Assembly (NCBI RefSeq): GCF_964030865.1
Contig: NZ_OZ034984.1
Location: forward strand, 372,001-436,000
DNA: 64,000 nucleotides
DNA from: Spiroplasma endosymbiont of Dioctria linearis
GTDB lineage: Bacteria > Bacillota_I > Bacilli_A > Mycoplasmatales > Mycoplasmataceae
Reading direction: 5' to 3'
The notes under the pieces were generated by a model. The model saw only the letters and a list, made by a program, of their open reading frames with translations. It was not told where the DNA came from and did not search any database. This document shows positions 1 through 64,000 of this stretch, one piece after another. The position numbers and the translations under genes were made by a program. How positions within the stretch are numbered: position 1 is the first letter of the stretch; each line of letters begins with the position of its first letter.

Positions 1-345
1 AATTAATTATTATTTTTATTTTATTTAATGATATCTCGTATAAAGCTTTCATTTATTTATTACAAAAAAATTCAAAATTTTTGTTAATTTAGAAGGGTAT
101 AATTGTTTATTATTTATAGTCTAAATTAGATACTTCAAAAAAATAACTATTTTAATTAAAGATTTTGAGTTGTTCTTAAAATATTAATTATTAGTAATTA
201 TTTTAAATATAATATTGTAAATGCATATTTTTATAATATTATATTTTGTTATAAAGTAGAACTGTAAAAAAAAAAAAAAAATAGCAAAAAAATTCAATTT
301 AAGACTTAAAAAAATTGTTTATGTTATTTTTTATAAGGAGGAAAA
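1..345. other. AT-rich intergenic, no gene seen
   Basis: No reading frame with a credible start and ribosome binding site is visible here. The stretch is nearly pure A/T and includes an A run of about 16 near 266-281. The only clear signal is the strong Shine-Dalgarno sequence (ataaggagg) just before the lipoprotein start at 346. Confidence 0.6.
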
Positions 346-2019
346 ATGAAAAAAATTTTAAGTTTATTAGCTACAGTAGGTTTAGTGGCTACGTCAAGTT
401 TAAGCGTTATTTCATGTGGAAAAAAAAGCTTACCTGAATTAGATGTTGAAAACTTGATTAAAGAGTTCAAAGAAGAGGTAAATAAAATCATAAGAGATCA
501 TGCTGCTGAATATAACAAGAACTTTTTTTTGCTAGATTCAGAAAAAAATAGTAACTTACTATTTTTGACAAAAGAGAAAATTTTAAATTTTCTTAATGGT
601 GAAGAAATAAAAAATAGTAATGATTTAATTAGAAAAGATTTGGAAAAAGATTTTAATACACTTTTTAAAACTAATATTATTAAAAGTAAAATTAATAATT
701 TAAAAAATAAGGAGAAGTATCAATTAATTTTAGGAAATGTTGACTCAGTTTTTAAAGGAATTGAATTAAGTTCAAATGATAAAATATTTATATCTTCTAA
801 AAACTCTTCTACAACAGAAGAAAAAATTTGATTTGGAACAACCAAGTTTGATTATTCAATATTAATAAATTTTAGTAATAAAATTGGTCAAATCGAAGAA
901 TATAAAGTTACAAACATGAATACAATTATTTCTATTACTGATAGCGAAGTAGTAGCAGGAGATATTCAAGAAATGTATACAAAGATTGATAATACTTTTT
1001 TAAAAAATGAAATAAGTAAAATATATTCAAATAATTTACTTTTACTTGAGAAAGATTATTTGCATTTAAATTTAAATAGTGAATTTCAATCTTATTTAAA
1101 TGGTCAAAATTATAGAAAGGAATTTACTAACTTTATTTCTAAAGAGTTTAGAATTAATCTAAAATTAGATGGAAATAATTTTAATGATTTTAATCAAACA
1201 ATGGCATATAGAAATGATTATTCAATAAAACAAAATCATATTGAAATGCAGAATTTTCTAAAAAATAAGGATACTCAAATCTCAAACTTAATAAAAGCAA
1301 CAGAAAATGAAGTAGAAAAAATAGCTGATACTGATATAAAAAATAATTTGGATTTAATTTCACCTTCATTATATAATGACGAAGAATTAAAAAGTATAAT
1401 TAAATCTAGTTTAAGAATGTATAAAATGAAATTAGGAAGTATTTTTTATAAAATTGATGAACAAAATTTTGTAGAAATTCCTGATTTATATTTGAATTTT
1501 TGATACACAAAAAATAAAGAAATCACTTCAAGAAATGATTTTGAAAAAGATATAATTAATAATATAATTTTTACAACTGAAAAATATATTGAAGTATTTG
1601 AAGTATCTACTTCTTCAAAAAAAGGATGACTTTTTGATTTTAAGAGTGCTAGAATCATAGATTTATGATTCGAAAATGGACTAGAAGCAAAAACCGAAAA
1701 TATGAGTGAATATTCAAGTTTTTTAAAACCTGAATTATTAGATTTAAGAAATAAATTTCTTAAGGAGTCAAAGCAATCAATATATGAACTAGATATAACT
1801 TCTACTAGTACACCAACTAATGATGTTTTTAGAGCACGTAATTCAAACATCTGAGGAAAAAAAAATACAAGGGTGGAACTTGGAGTATTTGTGCCTATGT
1901 TTACAATTATAAATTGTGATATTACTTTAAAGTTTGATTATTTGCAAATTTTATCTGAAACAATTACTTTCGAATGACTCTCTTCAGCATACTTAGTACT
2001 ATTTGGACAGCAAAATTAA
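346..2019 (+). CDS. surface lipoprotein, unknown function
   Basis: A 557-residue lipoprotein when UGA is read as Trp. The first 24 residues form a typical mollicute lipoprotein signal (MKK, a hydrophobic stretch, then VISC), so Cys24 should be the lipidated residue and the mature protein should be anchored on the outer face of the membrane. The ATG follows a strong AAGGAGG ribosome binding site. The rest is Lys/Asn/Glu-rich, and I recognise no catalytic motif. In-frame TGA codons occur at 829, 1501, 1627, 1666, 1851 and 1975. It lies directly upstream of a block of transposon debris and shows no operon partner. It may belong to a lineage-specific lipoprotein family; the specific function is not visible. 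Confidence 0.85.
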
Positions 2020-2056
2020 CCTAATTTTAATTATATAAATAATACATAACTTTAAC

Positions 2057-2104
2057 GAGACTCGCGGTTGATGGCTAAATCAATTGTAATTGGTCTCTTT
2101 TTTT
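2057..2104 (+). terminator. possible terminator after the lipoprotein
   Basis: GAGAC at 2057 pairs with GTCTC at 2093-2097. A smaller TTGAT/ATCAA hairpin lies inside, and a run of about eight T follows. The arms are short and the loop long, so this is a weak call. Confidence 0.35.
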
Positions 2105-2269
2105 TATTAAAAATATAATTTTCTAAGATTCTTACTTTTTAAAATAAATTTCTTGAATTTAATTATGAATAATGATAGATTATTTCCCTACATATTAGCA
2201 AGTGACTTTGTAATCCTTTATAATCAACAAATGGAGCTTTTATGAAAGGCTACTATTAAATAGCATGAA

Positions 2270-2870
2270 ACAAGAATAACTAAGATTAATTAAGCAATTT
2301 TTTTAGGAAAAGACTCTATCAAAACAAAACCTTTAAGCTATACTATATTATTAGAAATACAAGACGAAAACTTAAAGAATTAAAGAAACAAATGATAGAA
2401 AGAAGTAAATAAGTTAGAGTTAAATACATTTAAATCAAAAGTAGTTTACAACTTTACATTTAAATACCCAAATATTGCAATCAGAAGACTTTGTAGACTA
2501 ATTTTTTTAACAAAAAGTACTTACTATAATTTAATCTCAAAAGGTAAACCAAAAATTAAGGATATTAATTAAAATTTGGTTTTAAAAACCAATGATGTTT
2601 ATAAAATGAAGTTAGAATCTATGGAACTAAAATTTATTGAAGTAATTAGATTTAAATTGTGTTATAAAAAAGTTTTACGAATAATGAAGTTTCTAAAGTT
2701 AAAACCTAACAACTATAAAATATAAAAGAATAAATCAGTTAGTCCAAAAAAAAAAAAAAAAATTGGTAAGTATCCTAGATTATTTAAATATAAAACAGAT
2801 TTAAATAATTTGTTCGAATATAATTCTCTAAGTTACATAATGTTAAAAAAAACCTAAAATGTATACAAGG
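2270..2870 (+). pseudogene. decayed IS3-type transposase remnant
   Basis: No open frame survives, but short translated stretches resemble the orfB product of IS3/IS150-type elements. Around 2440-2570 there is a segment reading roughly RRLCRLIFLTKSTYYN followed by SKGKPKIKD, like the orfB N-terminus. Around 2600-2700 a segment ending VLRIMKFLKLKPNNYKI matches the usual RIMK-LGL block after the YG-RRI motif. Stops and frame changes are frequent, and a long A run lies near 2748-2762. This is an old inactive copy next to younger insertion-sequence material. Its exact ends cannot be set by eye. Confidence 0.6.
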
Positions 2871-2882
2871 AGAATTTTTTAT

Positions 2883-3402
2883 ATGTCAAATGTTACAGGA
2901 AATAAATCAAATATATTAAGTATCAAACAAAAACAAGAGTTAGTAAATAGACACTATAATGAAAATAGAACTTTTAGAGAGCTATCAATTGAATATGGTG
3001 TATAGTATTCAACAGCAAGAAATCTTTAAATAAATTATAAAATATACGGAGCTGAGGCTTTAATTTCAAAAACAGGAAAGCATAACAAGCATTCTAGTGT
3101 TAGGCCAAACTTTTTGGACCCAAAAGATAAGGAACTAGCAATTCTTAAAAAGAAGATTAAATGATTAGAAATGGAAAATGAAGTTATAAAAAAGTTTAAT
3201 GAAATGATGGAAAATCAAAAGAAAAAATAAATTATATTTATAAAATCATAGAAGAATTTAAAAGCAAATATAGTATTTCAGATTTATGTAAGCTTTTAAA
3301 AATTACTAGATCAAGTTAATAAAGGTGAGTTAACAAGGGTAAAAAAGATTATATTATAAAAATAGATATTTATATTGCAAAAAAATAAAGCTTAGAAAAA
3401 GG
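2883..3402 (+). pseudogene. IS3-type orfA plus 5' part of orfB, broken
   Basis: From ATG 2883 (GGAG-type ribosome binding site upstream) a 116-codon frame runs to TAA 3228. It reads as an IS3-family OrfA helix-turn-helix protein: LSIKQKQELVNRHY near the start, a C-terminal coiled coil, and typical spacing to orfB. Two in-frame stops (TAG at about codon 42, TAA at about codon 50) inactivate it. The following orfB begins YKIIEEFKSKYSISDL. It then has two adjacent TAA codons at 3317-3322 where Tyr-Tyr is normal in the family, and a one-base slip in an A7 run at 3379-3385. The frame then reaches the insertion point of the next element at 3402/3403. The remainder of the same orfB resumes at 4837. 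Confidence 0.75.
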
Positions 3403-3420
3403 TAACCTAAGTTTACCAGT
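3403..3420 (+). repeat. left terminal inverted repeat
   Basis: An 18-bp perfect inverted match to 4819-4836. The match could extend outward by two bases with one mismatch (G at 3401 agrees, 3402 does not). It is the expected recognition site for the element's transposase. Confidence 0.8.
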
Positions 3421-3441
3421 AGTTTTACTACTGGTTTTTTT
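3415..3441 (+). terminator. terminator hairpin at the 5' end of the insertion sequence
   Basis: ACCAGTAG (3415-3422) pairs perfectly with CTACTGGT (3428-3435) around a 5-base loop, and a T run follows. Its position between the left inverted repeat and the transposase start fits a barrier against read-through transcription from outside the element, a known feature of insertion sequences. Confidence 0.65.
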
Positions 3442-3455
3442 AATGAAAGGAAAAA

Positions 3456-4826
3456 ATGAAAAAAACAAAATACAGTAAAGAATTAAAAGTAGAGGTTACA
3501 AAAAAGTTTAACCAAGGTCATACACCAAAAAAATTAGTAGAAGAATACAATTTAAATTCTGGAGTACAATTAGTTTATTTATGAAATAGAAAATACTCAA
3601 ATTTAAACTATAATGATACTAACTTTTGTAAGGAGTTTAATATAATGACAAATAAATTGAAAAAGGATTTTAAAGATAAAAGTATAAAAGTTTATGAAAA
3701 AGAAATAGCTAAATTAAAAAAACAATTAAAGGAGTCAAATGAATTAGTACTACTTTCAAATGCAAGATATGAAATTTTGGAAAAGTCCATTCCTTCTTGC
3801 ACAACGGAGATGATCATCAACATGATGAAAATGAGCAAGAAGGACTTAATTCAGATAACAAAGACAAAAATTTATAAGCATTATTCTTTTTGCATAATAT
3901 ACAAATTTGAAGCGTTATATGGAATGGGAACTAATAAATTAATTAATTTCTTTTATGTATCTAAACAAGGTTATTCAAAATTTAAAAGAAGATTTGTTCT
4001 AATGTCACCAATAAAAATTTTCAAAGAGAGATTAGCATTACCTGGTTTTCCAATTTTTCAAAGAAAAGTTTTAAAAAATGCTAATTTTTATATTGAGCAA
4101 TACTTTAAAACCTTTAAAGGCTTTGTCTCAGGGGCTAATATAATTAATAAATGAATTCTTGAAACTTATAATCTAAATATTTCAATTAGAGAAATAAGGA
4201 AAATTCAAAGAGAAAATATATTTAAAATGCCTACTTTTCAAAGAAAAAAGAGAACTAACTTAGGTATCAATAAAAGCAATAATTACATTAGAAAAGATTT
4301 AATTATGAATAATTTTAAAAAAGAGAATGTTATTGGAGTTAATGGAAGCCATATGAAAATAAGAATTAAAGGAGTATTAGAAAATCAAGTTGTCATTTTT
4401 GGATACAATTGATCTAATAATAATATAGTCTCTTATTCCTTCGATAGAACAGAAAATAGTAATAATGCTTTTAAGGTTTTTAATAAAATTAAAAGTTATG
4501 TTAAGAACCTCTCAATATCTAATTTTTTAATACAAACGGATAGAGGCACAGCATTTGCCAATAAAATGATATTTAGTTTCATTAATAGGAACAGTAATTT
4601 TTTAACTCATTCTATGTCTGAAGCGGGTTTTAAGCATAATGCTCCAACCGAATCACTTAATGGATGAGTGAAAAATAAATTTTATAAACAATATAGTAAT
4701 GAATTCACTTCAATGGAGGATTTTCATAATAAGTTTGCAAATTTTGTGGAAATGTGAAATTTAAATCATGATTTTAAATATAATATAAATAGAAAAAAAC
4801 AGTTTGCAAATATTGCAAACTGGTAA
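3456..4826 (+). CDS. DDE transposase of the 1.4-kb insertion sequence, possible catalytic substitution
   Basis: A 456-residue single-frame transposase with code 4, started at ATG 3456 behind GAAAGGA. The N-terminal 70 residues look like a helix-turn-helix (YSKELKVEVTKKF). A Lys/Glu-rich coiled coil follows, then a second DNA-binding region, and a C-terminal retroviral-integrase-like (DDE) domain from about residue 285. The second Asp is D362 in IQTDRG and the Glu is E399 in APTESLNGW. The expected first Asp, just after the beta-strand VIGV, appears as Asn296 in VNGSHMK (AAT instead of GAT). If that alignment is right, the enzyme should be inactive although the frame is intact. Stop codon and right terminal repeat overlap. 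The overall plan is related to the IS3/IS481 type, but the exact family is not certain. Confidence 0.75.
4800..4822 (+). repeat. perfect hairpin at the transposase 3' end
   Basis: CAGTTTGCAA (4800-4809) is followed by ATA and then TTGCAAACTG (4813-4822), a perfect 10-bp stem. It overlaps the last codons of the transposase and part of the right terminal repeat. It could end the transposase message, but no T run follows at this insertion site. Confidence 0.6.
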
Positions 4827-4836
4827 ACTTAGGTTA
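4819..4836 (-). repeat. right terminal inverted repeat
   Basis: Exact reverse complement of 3403-3420. It contains the transposase stop codon (TAA 4824-4826). Confidence 0.8.
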
Positions 4837-5586
4837 TCGCATTCTCTTCTATTTTTTAAATATAAATGTATTTATGGTAGTCCTAGAATAACAATATGTT
4901 TAAAAAGTAAGGGAATAAACATAAGCCAAAATAATGTAGCAAGAATAATGAGAATATATAAGATGTATTCAGTAATTAGAGTTAAAAAGATGATTAGAAA
5001 ACCTAAGGAAAAGAAAAGTATTACTCATGGATCCAATATTGTTAATAGAAAATGAGAAATTTATAAAAAGAATGAATGCTGAGTGACTGACATTACTTAT
5101 TTACCATTAAATAATAAATTTGCTTATCTTAGCATTTTAAAAGATGTTAAGACAGGATTTATAGTTGGTTATAAATTGTATAAAATAAATGATATAAAAA
5201 TTTATAGAGATACTCTTATTAATCACACAAAATATAGAATTGACATAAGTAAATCGCTTATAATTCACTCTGATAATGGTTTTCAATATACATCATTTTT
5301 TGCCAAAAACTATTCAAAAAAGAATAATATAATTATTTCTTTATCAAGACCTGAAAATTCAATAGATAATGCAATGTGTGAAACATTCTTTTATTCATTA
5401 AAAGAGGAATGAAAAAAAGAGTTAAAAGTAAACTCTTTTGAAAAATTGGAAAGCTCTATTAGTAAATATATTCACTTCTTTAATTATGAAAGAATACGAG
5501 GTAAAACTTCTAATCCTCCATCTTATGAATACTTTAATAATTGAAACAAAATAAAAGTAATTGCATTTAATGCAATTACTTTATAA
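4837..5586 (+). pseudogene. IS3-type orfB, 3' part split off by the inserted element
   Basis: The frame entering at 4837 (SHSLLFFKYKCIYGSPRIT) continues open with code 4 to TAA 5584 and carries a complete IS3-type integrase core. It has the CIYGSPRI motif, D in VTDITYL, D in HSDNGFQY, E in CETFFYSLKEE, and the terminal NYERIRGKTSNPP block. It lacks its own N-terminus, which lies before the inserted element at 3231-3402. Joining 3402 to 4837 gives IKLRKRSHSLLFFKY, as expected for the family. The catalytic part looks well preserved, but the split, the upstream stops and the A-run slip make the gene non-functional. Confidence 0.8.
5554..5582 (+). repeat. 13-bp perfect hairpin at the orfB end
   Basis: AAAGTAATTGCAT (5554-5566) pairs with ATGCAATTACTTT (5570-5582), covering the last orfB codons. 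It is probably the terminator or end structure of the IS3-type element, although no T run follows. The element's right end probably lies shortly after, near the TATACTTGACAAAGTATA palindrome at about 5600-5620. Confidence 0.5.
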
Positions 5587-5652
5587 AAAAAACATTTTGT
5601 ATACTTGACAAAGTATATTCAGAAAAAAACAGTACACAATTACTTTTTGTAG

Positions 5653-5690
5653 TAATTATTCCAAAATAACTATTAATTTTGGAATAATTA
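5653..5690 (+). promoter_or_regulatory. 15-bp perfect inverted repeat upstream of the sulfatase operon
   Basis: TAATTATTCCAAAAT (5653-5667) and ATTTTGGAATAATTA (5676-5690) are perfect inverted copies separated by 8 bases. No T run follows, so a protein-binding site or an RNA hairpin in the leader is as likely as a terminator. Confidence 0.45.
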
Positions 5691-5700
5691 TTATATGATA

Positions 5701-5726
5701 TTTGTAGACTACTATTAGTCTACAAA
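5701..5726 (+). promoter_or_regulatory. operator-like palindrome overlapping the sulfatase ribosome binding site
   Basis: TTTGTAGACT (5701-5710) and AGTCTACAAA (5717-5726) form a perfect 10-bp inverted repeat with a 6-base spacer. The right arm runs into the AAAGGAG ribosome binding site of the sulfatase gene. It could be an operator for a sugar-responsive repressor such as a GntR- or RpiR-type protein, or a translational hairpin. Confidence 0.55.
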
Positions 5727-5736
5727 GGAGATAAAA

Positions 5737-7275
5737 ATGAGAGCAGTTATATTAATGTTTGATACTTTAACAAGAAAGTACTTACCTAATTATGGCAATG
5801 ATTGAGTACATGCACCAAACTTTAAAAGATTAGGTGAAAGAACAATGACATTTGATAATTTCTATGCAGGAAGCATGCCATGTATGCCTGCAAGAAGAGA
5901 AATACATACGGGACGATATAATTTTTTGCATAGAGATTGAGGTCAATTAGAACCTTTTGATAACTCAGTATTTGAGCACTTAAAAAATAGTAATATTTAT
6001 ACGCATTTAACAACAGATCATTGACATTACTGAGAAGATGGTGGGGGTACTTATCATACAAGATATAATACTTGGGAAGGATTTAGAGGTCAAGAATATG
6101 ATCAATGAATTCCTGCAGCTTATGGTAAAAATCACGACCAACCTCATAAAAATGATATAAATACTTTTTTTGACTTAAAAACCAGACCAGAAAAATATAA
6201 TTTTTTGAAATATGGAAAAGCTAATTTAGCACATTTAACACAAGATGATACAAGTTATCCTAGTGTACAAACAATGCTATCAGGAATTGAGTTTTTAAAA
6301 GGTCATAAGGATTTAGATAATTGGTTACTACAAATTGAGTGTTTTGACCCTCATGAACCGTTTGTAACTCCTCAAAAATATCGAGATATTTATGATGCGA
6401 AATATACAGACAATATTCCTAATTGACCTAAATATAGCCACTATGATGAAGAAAAAGATGCAGAAACAGTTAAGAAACTTCAAATAGAATATGCTGCATT
6501 AATTTCAATGATAGATGTTTATTTAGGAAAAATTTTAGATTACTTTGATGAAAATGATTTATGAAAAGACACAATGTTAATTGTAAATACAGATCATGGG
6601 TTCTTAACTGGTGAACATAACTTTGTTGGTAAAACAGCAGCACCTTGATATGATGAATTAATTCATACACCATTCTTTTTACATATTCCAGAATTTTCAA
6701 ATATGGATGGAAAAAGATTTGATAAGTTATGTCAAACAATTGATATAGCTCCAACTCTTTTAGACTATTTCAATTTAAAAGATGATTTTGATCGAGATGG
6801 AAATTCAATTTATGAAGCTCTAAGAAAAGATCAAAATAATCACAAGGAGATCTTATTTGGTAATAATGGTGGTCATGTAAATATATATGATGGAAAATAT
6901 GTTTTTATGAAAGCATCTAAAAGTGAAGCCAATTTCCCAAATACTCAATATACACTTAACTTTAATTTTATGAAGGGATTCTTACCAAATTTCTTTTTAA
7001 ATAATATGGAATATGTAAAGGGAACACGATATTCAAATGGAATGCCCATGATGAAATATAATTTACAAGAATTTCCTATGACACCAAATTCATTTAAATA
7101 TGGAGATTTATTGTTTGATTTAGAAGAAGATCCAAAACAATTAAGTCCTTTAAAAGATAAAAAAATTGAATCAATGATGATTAAAAAACTAATTAAAAAA
7201 ATGAAATCTGTTGATACACCTCCAGAAGTTTATGAAAGAATTGGTTTAACAGAAGAGGCATCAACAATAGTTTAA
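5737..7275 (+). CDS. sulfatase, alkaline-phosphatase superfamily, Cys-type
   Basis: A 512-residue cytoplasmic protein with no signal peptide, started at ATG 5737 behind AAAGGAG. The N-terminus has the metal-binding Asp9 (ILMFDTLTRKY). Residues 49-53 are C-M-P-A-R, the C-x-P-x-R sulfatase signature whose Cys must be converted to formylglycine. A second metal site is visible in VNTDHGFLTGEH, and the C-terminal region has the usual DLEEDPKQLSPL block. It should hydrolyse sulfate esters, or in some relatives phosphonate or phosphate esters. It is the first gene of an operon with a PTS permease (38 bp downstream) and a ROK kinase, so the substrate is probably an imported, modified sugar. No formylglycine-generating enzyme or anaerobic maturase is in the window. 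In-frame TGA codons encode Trp at several sites. Confidence 0.85.
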
Positions 7276-7313
7276 TATTCCTATAATAAATAGAACTTTG
7301 AAAGGAATTATTT

Positions 7314-9965
7314 ATGCACAAAAAAGTTTTAAATGTATATGCTATTTGCGATGGTGTTATAGACATAATAGAGAATATTGATGATAGGGTTTTTAAAAAT
7401 AATTTATTAGGGACAGGTTATTTCATATCTGCTACATCTAATAAAATTCATAATCCAATTGAAAATGCTAATATAGATTTGGTTTTTGAAACAAAACATG
7501 GTTTATTTTTAAAGCAAGAAAATTTGGATTCTTCTATTATGATAAATATGTGTCTTGACTTTAGAAAAGAAGATGGTCAATATTTTAATATTGCAAAAGA
7601 GCAAAATGAAAAAATAAAAAACTTTGAGAAAATAGCAGAAGTAAATTTAGATTATTTAAAAGTAGTCCATAAAAATACTAATATTGCTGTTTTAATTAAT
7701 GATGAATCTAATAAAATGAATTGAATTTTTCAACCTTATTTTGCAGGAGCAACAAAGGTTAAAAAAAATGACTTAATAGGTACTTTTGAATCAATTTTAG
7801 AAAGTGAAAAAGATATTAAAGTTGATGAATACTTTAAAACTAGTTCAAATTGAGAACTAATTGCACGAAAAATAATTGAGCTTGTTGGAAGAAAAGGTAA
7901 TTATAGTAATTCTTACAATTGTTCAACTCGTCTTCGATTTAAAATAAAAGATAAAAGTCTTGTAGATATTGAGTCACTTCAAAAAATTAAACAAGTAAAG
8001 GGAGTTGTTTGAAAAAATGATGAACTGCAATTAATTTTAGGAAAAACTGTTTATAAATTATATGCAGGTTTAAAAAAATTTGAGGATTCTGGGGAATTTG
8101 ATTTACTGGCAAATAGAAAAATGTCTCTTGGAAAAAGAATGTTAGTTGCTCTTTCTTCAATCATGATTCCATTAATTCCAATATTAATTGGAGCTGGTAT
8201 TATAATGGCATTTGTTGGTATGTTGCAAATAACAAAGTTAATGCCAGATGTTGTTTTAAAAATACCAGAATCAGGATTAAAACCAGGTCAAGAATATATT
8301 AGAGATACAAATGTATTGTGAGCAATGTTATATGTAATAGCTAATACGCCTTTGAGATTTATAGGTATATTAGCAGGAATAAGTGCTGCAAAGTATTTTA
8401 GACTAAATATATTTTTAGGATTGTCGATTGGTTTAATTTTAGGTAGTCCTTTAATATTTGGAGATGGGGGACCAATAGGATTTGGTTATAGTTGAGATTT
8501 ATTTAAAACTGGAATAAGTCCTGATGATCCTATTTGATATGGTCTTTCATCAATAAAAGTAATGCCTCAAGGGGCAAGAGTAATTGTTGTAATACTGGCA
8601 GTTTTAACTACAAAAAAAATTGAAAACTGAGTTATAACTTGAGTGCCAAAATCCTTAGAATTAATTCTAAAGTCTGCTTTAACATTATTAATTGCAGCTC
8701 TAATAACATTCTTTATTATTGGGCCAATTTGATATGTTTTTGAACAATTAATTGGTGTTGGTTTAAGATTTGTTACCAAAACTCCACTTGGAATTGGTAC
8801 TGGTATTTATGCCTTAATTTGACAACCCTTAGTTATAGTAGGTATGCACTCAGCTGTTGGTCAAATTTCACAAATGCAGGTATTAACAGATGGGGTTAGT
8901 TATTTGACACCTGGTGGAGAGTTTTCTGTATGAGGACAAGTAGGTGCTGTTATTGCAGTTATACTTATTTCTAAAAATAGTGCAACTAAAAGAGAAGCAC
9001 GATCAACTGTAATTACTGGTTTCTTTGGTGTGCCTGCTCCAATTGTTTATGGAATTAACTTACCTAAAGTAAGACCTTTTATTGCAGGAACTCTGGGTGC
9101 TTTCTTTGCTGGATGCTTTAGTAATATGTTAAGTGTTTCGCAAAGAGTTAATACAGGTTTAGGAGTATTTTCATTCTTTGGATTTTTCTCAAACCCAATA
9201 AATCCAGAAATTGTAACTGTTGAGTTAATACCCAATACTTTGAATGGTCTATACAATATATTATGTTGTGTGATGGCAACTGGATTAGCATTAATGTTTA
9301 CAATATTTATGTATAAAGAAAGAATTCTTGAAAATAATATTATTAAAAAAAATAATGCAAAAGTTATTAAAATAATTAACTTATCAAATTTTAATTTGAC
9401 TTCTGAAGATAAAATAAAAGTAACAAATATTTTAAGCGCGGAAGAAAACTTTTTTGCAAAAGAGGAAGTTATTAAAATTAAAAAACTTGAGAAATTATTA
9501 ATTGAAAGTCTAAAATATAAAATTGAATTAGAGATTATATTTTATAAAGAAAATAAAATTAAAGATAGATTATTTGAGCATGGATGTAATTTGATTAATA
9601 AAAATAAACCTTTAAAAGCCAAATCAATTATGGAAAAACATAAAGATATTTACTTTTTAAAGAAAAAAGAAACATTACAAAATAAAATTCAGCAGTTAGA
9701 TATAAAAATGGCTGATAAATTAAAATGATTAGATGAACTTATTAAAACTAAAGAAAATGCAGTACTAAGTAATTTTAAATTATTAGAAGATTATTTATCA
9801 GAAGAGAATCTTTATTCAATAAAGTTACTATACAAAAATACTTTAAATGATTTAAAAATAACTTATAAATTACAAAAACCAGTTGATGCTAAAATTACTT
9901 TAAATAGTATTATAAAAAAAATTTCACAGGAAAATAATTTAAATAAAAGTTTGCAAAATAATTAA
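7314..9965 (+). CDS. PTS sugar permease, EIIA(degenerate)-EIIB-EIIC plus C-terminal domain
   Basis: An 883-residue protein. Residues 1 to about 165 are a glucose-type EIIA domain, but the phosphorylated His is replaced: His62 (in ETKHGLF) corresponds to the helper His, while Asn78 (in IMINMCLD) stands where the intact paralogues in this window have LIHCGID. An EIIB domain follows with its active Cys (YNCSTRLRF), then EIIC with about ten membrane segments, including a FGDGGPIG loop and the VYGINLPK motif. From about residue 671 a soluble Lys/Glu-rich C-terminal domain follows. It should import and phosphorylate a sugar, but phosphate would have to come from another EIIA. It lies between the sulfatase and the ROK kinase in one operon. 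Confidence 0.85.
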
Positions 9966-9997
9966 ATAGTATTTGAGAAAGATAGGACAATTAGTTT

Positions 9998-10969
9998 ATG
10001 AAAAATATAAATTATTTATATGACATTGGAGGATTAAGTACCAAAAAAATTGTTATGGATCATAACAATAAAATAATATCAGAGGATATAATTTCTTATG
10101 ATGATACCAAAAGACCAAATGCATGACAATTAGATGTAAACTATGTTTTTAGTTTAATAAAAAATGATCTACCAAAGAATATTAAAATAAACTTGGGAAT
10201 TAGTATTCCTGGAATTATTGATTCAATTAATTATAAAATATTATCTGAATCTGCATTAACAAATATTAAAGAAATTAATTTAAAAGATTTTTTTAGTGAG
10301 TTAAAAAATATAGAAGTATTTAAAATTGAAAATGATGCCAAGGCCGCAGCTTATGGAGAATATTATTTTGGTCAAAAGCAAAAATACAAGAATATGCTTC
10401 ATGTAACTGTTGGAACAGGTCTTGGTGGAGGAATTATTATTGATGGTAAAATTTACAAAGGTTTTAAAGGAGGAGCTGGAGAATTATCAAAGCTATTTGC
10501 AAATTTTGACTCTAAGAACAATAATTTAGTTGTTCAAAGTACCTCAACAGGTGCAAATTTAAAAAGATATGCAGACTCAATTGAATTAGGAGAACTTGCA
10601 GAAATTGAAGATGTTGTAACTGCTAAGGCAAAAAATAATTTTAGAATGAAAAAATTAATTGATGGTAAATCATTTATGAAACTAGTTGAAGAAAATGAAC
10701 CAATAGCTGTTAAAGTTTTTGATATATGAACAACAAGTTTAACTAAGTATTTAGTTTCTTTAAATTTTTTAATGGATTTTGAAGCAATAACTATTGGTGG
10801 GGGAATAAGTTCTAATAGTAAATTTTTGGATACTATAATTAAAAAGGCTGAAGATTATATTATTTTATTTAAAAATTTTTCTCCAATTGAACATATAAAT
10901 ATAATAAAAAGTAATTTAGAAAATAGGGCTGGATGTTATGGTATTTTAGCCAAGCTATTAAAAGAGTAA
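9998..10969 (+). CDS. ROK-family sugar kinase
   Basis: A 323-residue ROK-type protein. The N-terminal phosphate-binding loop reads YDIGGLSTKK. The catalytic Asp lies in ENDAKAAAYGEYYFG, followed by VTVGTGLGGGIIIDG and GGAGEL; a second glycine-rich block (TIGGGISSN) is near the C-terminus. The cysteine-rich zinc motif of classical ROK glucokinases is not seen. It probably phosphorylates a hexose or amino sugar released inside the cell, such as the product of the sulfatase step. It starts 32 bp after the PTS gene and ends just before a strong terminator, so it is the last gene of the operon. Confidence 0.8.
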
Positions 10970-11000
10970 TTTATCAAAATTTAAATATATTATTGATTAG

Positions 11001-11027
11001 AAACCTTATTTAATATAAGGTTTTTTT
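11001..11027 (+). terminator. terminator of the sulfatase-PTS-ROK operon
   Basis: AAACCTTAT (11001-11009) pairs with ATAAGGTTT (11015-11023) and a T7 run follows. Confidence 0.85.
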
Positions 11028-11110
11028 ATTTTATAGTTTATACTATAAAACTTATTATTTTTTTATATAAATTAAAAGTATAAAAGTGTTTATTCTATTT
11101 ATTTTATTTT

Positions 11111-11185
11111 CAACTTTTTTCTATAAGTTGATTTTTTATTTTTTTTTGAGAGTATTAACTAACAACTAAACAAAAAAGTTTAGTT
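11111..11185 (+). promoter_or_regulatory. leader hairpins upstream of nrdD
   Basis: Two inverted repeats precede nrdD. CAACTT/AAGTTG (11111-11130) is followed by a T-rich stretch and looks like an attenuator or weak terminator. AACTAAAC/GTTTAGTT (11164-11185) is perfect with a 6-base loop and ends 43 bp before the start. Neither matches the usual NrdR box, so the mode of control is unknown. Confidence 0.35.
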
Positions 11186-11228
11186 TTACAATTTTAAAAA
11201 TAATATATACTTTAAAGGAGTGTCTTAT

Positions 11229-13352
11229 ATGAAGGAAAATAAAAGTTCTTGTAAAAATATTACTATAGAATTTAATCAGGTAATTTCAACAATAAATAAT
11301 GATATTAAAAATGAAAATGCAAATATGAATGGTGATACACCAAGTGGTAAAATGATGAAATTTGCTTCAATATCAGCAAAAAATTTTGCATTGGAAAATT
11401 TACTTAAGTTAAAGCATGCAAACTTACATAAAAGTTCATTAATTCATATTCATGATTTGGATTATTATGCTACAAAATCAGCAACTTGTGTTCAATATAA
11501 TATTGAGGAGATATTTAATAATGGTTTTAAAACAAAAAATGGTTTGATTAAAGAACCGCAATCAATTGGTGTATATGCTGAGTTAGCATCAATTATCTTT
11601 CAAACAGCTCAAAATGAAATGCATGGAGGACAATCAATCCCAGCTTTTGATTACTTTATGGCTCCAGGAGTAAATAAAACTTTTAGAAAAATTCTGTTAG
11701 AAAAATTAAAGACCTTCTTATTTTTTTCAAATATAAATTTTGAGAAAAATAAAATAAATGATATAAAAAAAGATGAGAGTATAAAATTTAAAAAATTAAA
11801 AAAGGAAATGATTAGTTTATATTTACCAAAAATTAATATTTCACAAAAAGATTTTGATAAAATAAATCAATTAACAATTAAAGAGACAATTAATCAAACT
11901 AATCAAGCAATGGAAGGTTTTATTTATAATCTAAATACTCAACATTCAAGAGGAGGAAATCAAGTTGTTTTTTCTTCAATAAATTTAGGAACTGACACTT
12001 CAGATGAGGGAAGACAAGTTACAAAATCACTATTTAGGGCTTTAGAAAAAGGATTAGGTAATGGTGAAACTTCAATTTTTCCAATAGTTATTTTTAAAGT
12101 TAAGAATTTAGTAAACTTTCATGAAGAAGATTACAAAAAAGCAATGAATCAAAGTCAGGAAGAGTGATTTAATGAAAGTAATATTTGAAATGTCAAAAAC
12201 TTTGATTTACTTTTAGAAGCAATTAAAACAACAAGTAAAAGATTATTTCCAAATTTTATGTTTTTAGATCAAAAATATAATCAACATCATTTATGAAATC
12301 AAAATGATAGTAAATCTTGATATTATGAACCAGCAACAATGGGATGTCGTACAAGAGTTTTTGAAAATATTAATGGTGAAAAAACATCAATTGGACGAGG
12401 AAATTTGAGCTTTACTTCATTAAATTTGCCTTATATAGCATTAGAACTTTTAGAAAAAAAAGGTTTTTTAAAAAATGAAATAATCAATTACTCTAAAATT
12501 AATTCTTCAAAAATAAAAAAATTATTTTTAGAAAGGGTTAAATATTATAGTCAAGAAATTTGTAATCAATTAAAAGTTCGATATGATTATCAAATAACAG
12601 CTATTGCAAAAGAATTTCCATTTCTAATGAGCAATAATATTTTATCTGCGGGAATTAATTTAAAATCACAAGATTCTGTAGAGGATGTTTTTAAGCAAGG
12701 AACGTTAACAATTGGTTTTGTTGGTTTGGCAGAAGCATTAAAAGCACTGTTAAATTTTCATCATGGTGAAAATGACGAAGCACAAAAATTTGGATTAGAA
12801 ATTATAGAAGTTATTAACAATGTTTCACTTATATGAAAGGAAAAAACTCATTTAAATTTTGGAGTTATAGCAACACCAGCAGAATCAGTTGCAGGTAGAA
12901 TGGCAAAACAAACTAGAAAAGTTTTTGGTTTAGTATCTGGAGTTACTGACAGGGAATACTTTACGAATTCAAATCATATTCCAGTTTATTATAATATTAG
13001 TGCTATTGAAAAAATTAAAAGAGAAGCAAAATATCATTTATTAACTTTGGCTGGTAGTATAAGTTATGTTGAATTAGATGGAGAAGCTAAAAAAAACTTG
13101 CATGCTATTCTTTCTATAATTAATGCAATGCGAATTCATGGAACAAATTATGGGAGTTTAAATCATCCAGTAGATAGATGCAAAAAATGTAATTATACTT
13201 CTTTAATTCCCTTACATTGTCAAATGTGTAATAGCAAAGAAATTTCAAGAACTAGAAGAATTACAGGATATTTAGTTGGAGATTTAGAGTGTTGAAATAA
13301 AGGAAAGCAGGCTGAAGAATCAGAAAGAGTAAAGCATAAAACTAAAAATTAA
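11229..13352 (+). CDS. nrdD: anaerobic ribonucleoside-triphosphate reductase
   Basis: A 707-residue class III ribonucleotide reductase that makes deoxynucleoside triphosphates without oxygen, using a glycyl radical. ATG 11229 is preferred over the upstream GTG because AAAGGAG (11214-11220) is correctly spaced before it. The core begins almost at once ([24 protein letters not shown]), so the usual N-terminal ATP-cone of about 90 residues is missing. The catalytic Cys region is [12 protein letters not shown], and a Cys4 zinc site (CKKC and CQMC) lies near residues 655-675. The glycyl-radical loop is [12 protein letters not shown], with the conserved tail [15 protein letters not shown]. It overlaps nrdG by one base and must act with it. 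Confidence 0.95.
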
Positions 13353-13852
13353 TGAAAATACTTAAAATTTTTAAAGAAACAATAAGTGATGGACCTGGAG
13401 TTAGATACTCTATTTATATTGCTGGATGCTTGCATGCTTGTTATGGTTGTCATAATCTTTTGAGTTGAAATTTTAAAATAGGAAAAGCCTTTGACAAAGA
13501 ATATGAAAAAGAAATTATTTCAGAGATTAAATCAAATTCATTATTAAATGGAATTACTTTTAGTGGTGGAGATCCAATGTTTAGTGCAATTGAATTGTTG
13601 CCTTTTGTAAAAAAACTAAAAAAAGAAACTGGTTTGAATATATGACTATATACAGGTTTTACTATAGAAGAAATAATAGCAAAAAAAGATGATTCTAATG
13701 AGAAAGAATATTCTATGTACAAATTATTACTTGAAATAGATACATTAGTAGATGGTAGATTTGTAAAAGAACTATATGACCCTAATATTTTATTTAGGGG
13801 AAGTTCAAATCAACGATTAATTGATGTAAAAAAATATTTTAATTTACTTTAA
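13352..13852 (+). CDS. nrdG: anaerobic ribonucleotide reductase activating protein, radical SAM
   Basis: A 166-residue radical-SAM enzyme that generates the glycyl radical on NrdD. The iron-sulfur cluster motif C-x3-C-x2-C is CLHACYGC near residue 27, preceded by [14 protein letters not shown], typical of NrdG. The SAM-binding GGDP motif appears in TFSGGDPMF. The start ATG overlaps the nrdD stop (TAATG), so translation is coupled. Length and motifs are normal for the family. A terminator follows directly. Confidence 0.95.
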
Positions 13853-13856
13853 ATCT

Positions 13857-13902
13857 AAAAAACATTTTTTATTTAAATTTAAATGTTTTTTTTTTTTTTT
13901 TT
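13857..13902 (+). terminator. terminator of nrdDG
   Basis: AAAAAACATTT (13857-13867) pairs with AAATGTTTTTT from 13881, and the T run extends to about 13902. Confidence 0.8.
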
Positions 13903-13954
13903 ATAATTATCATTAAAGATATAAGAAAGAATGAAAATTTAAAAGGTAATGATT

Positions 13955-14680
13955 ATGAAGTATGTATTTGATAAATTGGAAATTATTAGTAAGGAATTTG
14001 AAGATACCACTTTCAAAATAATAGCTAAAAAAATATTAGATAATGCTGAGAGAGGTATATTTTGCTCTCAAGACGAATTAGCAGCACAAACTTTTGTATC
14101 AATTTCAACTATTACCAAGTTTTCTAAAAAAATGGGTTTTTCAGGTTTTAGAGAATTAAACTTTAAAATGAAAACAGAATGAAAAAAATTTGATTATGAG
14201 CAGATTGAAAGGTCAGATACATTTGAAATTTTTCAATTAATTGAAAAATGAATTTATTATAATGAAAATTTTATAAATAGTATTTGCAAAAAAATTAAGG
14301 AGAGTAGTTTTATCAATATTTATTCTTCTTATCAAGCAACTGAGTCTTCAAAGTATTTTGCAAATATCTTAATTGAATATGGTAAAAATGTGACAGTTTT
14401 AAATAATGAATTTAGATTTAAAGCAAAAGTTAATAATGAAAAAGGCTTTAATTTATTAATATTAACTGGTAGGGATAATGAGACACTTATTGATAATTTT
14501 TATAAAGCTTATGAAGCTGATTATGCTAATTTTATTATTGCCTCAGAAAAACAAATTGATAAGATAAATTTAAAATTTACAGAAAAAATGATAATTGATT
14601 ATTCATTAGATAATTCACAATTGTCATCAAGACAAATAGTACTACATATGCTATTTTTTTATATTTTTAAAAAGTTATAA
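13955..14680 (+). CDS. RpiR/MurR-family transcriptional regulator
   Basis: A 241-residue regulator. The N-terminal helix-turn-helix domain reads SQDELAAQTFVSISTITKFSKKMGF, characteristic of the RpiR/MurR family. The C-terminal part should be a sugar-phosphate-binding SIS domain, though it is divergent. ATG 13955 is preferred over ATG 13949 because AAAAGG then has an 8-base spacing. It stands just ahead of the GH1/PTS gene array and probably senses a phosphorylated beta-glucoside or product and controls those genes. A decayed copy lies at 16386-17066. A repressor role is inferred from family and context only. Confidence 0.85.
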
Positions 14681-14847
14681 GTATTTTTAAAAGTAGGAAT
14701 TACAAAAATATAGAATAAATTTATCGATAATTCAAATATGTGTAATAGAAAATTACTTTACATTTTATGAAGTACTATAAAAAATATAATTTACTATTTA
14801 TTTTTAGGTTAAATTGATACAAAATACTTACATAGGAGAAAAAAATA

Positions 14848-16299
<1,452 letters not shown>

Positions 16300-16315
16300 T
16301 AAAAATTATTTATTC

Positions 16316-16343
16316 AAGTAAATATTATATTTACTTTTTTTTA
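16316..16343 (+). terminator. terminator after GH1 copy 1
   Basis: AAGTAAATAT (16316-16325) pairs with ATATTTACTT (16327-16336), effectively an 8-bp stem with a small loop, followed by a T run. Confidence 0.7.
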
Positions 16344-16385
16344 TTGAAATATATAATTTTAATTAGTAGAAAAAGGGCAAAAACT

Positions 16386-17066
16386 ATGTCAGTAATTAAT
16401 AAAATTAAGTAAATTACTCGATGATACTAATTTTAAAAGTCCTGCAAATTAAATTATAGATAAGTTTGCAAGTGATGATTTTAAAAATCAATAATAACTT
16501 GGAAAGCAATGTTATGTTTTGTTGTCAATTATAATAAAATTTTCTCAAAAAATTGGTTATACTGGTTATTGAGAATTAATTTTCACTTTAAAAAATGAAT
16601 ATAATCATTATGGTTGAACTGAGAATGTAAAAAAAGTTAGATCTTTAAAAAGAATTACAAGCAATTAATCGGGCAAAAATAATAAATTTATATGCTTCAA
16701 ATCAAATTAAACAAGCAAGTTTTTATATATTAGATTTATTTGATAATATGAACGAAATTGTTAGAGTATATTTTTCAGAATATAAAAATAATTTAATAAA
16801 AAATGGTGAAAATGTGGTTAAAATTTTAATTATTTGTTTAAGTAATAAAGGCTCTCTAATGAGAATGTATGAAAAAGAAGCAAATAAAAATAATAATATT
16901 TTTTTATTATAACGAATAGTCAGGAAATAAAATTAGATATAATAGTTGCAGATAAAATGATGATCAATTATCAATTTGATAGCTCAAAATCCATCTATAC
17001 AAATATAACTTTGGAAATGTTGTTTATATACATTGCAAGACATCCAAAATACTTTCTAAAATAGAA
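16386..17066 (+). pseudogene. decayed RpiR-family regulator
   Basis: Fragments in several frames match the regulator at 13955: an ATG-led start, a recognition-helix remnant KFSQKIGYTGYWEL near 16540-16580, and a C-terminal stretch ending MLFIYIARHPK near 17040. Stops and frameshifts interrupt every frame. It occupies the place upstream of PTS copy 2 that an RpiR gene would hold, so it is likely the lost regulator of a duplicated module. Confidence 0.75.
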
Positions 17067-17074
17067 AGTATTTT
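17046..17074 (+). promoter_or_regulatory. hairpin shared by the PTS upstream regions (copy 2)
   Basis: AAAATACTTTCTA (17046-17058) pairs with TAGAAAGTATTTT (17062-17074) around 3 bases. The same core, AAAATACTTTC...GAAAGTATTTT, recurs at 23232-23264 before PTS copy 3. It may be an operator or a leader hairpin; the C/T-rich tail also allows a terminator. Confidence 0.5.
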
Positions 17075-17110
17075 CTTTTTATGGAGAAAATACTTTTTTA
17101 AGTAATTTTA

Positions 17111-17124
17111 ATGGAAAATATTAC
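17111..17124 (+). promoter_or_regulatory. ATG(G)AAAATATTAC box before PTS copy 2
   Basis: A near-identical box lies just upstream of the ribosome binding site of all three related PTS units (17111, 21552 and 23298). Here it is ATGGAAAATATTAC, immediately followed by TGTAAGGAG. It is a candidate regulator site or conserved leader sequence, not a start codon. Confidence 0.45.
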
Positions 17125-17140
17125 TGTAAGGAGAAAATAT

Positions 17141-19795
17141 ATGAACTTAAATTTATATGCACCAGTTGATGGTGAAATAAGGGGCATCCAGGAATGTTCA
17201 GATTCCATTTTTGCAGATCGTATGATAGGTGATGGATTTCTTATTGTTCCAGAATCAAATGACTTTAAAGCTTTTTTTGATAAGGCCAAAGTGACGATGA
17301 TATTTGACACATATCATGCATACGGTTTTGATGTTGATGGATTAAAGTTTTTAATTCATTGTGGAATAGATACAGTAGCATTAAATGGAGAGGGATTCAC
17401 TACTAATTTAAAAGTTGGAGATAAAGTATCTAGAAAAAGTGATATTTTCAGTGTTGATTTAGATTTATTAAAAAAAAAGAAATTATTAACTGAAACCCCA
17501 ATAGTATTTGAAATTAGTGATTTAGCTGATTATGAAATAAATAATTTAAAACTAGGAAAAGTGAAGCAAGGTGAATTAATTTGCACAATTAATTATGAGT
17601 TTAAATCAGAAATTAAAGAAACAAATGTAAATAGTAAGACAGATGTTGTTGAATTCTTTAGTGTATTAAACAAGTATGAAAAAAATGCTAAGTTAATTAA
17701 TAAGTTTATAGGTAATCAGTCTAATTATAATGAAGTATACAATTGCATGACAAGACTTAGGTTTAGGATTAAAAATAAAGAACAAGTAAATATTGATGAA
17801 ATAAAGAGATTGGAGCTTGTTAAGGGTACTGTTTGGAATGGTAATGAACTGCAAATTGTTATTGGTCAAGATGTTTATAAATTAAAGGAAGAGGTTATAA
17901 AACTTAATAATCAATCCTTGGCAATAAAAGCTTCAATAGGACTTAATAGTTCAAAAGTTTCTTTAGCAAGAAAATTTTTATCAATGTTTTCGGGAATTAT
18001 GGTCAAAATAATTCCTGTATTGGTTGGAGTTGGTTTAATTCAAGCGGTTATGGCTATTTTAATGCAAGCAGGAATAATGCCCAATATTGTCTTTAAATTA
18101 AGTGAAAATCCAGGAATGAATGATGTTTTATTTAAAGATGCTGCTATAGAGTGAATAGTCCTATTTGCAATGGCAAAAACAACAACCTATTTTATGGGAA
18201 TAATGGTTGCAGTTTCTGCAGCTAATTATTTTAAATTAGATAGCTTAATGGGTATAGCGATTGGACTTATTCTTTGTTGTCCTTTAATGTTTGGAGATGG
18301 TGGAAGTCTTGGGATTGGAAATGATTTTCTTTTACTAGATTTAGGAAATATTAATACTGGAAATCCCATGTTAGATCAAATAACTAAAATAAAGATTAAT
18401 GCCATGAGTACAAAGGTCTTCGTTATTGTAGGTGCAATATATACAGCTAAAAAATTAGATACTTGATTAAAAAAAATAATTCCAGTTGCATTGGAATTAA
18501 TGTTTAGACCGTTTATTATCATTATTTTTGTTGTTCCGTTATCATTTTTTGGTTATGGAATTGCTTGAAACTTTATTGAAACTTTATTTGGAGCATTAAT
18601 GTTCTATGTCGGAAAAATTCCTTTAGGAATTGGAGTTGGTATATTTGTATCAATGTGGCAAGTAGCAGTTATTTTTGGTTTACATTTAATGTTGGGATTG
18701 ATTACCTTTCTTGACCGTTTGTCTCCAGCAACAGGTGGTCAAACAGTATATGGTATTGCTGGCTCAATTTCAGTATGATCTCAAGTTGGAGCATTGATTG
18801 GAGTAATATTAATTACTCAAAATGCAAAATTAAAGAAGCAAGGAATAGGTATGCTTCCAGCTGGATTACTTGGTATTACAGAACCAATTCTTTATGGAAT
18901 TAACTTACCTAAAAAAAGACCATTAATCTCAGGGGTATGTGCAGCGTTTATTGCAGGTGCCTTTGCAAATGTTATTGGAGTTACACAAAGAGCACAAAGC
19001 GGAATTGGAGTATTTGAAGCAATTGGTTTCTTCTCAGATCCAATTTATGGAGGTACTGGGAAACTTAATCCTGCTATCAATGGTTCATTTTATTTATTAG
19101 CTAGTTTAGTAGCAGTATCAAGTGCAATATTATTCAGTATGTTTTCTTATAAAGAAAGAGAAACTGAAAAAACCTTATTAAACAAAACAATTAGCAAATT
19201 AAAGTTATTAACTATATTAGAATTAAACTTAAATAAAGAAGACACAATAAAATTAAAAAAAGAATTAGATGAAGTTAATAATGTTTTAGATAAAGAAACT
19301 ATTAACTTTATTAAAAGTGTTGAAAAAAATATTCAAATTTGATTAAGATATAAAATTAAATTAAATACTATAATTGAAAATGAAGAAATTGAGAAAGAGA
19401 AAATAATAATTAAAGGTAAAAGTTTAATTAGTAAAAAGAAATTTGATTTAGCAAATACTTATATGCAAAAATATAACTCAATCGATAATTCAGAAAAAAT
19501 AAATTTATTAAAAATAAAAATTGATAATCAATATAAAGTAATTGAGCTAAAAAAAATAAATAAAAGCATTTCAAAATTGGAAAAATTAATTTTAGAAAAA
19601 TTAAGAAAATCAGTTTTTATAAAAAAAGAAAATTTAAATGAGTTGGAGCCAATAATATTTAATAATTTAAATAGTGTTCAAATTTATTATGGCTTATTAG
19701 AAAATAAAATTCCAAATATTAATTTAAATGAAAAAATTAGTTATTTCAAAAATAATAACTCTGTAAATAAAGAGAAGGTGAGTTTAAATGTCTAA
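17141..19795 (+). CDS. PTS beta-glucoside-type permease EIIABC with C-terminal domain (copy 2)
   Basis: An 884-residue permease with the order EIIA, EIIB, EIIC and an extra domain. ATG 17141 is preferred over the in-frame ATG 17111 because TAAGGAG sits 7 bases before it. In EIIA, His59 (DTYHAYG) and the phosphorylated His73 (LIHCGIDTV) are both present. The EIIB Cys is in YNCMTRLRF. EIIC has FGDGGSLGIGND, the EPILYGINLPKKRP loop and about ten membrane segments. From about residue 672 a soluble tail contains a block KGKSLISKKKFDLANTY. It should import and phosphorylate a beta-glucoside for the neighbouring GH1 enzymes. It is very similar to the copy at 23329. Confidence 0.93.
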
Positions 19796-19796
19796 T

Positions 19797-19909
19797 GTTA
19801 TATGGCCTGAAGTAGAATTGATTTAGTTTCAACTAATGTAGGAATTTCAAAACGTTATGGTTTTGATGAAAAAGATATAAGAATAATTAGAAAATATAGT
19901 TTGTTTTAA
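19797..19909 (+). pseudogene. 3' remnant of a GH1 gene
   Basis: A short stretch translates as VSTNVGISKRYGFDEKD, matching the end of the intact GH1 proteins ([21 protein letters not shown]). Everything upstream is missing, and the frame ends at TAA 19907. It is the scar of a deleted 6-phospho-beta-glucosidase copy directly after PTS copy 2. Confidence 0.65.
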
Positions 19910-19922
19910 TATAAAGACTTAA

Positions 19923-21401
<1,479 letters not shown>

Positions 21402-21402
21402 A

Positions 21403-21446
21403 AAAAAGAATGCAATTTTAATTTAAAGAATAGCATTCTTTTTTTC
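21403..21446 (+). terminator. terminator after GH1 copy 2
   Basis: AAAAAGAATGC (21403-21413) pairs with GCATTCTTTTT from 21433, and a long T tract follows. Confidence 0.78.
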
Positions 21447-21551
21447 TTTTTTTTGAAACTTTTTCTTTTTTTGTTTCAATTTTTTTTGAAACTTTCCAAA
21501 TTTAAAAGTATTTTCCTCTTAGCAAAAAGTGATTACCTTTTATATCAAATT

Positions 21552-21564
21552 ATGAAAATATTAC
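21552..21564 (+). promoter_or_regulatory. ATGAAAATATTAC box before the PTS pseudogene
   Basis: The box found before PTS copies 2 and 3 is present here as ATGAAAATATTAC, a few bases before GAGGAGG. Upstream, at about 21450-21500, GAAAC and GTTTC half-sites recur in a T-rich stretch. Confidence 0.4.
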
Positions 21565-22663
21565 AATGAGGAGGAAAAGAATGGAAATTAATTTGTATTC
21601 GCCAGTTGATGGTGAAATTAAAGAATTAAAAGAATGTAGCAATGAAATGTTTGCTAAAAAAATGCTAGGTGATGGTTTTATTATAATGCCGGCATTGGAT
21701 AATTTTAATGGTTTTAGTGATAAAGCAACAGTAACTATGGTTTTTAAAGCGTACCATACTTATGGTTTTAATATTGAAGACTTAGAGTTTTTGGTTAATG
21801 TTGGAATGGATACTATTGCCTTAAAGGGAATTGCATTTTCTACAAAATTAAAAATCGGGGATATAGTTGATAAAAGTGATAGTCTTTTTAAAGTAGATTT
21901 GAATTATTTAGAGAAAAATAATTTATCAAAAGAAACAGCTATTGTTTTTGAAATTAATGATTTAAGTGAATATAAAATAAATAATTTAAAAATTGGTAAT
22001 GTTAAACAAGGAGATTTAGTCTGTACGATAACATATAAATTTTTTCCTAGAAATCAAAAAAAAAATTTAGAATCCTCGATGGGTTTAAAAGAGTTTTTTA
22101 ATTTTTCTAATAAATATGAAAATTCTGCAAAATTAATTAATCAATTAGTAGGTGACAATTTTATTTATGAAGAGATATATAAATGTATGACAAGATTAAG
22201 ATTTAAAATCAAGAACAAAATCTGAGTTGATATTGAAAAATTTAAGCAAGTTAATAATGTTAATCGAGCTGTTTGAAATGGCTCTGTATTGCAAATTGTA
22301 ATTGGAAACATATCTATAAATTAAAAGACGAAGTAATAAAATTGAAAAACTATTCAATAGAAATTAAAAATAAATTAGTTTAAAAAATAAAAATGTAACT
22401 TTTATAAGAAAATTTTTTGAAATGCTATATGAAATTATGGTTAAAATAATACCAGTAATGCTGGAAACAGCTTTGATTCAAACAATATTTCTATTTTAAT
22501 TCAAATAGCTAATGTAATGTCCAATATTATTTTTAATAAAATACAACAAAAGTGAGTATTAATAACAAAAGCAGGTATTGGCTGAGTTATTTTATTCATT
22601 ATAGGTTTCTCTAGTAACTATTTTATGGGAATAATGATTGCAGTTTAAACTAGAAAAAATAAA

Positions 22664-22699
22664 TTCTACACAAGTTTTAAAAAAAGTGTAGAGTTTTTT
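22664..22699 (+). terminator. terminator-like hairpin inside the PTS pseudogene
   Basis: TCTACAC (22665-22671) pairs with GTGTAGA (22686-22692), followed by a T6 run. It probably came with the DNA that replaced the deleted EIIC region. Confidence 0.5.
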
Positions 22700-23080
22700 A
22701 TGTCAAAATAATTAATCAGTCAACAATGACTAAGAGTAATAAAAATACCACTTTGGCAATAAGAGAACTTAGTAGATAAATTAAAAGTACATAAGACTCT
22801 GATATTTCTGACATTATAAATGATCTAAATGAAAAACAAAAAAATTAAATAGTTGAACATTGAATAAAAGAGCAGTGTGACAAAAAGAATAAAAAAAGTT
22901 TATCTCAAATCTCTTTCCTAGAAAATGTTTAAATAATTTAAAAACTCAAACCATTTGTTTTGAAGAAATATATGATCATATATCTGAATACATTTAATAA
23001 TATATTTTATCTAGAATGCATAAAGTATTAAATGGAAAAGTACAAGTTTACACTCACATTATATAATTATAAAATTTATT
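22700..23080. other. unassigned decayed coding sequence
   Basis: A short frame from ATG near 22726 reads roughly TKSNKNTTLAIRELS and then hits repeated stops; a later stretch reads LKTQTICFEEIYDHISEYI. This suggests a decayed gene, possibly from a mobile element, but I cannot name the family. Confidence 0.3.
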
Positions 23081-23231
23081 TTTAATAATTTAAATAGTCT
23101 TCAAATTTACCATGGTTTATTAAAAAGTAAGTAGCAAAAATTAATTTTGATTTATAATAAATCAAAAAAATAGGGATTTAAAACATTATATATAGAGTTA
23201 TTTTTTAGAAATAGAAAATTTACATATGTCT

Positions 23232-23264
23232 TGAAAATACTTTCATTAAATGAAAGTATTTTCA
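23232..23264 (+). promoter_or_regulatory. hairpin shared by the PTS upstream regions (copy 3)
   Basis: TGAAAATACTTTCAT (23232-23246) and ATGAAAGTATTTTCA (23250-23264) form a perfect 15-bp inverted repeat around 3 bases. The core is the same as at 17046-17074. It lies 65 bp upstream of the PTS start. Confidence 0.55.
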
Positions 23265-23297
23265 TTTTTGGAAAAATATTACATTTAATTTTTATTT

Positions 23298-23310
23298 ATG
23301 GAAATATTAC
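23298..23310 (+). promoter_or_regulatory. ATGGAAATATTAC box before PTS copy 3
   Basis: The conserved box precedes TAATAGGAGG; a related TGGAAAAATATTAC lies about 28 bases further upstream. The recurrence before each related PTS gene suggests a shared regulatory site. Confidence 0.45.
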
Positions 23311-23328
23311 TAATAGGAGGTAAAGTAA

Positions 23329-25956
23329 ATGGAAATAAATTTATATTCACCAGTTAATGGTGAAGTAAAAAATATTCAAGAATGTAATGATTCAATGTTT
23401 GCTGATCGTATGTTAGGGGATGGAATAGTTCTTATTCCAGAATCAAATAACTTCAAAGCTTTTTTTGATAAAGCAAGAGTTACTATGATATTTGATACGT
23501 ATCATGCATATGGTTTTGATATTGAAGGTTTACAATTTTTAATTCATTGTGGAATGGATACAGTATCGCTTAATGGTAAAGGTTTTTCTACAAAATTAAA
23601 AGTTGGAGATAAAGTTATAAAGAACAATGATATTTTTAAAGTAGACTTAAATTTATTAAAAGAGAAAAATATTTCAACAGAAACACCAATTGTGTTTGAA
23701 ATTAATTCTTTAATTGATTATTCAATTAAAGAATTAAAAGTAGGTAAAGTTAAGCAAGGAGATTTACTTTGTAAAATATCTTATACCTTAAAAGAAAAAC
23801 CAGAACATCAAGATTTAAAAACTATAACAGATCCAGTTGAATTTTTTAATGTTTCAAACAAATATGAAAAAGGTGCAAAATTAATTAATCAATTTGTTGG
23901 AACTAAGAGAAATTATAATGAAGTATATAATTGTATGACAAGATTGAGATTTAATATTAAAAATAAAGAAAAAGTTGATATTGAATCAATTAAAAAAGCT
24001 CCACTTGTTAAGGGAGTAGTTTGAAATGGACCCGAGTTACAAGTCGTAATTGGTCAAGATGTTTATAAACTAAAAGATGAAATAGTAAAATTGAATACTG
24101 AAGAACATAGTTTAAAGGCTTCGATGGGTTTTAATAGTGAAAAAGATACCTTTTTTAGAAAAATGTTAGCGATGCTTTCGGGCATTATGACGAAAATAAT
24201 TCCTATAATGGTTGGAGCAGGTTTGGTTCAAGCAATTATAGCAATTTTAATACAAGCGGGTTTAATGCCAAATATTGTCTTTAAAAGTCCAGGACCTAAT
24301 GATGTTTTAATAACAGAAGCAGGAATTGGCTGAATAATTCTTTTCATTGTTGGTAGATCAACTACTTATTTTATGGGAATAATTATTGCAGTTTCTGCAG
24401 CTAATTATTTTAAATTAGAGGGACTTATGGGAGTTGCTCTGGGTGTTATTCTTTGTTCACCCTTACTATTTGGTGATGGAGGACGTTTAGGGATGGGAAA
24501 TGACTTTTTAATCTTTGATTTTGGAAACATTGACACTGGAAATCCTATGCTAGATGAAATAACAAAAATAAGGATTAATACAATGAATACAAAAATATTT
24601 GTAATTGTTGGTGCAATATACACTGCAAAAAGATTGGATACTTGATTAAAAAGAGTAATTCCAGTAGCTTTAGAATTAATGTTTAGACCATTTATTGTTA
24701 TTCTTGTAGTTAGTCCTTTATCATTTTTTGGTTATGGAATAGCTTGAAATTTTTTTGAAACATTATTTGGTGCATTAACATTTTACTTAGGTCAAATACC
24801 AATTGGTATTGGAGTTGGTATATTTACAGCTATGTGACAAATAACTGTTATTTTTGGTTTACATATTATGTTGGGAATGATCTCAATGTTAGAACATATT
24901 TCAAATGGGGGTCAGAGTATATATGGAATAGGGCCATCAATCTCAATTTGAGCACAAGTTGGAGCATTAATTGGAGTTATCTTAATTACTCAAAATGCAA
25001 AACTAAAAAAAGATGCAATTGGAATGCTTCCAGCGGGATGCCTTGGTATTACAGAACCAATTCTATATGGAATTAATTTACCTAAAAAAAGACCTCTAGT
25101 TTCGGGGGTATGTGCAGCATTTATTGCAGGTGCCTTTGCAAATATTATGGGTGTAACACAAAGATCACAAAGTGGCTTAGGAGTATTTGCAGCTATTGGT
25201 TTCTTCTCTGAGCCAATATATAATGGTGAAGGAAAAATTTCGCCAGTATCAAATGGTTTAATTTATCTAGTAGCATGTGGAATGTCAATTTCACTTGCAA
25301 TACTTTTCAGTATGTTAAGTTATAAAGAACGAGTAACTGAAAAAACCTTATTAACTAAAACCCTTAAAAAACTAACTACTATATCATTATTAGAATTAAA
25401 TTTAAATAAAAATGATCTTGAAAAAATGAAAACAGAACTGAAAGAAAATTTAAATATTTTGGATAAGGAAGCTTTAAGTTTAATAAAATCTGTAGAAAAA
25501 AATATTCAAAAATGACTAAAATTAAAAGAAAAACTAAATTCCTTAATCTCAAGTGAAGAGATAAAAAAAGATAAAATAATTAATAAAGGGAAAAAACTTG
25601 TTGCAAATAAAAAATATGAAAAGGCACAATTTTATATAAGGAAATATAATGAGATAGATAATCTTGATAAAATTAATTTATTAAAGATTGCAATTGAAAA
25701 TCAATATAAACTTATTGAATTTAAGAAATTAAATCAAACTATTGATAAAATTAATAAAGATATTAATAAAAATATTTTAAAATCTAATTTTATTAACAAA
25801 GCAATAAAAAAAGATATTCAATCAATTATTTTTAATAATATAAATAGTGTCCAAATTCACTATGGATTATTAGATAATAAAATCCCAGATATTAATTTAA
25901 ATGAAATAATCAATAAGAAAATAGCAGAAAGAAAAAAATTAAAGAGTAATTTATAA
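23329..25956 (+). CDS. PTS beta-glucoside-type permease EIIABC with C-terminal domain (copy 3)
   Basis: An 875-residue permease, closely similar to copy 2. EIIA keeps both His59 (DTYHAYG) and the phosphorylated His73 (LIHCGMDTV). The EIIB active Cys is in YNCMTRLRF. EIIC contains FGDGGRLGMGND and EPILYGINLPKKRP with about ten membrane segments. The C-terminal extension from about residue 665 has the block KGKKLVANKKYEKAQFY. The ATG follows AGGAGG. It likely feeds phosphorylated beta-glucosides to the GH1 enzymes and could also donate phosphate to EII proteins with damaged EIIA domains. In-frame TGA codons encode Trp. Confidence 0.93.
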
Positions 25957-26065
25957 TTATTAAAAGTAAAATTATTATATAAAGTTATTTTTCTTTAAAA
26001 TAATAAACATTAAAAACAATAAATCTAGTATTATTTTTATATATAACAGTTTAAGGAGAAAAACT

Positions 26066-27295
26066 ATGAAAATGAGTCCAATAATTGAAGAATCTTTAAA
26101 AAATGAATTAAAGCGTCAACAAAATCATATTGAATTAATTGCATCAGAAAACTATGTTTCAGAAGCAATTTTAAAATTAAATGGTTCTGTTTTAACAAAT
26201 AAATATGCTGAGGGTTATCCTGGTAAAAGATATTATGGTGGGTGTCGCTATATTGATGAGATAGAATCTTATGGAATAGAATTAGCAAAAAAAATATTTA
26301 AGGCTGATCATGCAAATATTCAACCACATTCTGGAAGTCAAGCTAATGAAGCAGCTTATAGAACTTTGATAAAACCTGGTGATACTGTACTTTCAATGAG
26401 TTTAGATGCTGGTGGTCATTTAACACATGGTTATCCTATAAACTTTTCTGGACAATTATATAACTTTGTTTTTTATAAAGTTAATAAGAAAACAGAAGAA
26501 ATTGATTTTAAAGAAATTAGTGATTTAGCAAAAAAACATAAACCAAAATTAATTCTTGCAGGAGCAAGTAGTTATACAAAAATTATTGATTTTAAAAAAT
26601 TTAAAGAAATTGCAGATAGTGTCGGAGCTTATTTTATGGTTGATATGGCCCACATTGCAGGGCTTGTAGCAGGCGGGGTTCATCCAAATCCTTGTGAATA
26701 TGCAGATGTTGTAACAACAACAACTCACAAAACTTTAAGAGGAGCTAGAGGGGGATTAATTCTTTGTAAGGCTAAATTTGCAAAGAAACTTGACTCAACA
26801 GTTTTTCCTGGAGTGCAAGGAGGACCTTTAGAAAATCAAATAGCAGGTAAAACCCAAGCCTTATTTGAAGCTGATAGTCAAGAATTTAAAGAATATGCAA
26901 ATCAAGTTGTAATTAATGCAAAAAAATTAGCAAAAACTTTAAGTAAAAATGGTTTAAGATTAGTAGCAAATGGGACAGAAAATCATACAATAATTGTGGA
27001 AGTTAGAGCTTCAATTGGAATTACTGGAAAAGAAGCTGAAAGTATTTTAGAAGCAATTGGTATAGTTTCAAATAAAAATATGATTCCATTTGATCAAGAA
27101 AAACCAGTACATACTTCTGGAATAAGATTAGGAACTCCAGCAATGACTACAAGGGGTTTTAAAGAAGCAGAATTTGAACAAGTTGGCAATATTATTGCAA
27201 GCATTTTAAAAGATCATAGTGAAGAAAATTTAAAAGAGTTAAGTAAACAAGTTAAAGATTTATGTGATAAATTTCCAATATATGAAAATTTATAA
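26066..27295 (+). CDS. glyA: serine hydroxymethyltransferase
   Basis: A 409-residue PLP enzyme that interconverts serine and glycine and charges tetrahydrofolate with a one-carbon unit. Diagnostic motifs are present: [11 protein letters not shown] at the N-terminus, [15 protein letters not shown], the HSGSQANEA block, and the PLP-lysine in [15 protein letters not shown]. Length is normal for bacterial GlyA. It has its own AAGGAG ribosome binding site and a 109-bp gap from the PTS gene, so it is probably transcribed separately. The protein contains no Trp codon. Confidence 0.97.
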
Positions 27296-27899
27296 TATTA
27301 ATGTCTTTAATAAACTAAGGCAAAAAGATGAAATTTTAAAAAAACTTGATTGAAAAGATGTTATTTTTCATTTATTTCAATTAAAAGATTATTCAAACAA
27401 AATATTATTAATAGACTAAAAACTAGTCTTTTCTCAATACCTCATAATTAAAAACTTAAAAAACTTAATCGTGTTTTATTATTACTAGACAATGATGTTA
27501 AAGAAATAATAAATAAATTTTCATTATTGAAGTCAAAAATAATTAAGAGTTTAGAAGGATTATTTATTAAAACAAAGGGAAATATTCATCATATAAATAA
27601 ACCTGAAAATCAAAGCTTTGAGTATTTTTATCACTTTTTTTGTTAAAATAAAAAATAGACTTTTCTAAGAAAATTTGAGAATCTCATAAATTTTGTTCCT
27701 CTAATATTTCAGACAAAATATAAACTATGGAAAGATTAGAGATTTTTGCAAAGAATTTAAAAAAATATTGTAATGATTCAAACTGAAGATTAATATTTAG
27801 AAATGAGAAATAATTTTATCAAATATTATATTTGATAAAATTATTTTATATTTTTGTTATAATTTTATATATAAATATAAAAAAGAAGTGGAAACAAAT
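27296..27899. other. gap with decayed coding remnants
   Basis: No intact gene. One piece just after glyA reads FNKLRQKDEILKKLDWKDVIFHLFQLKDYS before a stop. Another near 27650-27810, with UGA as Trp, reads ERLEIFAKNLKKYCNDSNWRLIFRNEK and ends at a TAA. These look like pieces of one or two dead genes of unknown family. Confidence 0.45.
27809..27845 (+). terminator. 17-bp perfect hairpin before the cation ATPase
   Basis: The arms 27809-27825 and 27829-27845 are perfect inverted copies (core TTTTATCAAATA / TATTTGATAAAA) with a 3-base loop. It starts at the stop codon of the dead frame before it and is probably that frame's old terminator. Confidence 0.6.
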
Positions 27900-30785
27900 A
27901 TGGATGAAAATCTCTTAAGTTCTGATAAAGAACTTGAAAAAAAATTAGAAACAAATATCAAAAAGGGTTTAACTACTGAAGAAGTTTTAGAAAAACAACA
28001 AAAGTTTGGGAAAAATGAACTTCCAAAAGGTAAAATTACACCTTGATATTTAATATTTTTAAAAACTCTAGTAGAACCAATTTTATTAGTGTTAATGGGT
28101 GCTGCAGTTATTTCAATTATTGCACCAATAATATCTAATAAGGGTCACATTGAAGCATCTGAATTTATTGATGCAATTGTTATTTTCTCAATTGTTTTAA
28201 TTGATGCTATTTTAGAAACGGTACAAACAATTAAAGCACGAAAGTCAATGGATGCTTTGAAATCACTTTCTAAACCAAAAACGGTTGTTATTAGAAATGA
28301 TATGCAACAAGAAATTGATGCATCAGAATTAGTACCAGGTGATATTGTTGTTTTAGAAGCTGGTAAATATGTGCCAGCAGAGTTAAGAATTATTGAAGCA
28401 AGTGACTTATCAATAGATGAATCAATTTTGACAGGTGAGTCAGTACCTGTTCAAAAGACACATTTAGCGTTAAAAGAATCAACAACAATTTTAGCTGATA
28501 TGAGAAATATAGCATTTATGTCAACTTTTACAACATCAGGAAGAGCTATTGGATTAGTTATTAAAACTGGAGTTGAAACTGAAATTGGAAAAATTGCTAA
28601 ATCAATTAATGAAAATGAAGAGGAATCTACACCTTTAGAAAAAAAATTAAACTCTTTTACTTATTGAATAAGTGGTTTGAGTTTTATTTTAGCAATTCTA
28701 ATTTTTACAACATTATTTTTCAGCGGTGATCAAAAAGCATGAGCAAATTACTTAATGGTAGCAATTACATTAGCAATTGGAGTTATTCCAGAATGTTTAG
28801 CTGCAGTTGTTTCAATTACTTTAAGTATCAGTACTAAAAAAATGGTTAAGCAAAATGTTATTATTAAGAAACTCCAGGCAGTTGAAACCTTGGGTAATGT
28901 TAATTTTATTTGTACGGATAAAACGGGAACTTTAACTCAAAATAAAATGACAGTTAAAAAGATGATTATGGATAATAAAGTTATTGCTTCAAAAGAATAT
29001 GCTAAAGAGAAAAATGATAAACATATGGACCTCTTTTTAAAAGCATTAGTTTTATGTAATGATTCAGTTACAGAAGGTAATGAAAGAATTGGTGATCCAA
29101 CAGAGTTAGCACTTGTCGATTTTGCTGAAACAATAGGCTATGATGAACAAGATTCACGTGATGTTTGACAAAGAATTAATGAAATGCCTTTTGACAGTGA
29201 AAGAAAAATGATGACTACTGTTAATAAAATTAATAAAGTAAATACAACGTTTACAAAGGGTGCAATTGATCAGTTATTGCAAAGATGTACCAAAATAATG
29301 GTAGATAATGTTTTAAGAAATATTACAGAAGAAGATAAAAAAATGTTATTAGAAGCAGCAACAGAACTTTCAAAAGACGCTTTAAGAGTTTTAGCTTTTG
29401 CATATCATTTAAACTATGATAAATTAAAAGATAAAAATAACTTGGAACAAGATTTAGTATTTTTAGGTGCTGTTGGAATGATTGACCCTGTTAGAGAAAC
29501 TGCAGTTAATGCAGTTAGATTAGCTCATGAGGCTGGAATTGAAGTTGTAATGATAACAGGTGATCATGCTGTTACTGCTCTTGCTATTGCAAGAGATTTA
29601 GATTTAGCACATTCAGAATATGAAGTTATGAGTAGTAATACTTTAAATCAATTAGATGACAAACAATTATTAAGAGTAATTGAACAAATAAAAGTATTTG
29701 CTAGAGTAAATCCTGAACATAAAGTAAGAATTGTTGATGCTTTAAAACAAAAGGGTAATATTGTTTCAATGACAGGTGATGGGGTTAACGATGCACCAAG
29801 TTTAAGCAAAGCTGATATTGGTGTTGCAATGGGAATTACTGGAACTGATGTTGCTAAACAAGCAAGTGATATTATTTTAACTGATGATAACTTTGAAACA
29901 ATAATTAAAGGTGTTAATGAAGGTAGAAACGTTTATCAAAAAATTAAAAGAGCAATTGCTTTTGTTATTGGAGTTAATTTAGCTAATGTTTTAGCAATAT
30001 TTATTCTTTCAGTAATTAATACAGTTTCTCCATTAGAAGCTACAAATATCTTATGAATGAATTTAATTGTTGAATCAATTATTGCTTTATCAATGGGTAT
30101 GGGTTCAAATGATCCAACTTTAATGAAAATAAAGCCAGTTAAAGGCAAGAATTCATTATTTAAAGGTTTAGGCTATACCTTATTTAAAATAATTTTATTT
30201 ACAACTATTGCTTCAATTGGAGCATACTATTTTGGAATGATGTTTGTAACAGATGATTATTTAAAAGAAATTTTAGGTGATAATTATAATCTAAGTTGAC
30301 ATCAGGCTTTAAGAAGTAATAATTTTAGTGTTGAACAAAAAATTAAAATTGGAAATTTTGGAAGAACGGCAATGTTTGTAACAATAACTTGTGCTCCATG
30401 TTTCTATGCAAACTTTATAAAATTATCAAATTGAAAATCTGATAAAAAAGTAAATTTAATAGTTAATAAACCTTTATGAATTGCAAGTATGTCAGCAGTA
30501 TTAGTTAATTTAGCTGTAATTATGATTCCTGGATTTAATGAGAAAATATTAAATCTTGCATCAATTAGTAGTTACAATAGCAGTAATTGATACCTAATTT
30601 TAGGAGCACTTGCAATATCACTTATTCCAGTATTGTTTATGTTATTGTTAGATGGAATAACATTTGGAATTTATCATTATAGACCAGATCCTTGAAGAAG
30701 AAATAGAATTTTAGCTCAAGAATTGGTAGAAATTGATATTCAAAAAGAAAAACAAAATAGAAGAAGTAAGAAAAAAGTAAATTAG
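27900..30785 (+). CDS. P-type cation-transporting ATPase, probably calcium-type
   Basis: A 961-residue membrane pump of the P2 class. The phosphorylated Asp lies in ICTDKTGTLTQNKM, the actuator motif is ILTGESVPVQK, and the hinge is MTGDGVNDAPSLSKADIG. About ten membrane segments are seen, including a C-terminal group of helices. The core transmembrane motif reads IPECLAAVVSITLS, where calcium pumps usually have PEGLPAVV; the Gly-to-Cys and Pro-to-Ala changes make ion selectivity uncertain. It starts at ATG 27900 after a weak GAAGTGG sequence. Calcium or another divalent cation is inferred from overall family resemblance. A terminator follows. Confidence 0.9.
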
Positions 30786-30808
30786 TACTAAAATTATTAA
30801 AAATTCCT

Positions 30809-30837
30809 AAACTCATTTATTTTAAATGAGTTTTTTT
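30809..30837 (+). terminator. terminator of the cation ATPase gene
   Basis: AAACTCATTTA (30809-30819) pairs with TAAATGAGTTT (30823-30833), with T7 following. Confidence 0.85.
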
Positions 30838-31099
30838 GATTTAATTGTACAATTAAATCATTTAGAAAAAACAGTGTGCTGTTAAAAAAAATTTAACACT
30901 TTTTAATTTTTAAAAAAATTTTTAAGTTTTATTAATTTTAGTTCAAAATACCAAGAAAAATGAGCTAAAAAGGTAAAAAATGGTTAAATTACATAAAAAT
31001 ATTTTACTTTTAGTAAAATATTTTTATGTAATTTAATTTTGTATTTTTAATTATTTTTAACACTTATATAACCCTTTAAAATGGGACTTTTATAAGTGT
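30837..31099. repeat. three inverted repeats in a gene-free gap
   Basis: A 24-bp perfect palindrome occupies 30837-30860 (TGATTTAATTGT and its complement). A perfect 24-bp hairpin has arms at 30984-31007 and 31013-31036 with a TTTTA loop. A third, bulged hairpin pairs ACACTTATA (31060-31068) with TATAAGTGT (31091-31099) and CCC with GGG. No reading frame lies here. The gap 30786-31332 holds nothing else that I can identify. Confidence 0.55.
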
Positions 31100-31332
31100 C
31101 ATTTTTGTCTCAGTTTTTTTAAATAGATAAAATTCAAAAAAGTCAAGTCAAATTAAACTCACTAATAAATTGTTATAACTTTTTTAAAGTAGTATATTTT
31201 TTGTAAGCCTATTTTTTAAATAGATAATTTTTTTTATTAAAATTAGGTGGGAAAATAATTAACTTTCCTTTATGAGTTATTTTATTTTTTAATTTAAAAG
31301 GGGATAAGAAATTTGGAGAAGGGTTTATCAAA

Positions 31333-32262
31333 ATGAAAGAGAAATTCAAAAATTTTCTTAATGAGAAAATGAAATTGAAAATAATAATTTCATCATCAAT
31401 AGTTGGCTTTTTATTTCTATTTAGTTTTTTGATGGTGGTTCCAGGACTGGGAATTGAATCAAAAAAGTTTATTAATAGCATTGAAAAGCAAATAAAAATC
31501 ATAATGCCTAAAGGCATGTATGTAATTGATGGTCAAGATGTAGTTTATGAACAAGTAATGAATACAGCTATTAAAAGTGCATACACAAGTGATGCACTTT
31601 CAACTATCAATTCCTATGAAGATAGGAATTATGCAGTTAAAAAAGAAGACTACATTAATTTTTCAAATCAGTGATTTGAAAAAAGATGAGGTGATGATAT
31701 TAGAAATCAAAAAGATGTTGATTTATATGAATTAGGGATGGACTTAATTAAATTTGATCAAGCAGTTGCTACAAAGTTTTTAAGTTATGGTTATGTTCAT
31801 ACAGGAATTCAATGAATGTTTAAAAATGGGGGATTAAAAGAAATTTTTTCCTCTCAATTTTATGAACAAGCAAAAAGAGATCAAACAATTATTAATCAAG
31901 AAACTTATGATTCTTGGATGAAATATGATGGTCCTGGACTAAATGGAATTAAAGTAGAAAAAAGTTTAGGAACAATGATAGTAAATAATAAAGTTTGATT
32001 TTTAAATAGACAAATTGAAAATATAAAATTTGGTTTAAATATTTTTGGACATAGTATTTTTAAAAATAAAGAGTTAAATGAGAATAATATATCAAAATCA
32101 AAAGTGACTTTTGACGAATTATCTTATCCATTTTTTACAGAGACTGTAAAAGTACTAAGAGCAGGAATTATTATATTTCTTATTTTTTTAGGAGTTGTTT
32201 TACCCATTTATATAACATTTTTAATTATCTGAATAATGAATTTAAAGAAAGGAAATAAATAA
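31333..32262 (+). CDS. membrane protein with large extracellular loop, unknown function
   Basis: A 309-residue protein with one hydrophobic helix near residues 18-40 (SSIVGFLFLFSFLMVV) and one or two near the C-terminus (VLRAGIIIFLIFLGVVLPIYI). The ~230 residues between them should face outward. I recognise no enzyme motif. It ends two bases before the lipase-like lipoprotein gene starts and is followed by a second lipoprotein, so the three probably form an envelope operon. It may hold or organise those lipoproteins. The start at ATG 31333 has only a modest GGAGAAGGG sequence upstream. Confidence 0.75.
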
Positions 32263-32264
32263 GT

Positions 32265-33398
32265 ATGAAAAAACTATTAACAATTTTTTCATCAGTTAGT
32301 TTATTTACAGTTTCTACTTCAGCAGTAGTATCATGCATACCAACAGCAGCTGAAATTAATTTTGATTTCGATAAAAATATTGGAACTCAATTTGATACTA
32401 GATTTGCAAAAGATACAAGTGATGATAAATCTAACCATAAAGGCTTTTCAAACTTTTTTACACTAGGTGATTCATTGAGTGATCAAGGGGGTTTACAAAC
32501 TGTTGGAAAAGATCAATTTAATATTGAAATTAAAATGTCAGGAGAATATGTTGGGGGATTTAGTAATGGATTAACAACAGCAGCTCTGATAAATGAAGAA
32601 CTAAACTTTTCAAAGGAAGAATTTAAATCTTCAAATTTAATTCATAAGCCTGATATTGATTTAAATGAAGAAAAAGTATGAGGAAAAAATTATTCTGTTG
32701 GTGGAGCAACAGCATATGATTCATCAGGGGCAACAGCTTTATTATTCAGAAATACGGGAATTTATAAGCAAGCGCAAGCTCTTGTAGAGCAACAAAAAAT
32801 TCACATGGATGACTTATTTTTAGTAGAAATAGGTGGAAATGATATGTTTGCTATATTAGATAATTTGAATAACTCAAATAAGCAAGAAGAAATTATGCAA
32901 AGCGCATTATTAAATATTAAAAATGCTCTTTATACTCTACTAAATAATGGAGCTAAAAAAATAGTTTTTTTATCTCCTCCAGATATGACATTAATCCCAA
33001 GATATTATAAGGTTAATCAAACTAATAAAGAAATAATTAAAATGATTGGTGATGATTTTAATTATGAAATTTCAAAAATTATTAAAAAGGCTAATAAAAT
33101 GTTTAATGATTCAATTTTATTTTTTGACCTTTATACAAGATTTGGTGAAATTACACAAGAATTTCAAAACTCAGGGCCTAATAAAAATATTACAGAAGAG
33201 TTATGTGATTCAACTTCACCAGATTTAAGCGGAATTGATTTAGCTAATTTTGAATTAAAAGCAACTGTAAAACCAGAAAATGTAGGCAAAGAAGAAGACT
33301 TTTTCTTCTTAGATTATGTTCATCCAACAAAAAATGGACACAAATTTGCTAAAAAAATTATTTTTAAGGAAATTGAATCAAAATGAAATGAAGAATAA
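32265..33398 (+). CDS. GDSL-type lipase/esterase lipoprotein
   Basis: A 377-residue predicted surface enzyme. The signal ends at Cys24 (SAVVSC), so it should be lipid-anchored outside the cell. Block I carries the nucleophile Ser70 (FTLGDSLSDQGG), block III the oxyanion GGND (VEIGGNDMF), and block V the Asp-His pair (DYVHPTKNGH). That is a complete GDSL/SGNH hydrolase set. It may release fatty acids from host or membrane lipids. It lies two bases after the membrane protein gene and 24 bp before another lipoprotein gene. Expression is probably shared across the three genes. Confidence 0.88.
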
Positions 33399-33422
33399 AC
33401 TAGAAAAGAGATGAATTTTAAA

Positions 33423-35528
33423 ATGAAAAAATTATTAAGTTTAATAGGAGCCATGACATTAATGGCCTCACCAATTGGAGCAGTTGTAGCTTGTGGAAAT
33501 AAAAATGCAAAGGAACAAGAAAAACCTGATAAGGTTGAAGACAACTTTGAAACTGCAGAAAGACAAGATACAATCTCAAAATTAATGTCTCAATATGCAA
33601 AGTCACTTTATTTAAATCAAAATGAATTATCTGATGGTGAAACACACTTTAGTTCAAAATATATGATGGAAAATAATGTAAAAAATGAATATTTAAAAAC
33701 ACTTAAACTAACTGATTTTAATGAATCAGAAGGTGTAGAAGGTAATGCTAAATTTTATAAAGTTGCAGATAAGTATTTTAATACAAATGACTTATTAGCA
33801 TCTGACTTGAAAATATCTGATAATGTTTATCAAGATTATGTTCTAGATCCAAGTGCACCTGATGAAGGAATAGTTAATATTGTTAAAAATACCTTGCCTA
33901 CAGTATTATCACTATTATCAGATCCAACAAATTTGCAACAATTATTAGGAGTAGTTGCAAGTAATCCTTCAATGATAGGATCAATTCTTTCTCCTGATTT
34001 ACTTAAAACTTTAGGAAAAGTTTTAAATCAAGATAATCTAAAACTTTTGGAAAATGCTTTTAGTAATAAAATATATGCAAATATGAACTATCAAACAGCG
34101 TTAGATTCAAGCATGATAGGTTTATCAAATGCAGTTGATAAACTATTAAATGGTAATGAAAAAAAATTATCTTATGAAACTCAAGCAGATGTAGAGAAAA
34201 ATATAGATAGTGCTACAACTAATTTAGCAAATAATATCTCAAATTTAATGAATGGAGCAGCTGAATTAAAAATTGATTTTATTAGTAATATTGACTCTAT
34301 TGCTGAAGTTATTCGTTTTATAAGAACATTAGTAGTTTATATGGAACAATTTAGCTATGAAGAAATGACTTCTTCCGTATTAACTTTAGAAAAAATTGAA
34401 GAAAAAAGAAATCAAATATTTAATTCCAATTCAATTGATATAAAACAAGTATTTAAAAAGATAAATTACATGGTAAATGATGATTTATCAGGAGTTGTAT
34501 TTAAAAATTATATTGGAATTTTATTTGCAACAAATTCTAAAAACTTTTCAATTGGTAATCAATTTACAGAAAATGTAAATGATGGATTAATGGGTTTACT
34601 TTCAAAAATTGGAGTTAAAGCTATGAAACAAGAATCTATTGATATAATCATTTCAAAAGTATATGTAAATTCAATGATAAGGTCTATTATAAATGGTGGT
34701 TTAAATTCAAGTTATGGAGGGGGTTTATTTACTACTGTAATTGGAACTCTTGTAACAATGCCAGGTATGCTTCCTAGTCCTGTTAAAGAATTAATGAAAA
34801 AAATTACTAGTGTTTCAGGAGAAGGAAAAAAGTTTAAAGCAGATTGAATGGGTTATTTATGAAATAACACTAATAAAAATTTTAATTTCTCTATCAGAGA
34901 TTTACTGTCAAAACCTATGAATGAAATTAGTTTATCAGGATTATTAGGTCAAGAAGAAATTTCACAACCAGAAGATGAACAAAATCCAACTAAACCGGCA
35001 AAAAGATTTAATGAAGCTAAAACAAGTTCAATGAATTTCTTAAAAAAGAAATCTCTTAAAGAGCTTGTGAATGAAGTTAATACAGAATTTAGTTCAGCTA
35101 CAAAATCAACAATTAACTTTTCCGATTTTGGTGAATTAATGGCTCGTTTTGCAAAGGATTCAACCCTTGAAAAAGCTTTAAATGACATTAACAATATGTT
35201 TGAAATATTAGGTTATAATAGTGATGGTTCACTTAAGGAAGGTTCAGTTTTTGAACAATTATTTAAAATTCTAAATGATGAAGATGAATTGATGGCTAAA
35301 ACAAGTAATATTCTATCAAAATGAATAAAAGAAAGTAATCAAGAAATAACTGATTTAAAAAATCAAGCTGAAGAGTTATTTAAAAAATTAACAGTTAAGA
35401 CTGAAATTAAATCTGTGAATAATTTTAGATATACTGTAAATGATGGAACAAATGAATTAGTATTTGATATTGCAATGAAATATAAAAATAAGAAATTAGT
35501 AGTTTCAGAAATTAAATTACTTGCATAA
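33423..35528 (+). CDS. large surface lipoprotein, unknown function
   Basis: A 701-residue lipoprotein with a classic signal (MKKLLSLIGAM ... VVACG, Cys24). I chose ATG 33423 because GAAAAGAG abuts the in-frame ATG 33411 directly and could not serve it; 33411 remains possible and would add four residues. The protein is rich in helical Leu/Asn segments, with no recognised catalytic motif. In-frame TGA codons lie at 34845, 34860 and 35322. As the last gene of the envelope cluster, right before a strong terminator, it may act with the lipase-like lipoprotein. It probably belongs to a repeated lipoprotein family of these organisms. Confidence 0.82.
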
Positions 35529-35539
35529 TAAAAATTTCC

Positions 35540-35577
35540 AAAACAATTATGAATATATATTCATAATTGTTTTTTTT
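35540..35577 (+). terminator. terminator of the lipase/lipoprotein cluster
   Basis: A 16-bp perfect stem with arms at 35540-35555 and 35558-35573, followed by T. Confidence 0.88.
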
Positions 35578-35685
35578 ATTTTTTAATTATTACGCATATT
35601 TACTTAAATTTTTTATAGAAAATATTTTAATTTATCTAAATCAATAGTTTATAATTATAAAAGATATTAATAAATAGGAGAAAAA

Positions 35686-36033
35686 ATGGAAAATAGAATT
35701 AAAAATATTAAACAGGGTGTCTATAAAGTTGCATTATGCTCAGCTATTATTTTTTTAGTTTCTATAGTGCTAACATCTGTTTTTATAACTTTGTTAGTAA
35801 TTACTTTAAGGCAAAAAGTATCTTGATTATGGTTAAGTCTAGCAATAGTAACTTCTTTGATTGCTGGATTTACATTAATTGCAACTATTTGTGGATTAAC
35901 TTTTCTTAAATCAAATAAAAATTGAGTAGAAATAGAGAAGGTAACAAAAAAATCATTTTTGGATTGAGGATTGTTCTATTTTGTATATTCTAATAAAATA
36001 GATAAATTTTCTGAAAAAAATGAAGAAAATTAA
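35686..36033 (+). CDS. small two-helix membrane protein, unknown
   Basis: A 115-residue protein with AGGAG before ATG 35686. Two hydrophobic segments are visible, near residues 14-40 and 47-74, with a short charged tail after them. I recognise no family. It stands alone between two terminator-like structures. UGA encodes Trp at three or more positions, supporting a real gene. Confidence 0.7.
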
Positions 36034-36052
36034 TAAAAGCATTGTAGTAAAT

Positions 36053-36101
<49 letters not shown>

Positions 36102-36272
36102 TAAGTTTTATATATGAGTAATTTTATTGAAAGTTATATATTTTATTTTTATAATAAAATGATTTATTTTTCTTAATAAATTAGTTAAAAGAAATTATTA
36201 AATTTTGAAATTATTTATAATAAAACACACCCATAAATGTGATATAGTTAATTTCAAAAGAAGGCGAATGTA

Positions 36273-36905
36273 TTGAAAAATTTAAGAAGATATTTAAAAT
36301 TAAGTTCATTTTTAATTGTATTATTAACTTTTTTTTGCTTTGCTTTTATTTATTTGAATGATGAACTAAAAAAATTAGTTTTAAGTATTTTTATAGTAAT
36401 TTTAGCGTTATATATTTTATTGAATTTTCAAGTTAGATTATGAGTTATTAACAGAAGTAATTATAATGCTTTATTAAATAACCAAGTAAATTATGAAGGC
36501 GTTAAAGTCAGTGTAAAAGAGTTAACTTTAATTCTTATTAATGTCTATTTTTTAATAGACATTGTTTCAAATATTGATTTTAATTTTAGAAATATACTTA
36601 TACCAATAATAATTTCATTTTCTTTATTTTTATATACTTTTATTAAAATAGAAATGTATAAATTTTATATTATAAAGGAAATGATTTGTAGAATTATTAT
36701 AAAAATCTTTAAGTTTATAATGAAAATTTTGGTAAGTATTATAAGTTTTGCAAGAGAAGTATTTTTAGCAATCAAAAAACTATATTTTAAGATAAAAAAC
36801 TTGTTTATTTTGAAGTTAAAAATAAAAATAGGGTGAGAAAATTACAACAGACATTGAAATGAGAAGTTAGCTGTGATTAAAATTGCTTATGAGGACAGTT
36901 CTTAG
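36273..36905 (+). CDS. multi-helix membrane protein, TTG start, unknown
   Basis: A 210-residue protein. The best start is TTG 36273, eight bases after GAAGG; the nearby ATG 36268 leads only to a five-residue frame. Hydrophobic helices lie near residues 10-29, 35-52, 85-103 and 107-125, with a Lys-rich amphipathic region after them. It has no recognised motif. It precedes the ABC transporter gene by 55 bp and may share its transcript. Trp codons are TGA. Confidence 0.65.
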
Positions 36906-36960
36906 TTTTTTAATTTTTAAAATTAAATTAAGTAAAAAATATAAAAATAGGAGGACTTTT

Positions 36961-38748
36961 ATGTCTAATAATGCAATTATTGTAAAAGATTTAAATAAAA
37001 AATTTAAATCAGGTTATGGAATTTTTGATATTAATTTTAGTGTAGAGTATGGTAAAGTTTTTGGTTATTTGGGGCCAAATGGTGCTGGAAAATCAACAAC
37101 TATTAGAAGTTTAATGGGGTTTATCAGATCTGATTCAGGAACTTCAAATCTTTATTTAGAAAATAATGTTAATTTTAAAGATGACCAAACTTTAGTTCAT
37201 GATTTAGTTCAATATGATTCATGAACTGATGCTAATAAAATTCAAAGAAATTTAGGATATGTTCCAGGAGAAATAGCTTTCCCAATTCAAATGACAGGAA
37301 TTGATCTTTTAAAACAAGTTTTTAAATTGAGAAATATGACTAACTGAGATGATGTTAGAAAATATATTGATTATTGAGAATTTAATCCAAATATGAAAAT
37401 TAAAAAAATGTCTAAAGGGATGAAACAAAAGGTTGCTTTAGTAATTGCTTGAATGCACAATCCAGATATTATTGTACTAGATGAACCAACAAGTGGATTA
37501 GATCCTTTAATGCAAGAAAAATTTGTTAAACTAGTTCAAAAATCAAAAGAAGAAGGCAAAGCAATAATTTTATCTTCACACATTTTTTCAGAAATTGAAA
37601 GAACTTGTGATTATGTTTCAATTATTAAACGTGGAAAAATTATTTCAACTATTAACATTAAAGATATTCAATATAACGATGAAAAGACTTATGAAATTAA
37701 ATTTAAAGATAAAGTAATTAAAAACGATATAGAATCATCAAAATGAACTATTAAAAGTTTTAATGATAATACTTTGTTTGCAGTTGTTGAAAATAAAAAT
37801 ATCAATGACTTTATTGTCAAAATGGGAAAAAATAAAATTGAATTTATTAAAGAACATCCATTAAATTTAGAACAATATTTTATGAAGTATTATCAAAATG
37901 AAATTGAAACTGATGTAGCAGATTCACTAGATAATATAATTTTGAAATCTTCAACAAAAGAAAGAGCGATCTCTTTTGAATTAATTAAAGATACTATGAG
38001 AAAAACTATTGGATTATGGTTATTTTCAACTCTAATACCAGTTTTTTTAATTATTGTAGCGCTTTCTATAATGATTAATGATAGTTCCACTAAGGAAATG
38101 ATTGCTCAAGGAAATGGTACTTGAAATAGCATATTAACGCAGACTATAGTAGGATTAGTTGTTAGTTCAACAGGAATTACATACTCATTAATGTTAGTTT
38201 ATTTATTAACAAGTGGTAATTCTATTGTTGCTAGAGAAGTCGATAAAGGAACAATGGTTAATTTATTAACAACTAATCAATCAAGAAAAAGTATAATTTT
38301 AACAAAAGGTGGGACTTTCATTTTCTCATTATTTATAAGCATATTCATTCAATTTTTAACAACTATTATAACAATTTCAGCTTTTGGAAAAGGCGGAGAA
38401 ATTAATTTTGGATTATTTGCAATGTACTTTTTTGGTTTATTTTTAATGTTATATGCAATTAGTTCAATTACATTTATGTCAAGTTGTTATTTCAATAAAT
38501 CTGCAGCTTCATTATCTGTAGCCGGAGGAATTAGTATTATCTTTTATGTACTTTATTTTGCAAGTCAAATTTCACCTTCGGTAGATTTTTTAAAATACTT
38601 CTCATTAAATACTTTATTTAAAATTAAGTATAACAGTGTAAGTGAAGTTTCAAAGTATTTAGGTGAATATATTGCTTTAGCAGTTATTGGAACTGGATTA
38701 TATGTTGCTTCATATTTAATTTTTACAAAAAAAGATTTACCATTATAA
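36961..38748 (+). CDS. ABC transporter, ATPase and permease fused
   Basis: A 595-residue fusion. Residues 1 to about 320 form an ABC ATPase with Walker A LGPNGAGKSTT, signature KMSKGMKQK, Walker B IIVLDEPTSGLD and a switch His in SSHIFSE. It is of the ABC-2 / drug-export class. The rest is a permease with about six membrane segments, starting at the helix IGLWLFSTLIPVFLIIV. ATG 36961 is preferred over the upstream in-frame ATG 36883 because GGAGGA lies just before it. In most bacteria these two parts are separate genes. The substrate is unknown. A terminator follows. Confidence 0.88.
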
Positions 38749-38764
38749 AATTAAATAATTATTT

Positions 38765-38797
38765 AAAATCATTATTTTTACAATAATGATTTTTTTT
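38765..38797 (+). terminator. terminator of the ABC transporter gene
   Basis: AAAATCATTATT (38765-38776) pairs with AATAATGATTTT (38782-38793), followed by more T. Confidence 0.85.
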
Positions 38798-38887
38798 ATA
38801 AAACAGATTCTATTAAAAAACTTGCTTTTTATAAAGTAATTGCTAGACTTAATATAATAAGAATTATAAGTAAGGAGATCAAAAAAA

Positions 38888-39379
38888 ATGAAAACAATAT
38901 ACTTAGCAGGGGGATGCTTTTGAGGAGTTCAAGCTTATTTTGATTTAATTAAAGGTGTAACAAAAACAAAAGTAGGTTATTGTCAAGGAGATATTCAGAA
39001 TCCAACTTATGAACAAGTTTGTTCAGGAAAAACAAATCATGCAGAAGCAATTTTATTAGAATATGATAAAAATCAAGTAACTTTGGAAAAGATACTTGAA
39101 AAGTATTTTAAAATAATTAATCCATATTCTTTAAATAAACAAGGAAATGATATAGGGACTCAATATAGAGTTGGGATTTATTGAGAAAATGAAGAGGATT
39201 TTAAAATAATTCAGCAATTTTTAGAAAAAAAACAAAGCGAAAGTCAACAAAAAATAGTTGTTGAGAATGAAAAAGTAAAAAACTTTTTTGATGCAGAAGC
39301 ATATCATCAAAATTATCTAGAAAAAAATCCCTTTGGTTACTGTCATATTGATCTTTCATTAGCTTATGAAGATGATTAA
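38888..39379 (+). CDS. msrA: peptide methionine (S)-sulfoxide reductase
   Basis: A 163-residue repair enzyme that reduces methionine-S-sulfoxide in proteins. The catalytic Cys10 lies in the family signature AGGCFWGVQAYF. Further conserved parts are VGYCQG, NPTYEQVCSG and the AYHQNYL region. Its length is normal. The gene stands alone with AAGGAG and A-rich spacing before ATG 38888. It probably protects proteins against oxidation. Confidence 0.95.
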
Positions 39380-39516
39380 AATGATCAAAAATTCATTATA
39401 AAATTAACTGTGTAAAATTAAATTTTATGATAATATTTAATTAATAATTAAGAGCCACATTTTTTATTTAATTCATATAACAAGAATGAATTAAAGAATT
39501 GGTTTTTTTAGTGTAT

Positions 39517-39543
39517 AATATTATTATTAAAAGTAATAATATT
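39517..39543 (+). promoter_or_regulatory. 10-bp perfect inverted repeat before the Asn-rich protein gene
   Basis: AATATTATTA (39517-39526) and TAATAATATT (39534-39543) flank seven bases, overlap a TATAAT-like -10 (39514-39519) and end shortly before the GGAGG ribosome binding site. It could be an operator. A second repeat, TTTAATTCAT / ATGAATTAAA, lies at 39467-39495. Confidence 0.4.
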
Positions 39544-39564
39544 GAATAATTTGGAGGAATAATT

Positions 39565-40362
39565 ATGTACTACATATTAGTAAAAGATGGAATATTTTTT
39601 GTTGTTAGTCCTGATATGACAGAAGTTAATCGTTTTTATAATTATGATGAAGCTCAGGCTTTCTGTAATAATTTAAATTTAATGAATAATAGTTCTAATA
39701 ATATTTCTAATCCAAATTTTGGTATTAGAAATAATGGTACAACAGAATTTGGAACTTCTGAATTTGTACCATTTTCAGGAATGAATAAAATAAAACCTAA
39801 TAACATTCCATTAGTAAATTATGGTGAAATAGTTTTTAATTATGGAGAAGATATGACACAAGAACATAATAACTTAATGCATAATAATACTCATCAAAAT
39901 CCAAATGATTTTATAGTGAATAAACAAAATAATTATAATTGCAATCATCATGGAAATAATCAAAGTTTAGGATGTGAAAATTGTGCAAATCCTAGTAGTA
40001 TAGATTACAATAATTCATTGAATATGAATTATGAAACAAAAAATATTGAAGAACCAAAAAGATTAAGTTTTGAAGAGCAAAAGCTTAAAGAATTAGAGAT
40101 AAGAGAAAAATTAGAAAGATTAAAGTCTCTAGAAAAACAACAAAAAAGTAAAAAACAAAAAGTAATAATTCAACAGGTACCAATTCCTGTTCCTGCACCA
40201 ATTCCTGCTACTATGCAAGAAACTGCTGTACCAAAAAAAGTTTTAAAAGAAGAGAAAAAAAATAAAAAGAAAAAAATAAAGGAAAATAGAAATGTTTCTG
40301 ATAGTGATGAGTTTTTAACAACTGATGATATAAGAAACTTTATAACAAAATTGAAAAAGTAG
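39565..40362 (+). CDS. Asn/Gln-rich low-complexity protein, unknown
   Basis: A 265-residue protein with a strong GGAGG ribosome binding site. The first 35 residues are ordered (YYILVKDGIFFVVSPDMTEV). A long Asn-rich stretch follows with a His/Cys cluster (CNHHGNNQSLGCENC, near residues 130-145). A Glu/Lys coiled coil and a Pro-rich bit (VPIPVPAPIP) precede a Lys-rich tail. It has no signal peptide, no membrane helix and no Trp codon. I do not recognise it. The Cys/His cluster might bind metal, but this is only a guess. Confidence 0.7.
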   Translation: MYYILVKDGIFFVVSPDMTEVNRFYNYDEAQAFCNNLNLMNNSSNNISNPNFGIRNNGTTEFGTSEFVPFSGMNKIKPNNIPLVNYGEIVFNYGEDMTQEHNNLMHNNTHQNPNDFIVNKQNNYNCNHHGNNQSLGCENCANPSSIDYNNSLNMNYETKNIEEPKRLSFEEQKLKELEIREKLERLKSLEKQQKSKKQKVIIQQVPIPVPAPIPATMQETAVPKKVLKEEKKNKKKKIKENRNVSDSDEFLTTDDIRNFITKLKK

Positions 40363-40377
40363 TAGATTTAATTTTAT

Positions 40378-40450
40378 TAAACATCTAAATTAAGAATAAT
40401 AGTCATGAGTTAATCTTGATATTGTTATTATTTATAGGTGTTTTTTTTAT
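40378..40450 (+). terminator. possible terminator, long imperfect hairpin
   Basis: AACATCT near 40380 can pair with AGGTGTT near 40436, with further A/T pairing inside; a T8 run follows. The pairing is imperfect. Confidence 0.45.
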
Positions 40451-40550
40451 TTTTTTATTTAAATTTATATGAAATAAATAAGTATAAAATAGTGAATTAT
40501 TTTACTAAATAGTCTATAATTTCTTTATATGTTGAAAAGAGTGAAAAAAA

Positions 40551-41426
40551 ATGTTTATTACTAAAAAAAATTTAAAAGACTGAAAACTCTGATATAAATT
40601 AGCAATTGCTTTATTAATAATTGGTTTCCTTTTACAAGGATTAATTCGTGGAATTATTAATATTGGTGATTCTGTCTATAAAATAGATGGTGAGGAATTT
40701 AAAAAATGAGCGGTTTATATAGGAGATAAAAACTCAAATGATCCAGCAAAATTTGTTGGCTATGATTATCAAGGATATATAATTAACTATTTTAGTTTTT
40801 TTACAATTCAATCAAATATACTTGTTGCAATTTGATTTCTTGTATCATTTTTTAATCATAATAAAGAAAGTGAAACTAAATTTTTATCAAGATCTATTTC
40901 TTTATGTGTAGTAACTTATATTACAATTACAGGTTTGATTTTTAATGGAATGCTTCTTCCGCAGGTATTGTTAACAGAAAATGATTTAAATTTAACTCCA
41001 TTTTGATGGGTTGATCAAATGGTGTTGCATACAGTTGTTCCAATAGCTACAATTGTTTATTACTTACTATTAATGAAACAGGAATTAAATTTTAATTTTA
41101 AGGAGTTTGTAAAAAGGGATTTTATATTAATGTGTATTTATCCAATAATCTATTTAATTTCTTCTTTAATTAGAGGAGAATTAATTTATAGAAGCGTAGG
41201 TTCAGATGCAATCTTAGCAAGTAAAAAGGGAGCATACCCATATTTTTTCTTAGAGATTCATAATAAACAAGTATCTGGCCTAAGTGGAGTTGTTTGAATG
41301 TTTATTGCTATAATAGCTATTATTTCAATAATAATTGGTTTAGGTAGTCTTTATCTATTTGTTGCTTCAAAAATTAATAATTATAAAGGGGAAATTACTA
41401 ATGAGGAATCAAAAAAACAGTCTTAA
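40551..41426 (+). CDS. Pr6Pr-like integral membrane protein
   Basis: A 291-residue protein with about six membrane helices. The segment SFFTIQSNILVAIWFLVSFF and the later FWWVDQMVLHTVVPIATIVYYL match the pattern of Pr6Pr (androgen-induced-like) membrane proteins common in mollicutes. ATG 40551 follows a weak GAGTG sequence. Its 3' end overlaps the next gene by 26 bases, so translation is probably coupled. Function is unknown in this group. Several TGA codons encode Trp in conserved helices. Confidence 0.75.
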
Positions 41427-42276
41427 TTTACTTAAAAAACATAATAAAATAATTCGAACTTTTTTTAAAACAAATTTAATGAGTTTATTTGCTTTTATTT
41501 TTGATCAAACTATTTTTTCAATAACTTTGATTTTATTTATCACAAATTTATTTATTAAAGAGCAAGTGGATGCATTGTCATATTCAATTGTTGGGGGAAG
41601 CATTTACTTATTGTTAAAGTTTACTTATATCAATTGATTTTCAAAATCTAAGTTTTTTCAATTAATTTGCTTATTTGATTATAATCTGAAGTTAGAAAAT
41701 CATAAATTCAAGGCTCAAAGAAGTATAGAATTTATACCAATTTGATTTTGAATTTATATAATATTTTCAAATTTTATAACAGTAATATTTATAAATTATG
41801 AATTAAGTTCTATTTTGAGTGATAAAAAGCTTTTAACAGCTATATTAGAATCAATGCTAAATGTAATGTTACTTCCTTCATTTTTAAACTCATTTCAAAA
41901 ATTAACTCAATCTAATAATAATGTTGATGCAAAATATAAAAATTTAATAAAAACACAGTATTTTTCAAATGAGTCTCTATTCAAAGACGCAAAATTTTCT
42001 GAAAACTATTTAAATGTGATTTTCACAAAAAATGAGTTAACTTCTAAAAATGGCTTATTCATTTTTAGTAATAAAAAAGATTTAAATAATAACGAAATTT
42101 TGGAAATTAAGAAAATAAATGACAAAATTCTAGAAAACTACACAGCAATTTGAGGCAATTATTATGAATTACTTGAAGAAAGTTCAATGCTTGAGTTTTC
42201 AAGAAAAAAGGCAAAAAACTTATTTTGAATTGAAAGAGTCTATGATCATATATTCTTAGATTTCTTAGATATTTAA
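41401..42276 (+). CDS. membrane protein, unknown, faint RDD-like start
   Basis: A 291-residue protein starting at ATG 41401 behind AAGGGGA and overlapping the Pr6Pr-like gene by 26 bases. Three or four helices lie in the first 130 residues; SLFAFIFDQTIFSI slightly recalls the start of RDD proteins. The rest (about residues 160-291) is hydrophilic, ending with a helical WIERVYDHIFLDFLDI stretch. An earlier in-frame ATG (41359) would deepen the overlap and lacks a ribosome binding site. Its function is not recognised. Confidence 0.7.
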
Positions 42277-42333
42277 GAACTCTAAATATTTTCTTTTAAT
42301 ACTTTAAATAGAAATAGTTTAATTGTGTTCATA

Positions 42334-42366
42334 AAATCAAACAATTTAAAAACAATTGTTTGATTT
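42334..42366 (+). terminator. 13-bp hairpin after the membrane gene pair
   Basis: AAATCAAACAATT (42334-42346) pairs with AATTGTTTGATTT (42354-42366). The T run is weak. Confidence 0.5.
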
Positions 42367-42409
42367 ATTAATTAAAAAGTCCTATAATATTTATAAGGAG
42401 AGTAAATTA

Positions 42410-43222
42410 ATGAAAATAAAGAGTATTTACAAAAAAATTGATTGAAATAATATAATAGTATATTCAGCAATAATAGCTCTTTTTGCAATTTTTTTATTTA
42501 TTCCTTCTGTTGATAATTTAAGATTTAATTATGTTAATTCAAAAATTTTAATTATGCTTAAATTATTTTTAGGAACAGTTTCAATTGTTTCAATATTATG
42601 AAAATTTTTTAGTGATTATGATGAATTTATGTCGACAATTGATTTTAAAAAGATATCAGCTATATCGTTTAAAAAAATCTTAATTAAAAAGAATTTCTTT
42701 GCTTTTTTAAAAATATTTGTATTAGTTTCACCTTTATTAGTTTTTACAATTATTCAAGGAATGAATTTGGAAACAAATATTAATAATATACCAGTTATTT
42801 TATATGATGAAATGGGACCATTATTTACTATTCCAAAAAGCGCATTGTATTCATCAATTAATTTAATTATGAAAATTAATAAGGAAATATCATTTGGATT
42901 ATCTCTAATTTTTATAGGTTCAATTTTTTCAATATTTGCTCTAACATTTGTTTATATTGCTTATTGAATTTCAATGAATAAAATATTAAAAAGCATTAAT
43001 AGTACTTTTACTAAAATTCTTAAAACTTTAAAACATGAAGAAATTGAAAAATCAATTGAAAATTTAGATAAAATAATCATGGAATTAGAGTTAAAAGAAA
43101 AAGCAATTCAGTATGAAAGAATTTTGAATTTGTATAATTTATTAGAACATAAAGAATCTAAATTATTAAAAACTATCAAAAAATCCATTAATGAGCCAGA
43201 ATTCTCAACTTTAACTATTTAA
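42410..43222 (+). CDS. membrane protein with cytoplasmic helical tail, unknown
   Basis: A 270-residue protein with ATAAGGAG before ATG 42410. Hydrophobic helices lie near residues 18-33, 44-62, 100-117 and 165-188. A charged, probably coiled-coil tail follows (HEEIEKSIENLDKIIMELELKEK). It shares this plan with other local membrane proteins of unknown role. No motif is recognised. It is followed by two stacked terminators before the valS leader. Confidence 0.7.
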
Positions 43223-43299
43223 AATATTTAGTTAAAACAAGTGAAGATATTTAATACGATATGAAGTAAAAATTTATGAATGAAATAATTTAAATAATA

Positions 43300-43359
43300 A
43301 ATCACAATTAGTGTCGGAGTTTTTTGTGATTGAATAGCATTTTTATGCTATTTTTTTTA
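43300..43359 (+). terminator. two stacked terminators upstream of valS
   Basis: The first hairpin pairs AATCACAA (43300-43307) with TTGTGATT (43324-43331). The second pairs AATAGCAT (43333-43340) with ATGCTATT (43345-43352) and is followed by a T run. Confidence 0.75.
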
Positions 43360-43369
43360 TTTGCTTTGA

Positions 43370-43375
43370 TATAAT
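43370..43375 (+). promoter_or_regulatory. -10 box of the valS leader
   Basis: TATAAT at 43370-43375 has a G at the upstream extended -10 region (TTTGATATAAT) and lies just before the T-box leader begins. No good -35 is visible, as is common in these genomes. Confidence 0.55.
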
Positions 43376-43394
43376 AAAAAGGTAAGAACTTATA

Positions 43395-43598
43395 AGGAGT
43401 AAATAAAAAGTAATTTTCAGAGATCTAGTGTATGGTGCGAACTAGAATTTACTATTATTGAAGGTTGTATAAGTTATAAAATTAGATATAAGAGTGGGTT
43501 GTTTTAGAACAATCAATTAGGATGGTACCGCGTGTTATTTTTAAATGGCTCGTTCCTATTTTTTAGTAATTAATACTTACTAAAAAATAGGTTTTTTT
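43395..43598 (+). promoter_or_regulatory. T-box leader controlling valS
   Basis: This is a tRNA-sensing leader. The stem I start shows CAGAGATCTAGTG ... GGTGCGAACTAGA. The T-box itself is TTAGGATGGTACCGCG (43517-43532), whose TGGT should pair with the ACCA end of an uncharged tRNA. A strong terminator follows: CCTATTTTTTAGTA (43555-43568) pairs with TACTAAAAAATAGG (43578-43591), then T7. Uncharged tRNA should favour read-through into valS. I could not assign the valine specifier codon with confidence. Confidence 0.9.
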
Positions 43599-43616
43599 AA
43601 TTAAAAAGGAGAAAAT

Positions 43617-46268
43617 ATGAAAGAATTAGATAAAAAATATAATCATAAAGAAGTTGAAAAAGATAAATATAGTAAATGACTTGAAGAAAAATTATTTAAA
43701 CCAAAAATTAAGTCTAAAAAGCCAGCTTATTCAATTGTAATACCTCCACCAAATGTAACTGGAAAGTTGCACTTAGGTCATGCTTGAGATGGTTCATTAC
43801 AAGATCTATTAATAAGATTCAAAAAATTAAATGGCTTTGATACTGTTTGAATACCTGGAATGGATCATGCTGGAATAGCTACTCAAGCAAAAGTCGAAGA
43901 GCGATTGAGAGAGCAAGGGATTTTAAGAAATGATTTAGGTAGAGATAAGTTTATTGAAAAAGTTTGAGAATGAAAAGAAGAGTATGCTTCAACCATTAGA
44001 GAACAATGAGCAAAATTAGGATTAAGTTTAGATTATTCTAAAGAAAAATTTACATATTCAGAAGAATTAAATCAAATTGTAAATCATGTTTTTGTAAAAA
44101 TGTATGAAGATAAATTAATTTATAAAGGGAAACGAATTATAAATTGAGATCCTAAACAAAAGACAGCACTTTCTAATATTGAAGTTATCTATAAAGAAAC
44201 TAAAGGAGCAATGTATTATTTCAAATACTTTTTAAGTGATAATAATAAGGACTTCTTAGAAGTAGCTACAACACGTCCAGAAACAATGTTTGGAGATGTT
44301 TGTTTAATTGTAAATCCAAAAGATGATAGATATAACAAATATATTGGAAAAACAGTTATAAACCCCTCAAATAGGGCTTTAATACCTATTATAAGCGACA
44401 AATATGTAGAAATTGAGTTTGGAACAGGGGTAATGAAATGTACGCCAGCACATGACCCTAATGACTTTGAATTAGGTCTAAAACATAATTTAAAACAAAT
44501 AGTTGTTATGAATGAAGATGCAACTATGAATGAATTAGCAAATGAGTTTAAAGGGATGGATCGTTTTGAAGCAAGAAAACAATTAGTTGAAAAATTAGCA
44601 AAGGAAGGGACTTTCATTAAAAAAGAAGATATTGTTCATCAAGTTGGTTACTCAGAAAGAAGTAATGCAATTGTTGAACCTTTCATCTCTGATCAATGAT
44701 TTGTAAAAATGAAACCCTTAGCAAAACAAGTTTTAGATTTACAAAATTCAAAAGAGGCAATTAATTTTTATCCAAATCGTTTTAATGAAACACTAAATAA
44801 ATGAATGGAAAATACTTATGATTGAACTATTTCACGTCAATTATGATGAGGTCATCAAATTCCAGCTTGATATCATAAAAAAACAAAAGAAGTCTTTGTA
44901 GGTATAAATGCTCCAAAGGATATAGAAAATTGAGAACGTGATCCAGATGTTTTAGATACATGATTTTCAAGTGCATTTTGACCATTTGCAACAATGAACT
45001 GAAATCAAAAAAAACAATCACAAATGATGAAAAAATATTTTCCAGTATCAACAATGGTAACAGGCTATGATATTATTTTCTTTTGAGTAGCAAGAATGAT
45101 TTTTCAAAGTTTAGAGTTTACAAAGTCAAAACCTTTTAATGATGTTTTAATTCACGGTTTAATTCGTGATGAGCAGGGAAAAAAAATGTCAAAATCTTTG
45201 GGTAATGGTGTTGATCCAATGGAAGTTATTGAAAAATATGGAGCAGATTCATTAAGGTATTTCTTATTAACAAATTCAAGTCCTGGTCAAGATTTAAGAT
45301 ATAGTGAAGAAAAATTAACTAGTACTTGAAATTTCATTAATAAAATTTGAAATGCTTCAAGATATGTAATGTTAAATCTTAAAAAAATTCCTACTAATCA
45401 ACAATTTAAAAATTTATTATTAAAATCTAACAAAAGTAATAATCAAATTGATTTTTGAATTTTAAATCGATTGAGTGAAACAAAAAAAATGGTGAAAGAA
45501 GCAATTGATAAATATGAATTTACAATTGCAGGAAAGTTCCTTTATAATTTTATTTGAGATGATTATTGTTCATGATATATTGAACTTTCAAAAGCTCAAG
45601 TTAGTGAAAATAATCTATTAAATAAACAAGAAAAGCAATTTAGTCAATCAACTTTAGGGTATGTTTTAAAAAATATTTTAGTTATGTTACATCCATTTAT
45701 GCCTTTTGTTAGTGAAGAAATTTATCAGTCATTTGAGTTAAAAACTTCAATTTTAAAAGAAAGATGATTAGAAGAAAATTATCAATTTGAGATTTCAAAT
45801 ATTAATCATATTTTTGAAATAGTAACTAATTTAAGAGAATTTCGAGCTACTCAGAATATTAAAAATTCTATTGCTCTAAATATTCATTTAAACTTGAAAA
45901 AATCAAAATTTAAATTAGAAATGGAAAAAGGAATTGATTATATTAATCTCTTTGTTAAAAAATTAGTTAACTGTAAATTGAATATTAATAATATTGAAAA
46001 AAAAGATTTAACTTCAATTGCTATTAAAGATTATTTTTTAGATATTGCAAATGAAGAATTTATTGATAAGGATAAAGCAATTCAAGAAACTGAGGATAAG
46101 ATTTTTGAACTTTTACAAGAAATTGAAAGAAGTGAGAAAATGTTAGCAAATGAGAACTTTTTAAAAAGAGCTGCATTTGAAAAAGTCGAAGTTGAAAAAG
46201 AAAAGTATGCTAATTATAAAAAACAACATATATTATTAGAAGAAAAATTAAAAGAATTGAAAAAATAA
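43617..46268 (+). CDS. valS: valyl-tRNA synthetase
   Basis: An 883-residue class I synthetase that charges tRNA-Val. Key motifs are [15 protein letters not shown] (HIGH-type), the editing domain with [34 protein letters not shown], and KMSKSLGNG (KMSKS). A C-terminal coiled coil (residues ~820-883) is typical of ValRS and separates it from IleRS. AUG 43617 follows AAGGAG just after the T-box leader, which should raise expression when tRNA-Val is uncharged. Many TGA codons sit at conserved Trp positions. A convergent terminator follows. Confidence 0.97.
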
Positions 46269-46269
46269 A

Positions 46270-46307
46270 GATTAAAAAAATGAAGAATATTCTTCATTTT
46301 TTTAATC
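46270..46307. terminator. bidirectional terminator between valS and the minus-strand gene
   Basis: The 18-bp perfect stem has arms 46270-46287 and 46290-46307 and lies between convergent genes. The A-rich and T-rich arms can terminate on both strands. It overlaps the stop codon of the minus-strand gene (46302-46304). Confidence 0.85.
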
Positions 46308-46940
46308 GCTTACTGCATTTGATAACTTAAATATTCATAATATAGTTAAGATAATATCTGGTTCTGATTTTGATAAAAAATTTAAAACTTCCATAGTATG
46401 ATTAATTTTTTCATGATTTGTAATTTCTTCTATAAAAACTTGAAATATATTATTATATATTTTGTTATAGTTATTAAAAATCTCATTTATTTTTTTATCT
46501 TTAAAGTTAGATAAAAAGTCCATCTCAGTATCAGGAATTTTATTTAAACTAATTTGCTTTTTAAACTTAGTAATCTTTAAAGGGCTAGAATTAGTCTTAA
46601 GATTTTTTAAATGAGTTTTTATATGCTTTTGGTATCTATTATAAATAGACTTAATAAGTTTTTTATTTTCAATTAAGAAACTTAGAAAATATAAAATTTT
46701 GTTTAAATCATTTTCAATTAAGTCAATATCGCTAGCATTTTTCTCACTTTTATTTAAATAGTTATTCATTTCTTTTAAGAGATTTTTATTAAAAGTGAAA
46801 AAATACTTTTCCTTAAACTCTCTATAAAAATCTTTGTAGTCATCTTTCCTATAAATTCATATTGATATAAAAGTTGCCAATATTAAACTAATTATTCCAG
46901 TAATTAATGCAATAATGTCAACTAAAGTAAATTCAAACAT
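46302..46940 (-). CDS. one-helix membrane protein with helical domain, unknown
   Basis: A 212-residue protein read from ATG 46940. A single N-terminal helix (VDIIALITGIISLILATFISIWIYR) is followed by a Lys/Asn-rich, probably all-helical cytoplasmic part. The last residues pass through a TGA (46335-46337, Trp) to TAA at 46302. I recognise no motif. It is one of only two minus-strand genes before 59 kb, and it faces the next plus-strand gene across a short T-rich gap. Confidence 0.65.
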
Positions 46941-47077
46941 TTGTTATTTTCCCCCATAATCAATAAAATTTTATCATTTATAAAGTTATTTTTAACAATA
47001 ATAAAAGTGTGCTCGTTATTATATCTTTTCATTTTTTTTTTTTTTTTATATAAACGATATATATATTTGAGGTGTCT

Positions 47078-47614
47078 ATGAAAAAAATAAGGTTTATTTT
47101 GTTACTTTTACTTTCGCTAATGGTTGGTATTTGTACTTTATTAATAGCTAATCTAAAACAATCAGAAAAAATTGAAATCATTGATAATAATGAAAGTTAT
47201 ACATATTTAAAAGTTAAATATGATATTTCTTTAGAAGACGAAAATATATTACCTGTTAAAATAAAAAATGATTTAAATATAAATGAATCTAAAGAATTTT
47301 TAGAAGTAAGCAATTTAGATTATTTGAGTAATTTATTTGAAATTGATGTTAATAATAACTTACAGAAAAATAACACAATTGTGTTCTATCCAAAAGATCA
47401 TATTAAAGTTATTAAAACTAGTAGATTTGAAGTGAATAGTGATTTTTTTTATACAAGAGGTGTTAGTGAAAATGTTTCTAAAAAGAGTAGTAAAATTCTT
47501 TTAGATATAGATAATTCCTATGATGATTGTATGAAACAGCTGAAAAAAATATATGTAGGAAGTAATTTTAATACACAATTTTATGCTAAAGCAATTCCAA
47601 AATTGATCTATTAG
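47078..47614 (+). CDS. membrane-anchored protein, unknown, upstream of ComEC-like gene
   Basis: A 178-residue protein with an N-terminal hydrophobic helix (IRFILLLLLSLMVGICTLLIA), then a hydrophilic domain likely outside the membrane. The ATG at 47078 is preferred over a GTG at 47072 that overlaps the GAGGTG ribosome binding site. It has no lipobox and no Trp codon. Its 3' end overlaps the start of the ComEC-like gene by 32 bases, so the two are probably coupled. A role with ComEC in DNA handling at the membrane is only suggested by position. Confidence 0.65.
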   Translation: MKKIRFILLLLLSLMVGICTLLIANLKQSEKIEIIDNNESYTYLKVKYDISLEDENILPVKIKNDLNINESKEFLEVSNLDYLSNLFEIDVNNNLQKNNTIVFYPKDHIKVIKTSRFEVNSDFFYTRGVSENVSKKSSKILLDIDNSYDDCMKQLKKIYVGSNFNTQFYAKAIPKLIY

Positions 47615-49649
47615 AAAGAATTATTTATTTCAGACTTTTTTAGTTATAGTTTTAATTTCTTTAAGTAGGGATATAGAAAATATTTATATATGTATTAGTA
47701 TCTATTCATTTTGTTGTCTTTCTTTTGTTTGAAAAATAAATAAATCTTATCCTTATTTAATTATTGTTAGTCTTTTTTTAATGTTTTTTCTATTATTCTA
47801 TAAGATGGACATCAATCAAAAACTAAATTTTAAGATTTATAAAGTAGTAGAGGTAAAAGAAGGTTATATTTTATTAAAACAGTTAGCAACTCTTTATTAT
47901 ATACCAGTAGGGGAAGAAGAATTATTAGTAGGGGAGTTTATTAAACTTAATGGAATTAGCGAAAAGGTCAGCATTTATGGAAACTTTTGAGAGTTTGATT
48001 TTAATTCTTATTTACTTAATAAAAATGTTAGATTTCGAATACTAGAACCAATGATAGAGAAAACAAATGGTCATTTTGTGCAATTTTATCTATATAAATT
48101 CATTAATTCTTCTAACAAATTAACTAAACTATTCTTATTTCAACAAAAAACAAATGACCCAATTTATACTACTTTAACTTCATATTCTTTAAGTTTTTTA
48201 ATTAACCTAAGTGGTTTTAATATCTATATTATCAGTTGTTTTTTTAGTAAAAAAATGTTTAAGAATTCAAAAAAATATAAAAAATATAAAATTATTATTT
48301 TAGTTCTAGTTTTATATTATTGTGGACTATTAAGTTTTCCCTTATTTTTTTTAAAAACGTGCATATTTTTGATAATAAGATGAATAGAAGAAAATTGGAA
48401 ATTCAGATTTTCAAAAATAACCAAATTTTCCATCATTTGGATTGTTTGTTTGTTTATTAATCCATTATTTGTATTTAATATAGGTTTTATTTTTACAATT
48501 ATTGCTTTTCTATTTATAAAAAAATATGAGGACAAAAAGCCAATTACCAATATATTTTATAATTTTTTAATTGTGAATGCAGTATTCATTCCAGTTCAAA
48601 TATATTTCGATTATAAAATATATTGATTAAGTTCATTTTTTGAAATACTTTTAATTCCATTAATTAGCTTTTCCTTCATTTTATCTATATTTTTTTGAAT
48701 TCCATTCTCTAGTTATTTACTAGATTTTAATTATCAAATTCTTTATTCATATTCTAAAAGTTTTCAATATATTAATATTTTTACAATATGTGGTCACTTT
48801 AGTATATTTTTTTTAATAACTTATTTTTTAATGTTTAAAGTTATAACTGCCTATAAGTTTAATAAAAGAAAAATGCAAAAAATATTAATTATCTTATTTA
48901 CTTTAAATTGTTTTTATTTTTTTCAATCAAATCAATTCACTAAAATAAATCCCTCAGTAACAATGTTAAATGTTGGCAATGGGAATAGTTTCTTATTGCA
49001 ATATAAAGGTAAAAATATTTTATTTGATGCTGGAAAGGGCAGCGGTTTCAGTAAAAAAAGTTTACAGCAATATTTAATATATGATGGAGTTAGAAAAATT
49101 GATGCCATTTTTATAAGTCATAATCATAAGGATCACTATGATCAAATTGATGATTTAAAAACCATTTACAATATTCAAAATATTTTTTACAATTATGATA
49201 ATCAATTTAATTTTAACTTTAAGGATTTAAAAATTAGTAATTTTATCGAGAATCAAAATAAAGATGAAAATGATAATTCTCAAGTTTCAGTAGTAGACGT
49301 AAAAGGCAAGAAAATATTATTTACAGGAGATATTTCCAAAAAAAGAGAAGCTAGATTATTGCAAAATAAGGAGTTTCTAGAAATGATTAAAGGGGGAGTT
49401 GATTTACTTCAAGTTGCTCACCATGGTAGTAAAACTAGTAGTTCTGAATTGTTTATTGAGACAATAAAACCTCAAAATTGTTTTATCTCTGGACATAAGT
49501 CAAAAATGTATGACTTTCCAAGTAAAGAGACAATAGCGACATTAAAAAAATATCAATGCAAAACTTATATTACAAATTCTAGAAATAGTTATAAATATAA
49601 AGTTAAAAGCAATAAAGTGATTAAAGTACAAAAAAAACTTCTTTTGTAA
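47583..49649 (+). CDS. ComEC/Rec2-like competence protein
   Basis: A 688-residue protein. ATG 47583 gives the full frame with UGA as Trp and overlaps the gene before it. The N-terminal helices are followed by a short soluble domain (residues ~75-140), then a multi-helix competence domain including LSGFNIYIISCFF. The C-terminal metallo-beta-lactamase-like domain (~residues 450-688) has SHNHKDHYDQ, LFTGDISK and the HHGSKTSSS motif. Homologues form the membrane channel for DNA uptake in competent bacteria. No partner competence genes are nearby, so a role in DNA or nucleotide scavenging is possible. It ends at a bidirectional terminator. Confidence 0.85.
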
Positions 49650-49657
49650 GAAGTTTT
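49631..49657. terminator. bidirectional terminator, ComEC-like gene / rpsT
   Basis: AAAACTTCTT (49634-49643) pairs with AAGAAGTTTT (49648-49657) around 4 bases. The A7 run before it serves as a T tract for rpsT on the minus strand, and it also covers the ComEC-like stop codon. Confidence 0.75.
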
Positions 49658-49659
49658 AA

Positions 49660-49902
49660 TTATTTCATTAATCTTGATTTTTCTCTTGCAGCTTTATTAG
49701 CTTTAAAAATTCCTTTTGTTACTGATTTATCTAATAAACTAATTGCTTCATTTATTAAAGTTTCTTTTTCTTTAGAACCTTCTTGTTTTGCAACTAAAGC
49801 CTTTTTAATTGCAGTTTTAACTGAACTTCTAAAAGCTTTATTAGCTAAACGTGATTTTTCATTAGTTAAAATACGTTTTTCTTGTGATTTAATATTTGCC
49901 AT
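49660..49902 (-). CDS. rpsT: 30S ribosomal protein S20
   Basis: An 80-residue basic protein of the small ribosomal subunit. The start MANIKSQEKRILTNEKSRLANKAFRSSVKTAIKK is the family signature, and the helical, Lys/Arg-rich end (GIFKANKAAREKSRL) also fits. It lies between convergent and divergent plus-strand genes and has a GAGGGGTG-type ribosome binding site before its start. Length is normal for bacterial S20. Confidence 0.96.
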   Translation of the reverse strand: MANIKSQEKRILTNEKSRLANKAFRSSVKTAIKKALVAKQEGSKEKETLINEAISLLDKSVTKGIFKANKAAREKSRLMK

Positions 49903-50033
49903 GTTTGTAATTCACCCCTCTAAACAAGATATTTATATACAAATAGAGTATATAGTAAAAAAATATCTAATTCAAAATAAATTATATTTTTTATTAATTT
50001 TTAGTGGTAAATTATACTTAATAGGTGATAAAT

Positions 50034-50987
50034 ATGTTCTTTGTATATTCTAATGACAATTTTCTAATCAAAAAGCAAATAGACAAATTATGTCAAAAAG
50101 CAAATATAGATAATGAATATGATATTTTTGAATATTCATTAATTGATGATTCAATTATAAAAATTATTGAAGAAATTACTACATATTCAATTTTTTCAAG
50201 TAAGAAAATTATTGTTATAAATGATTGTTGATTTGTTAACGAATCAAAAATTAAGTTTCATAAAGATTATGATTCTAAATATGTAGAGCAAATTTTAAGT
50301 AATAATAATAGCGAAGTTGAAATAATAATGACTTTAAATTCTGAGAAGTTTTCAAAAAAATTAAAAATAGCAAAATTAACAGAAGAAAAGTGCAAAATGT
50401 TAAAATTAGAGGAACCTAATTTAATACAAAAAAAAGAAATAGTAACCAAAAGATTAGAAAATGCAAAAATAGAGTTTGATATAGATTCGATTGAAATATT
50501 TTTAGATAAATTACCAAATGATATGCAAGTATTTACAAATGAAATTAATAAAATAATTAGTTTACGAAAAAAAGTAACAAAGAACTTAATAAATGAAATA
50601 ACATCAAAATATAATAACTTTGATAGCTTTCAAATTGCTAATTGTTTTATTTCAAATGATATAAAAACTTTTTTAAAGCAATGATCAAGTTATAGGGAAA
50701 TAAACAATGATATTTTCTCATTTCTTGCATTATTAGCAAGTAATTTAATTACATTAAGAAATATTATTTTATTAAAGGAAGAAAGAATGAGTAATTCAGA
50801 AATTTCTTCAGTTTTGGGAGCAAATCCATATCGTATTTCAAAACTATTAGAGCAAAATAAACTAAATATTAAACAAATAAATGATAAAATTAAATTGTTA
50901 TATTTACTTGAAAAAAATATAAAAAGTGGGGTTTTTGATAATAAAATTATTCCAGAGCTTGAGTTGTTAAAAATGTTTGATGTTTAA
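50034..50987 (+). CDS. holA: DNA polymerase III delta subunit
   Basis: A 317-residue protein matching the clamp-loader delta subunit that opens the sliding clamp. It shows MFFVYSNDNFLIKKQIDKL at the N-terminus, the FSSKKIIVINDC strand, and a C-terminal helical collar (LASNLITLRNIILLKEE, LGANPYRISKLLEQ). ATG 50034 is chosen over GTG 50025, which overlaps the AGGTG ribosome binding site. The upstream neighbour rpsT on the other strand is the usual gene-order partner of holA in low-GC bacteria and supports the call. Confidence 0.9.
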
Positions 50988-51006
50988 TAAGAATAGAGGT
51001 TAAAAA

Positions 51007-52470
51007 ATGGAAGCTAACAAGATATATCAAAGTTCGATATTTTTATTAGCAAATTTAATAAAAAATGAAAAACTAAGAGTGGAATTACTTAATAGCTTGG
51101 ATTATAAGAATCAAGTAATTGAATTAGTTAATGACTTATTGATTTTAGAAATAGATGAAAGTTGTAGTTTTAAAGATAAAAAATGAGGACCAATTTTTGG
51201 GAAGTCTTTAGTAAACATTACAAAGGAAAAAATAAAGTTTGTAAAACCAGATAATAAAAGTATTGATGAAATATTAAGCGATATTACTTATTTGCAAACA
51301 TATTGCTTTAATAATTTGCAAATATCAAGAGATTCTTTAACAGATGAAAATTTTGAATTGACAGAAGAATTTATTAAAGAAAACTCAAAAATATCACCAG
51401 AATTAAAAGAAAAATATTTAAAAGCAAGTGAAAAAAGTAATGTTGAACCAGAAATCGTTGATAAACAAAAAGAAAAACCAAATACTGAAACACATGATTA
51501 TTCAAAAATTGCAGGGGCTCAAAGTGCACAAGGAAATCCTTTTATGGGAAGCGTTCCATTACATCCTGCACAAGATCCAAGGTTTTACCCATATAGTAGT
51601 AAACCAAAATATATAAAATGATTGAAATTGTCATTGGCAATTTCAATTGGGGTTTTTACACTATTGTTTGTGGCATTATCTATTTATGTTCAAGTTGCAA
51701 AACCTTTTCTAATTGATAATAACTTAAATCAAATTGATGGATTTACTTCAGCATTTCATCAACAATGAAAAGCATTTTTAGAGGAAAAATTAAAAGCGGA
51801 TAATGCTGCTTGACTTTTTGCAAATTCATTGGGAATGCAATCGGGGTCTATGGGAATTACATATACGATCATAATGACACTAGTAATCACATGAACTATT
51901 TATACAATTCTTCAGCCTCCAAAAACTTATAGACAAAAATTTATTATTCCTGGAATGAATTTAATTATTCCCTCAATGTTTCTTATTATGATGTCATTTA
52001 GTTTTATTAAAGGATTTTCATTAATTTTTGGTTCAAACGTACCATTGTCACAATTAACTAGTTTATTTTTTAATGTTGCAAAACAACAAGGAGAAAAAGC
52101 TAATTTTGATGAATGATATAAATTAAATCAAGTAGGACTTAAAAGTTTAATTAATGATATAAATGCTTCATTTAATATGACAGGGGCTAAAGTATTATTT
52201 TGACTATTCTTTGTTTCACTTTTAATGACAGCTGCTTCAATTATTGTAATTCTTTGTTTAAATCCTAAATTAGATAGAGAAAAAATTGCAAAAGCTAATA
52301 ATGAATATCAAACAATGATTGCAGAAGCAATGCAAGGTAGAAAATATGAAATAGATCAAAGTATTTATGAAGATCAAAAAGATATTGATGATTTTTTAAC
52401 TGAACTTCAAAATAGAAAAAATAAGCATAATAATAAAGATAAAGACAATGAAAAGGATAAAGATGTTTAG
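51007..52470 (+). CDS. membrane protein with soluble N-terminal half, unknown
   Basis: A 487-residue protein 19 bp after holA. Residues 1 to about 200 are soluble. They end in a Pro/Gly-rich linker (GNPFMGSVPLHPAQDPRFYPY) before four membrane helices in residues 203-420. The tail is charged (NRKNKHNNKDKDNEKD). The start ATG 51007 follows GAGG. I recognise no family, and the membrane region has no transporter motif. It is likely transcribed with holA, but a functional link is not evident. Confidence 0.7.
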
Positions 52471-52518
52471 AAATTTCATTTGAAATAAAAATATAATTAA
52501 CTTTTAAAATATATTGAC

Positions 52519-52543
52519 AAACTCAACTGATGTTGAGTTTTTT
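52519..52543 (+). terminator. terminator before the alkyltransferase gene
   Basis: AAACTCAAC (52519-52527) pairs with GTTGAGTTT (52532-52540) and a T run follows. Confidence 0.82.
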
Positions 52544-52569
52544 AAATATAATTTAGATGGGTGATATTG

Positions 52570-53064
52570 ATGGAAGAAAAAGTTCTTAAAATCTTTAAAA
52601 TAAAAATGTTTGAAAAGGATGTTGTTAAAATAGGGATTATTAATAATAAGTTGAGTTATATTGGTTTTGAGCGTGACAATATTCATGATTTTTACAAAAA
52701 TTATAAAATAAGAAATGTTTTAAAAAATGATGAATTTATTAAATATATTCAATATCTAAAAAAGTTTGAGAATAGAGAAGATTTCGAATTAAATTTTGAT
52801 GAATTATTTTTACCAAATTTGACAGATAAACAAATAGATATTTTAAAAGAACTTTGTAAATTAAAATATGGCGAATATAAAACATATTCTGAATTTGCAA
52901 AAGATATTAATAAGAGTGATCACACACGTTTTATTGCTTCTTGTATGAGTAAGAATCCAATTTTATTGCTAATTCCATGTCATAGATTAATTAGTAAAAA
53001 TTTGGATATTAAATACAGATCTGGAAGAGAAATAAAGAGTTTTTTATTAAAAAATAATTTTTAA
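52570..53064 (+). CDS. ogt: methylated-DNA-protein cysteine methyltransferase
   Basis: A 164-residue DNA repair protein that takes the alkyl group from O6-alkylguanine onto its own Cys. The signature IPCHRLIS is present near the C-terminus; before it lie the DNA-binding helix (YKTYSEFAKDINKSDHTRFIASCMSKNP) and the C-terminal YRSGREIKSFLL. ATG 52570 is preferred over the GTG at 52561, which overlaps the ribosome binding site. The N-terminal domain is short and divergent, as in small Ogt proteins. A terminator with a long T run follows. Confidence 0.85.
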   Translation: MEEKVLKIFKIKMFEKDVVKIGIINNKLSYIGFERDNIHDFYKNYKIRNVLKNDEFIKYIQYLKKFENREDFELNFDELFLPNLTDKQIDILKELCKLKYGEYKTYSEFAKDINKSDHTRFIASCMSKNPILLLIPCHRLISKNLDIKYRSGREIKSFLLKNNF

Positions 53065-53120
53065 TACTTATTATCATTTTCTCAAAAATGAGTATTGAAT
53101 TACTTCATTATATAAAATTT

Positions 53121-53183
53121 ACAATATTTTTTCTAAATATTTATATTTATTCGGAAAAAAATATTGTTTTTTTTTTTTTTTTT
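53121..53183 (+). terminator. strong hairpin with T17 between ogt and the fructose PTS gene
   Basis: ACAATATTTTTT (53121-53132) pairs with AAAAAATATTGT (53156-53167), followed by a T run to about 53183. It ends the ogt transcript and might also act as an attenuator for the PTS gene 50 bp later. Confidence 0.7.
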
Positions 53184-53197
53184 ATAACATATTAATG

Positions 53198-53215
53198 GTT
53201 ATAAAAATTTATAAC
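53198..53215 (+). promoter_or_regulatory. 18-bp palindrome before the fructose PTS gene
   Basis: GTTATAAA (53198-53205) and TTTATAAC (53208-53215) are perfect inverted copies around two bases, directly upstream of the ribosome binding site. This is a candidate repressor site. Confidence 0.45.
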
Positions 53216-53232
53216 TATAGAAAGAAAAAAAG

Positions 53233-55284
53233 ATGAAAAAAAATATTTTTAATAAAAATCAAATATTTTTAGATATAAAATTAAATACACAAAAAGAAGT
53301 TTTTGAATTTATTTCTGCTAAAGCTTTTGAATTAGGTATTGTTTCAAATCAAGAAGCATTAATTACTGGTTTCAAAAATCGTGAAACTGAAGGTACAACT
53401 GGTTTTGAAGATGGATTTGCGATACCTCATGCTAGAATAAAAGAAATAAATAAATCAGCTTGTATATTTATAAAATTAAAAAAAGAAATTGAATGAGATT
53501 CTCTAGATGGAAAACCAATTAAATATATATTTGCATTAATAGTTTTAGAAAATGAAAATGATGAATATTTATCAATATTAAGTGAATTCTCAACAAAGCT
53601 TTTAAATGAGGAATTTAAATTAGGGATTAAAAACTCAAAATCAAAGACAGATATTTTAGATACTTTTGAATTAAAAAGTCAAAAAGTCAAAAATGAAAAT
53701 TTAACTAAAAATAAAATTAGAGTTGTTGGTATATCAGCTTGTCCGACTGGTGTTGCACATACATACATGGCAAGAGAGGCATTATTAAAAGCGGGGCAAA
53801 ATCTTGGATGAGATATAAAAATGGAAACCCAAGGTCAAAAAGGTCAAGAATTTAAATTAACAGAAGAAGATATTAAACAAGCTGATATCGTTTTTTTAGC
53901 TGTTGATATTTCTGTTGATAAAAGTCGATTTAATGGTAAAAAAATTTATCATGTAAGTACAAAAAAGGCCTTAAGAAATGCTGAACAAGAGTTACAAAAT
54001 TCAATTAAAGAGGGTTTTATTTTTACAAATGATAGTAAAAATAAAACATTTGATGTAAAAAATAAAAATAAGCAAAGTATAGTCCAACATTTGATGGCAG
54101 GTATTTCTTATATGATACCTTTCATTGTTTTTGCAGGTTTAACCTCTGCAATAGTTGCAGGAATTGCTAATGCAACAAAAGTAACATTAACTGCGGATTC
54201 AACAGGGTGAATTAAATTTATGTGACATTTAAACGAATTTTCTAATATTGGATTTTCTGTTATGATGGCAATTGCAGGAGCATATATTGCTAATTCTATT
54301 GCAGGACGAGCTGCAATAGCACCTGCATTTATATTAACTATGATCGGTAATAATCCAGGACTTGTATGGCAAGGATATTTCCAAAACATTCTTGTAGAAG
54401 GACAAAATGGTAGCATGGTTTCAATAAATTCTGTAATGCAACCATTAAATATTTTTGGAGCTATTATTTTTGGTTTGAGTGTGGGTTATACAGTTCAATG
54501 AATTAATACAAAATGAAAAATTCATCAATATATACAACCGATCATGCCTATAATCATAATTCCAGTTTTTTTAACATTATTCTTTGCAATTATTTGAATG
54601 TTTACATTTGGACCATTAATTGGAATTGCAATAGGTTATTTATATACAGGTATTTTATCATTAGAAAATGCAGGTGTGGGAATGATACTAGTAGGTTTAG
54701 TACTTGGACTTTTATCTGGAGTAGATATGGGTGGTCCCATAAATAAAATTGCTTCATTTGGAGCTACAGCTATGATACCAGTTGATGGGGGACTTGCAAT
54801 GGGTTGTTCTGCTGCTGCTTTTGCTGTGGCACCACTTGGTGCTGGGATTTCAACTATGCTTTTTAGAACAACTTTTAAAGAAGATAAAGAACTAGGTATA
54901 AATGCAACAGTTTTAGGAGTTATGGGTGTAAGTGAAAGTGCCATTCCATTTGCAATCAAATATAAATGAGCTGCAATAATTCCAAATATTATTTGTTCTG
55001 GAATTGCAGGTATGATAGCTGGCGCATTTATGGTTCAAGGGCATGTTGGCGCTTGAGGTGGACCTATTATTGCAATTTTTGCTGGAGTTACAGATAAAAG
55101 TAGTAATTTCATTGGTATTCTATGATATTTAATTTCCATTATTATTGGAGTTATCTGTCATATAATTTTATTTAGAATTCTGGTTGAAATTCAATCTAAA
55201 GGAAAAATATCAAAAGATAGTTTTAAATCAATTTTTAGAGAAAATAAAAAATTAATTACTAATAAAAAAAATAGTAAAGCTTAA
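53233..55284 (+). CDS. fruA: PTS fructose-type permease EIIABC
   Basis: A 683-residue fructose-class permease. EIIA carries the phosphorylated His66 (GFAIPHARIKE), EIIB the active Cys170 (ISACPTGVAHTYMA), and EIIC runs from residue ~285 with about nine membrane helices (GVDMGGPINKIA, GVMGVSESAIPFA). It should import fructose and phosphorylate it at C1. No 1-phosphofructokinase gene is adjacent, so the cell must have one elsewhere or the sugar may differ. The promoter region has a palindrome, which suggests control by a sugar-responsive repressor. The gene stands alone before a terminator. Confidence 0.92.
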
Positions 55285-55305
55285 TAAAAGTTATTTAAAA
55301 GATAC

Positions 55306-55340
55306 AATCTTCATATAAGTGTTATATGAAGATTTTTTTA
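55306..55340 (+). terminator. terminator of the fructose PTS gene
   Basis: AATCTTCATATA (55306-55317) pairs with TATATGAAGATT (55323-55334), followed by T. Confidence 0.85.
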
Positions 55341-55396
55341 TTTTTACTTTAATGTAATATAAAAAAACTTTATAATCATAAAGGTGAGGTACTTTA

Positions 55397-55675
55397 ATGA
55401 GTTATTATTATAAGCATAAATATGGATTTTCAACTCATTCAATCCAAAGAATAAGAGAAAGACTTAGGCTTAAAGATGAAGAGGAATTTAAATTAAAAGA
55501 AAAAATACTAAGAATGATTGCAAAATCAACTTATAGTTTTGAAACAAATAAATTTATTTATATAAAAACATTAAAAAATGAAGTTTACTTTGTTATTGAT
55601 AAAATTCAAATGACAATTATAACTGCAACACCAATTTCACCAACAAAACAATTATGATTAATAGAGAACGAATAA
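55397..55675 (+). CDS. small conserved-looking protein, unknown
   Basis: A 92-residue protein with GGTGAGG upstream of ATG 55397. The N-terminus is basic (GFSTHSIQRIRERLRLKDEEE), then two beta-like stretches follow (KFIYIKTL and YFVIDKIQMTIITATPISP). It passes through a TGA (Trp) near the end. It precedes the next unknown gene by 13 bp, in an apparent operon. It slightly resembles small toxin-like or nucleic-acid-binding proteins, but I cannot name a family. Confidence 0.6.
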
Positions 55676-55688
55676 GACAGGTGCTAAT

Positions 55689-56729
55689 ATGAAAAAAATT
55701 AAAAGAAATTTGATATTACCAAGTGAATTTTTAAATAATTGACAAACTCAAAATGAAGATGGAACTTTTTGTTTTAAATATATTGATTTTGTAAGTGATA
55801 AAATTGAAGAAATTAGAATTGATAATGTACCTTTTATAGAAGTTTTATTTAGTGATTATGAAAATTATGATCTTAAAAAAATTATAAAACAATTTAATCA
55901 AATATCAAAAGTAGCAAAAGCCATTATAGATAAAAGAATTAAAAAAAATAAAGACAATATTGAAATTACAGGTAAAGAAGTTATTTTCTTAAAATATTTT
56001 TATTTTCTAATAACAATAATCAATGGTGAGTACAAGTATTCATTTTCAAATTCTAATAAAAAATATAGAATCTTTGATGTTTTGAATAAAGAAGTTCAAG
56101 AGGACTACAGACTAATAATTTTAGATATAGTTAGCTATGTTCTTTTTGAAATGTATGATTATATTTTTAGTAAGAGAACCTTTGAAAGTTTATATGAATA
56201 TGTTGAAGATTCTTCAATAAACTTTGATTTACAAGAATATCAAAAAAGAATAATTATTCCTTACGACATTTTGGTAAGTCAAAATTACAAATTTTTAGAT
56301 TTATATTTTCACAATATTGTAAATAATACTTTCTTTAAGTTTTTTAAAATATCTGACTTAGATAGAGAAACATTTTTATTAACAAATAAAACAGTTGCTA
56401 ATTTTATTGATGATAGAACCAAAATTAATATTTTAAGTATTTTTGTAGTAGATCCAAAAATGGCAATTGGATTAGTTAATTTAGGACCAGGAAGAGGCGA
56501 GTATCGACCATTATTTAAATACTTTAATGAAAGTGTTATAAATAAAGAAATTATGCCTTATTGTTTATCACCAGAGCATAAAATAGAGCAAGATGGAATT
56601 TATCTTTCTGGAGATCAAAGGTTTAAATTTTCAATTTTTGAATTAATTGAAAATCAAGTTAAGTTAATCAACGATTGTCTAACATACAGAGATTTAAAAT
56701 CTGATTTTGAACAATTTATTAAATATTAA
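55689..56729 (+). CDS. cytoplasmic protein, unknown
   Basis: A 346-residue soluble protein starting at ATG 55689 after ACAGGTG, 13 bp after the small gene before it. No signal peptide or membrane helix. A few ordered patches are seen (FVVDPKMAIGLVNLGPGRGEYRPLF and CLSPEHKIEQDGIYLSGDQRF), but no motif is recognised. It is probably co-transcribed with the 92-residue protein. A short terminator follows. Confidence 0.65.
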
Positions 56730-56732
56730 AAT

Positions 56733-56766
56733 AAAAAATTCTATTATGAAATAGATTTTTTTTTAT
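56733..56766 (+). terminator. weak terminator after the unknown gene
   Basis: TCTATT pairs with AATAGA across ATGA, with A-run/T-run pairing outside and T8 following. Confidence 0.6.
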
Positions 56767-56836
56767 AAAAATCATTATCTAAAAAAAGTGGGAAAAATAT
56801 TATATAATTAATATAGTTTTATGGGGATGTTATATC

Positions 56837-58660
56837 ATGGGCAAAGTTAAAATTTTAAAAAATAATAAAAAATCGCAATTTATGATAATTGCTTTAATGA
56901 TTTTTTCTTCTATTATATTAATATATTCAACATTGCTAGCTATTTCACCAATAATAAATAAAAATAATATTGAAGTAATTAATAATGCTATTTTAGAAGA
57001 AAACTATCAAAAAATACTGTCAATATTTTTATATAATGGTAAATCGTGAATAGTGGCGCCAAGCAAGACATTAATTTCTTTTTTGCCAATTATTTTAAGT
57101 TTAATAGTAATTATATTTTTAAGTAGTAGATTAATTATCCATAGTGTAGGTTATAGAACTAAAACTGCAATGGGAATTTCTAGAATTGTTAGACCAATCA
57201 AAAGTTATCAATTTACAATGATTTTTGTTTGAATTTTTTTAGTATTATTGATGATAACAATGACTTTATCTTTAATATCTGCAGCTCCATTTTTTCTGGG
57301 AATAGCATTTCAATTTAGTGCTGCAAATTTTATAACAATTGATGAAGCAATTACAGTTAAAATTGTTCAACAATTAGATGGTCAATTTGGACAAATTTAT
57401 TGATTATCTTATGGAGCATTTTCAAAATTACAAGGTGTTAATAATCCTGCACAAGTTTACAAAATGATTGATAAAGTTATGTGATTTATAATGCCAATTA
57501 TTATTCAATTTATTGCTTTAATTTTAGGATTTATTGGAGCTATATTTGGTGAATGTAGTTGATGATCAATTAATATACTTGTTTTAAAAACATTTGATTT
57601 TCAAGCTGGTACAAAATTAGTAGATGAATATGTTAAAGTTAAAAAACCTAAAATTAAAGAAAAAAAATGAAATGAAAAACCTAAAAAGCAAAAGGTTTTA
57701 AAAGCCAAAAAAGCGAATTTATCTACAAATCTTAATAATGATGAAATTAAAACAATTGAAATAATTGAGCCAAAAAATTATGAAGAATTACAAGAAATCT
57801 TGTTAGAAGAAAATAAGGAAATAATTAAACCAATTGAAGTTGTTGAAACTATTAATAATAACGTTGAAGTAAAACAAGAACTTGAAGAAGTAAAAAATGA
57901 TGATAATCTTGAAGAAAATATTGAAAACAAGAAAATTGAGGAAAATCAAAGAAATAGTGAAAACAATCAACATAATCGTATTGAATCTTTACAAACAACT
58001 GAGTTTGGAAATATAACTGAAATTGAAGATATTTATAATGAAAAAGCATTAGAAGATAAAACTTTTGATCCATTAATTGAAACTAAGTGTGTTTTATTTT
58101 ATAAAAAAATAATTAAATTATTAGAAGAATCAGATAATACAGATACTTCATTGTATTGAAATACAATTAAAAAATCAAAAGAAATAAAGGATTCAAAAAA
58201 TAATGATTGATTAACTATTTCAAATGAAATAGAAAAAGAAATAAAATTATTTTCTACAGTTGATACCGAGTTTGTAAATTTAATTGAAAAACTAATCTCT
58301 GATTCAAAAAATAATTTTTTTGGTAGATACAAAAGTGATTTAGAAGAGTTAATTGAAGATTATCATTTTGCATTAAAAACATGAGATTTATTGGCAGCTG
58401 AAATAAAACTTGAGCAAATTTTGGCAATTACTTTTAGAAAAAAAGAATTATTACCAAAAGTAGGTTTCTGTTTGAAAAATAAGGTTTTAAACAATTATAA
58501 AAATATTGATCAAAAAACAAATGTCATTAATAGATTAGAAACTGCAAAAAATAATAGAGATTTTAAAGGTTATAGAGATATTTGTCTGGAAATAATAAAA
58601 AGCGTTTCACCAATAAAACCAATTATTAGTAATTATATTAACAAAATAATTTATAATTAA
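56837..58660 (+). CDS. large membrane protein with charged C-terminal tail, unknown
   Basis: A 607-residue protein with four membrane helices in the first ~260 residues (near 18-37, 76-97, 128-153 and 220-245). A long acidic/Lys-rich cytoplasmic tail follows; it is rich in Glu and Asn, with likely coiled coils. The start ATG 56837 follows GGGGATG-type spacing. It ends 23 bp before coaE and probably shares its transcript. No catalytic motif is recognised. The plan (a few helices plus a large charged tail) recurs in several unknown genes of this window. Confidence 0.7.
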
Positions 58661-58683
58661 CATAATTAAAAGAGGTGTTTTTA

Positions 58684-59259
58684 TTGAAAATAATAGGAGT
58701 TAGTGGTTTTATTGGAACTGGTAAAACAACTTTATTAGATCATTTAAGCAAAAACCCTAAAATAAAAGTAATTCAAGCTGATAAAGTTTCTAAAGATATT
58801 CTTTATGATAATAAAATATTAGATTTTATTAGAAAATTTATGCCAGAAGTTATGAATGAAAATAAAATTGAAAGATCAATTTTGAGAAAAATTTTATTTA
58901 ATAATCATAAACTTAATGAGAAATTTACTAAAATTGCATGACCTTTAATTTCAAATGAAATTAAAAAAATTATTGAAATTGAAAAGGATGCAGAATTAAT
59001 TTTTATTGAAGCTGCAGTTATAAGTGGGATTAAATTAAAGTTTGATAAGAAAATATTATTAACAATGGATAATGAAAAAAGATTAGAAATTGTCAAAAAA
59101 AGAGATAATAGGGAACTAGAAGAAATAGAGTCTATTACACAATTTCAAATGAAAAAACTTAAAAATACTAAATTTGATTATGTTTTAAATAATAATAAAA
59201 ATAAAAAAGAATTTTTAAAAGAGATTGATAATTTAATTGAACTAATACAAAAAAATTAG
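58684..59259 (+). CDS. coaE: dephospho-CoA kinase
   Basis: A 191-residue P-loop kinase for the last step of CoA synthesis. The P-loop is GFIGTGKTTLL (residues 8-18), followed by VIQADKVSKDIL, which carries the substrate-binding Asp, and later IFIEAAVISG and the RDNRELEE lid. A TTG at 58684 is the likely start, since AAAGAGG is correctly spaced and the GTG at 58675 lies inside that site. It is somewhat divergent but motif order and length fit. A bidirectional terminator follows. Confidence 0.85.
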
Positions 59260-59294
59260 AGTTCTTATAATTTATTAAAAAACTGAAATTTCAA

Positions 59295-59330
59295 ATAAAA
59301 ATCAAGATTTCACTCTTGATTTTTATTTTT
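59295..59330. terminator. bidirectional terminator where the strands converge
   Basis: ATAAAAATCAAGA (59295-59307) pairs with TCTTGATTTTTAT (59314-59326). It separates coaE (plus) from the minus-strand block that fills the rest of the window. Confidence 0.82.
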
Positions 59331-60067
59331 TATTTATAGGTTTTTTTGCAACTGTTAGTTTTACTTTTTTTATCATCTTTGATTAAACCAACTTGCTTTA
59401 ATGCCTCTTTAACAGCTTGTTGAATTAATTCTTGGGTTTCTTCTTGAGTAAACATTTTTTCATTATTTTTTGCTTCTTTTACTGGTTTTTTTGCTTTAGA
59501 CTTAAGTTCTTGCATTTTTTTAGATTCATTAGTGATTAAATTGCCTTTTTTAGAGACACTAGAAGGTCTTTTTGTTCTTGGGAGTAGTATTTCACTAGAA
59601 TCACTTTTACTTACTCTTTTAGGGGCCTTATATTGAGTTTCTGGATGCTCTTTTTTATAAGATTGAGCATTTTCAATAACTTTTTGTAGATCACTTGAAG
59701 AATTTGAACGTGAAGAGGGTGTTTTAGACTTATTCATTTTTGCTTTTAAAATTGCAATCCTGTCATTAATTTCTTCACTAGTAACTACCTTTGTTTCTGA
59801 TTCATCTAATGAACGTTTAGCTATTTTTTCTTTTTCTTTTTCAATTCTAACCTTAGCTTTTGCTAAAATGTCACCAATACTGCCTGGAGCATCTTTTTGT
59901 TTTGATTGACTTTGATTAATTTCTTCTTCAGTTTGAATACCATGCATTCGTCTAATTTTTGCATTAAGGTCTTCTTGAATCACTTTATTTTTATTAAAGA
60001 CATTTTGTAACTCACAAGTATGAATTTTTAAATGAGTAGGGCAAAACTTTGGTACAATTCCTGACAT
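59330..60067 (-). CDS. low-complexity cytoplasmic protein, unknown
   Basis: A 245-residue protein. The start ATG 60067 (MSGIVPKFCPTHLKIHTCEL) has a perfect GGAGG upstream; a longer frame to 60106 is not needed. The N-terminal C..H..H..C pattern (Cys9, His12, His16, Cys19) might bind zinc. The rest is Lys/Glu/Ser-rich and mostly disordered or helical (KMNKSKTPSSRSNSSSD), with a Gln-rich end. It has no Trp codon. It is the last gene of the minus-strand block. I do not recognise it. Confidence 0.7.
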   Translation of the reverse strand: MSGIVPKFCPTHLKIHTCELQNVFNKNKVIQEDLNAKIRRMHGIQTEEEINQSQSKQKDAPGSIGDILAKAKVRIEKEKEKIAKRSLDESETKVVTSEEINDRIAILKAKMNKSKTPSSRSNSSSDLQKVIENAQSYKKEHPETQYKAPKRVSKSDSSEILLPRTKRPSSVSKKGNLITNESKKMQELKSKAKKPVKEAKNNEKMFTQEETQELIQQAVKEALKQVGLIKDDKKSKTNSCKKTYK

Positions 60068-60159
60068 AAAAACCTCCATAGAATTTATTTTAAAGTAGTT
60101 ATTCAATACAATTTTAACATTATTAAGTGTTTAATAAAGGCCAAGTATCTTGTTTTTTC

Positions 60160-60193
60160 AAAAAAAGTGCATATTGTAATATGCACTTTTTTA
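60160..60193 (-). terminator. terminator of the SprT/dinB/tlyA transcript
   Basis: AAAAAAGTGCATATT (60161-60175) pairs with AATATGCACTTTTTT (60178-60192); on the minus strand it ends with a T run. It lies at the 3' end of the SprT-like gene. Confidence 0.75.
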
Positions 60194-60805
60194 TAATATT
60201 TCAAACATTATATTGCAGTCCATACATTTAATATTTAATGTTACTTCTCTTGAATTGTTTATAATAGTATCACAGCCTTTACAAAGATACTTATTACTCT
60301 TATTATAACCTTTTGGTTGATAATTAATAGCATCTTTGTGCATTAGAGACTTAAATAGGTCTTTGTTAAAATCTAACTGATTTTCAATATAATTTATAAG
60401 ATCTAGTGTAGGGGAAGTGGATGAGAAACCACGTCTAGAGTTTTTAGCAACAGTTAGCATAGCAACCTCCTCACAAATTTTTTTAAAATACTTATTGTGT
60501 CTCTGATTATTCTCAACATCTTTAATATTTCTTTCAAAATTGTATTGGTGCACCATTTCATGAACAAGTACCCCTATTATGTTTAAATAATCTCCATTTA
60601 AAGCTAAAGTTCATATAGTTATTTGATTTAACTCATCTGATCAATCTTTTGCTGTATCGAAATGACCTAATGTTAGCCTACTTTTTCGCTTACTAGTTTC
60701 AATATTTATTTTAACTTGTGAAAGGGTATTAGAAAATAAAAATTTATTTAATTGATTATGTATTGAATGAAGTTCTAAAATTAAATCATCAATTCGATAT
60801 TTCAT
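60191..60805 (-). CDS. SprT-like zinc metallopeptidase
   Basis: A 204-residue protein with the HExxH zinc motif at residues 82-86 (VHEMVHQYN) and a C-terminal Cys4 zinc ribbon (CKGC ... CMDC), the layout of SprT/Spartan proteins. In eukaryotes Spartan removes DNA-protein crosslinks; the bacterial role is less clear. ATG 60805 has a G-rich ribosome binding site before it. A TGA (Trp) lies within the frame at 60641-60643. It follows the Y-family polymerase gene by 22 bp, which suggests one transcript and a link with DNA damage. That link is inferred from position. Confidence 0.78.
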
Positions 60806-60827
60806 ATAAGACCCCCTATTTATTTTT

Positions 60828-62129
60828 TCATTTATTAATAATTTGTTCATTAGAAATGTGTACATCATCATTTTTTAAAAATTTAGATTGAACCATATTT
60901 TTTTCCATATACTTTAATAGCTTTTCTCCAGTAAAAATTTTGTTTTTTCCAAATTTTAAATTTAAGTTATAAATAACTTTTTCAACCTCATTATAGTCTA
61001 TTCCTTCCAATAAATCTATTTCGTCAATTGATAATTGTTTTGTTTGTTCAATTTGATTAGATAAATTACTTATTCGAACTCCCAACAATAATATTGGTTG
61101 ACCAGTCCATAATTCATAAAAACATTGTTTTGCAATTGAATAAATTATTTCTGGATTATTTGTAGGTTCTTGAACAGACTCTTGTTTTGTAATGTGTTTT
61201 TTTCTTAACTTATCATTATAAAATTCACTAATATTATCATCTAAATATTTAACAACTATTGTAATAGTTTTTCCTTGTAGAAATCTTTTTTTTGCTCTGT
61301 CAGCAATTTTTAAACTTAACTCATAAATTATTTCTTCAATTTCTTCATAATTAGTTGTTGTAAAATTTAAAGTTAATTCGTTACCAATTGATTTAAATTC
61401 ACTAGCTTCTCTTGAAACTTCATCGTTTCCTTTACCATTAGCTCAATATCAAAGTGTCATTCCCCTTTTACCTAATATTTCAATTAAAAAATTTAAGTCA
61501 ATTAAAGCTAAATCTCTTATAGTTAAAATATTATTTTGATTTAAAATTTTTTGAGTTGCTGGTCCTATCATAAACATTTTTTCAACATTCATTGGTCAAA
61601 GTTTTTCTTGTATTTCTTCTTCTAATAAAAATGAAATACCTTTGGGTTTATTAAAATCTACACAAGTTTTTGCTAAAAATTTATTCGTACTAATTCCAAT
61701 TGAACAAGTCAGACCTGTTTCTTTGTAAATCATATCAATAATTGCTTGAGCAGCTTTTTTAACAGAACCATATTTTCTTCAACTTTTTGTCATATCAATA
61801 TAGCACTCATCAATTGAAGCCACTTCAAAATTTTTTGTAAAATTATTATAAATAATATCAAAAACTTTTTCTGAATAATCAATATACAAACTAAAATCAG
61901 AATTAGCAATGTAAAGATCCTTACACATTTCCATTGCTTTAAAAACTGGTGTTCCTGCTTTTATTCCAAATTTTCTTGCATTATAACTTGCTGTAGTAAC
62001 AATAGCTCTTCTATTTGGCGAAGCAACAACAACATTTCTATTTCTAATACTTGGATCTTTTGCCATATGACAACTTGCAAAAAAAGCATCCATGTCTAAC
62101 AAAAAAATTACTTTTTTATTATTCTCCAT
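60828..62129 (-). CDS. dinB: DNA polymerase IV (Y family)
   Basis: A 433-residue translesion polymerase that copies across damaged DNA. Catalytic motifs are LLDMDAFFASCH at the start and SIDECYIDMT in the middle. The palm SYNARKFGIKAGTP, helix-hairpin-helix segments (IGPATQKILNQNNI) and a little-finger domain are in normal order. The start ATG 62129 overlaps the tlyA stop by 11 bases, so the genes are coupled. Length is normal. Several TGA codons encode conserved Trp. Confidence 0.94.
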
Positions 62130-62937
62130 TATTTTCAAAAAACTCCCAACATTCATTTACAAGATTTAAAATTAAATTTTCATTAAAAATATTTTCTACA
62201 TTATTTGTTTTTTTAATATAACATAAATACTCAATATTTTTTTTCTTACTACCAAGAATTGGAGATCAATTAATATCAATTATTGAAAAATTATTTTGAT
62301 TACAATAATTAATAACTCTTTTTATTGATTTTATATGTCCTTCTTTTGAATTTATTTTACCATTTTTTACATCTTCACGATCTGATTCAAATTGAGGTTT
62401 TATTAAAATAACTCCACTAGTATCTGTTTCAACGATATCTTTTAATGGTAATAATATTTTTTCTACTGATATGAAACTTACATCACAACAAAAAAAATTA
62501 ATTTCTTTCTCAAAAAAAGTTTTATTTACAATTCTAAAATTTGTTTTTTCTAAAGATTTTACTTTTGGATTACTTCTTAATTTTCAATCTAATTGATTTG
62601 TTCCAACATCAATTGCATAAACATAATCTGCATTATTTTGTAAACAACAATCTGTAAATCCTCCAGTTGAAGAACCTATATCTAAACAAACTTTATTTTC
62701 AATATTAATATTTCAATATTGAATTGCTTTTTGCAATTTATTTCCAGCTCTACTTACAAATTCATTTTCTTGTTTAATTAATTTTATTATTATTTTTTCT
62801 TGATCAAATAATGTTCCAGGTTTAGTTATTTTTTCTTCGTTAACTAAAACTTTTCCATCAATTATAAAACCTCTTGCTTTATTTCTGTTTTCAGTTAATT
62901 CTAAATCTAATAAAATTTGATCAAGTCTTTTTTTCAT
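62119..62937 (-). CDS. tlyA: TlyA-family rRNA methyltransferase / hemolysin-like protein
   Basis: A 272-residue protein. The N-terminal S4 RNA-binding domain reads MKKRLDQILLDLELTENRNKARGFIIDGKVLVN. A Rossmann methyltransferase domain follows with CLDIGSSTGGFTDCCLQNNADYVYAIDVG, typical of TlyA, which methylates ribosomal RNA. AGGAG precedes ATG 62937. It overlaps dinB by 11 bases and lies 22 bp after the next upstream unknown gene, suggesting one operon. The hemolysin label comes from the family's history and is not shown here. Confidence 0.92.
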
Positions 62938-62959
62938 ATAAAATTATCTCCTGGAATTT

Positions 62960-63832
62960 TTATTTTTTAAATTTTCTTTTCTTTGTTAGATTTATTCTTT
63001 GTTCCTTTAAATTACTTATTTTTTTGTTATTTTCAATATTTTCATAAAGTTGATTTTCTTTATGAACTCATTTACTTAATTTTTTAAATAATTCACTACC
63101 ATATGTATCTTCAAAACCTTTTTTTATTGTTTCTAGTTTTTTCATATATTTGGTTGTTGATAATGAAAACGGTTTTGTTAAGTTCAATTTTTTGTAGTTA
63201 CCTTCGTTTAAAGAATCTTTAATATCTAAAAGCATTTTATCTTTTTCTTCATTAGAATCTACATAAATTTCTTCACTGTTTTTAAGAACTTCAGATTGAA
63301 AATCATCTTCTTTTAAAAGATTTTCCAAAAAATTATCCTGATTAGATTCTTTTGAAATTGATTCTCCAAAGTCTTGAATTGTTTTCTCAACTAATGGATC
63401 CATTTCTTTTGTATAAAGAAGATCATCATCTAGTTCCATTGAAGAATGTTCTTTAAATGGTTCAGAAAGATTTAAAATATTTTTTTGATAAGTTTTTTTT
63501 AAGTTGGTACCAGTGTTATCTATTTTATTCTTTTGATTTTCAAAATCCAAAATATAATGTTCTGGTAAGTTATCATATAATTCCTTATTAAATTGATTTA
63601 ATTCTCTTATCAAAGTATCTTCTGAACCTGTGGGAATAACAATTAATTTATCATATTCTAATAAAATTTTTTTATCAGTTTTTGTTTTTAAATGTAATAT
63701 TCTTCTTAGTTCTTTTAAGTTATCAAAAAATTCCACGTTTTCCTTACTAGTTTGTTTATGAAGTAAGTCAACAATTTCTTTATCTTTTGAAATTTTTTCT
63801 AAAAAATAATTTTTATCAATAATATCTTTCAT
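62960..63832 (-). CDS. cytoplasmic protein, unknown
   Basis: A 290-residue soluble protein. The start ATG 63832 has GAGGGAT upstream; a TTG at 63847 would overlap that site. The end runs through TGA (63068-63070, Trp) to TAA at 62960, with a Lys/Arg-rich C-terminus (NLTKKRKFKK). The middle is Asp/Glu-rich and helical. It lies between a truncated upstream gene and tlyA, in an apparent operon. No family is recognised. Confidence 0.65.
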
Positions 63833-63836
63833 TTTT

Positions 63837-64000
63837 TTATCCCTCAAATATTTTCTTTATGACTGTTTCAATGTCCATGGTTAAATCTTTTAATAATAAT
63901 TCCTTTTCACCATGCTTTATATTAATTTTATCAAATGAGAAGCTAAATATATTAAGATTATTATATCTATTTTTAATATTTGTAAATAAATTATTTTTAT
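63837..64000 (-). CDS. 3' end of a minus-strand gene cut by the window edge
   Basis: The last 54 codons of a frame that begins beyond 64000. They read roughly NNLFTNIKNRYNNLNIF, then INIKHGEKELLLKDLTMDIETVIKKIFEG, and stop at TAA 63837-63839. The next gene starts only four bases later, so this belongs to the same transcript as the unknown gene, tlyA, dinB and the SprT-like gene. Its position beside tlyA recalls the xse genes of other Firmicutes, but the fragment is too short to name. Confidence 0.5.
   Translation of the reverse strand, partial: KNNLFTNIKNRYNNLNIFSFSFDKINIKHGEKELLLKDLTMDIETVIKKIFEG

Follow-up and report, generated by a model that had tools for sequence, protein, structure and literature searches.

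A sulfatase-linked PTS permease of a Spiroplasma endosymbiont that lacks the EIIA histidine and the EIIC GITEP glutamate: a candidate for natural transport without phosphorylation

A permease of the PTS glucose superfamily, encoded in the genome of the Spiroplasma endosymbiont of Dioctria linearis, carries Asn78 in place of the phosphorylated histidine of its EIIA domain and Ala575 in place of the glutamate of its EIIC GITEP motif. Both replacements occur together in all three orthologues (3/3), and neither was found in the 92 other permeases of the family alignment, which brings together all distinct permeases of this bacterial family in the retrieved loci, 95 in total. The gene (positions 7314..9965, + strand) lies in a window of 64,000 nucleotides, which represents positions 372001-436000 of the 1.23 Mb genome. 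With a probability of roughly 45%, the protein is a permease that has become uncoupled in nature and brings in a sulfated sugar with no phosphorylation; a sulfatase would then free the sugar, a TauE-type protein would export the anion, and a ROK kinase would supply the phosphate.

PTS permeases are the textbook example of group translocation, in which transport is tied to phosphorylation. Laboratory mutants show that the two processes are separable. If the proposed function is correct, a natural permease that is still under selection although it lacks both the carrier residue of EIIA and the glutamate of EIIC would reveal how transport and phosphorylation come apart in evolution, and the role of the GITEP glutamate could be studied with it. 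Such a permease would also point to sulfated sugars as a nutrient that these wall-less bacteria desulfate inside the cell.

Domain structure and altered residues of the permease

The permease has 883 amino acids (genetic code 4, with 12 TGA codons read as Trp) and consists of EIIA, EIIB, and EIIC followed by a predicted helical C-terminal extension of ~190 residues. The EIIA (PTS_EIIA_1, PF00358; residues 7-131, window 7332..7706, E 2.8e-19), EIIB (PF00367; core residues 185-218, 7866..7967, E 4.5e-11), and EIIC membrane domains (PF02378; residues 282-594, 8157..9095, E 2.4e-20) score 69.5, 42.4, and 73.3 bits, respectively, all above the Pfam cut-offs of 27.2, 27.0, and 30.7 bits. The best NCBIfam match is TIGR01995 (E 1.9e-77). 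The scores for TIGR01995, TIGR01996, and TIGR01992 (261, 227, and 192 bits) are far below the respective cut-offs (614.7, 559.3, and 591.95 bits), of which the intact permease copies in the window also fall short. The permease shares its three Pfam domains with the beta-glucoside-, sucrose-, and trehalose-type EII permeases described by these models, but differs from them in the loss of the EIIA His and EIIC Glu and in its order EIIA-EIIB-EIIC with a C-terminal extension. In the latter respect it is like the relatives in its bacterial family. The extension (residues 691-883, window 9384-9962) has counterparts of ~200 extra residues in most of these permeases, which are predicted to be helical and had no Pfam match in the copies scanned.

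In direct alignment to the solved EIIA structures 2gpr and 3our, Asn78 (codon AAT, 7545..7547) sits on the active histidine, with IMINMCLD in the permease versus ILLHIGLD in 2gpr and LFVHFGID in 3our. This residue, which corresponds to His90 of E. coli EIIAGlc, is Asn in 3/3 orthologues and His in 92/92 other proteins, and the sequence SIMINMCLDF is common to the permease and both orthologues. An earlier note on this DNA, which had called for an alignment of EIIA homologues, had recognised the replacement from the sequence, together with the retention of the helper histidine and the EIIB cysteine; all of this holds. The helper His62 (7497..7499), equivalent to His75 of E. coli EIIAGlc, is kept in 94/95 proteins including the permease. 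The note had also named two observations that would speak against its claim, a different phosphate-accepting histidine or a misaligned region, and the alignment to the solved EIIAs gave no sign of either, because the domain aligns end to end and has no histidine at the active position. The other histidines of the domain are His46, which is Tyr in one orthologue, and His119, which is located close to the domain's C-terminus. Two further genomes have the same residues at and around Asn78, which rules out a sequencing or assembly error. Chance as the cause of Asn78 also appears very unlikely, considering that 92 of the 95 distinct permeases have His. Of 18 EIIA columns with a conservation of 90% or more, eight are changed in all three orthologues. 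In Vibrio EIIAGlc, the equivalent H91A exchange abolishes phosphorylation (PMC6123446). Judged by analogy, the permease's own EIIA cannot serve as a phosphate carrier. Structure prediction from the window sequences yielded poor models, with a mean pLDDT of 37 for the whole protein and 43 for the EIIA domain.

The EIIB domain retains the phosphorylation cysteine of the NCxTRLR motif (Cys203 in YNCSTRLRF, 7920..7922; Cys in 95/95 proteins) and all near-invariant catalytic residues. In EIIC, the GITEP motif reads GVPAP, and the codon of Ala575 (9036..9038) replaces that of a Glu found in 92/92 other permeases. Hence, the transporter is not "otherwise complete" as the earlier note had assumed. In a comparison with a first set of 53 other permeases, only four columns invariant in that set are changed in all three orthologues, namely Pro11, His78, and Gly80 of EIIA and Glu575 of EIIC. 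The changes thus cluster around the active site of EIIA and on a single residue of EIIC, and EIIB is nearly untouched. The GITEP Glu has been described as almost universal in EIICs of the glucose family and as essential for transport and phosphorylation (PMC12900739, whose authors state that they rely on homologues for this). The corresponding residue of E. coli IICGlc, E298, which is equated with Ala575 through the shared GITEP motif because EIIC could not be aligned directly by sequence to the solved EIIC structures, coordinates OH-6, the phosphate-receiving hydroxyl, and the adjacent T297 coordinates other hydroxyls (PMC11393339). Both positions are altered in the permease, to Pro-Ala. The Thr574-to-Pro exchange was considered as a second unique change and dropped, as Pro occurs in 6/95 proteins and hence in three that keep the Glu.

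Gene neighbourhood and sulfatase-linked relatives

The permease gene is located between genes for a sulfatase and a ROK-family sugar kinase, separated from them by 38 and 32 nt, respectively. The sulfatase (5737..7275, + strand; 512 aa; PF00884, E 1.2e-23) has the formylglycine motif CMPAR (CxPxR), and its alignment shows both the CxPxR and TDHG motifs. Its catalytic core begins at residue 1, and the enzyme therefore appears to be cytoplasmic; no signal peptide was seen by eye. In the two orthologous clusters the sulfatases are 96% and 86% identical to this protein. The ROK kinase (9998..10969, + strand; 323 aa; PF00480, E 1.9e-38) carries the catalytic-Asp motif ENDAKAAAYGE and has no DNA-binding domain. 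Its counterparts in the orthologous clusters share 95% and 80% identity with it, and the nearest NCBIfam models are ROK glucokinase-like. The protein lacks the usual ROK His/Cys metal-site motif (GGAGELSKLF...STSTGANL) and keeps the catalytic-Asp motif, a combination also seen in a ROK protein of genome G006. Directly downstream, at window positions 11220-13852, genes resembling nrdD and nrdG, which would encode an anaerobic ribonucleotide reductase with its activase, were recognised by eye. Scans for promoters and terminators found no more of these elements than in shuffled sequence.

Two additional genes belong to this set. They are located outside the window (G000:366361-368128) and encode a formylglycine-generating enzyme (FGE; PF03781, E 5.9e-70) with both active cysteines (CHDAFC, a CxxxxC motif) and a putative anion exporter of the TauE/SafE family (PF01925, E 2e-29). 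In genomes G015 and G002 a divergent FGE gene comes first, followed by those for TauE/SafE, the sulfatase, the permease, and the ROK kinase. The FGE and TauE genes are contiguous with the cluster in these two other species (L054, L055) and separated from it here (L056), where they lie ~9.6 kb upstream of the sulfatase gene. The intervening stretch contains ABC-transporter-like genes and, at 3456..5586 (+ strand), transposase-like ORFs. Regardless of this separation, the permease lies between the sulfatase and the ROK kinase in all three species, with FGE and TauE/SafE genes nearby.

Similar gene sets exist elsewhere in the bacterial family. Sulfatase homologues were detected in 8/60 of its genomes, although the one in G059 is weak. 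In G006, G026, G053, G057 (one of two loci), and G059 the sulfatase adjoins a PTS permease with intact His and Glu, and these loci mostly contain FGE and TauE genes as well. The six loci L076, L077, and L087 to L090 in these five genomes, which represent several genera of the wall-less family, combine a sulfatase with FGE and/or a TauE/SafE-type gene, and most of them also have a catalytically intact PTS permease. No paper on the sulfatase/FGE/TauE clusters of the wall-less family was found in the open-access literature. The phylogenetic tree places the sulfatase-linked permease of G059 as sister to the three orthologues (support 98). Therefore, the change most simply arose within a lineage of sulfatase-linked permeases. 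The G059 permease (L061) is likewise situated beside sulfatase, FGE, and TauE genes. However, its EIIA His and GITEP Glu are intact, the adjacent sulfatase is a different one (22% identical to the window sulfatase), and the locus contains a GH1 phospho-glucosidase-like gene and, in the stretch read, no ROK gene. A comparable combination of functions in one island, consisting of ROK, PTS, sulfatase, and sulfatase-modifying factor, is described from Streptococcus pneumoniae (PMC3283741). According to that description, its PTS, with no substrate assigned, is of a different family, the cellobiose/chitobiose type, and its ROK protein is presumed to act as a repressor; a loss of catalytic residues is not known from this island.

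Proposed transport without phosphorylation and competing explanations

An uncoupled permease could operate as follows. The elevator movement of EIIC would carry the sulfated sugar inward without phosphorylation, plausibly because the phosphate-receiving hydroxyl carries the sulfate or because the pocket has to accommodate a charged group. The formylglycine-generating enzyme would activate the cytoplasmic sulfatase, which would strip the sulfate from the sugar inside the cell, the TauE/SafE protein would export the anion, and the ROK kinase would use ATP to phosphorylate the freed sugar. EIIA and EIIB would be retained for a structural or regulatory role. Laboratory mutants of EIICB are known in which uptake of glucose is uncoupled from its phosphorylation (PMC3901232), and the permease would work like these E. 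coli EIICBGlc variants. In contrast to the mutants, whose catalytic domains are otherwise intact, the changes in the permease have become fixed in nature. The conservation of the sulfatase, FGE, TauE, and ROK genes around the permease in three species is in favour of this function. The fuller evolutionary scenario would be that a complete PTS EIIABC gave rise to a non-phosphorylating permease when both ends of the phosphorelay, the EIIA His and the EIIC Glu, were switched off so that an already sulfated sugar, for which phosphorylation is either impossible or unnecessary, could pass, and that phosphorylation moved to the ATP-dependent ROK kinase after intracellular desulfation. This scenario is tentative and somewhat short of even odds. 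A report of a natural PTS permease lacking both residues was not found in the open-access literature searched, which is no proof of novelty.

Several observations do not fit uncoupling easily. EIIB keeps Cys203 and the other near-invariant catalytic residues, which would be needless in a fully uncoupled permease. The ROK kinase was abandoned as specific proof of uncoupling, because ROK genes also adjoin intact PTS genes elsewhere in these genomes. Moreover, replacement of the Glu in other EIICs reportedly eliminates transport as well (PMC12900739). Ala575 could therefore impair transport, rather than phosphorylation only.

Alternatively, the permease may still phosphorylate its substrate. Its own EIIA would then be a relic or scaffold, Cys203 of EIIB would receive phosphate from a standalone crr-like EIIA or from the EIIA of another permease, and EIIC would phosphorylate an unusual (sulfated) substrate, with the Glu-to-Ala exchange being an adaptation to that substrate. 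As a whole this explanation is possible but doubtful, and the charging of EIIB by another EIIA is a serious rival to uncoupling. The fully conserved catalytic motif of EIIB is consistent with such phosphate transfer, and potential donors are at hand. The genome encodes nine EIIA-type domains, the permease's own and eight further ones, and the donor set comprises seven EIIA domains with His (one standalone and six others) as well as EI and HPr. Cross-talk between EIIAs is established in Bacillus subtilis (PMC6148471). Furthermore, the active His is likewise replaced by Asn in a second permease copy of the window (at 21566), whose G015 counterpart retains GITEP. The suggestion of the earlier note that phosphate may come from the EIIA of another permease is thus precedented and has donors in the same genome, but it meets a difficulty in EIIC, where the GITEP Glu is lost in 3/3 orthologues and kept in 92/92 other proteins. 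Because this residue is Ala, borrowed phosphate alone probably would not restore a normal PTS reaction, and EIIA sharing accounts for the loss only if the pocket has been remodelled to take another substrate. In addition, a redundant EIIA would be expected to drift, yet this domain is constrained (see below). TreP, MalP, NagP, and SacP of B. subtilis, which borrow EIIAGlc, likewise function without an EIIA of their own, but they lack the domain altogether, whereas the permease keeps it under constraint. Also unlike the permease, none of them is known to lack the Glu of EIIC. If EIIA sharing did apply, a permease that phosphorylates without a supposedly essential glutamate would be informative as well.

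A role as sensor or regulator, which the earlier note had also raised, is unlikely. In this case the protein would transport slowly or not at all and would act as a receptor that signals the presence of substrate or whether EIIB is phosphorylated. The loss of catalytic residues from domains kept under constraint would suit such a role, and SacX is a precedent of a PTS protein that is mainly a sensor (PMC6148471). However, SacX-type sensing depends on EIIB phosphorylation, the permease sits in a catabolic gene set that has no other transporter besides TauE and no PRD antiterminator recognisable by eye, and in other sulfatase clusters this place is occupied by an ordinary PTS permease.

Orthologues, sequence constraint, and a broken sister copy

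A genus-wide search retrieved two true orthologues, which are 95% and 79% identical to the permease over the full alignment (94% and 78% by search). No more were found among 395 genomes of the class, where the three proteins scored 1838-1895 bits and the next best 474 bits. The three orthologues represent one lineage, so that the losses of His and Glu are not independent replicates. The ratio of non-synonymous to synonymous substitution (dN/dS) between the permease and its G002 orthologue amounts to 0.165 in EIIA, 0.26 in EIIB, 0.14 in EIIC, and 0.30 in the C-terminal region. For comparison, the EIIA of the intact neighbour copy at 17111 has a value of 0.18. The constraint on this EIIA is thus similar to that on an intact one, and the domain is not in simple decay; calling the domain "damaged", as the earlier note did, is misleading for a domain under purifying selection. 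The value of 0.44 obtained for EIIA against G015 is based on 12 changes and says little.

The weakest explanation, an inactive permease in early decay toward a pseudogene, might be suggested by the broken copy with the same His-to-Asn change in the same window, but it is very improbable and largely refuted by the constraint, as dN/dS against G002 is 0.14-0.30 in every domain, the frames of 882-885 aa are intact in three species, and the stretch around GVPAP is fully invariant in the three orthologues. Ordinary gene decay was accordingly rejected as the main explanation, and the EIIA and EIIC ratios indicate that the gene is no pseudogene.

The broken copy (window 21566-22324, with remains to about 22645) is of the type EIIA-EIIB(-EIIC), reads FLVNVGMD at the EIIA active site, and has an EIIC reduced to fragments in this genome. 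Its counterpart in G015 has the same Asn, an intact GITEP motif, and frameshifts, and that in G002 (L078) is intact and has the His. This copy represents a second, separate His-to-Asn change in the genome of the endosymbiont. A mirror case is found in L033 (G010:C1:1042773-1045289), where the phosphorylation His of EIIA (LIHIGLET) and a GITEP-type Glu are present and the helper His is lost (KKNSF).
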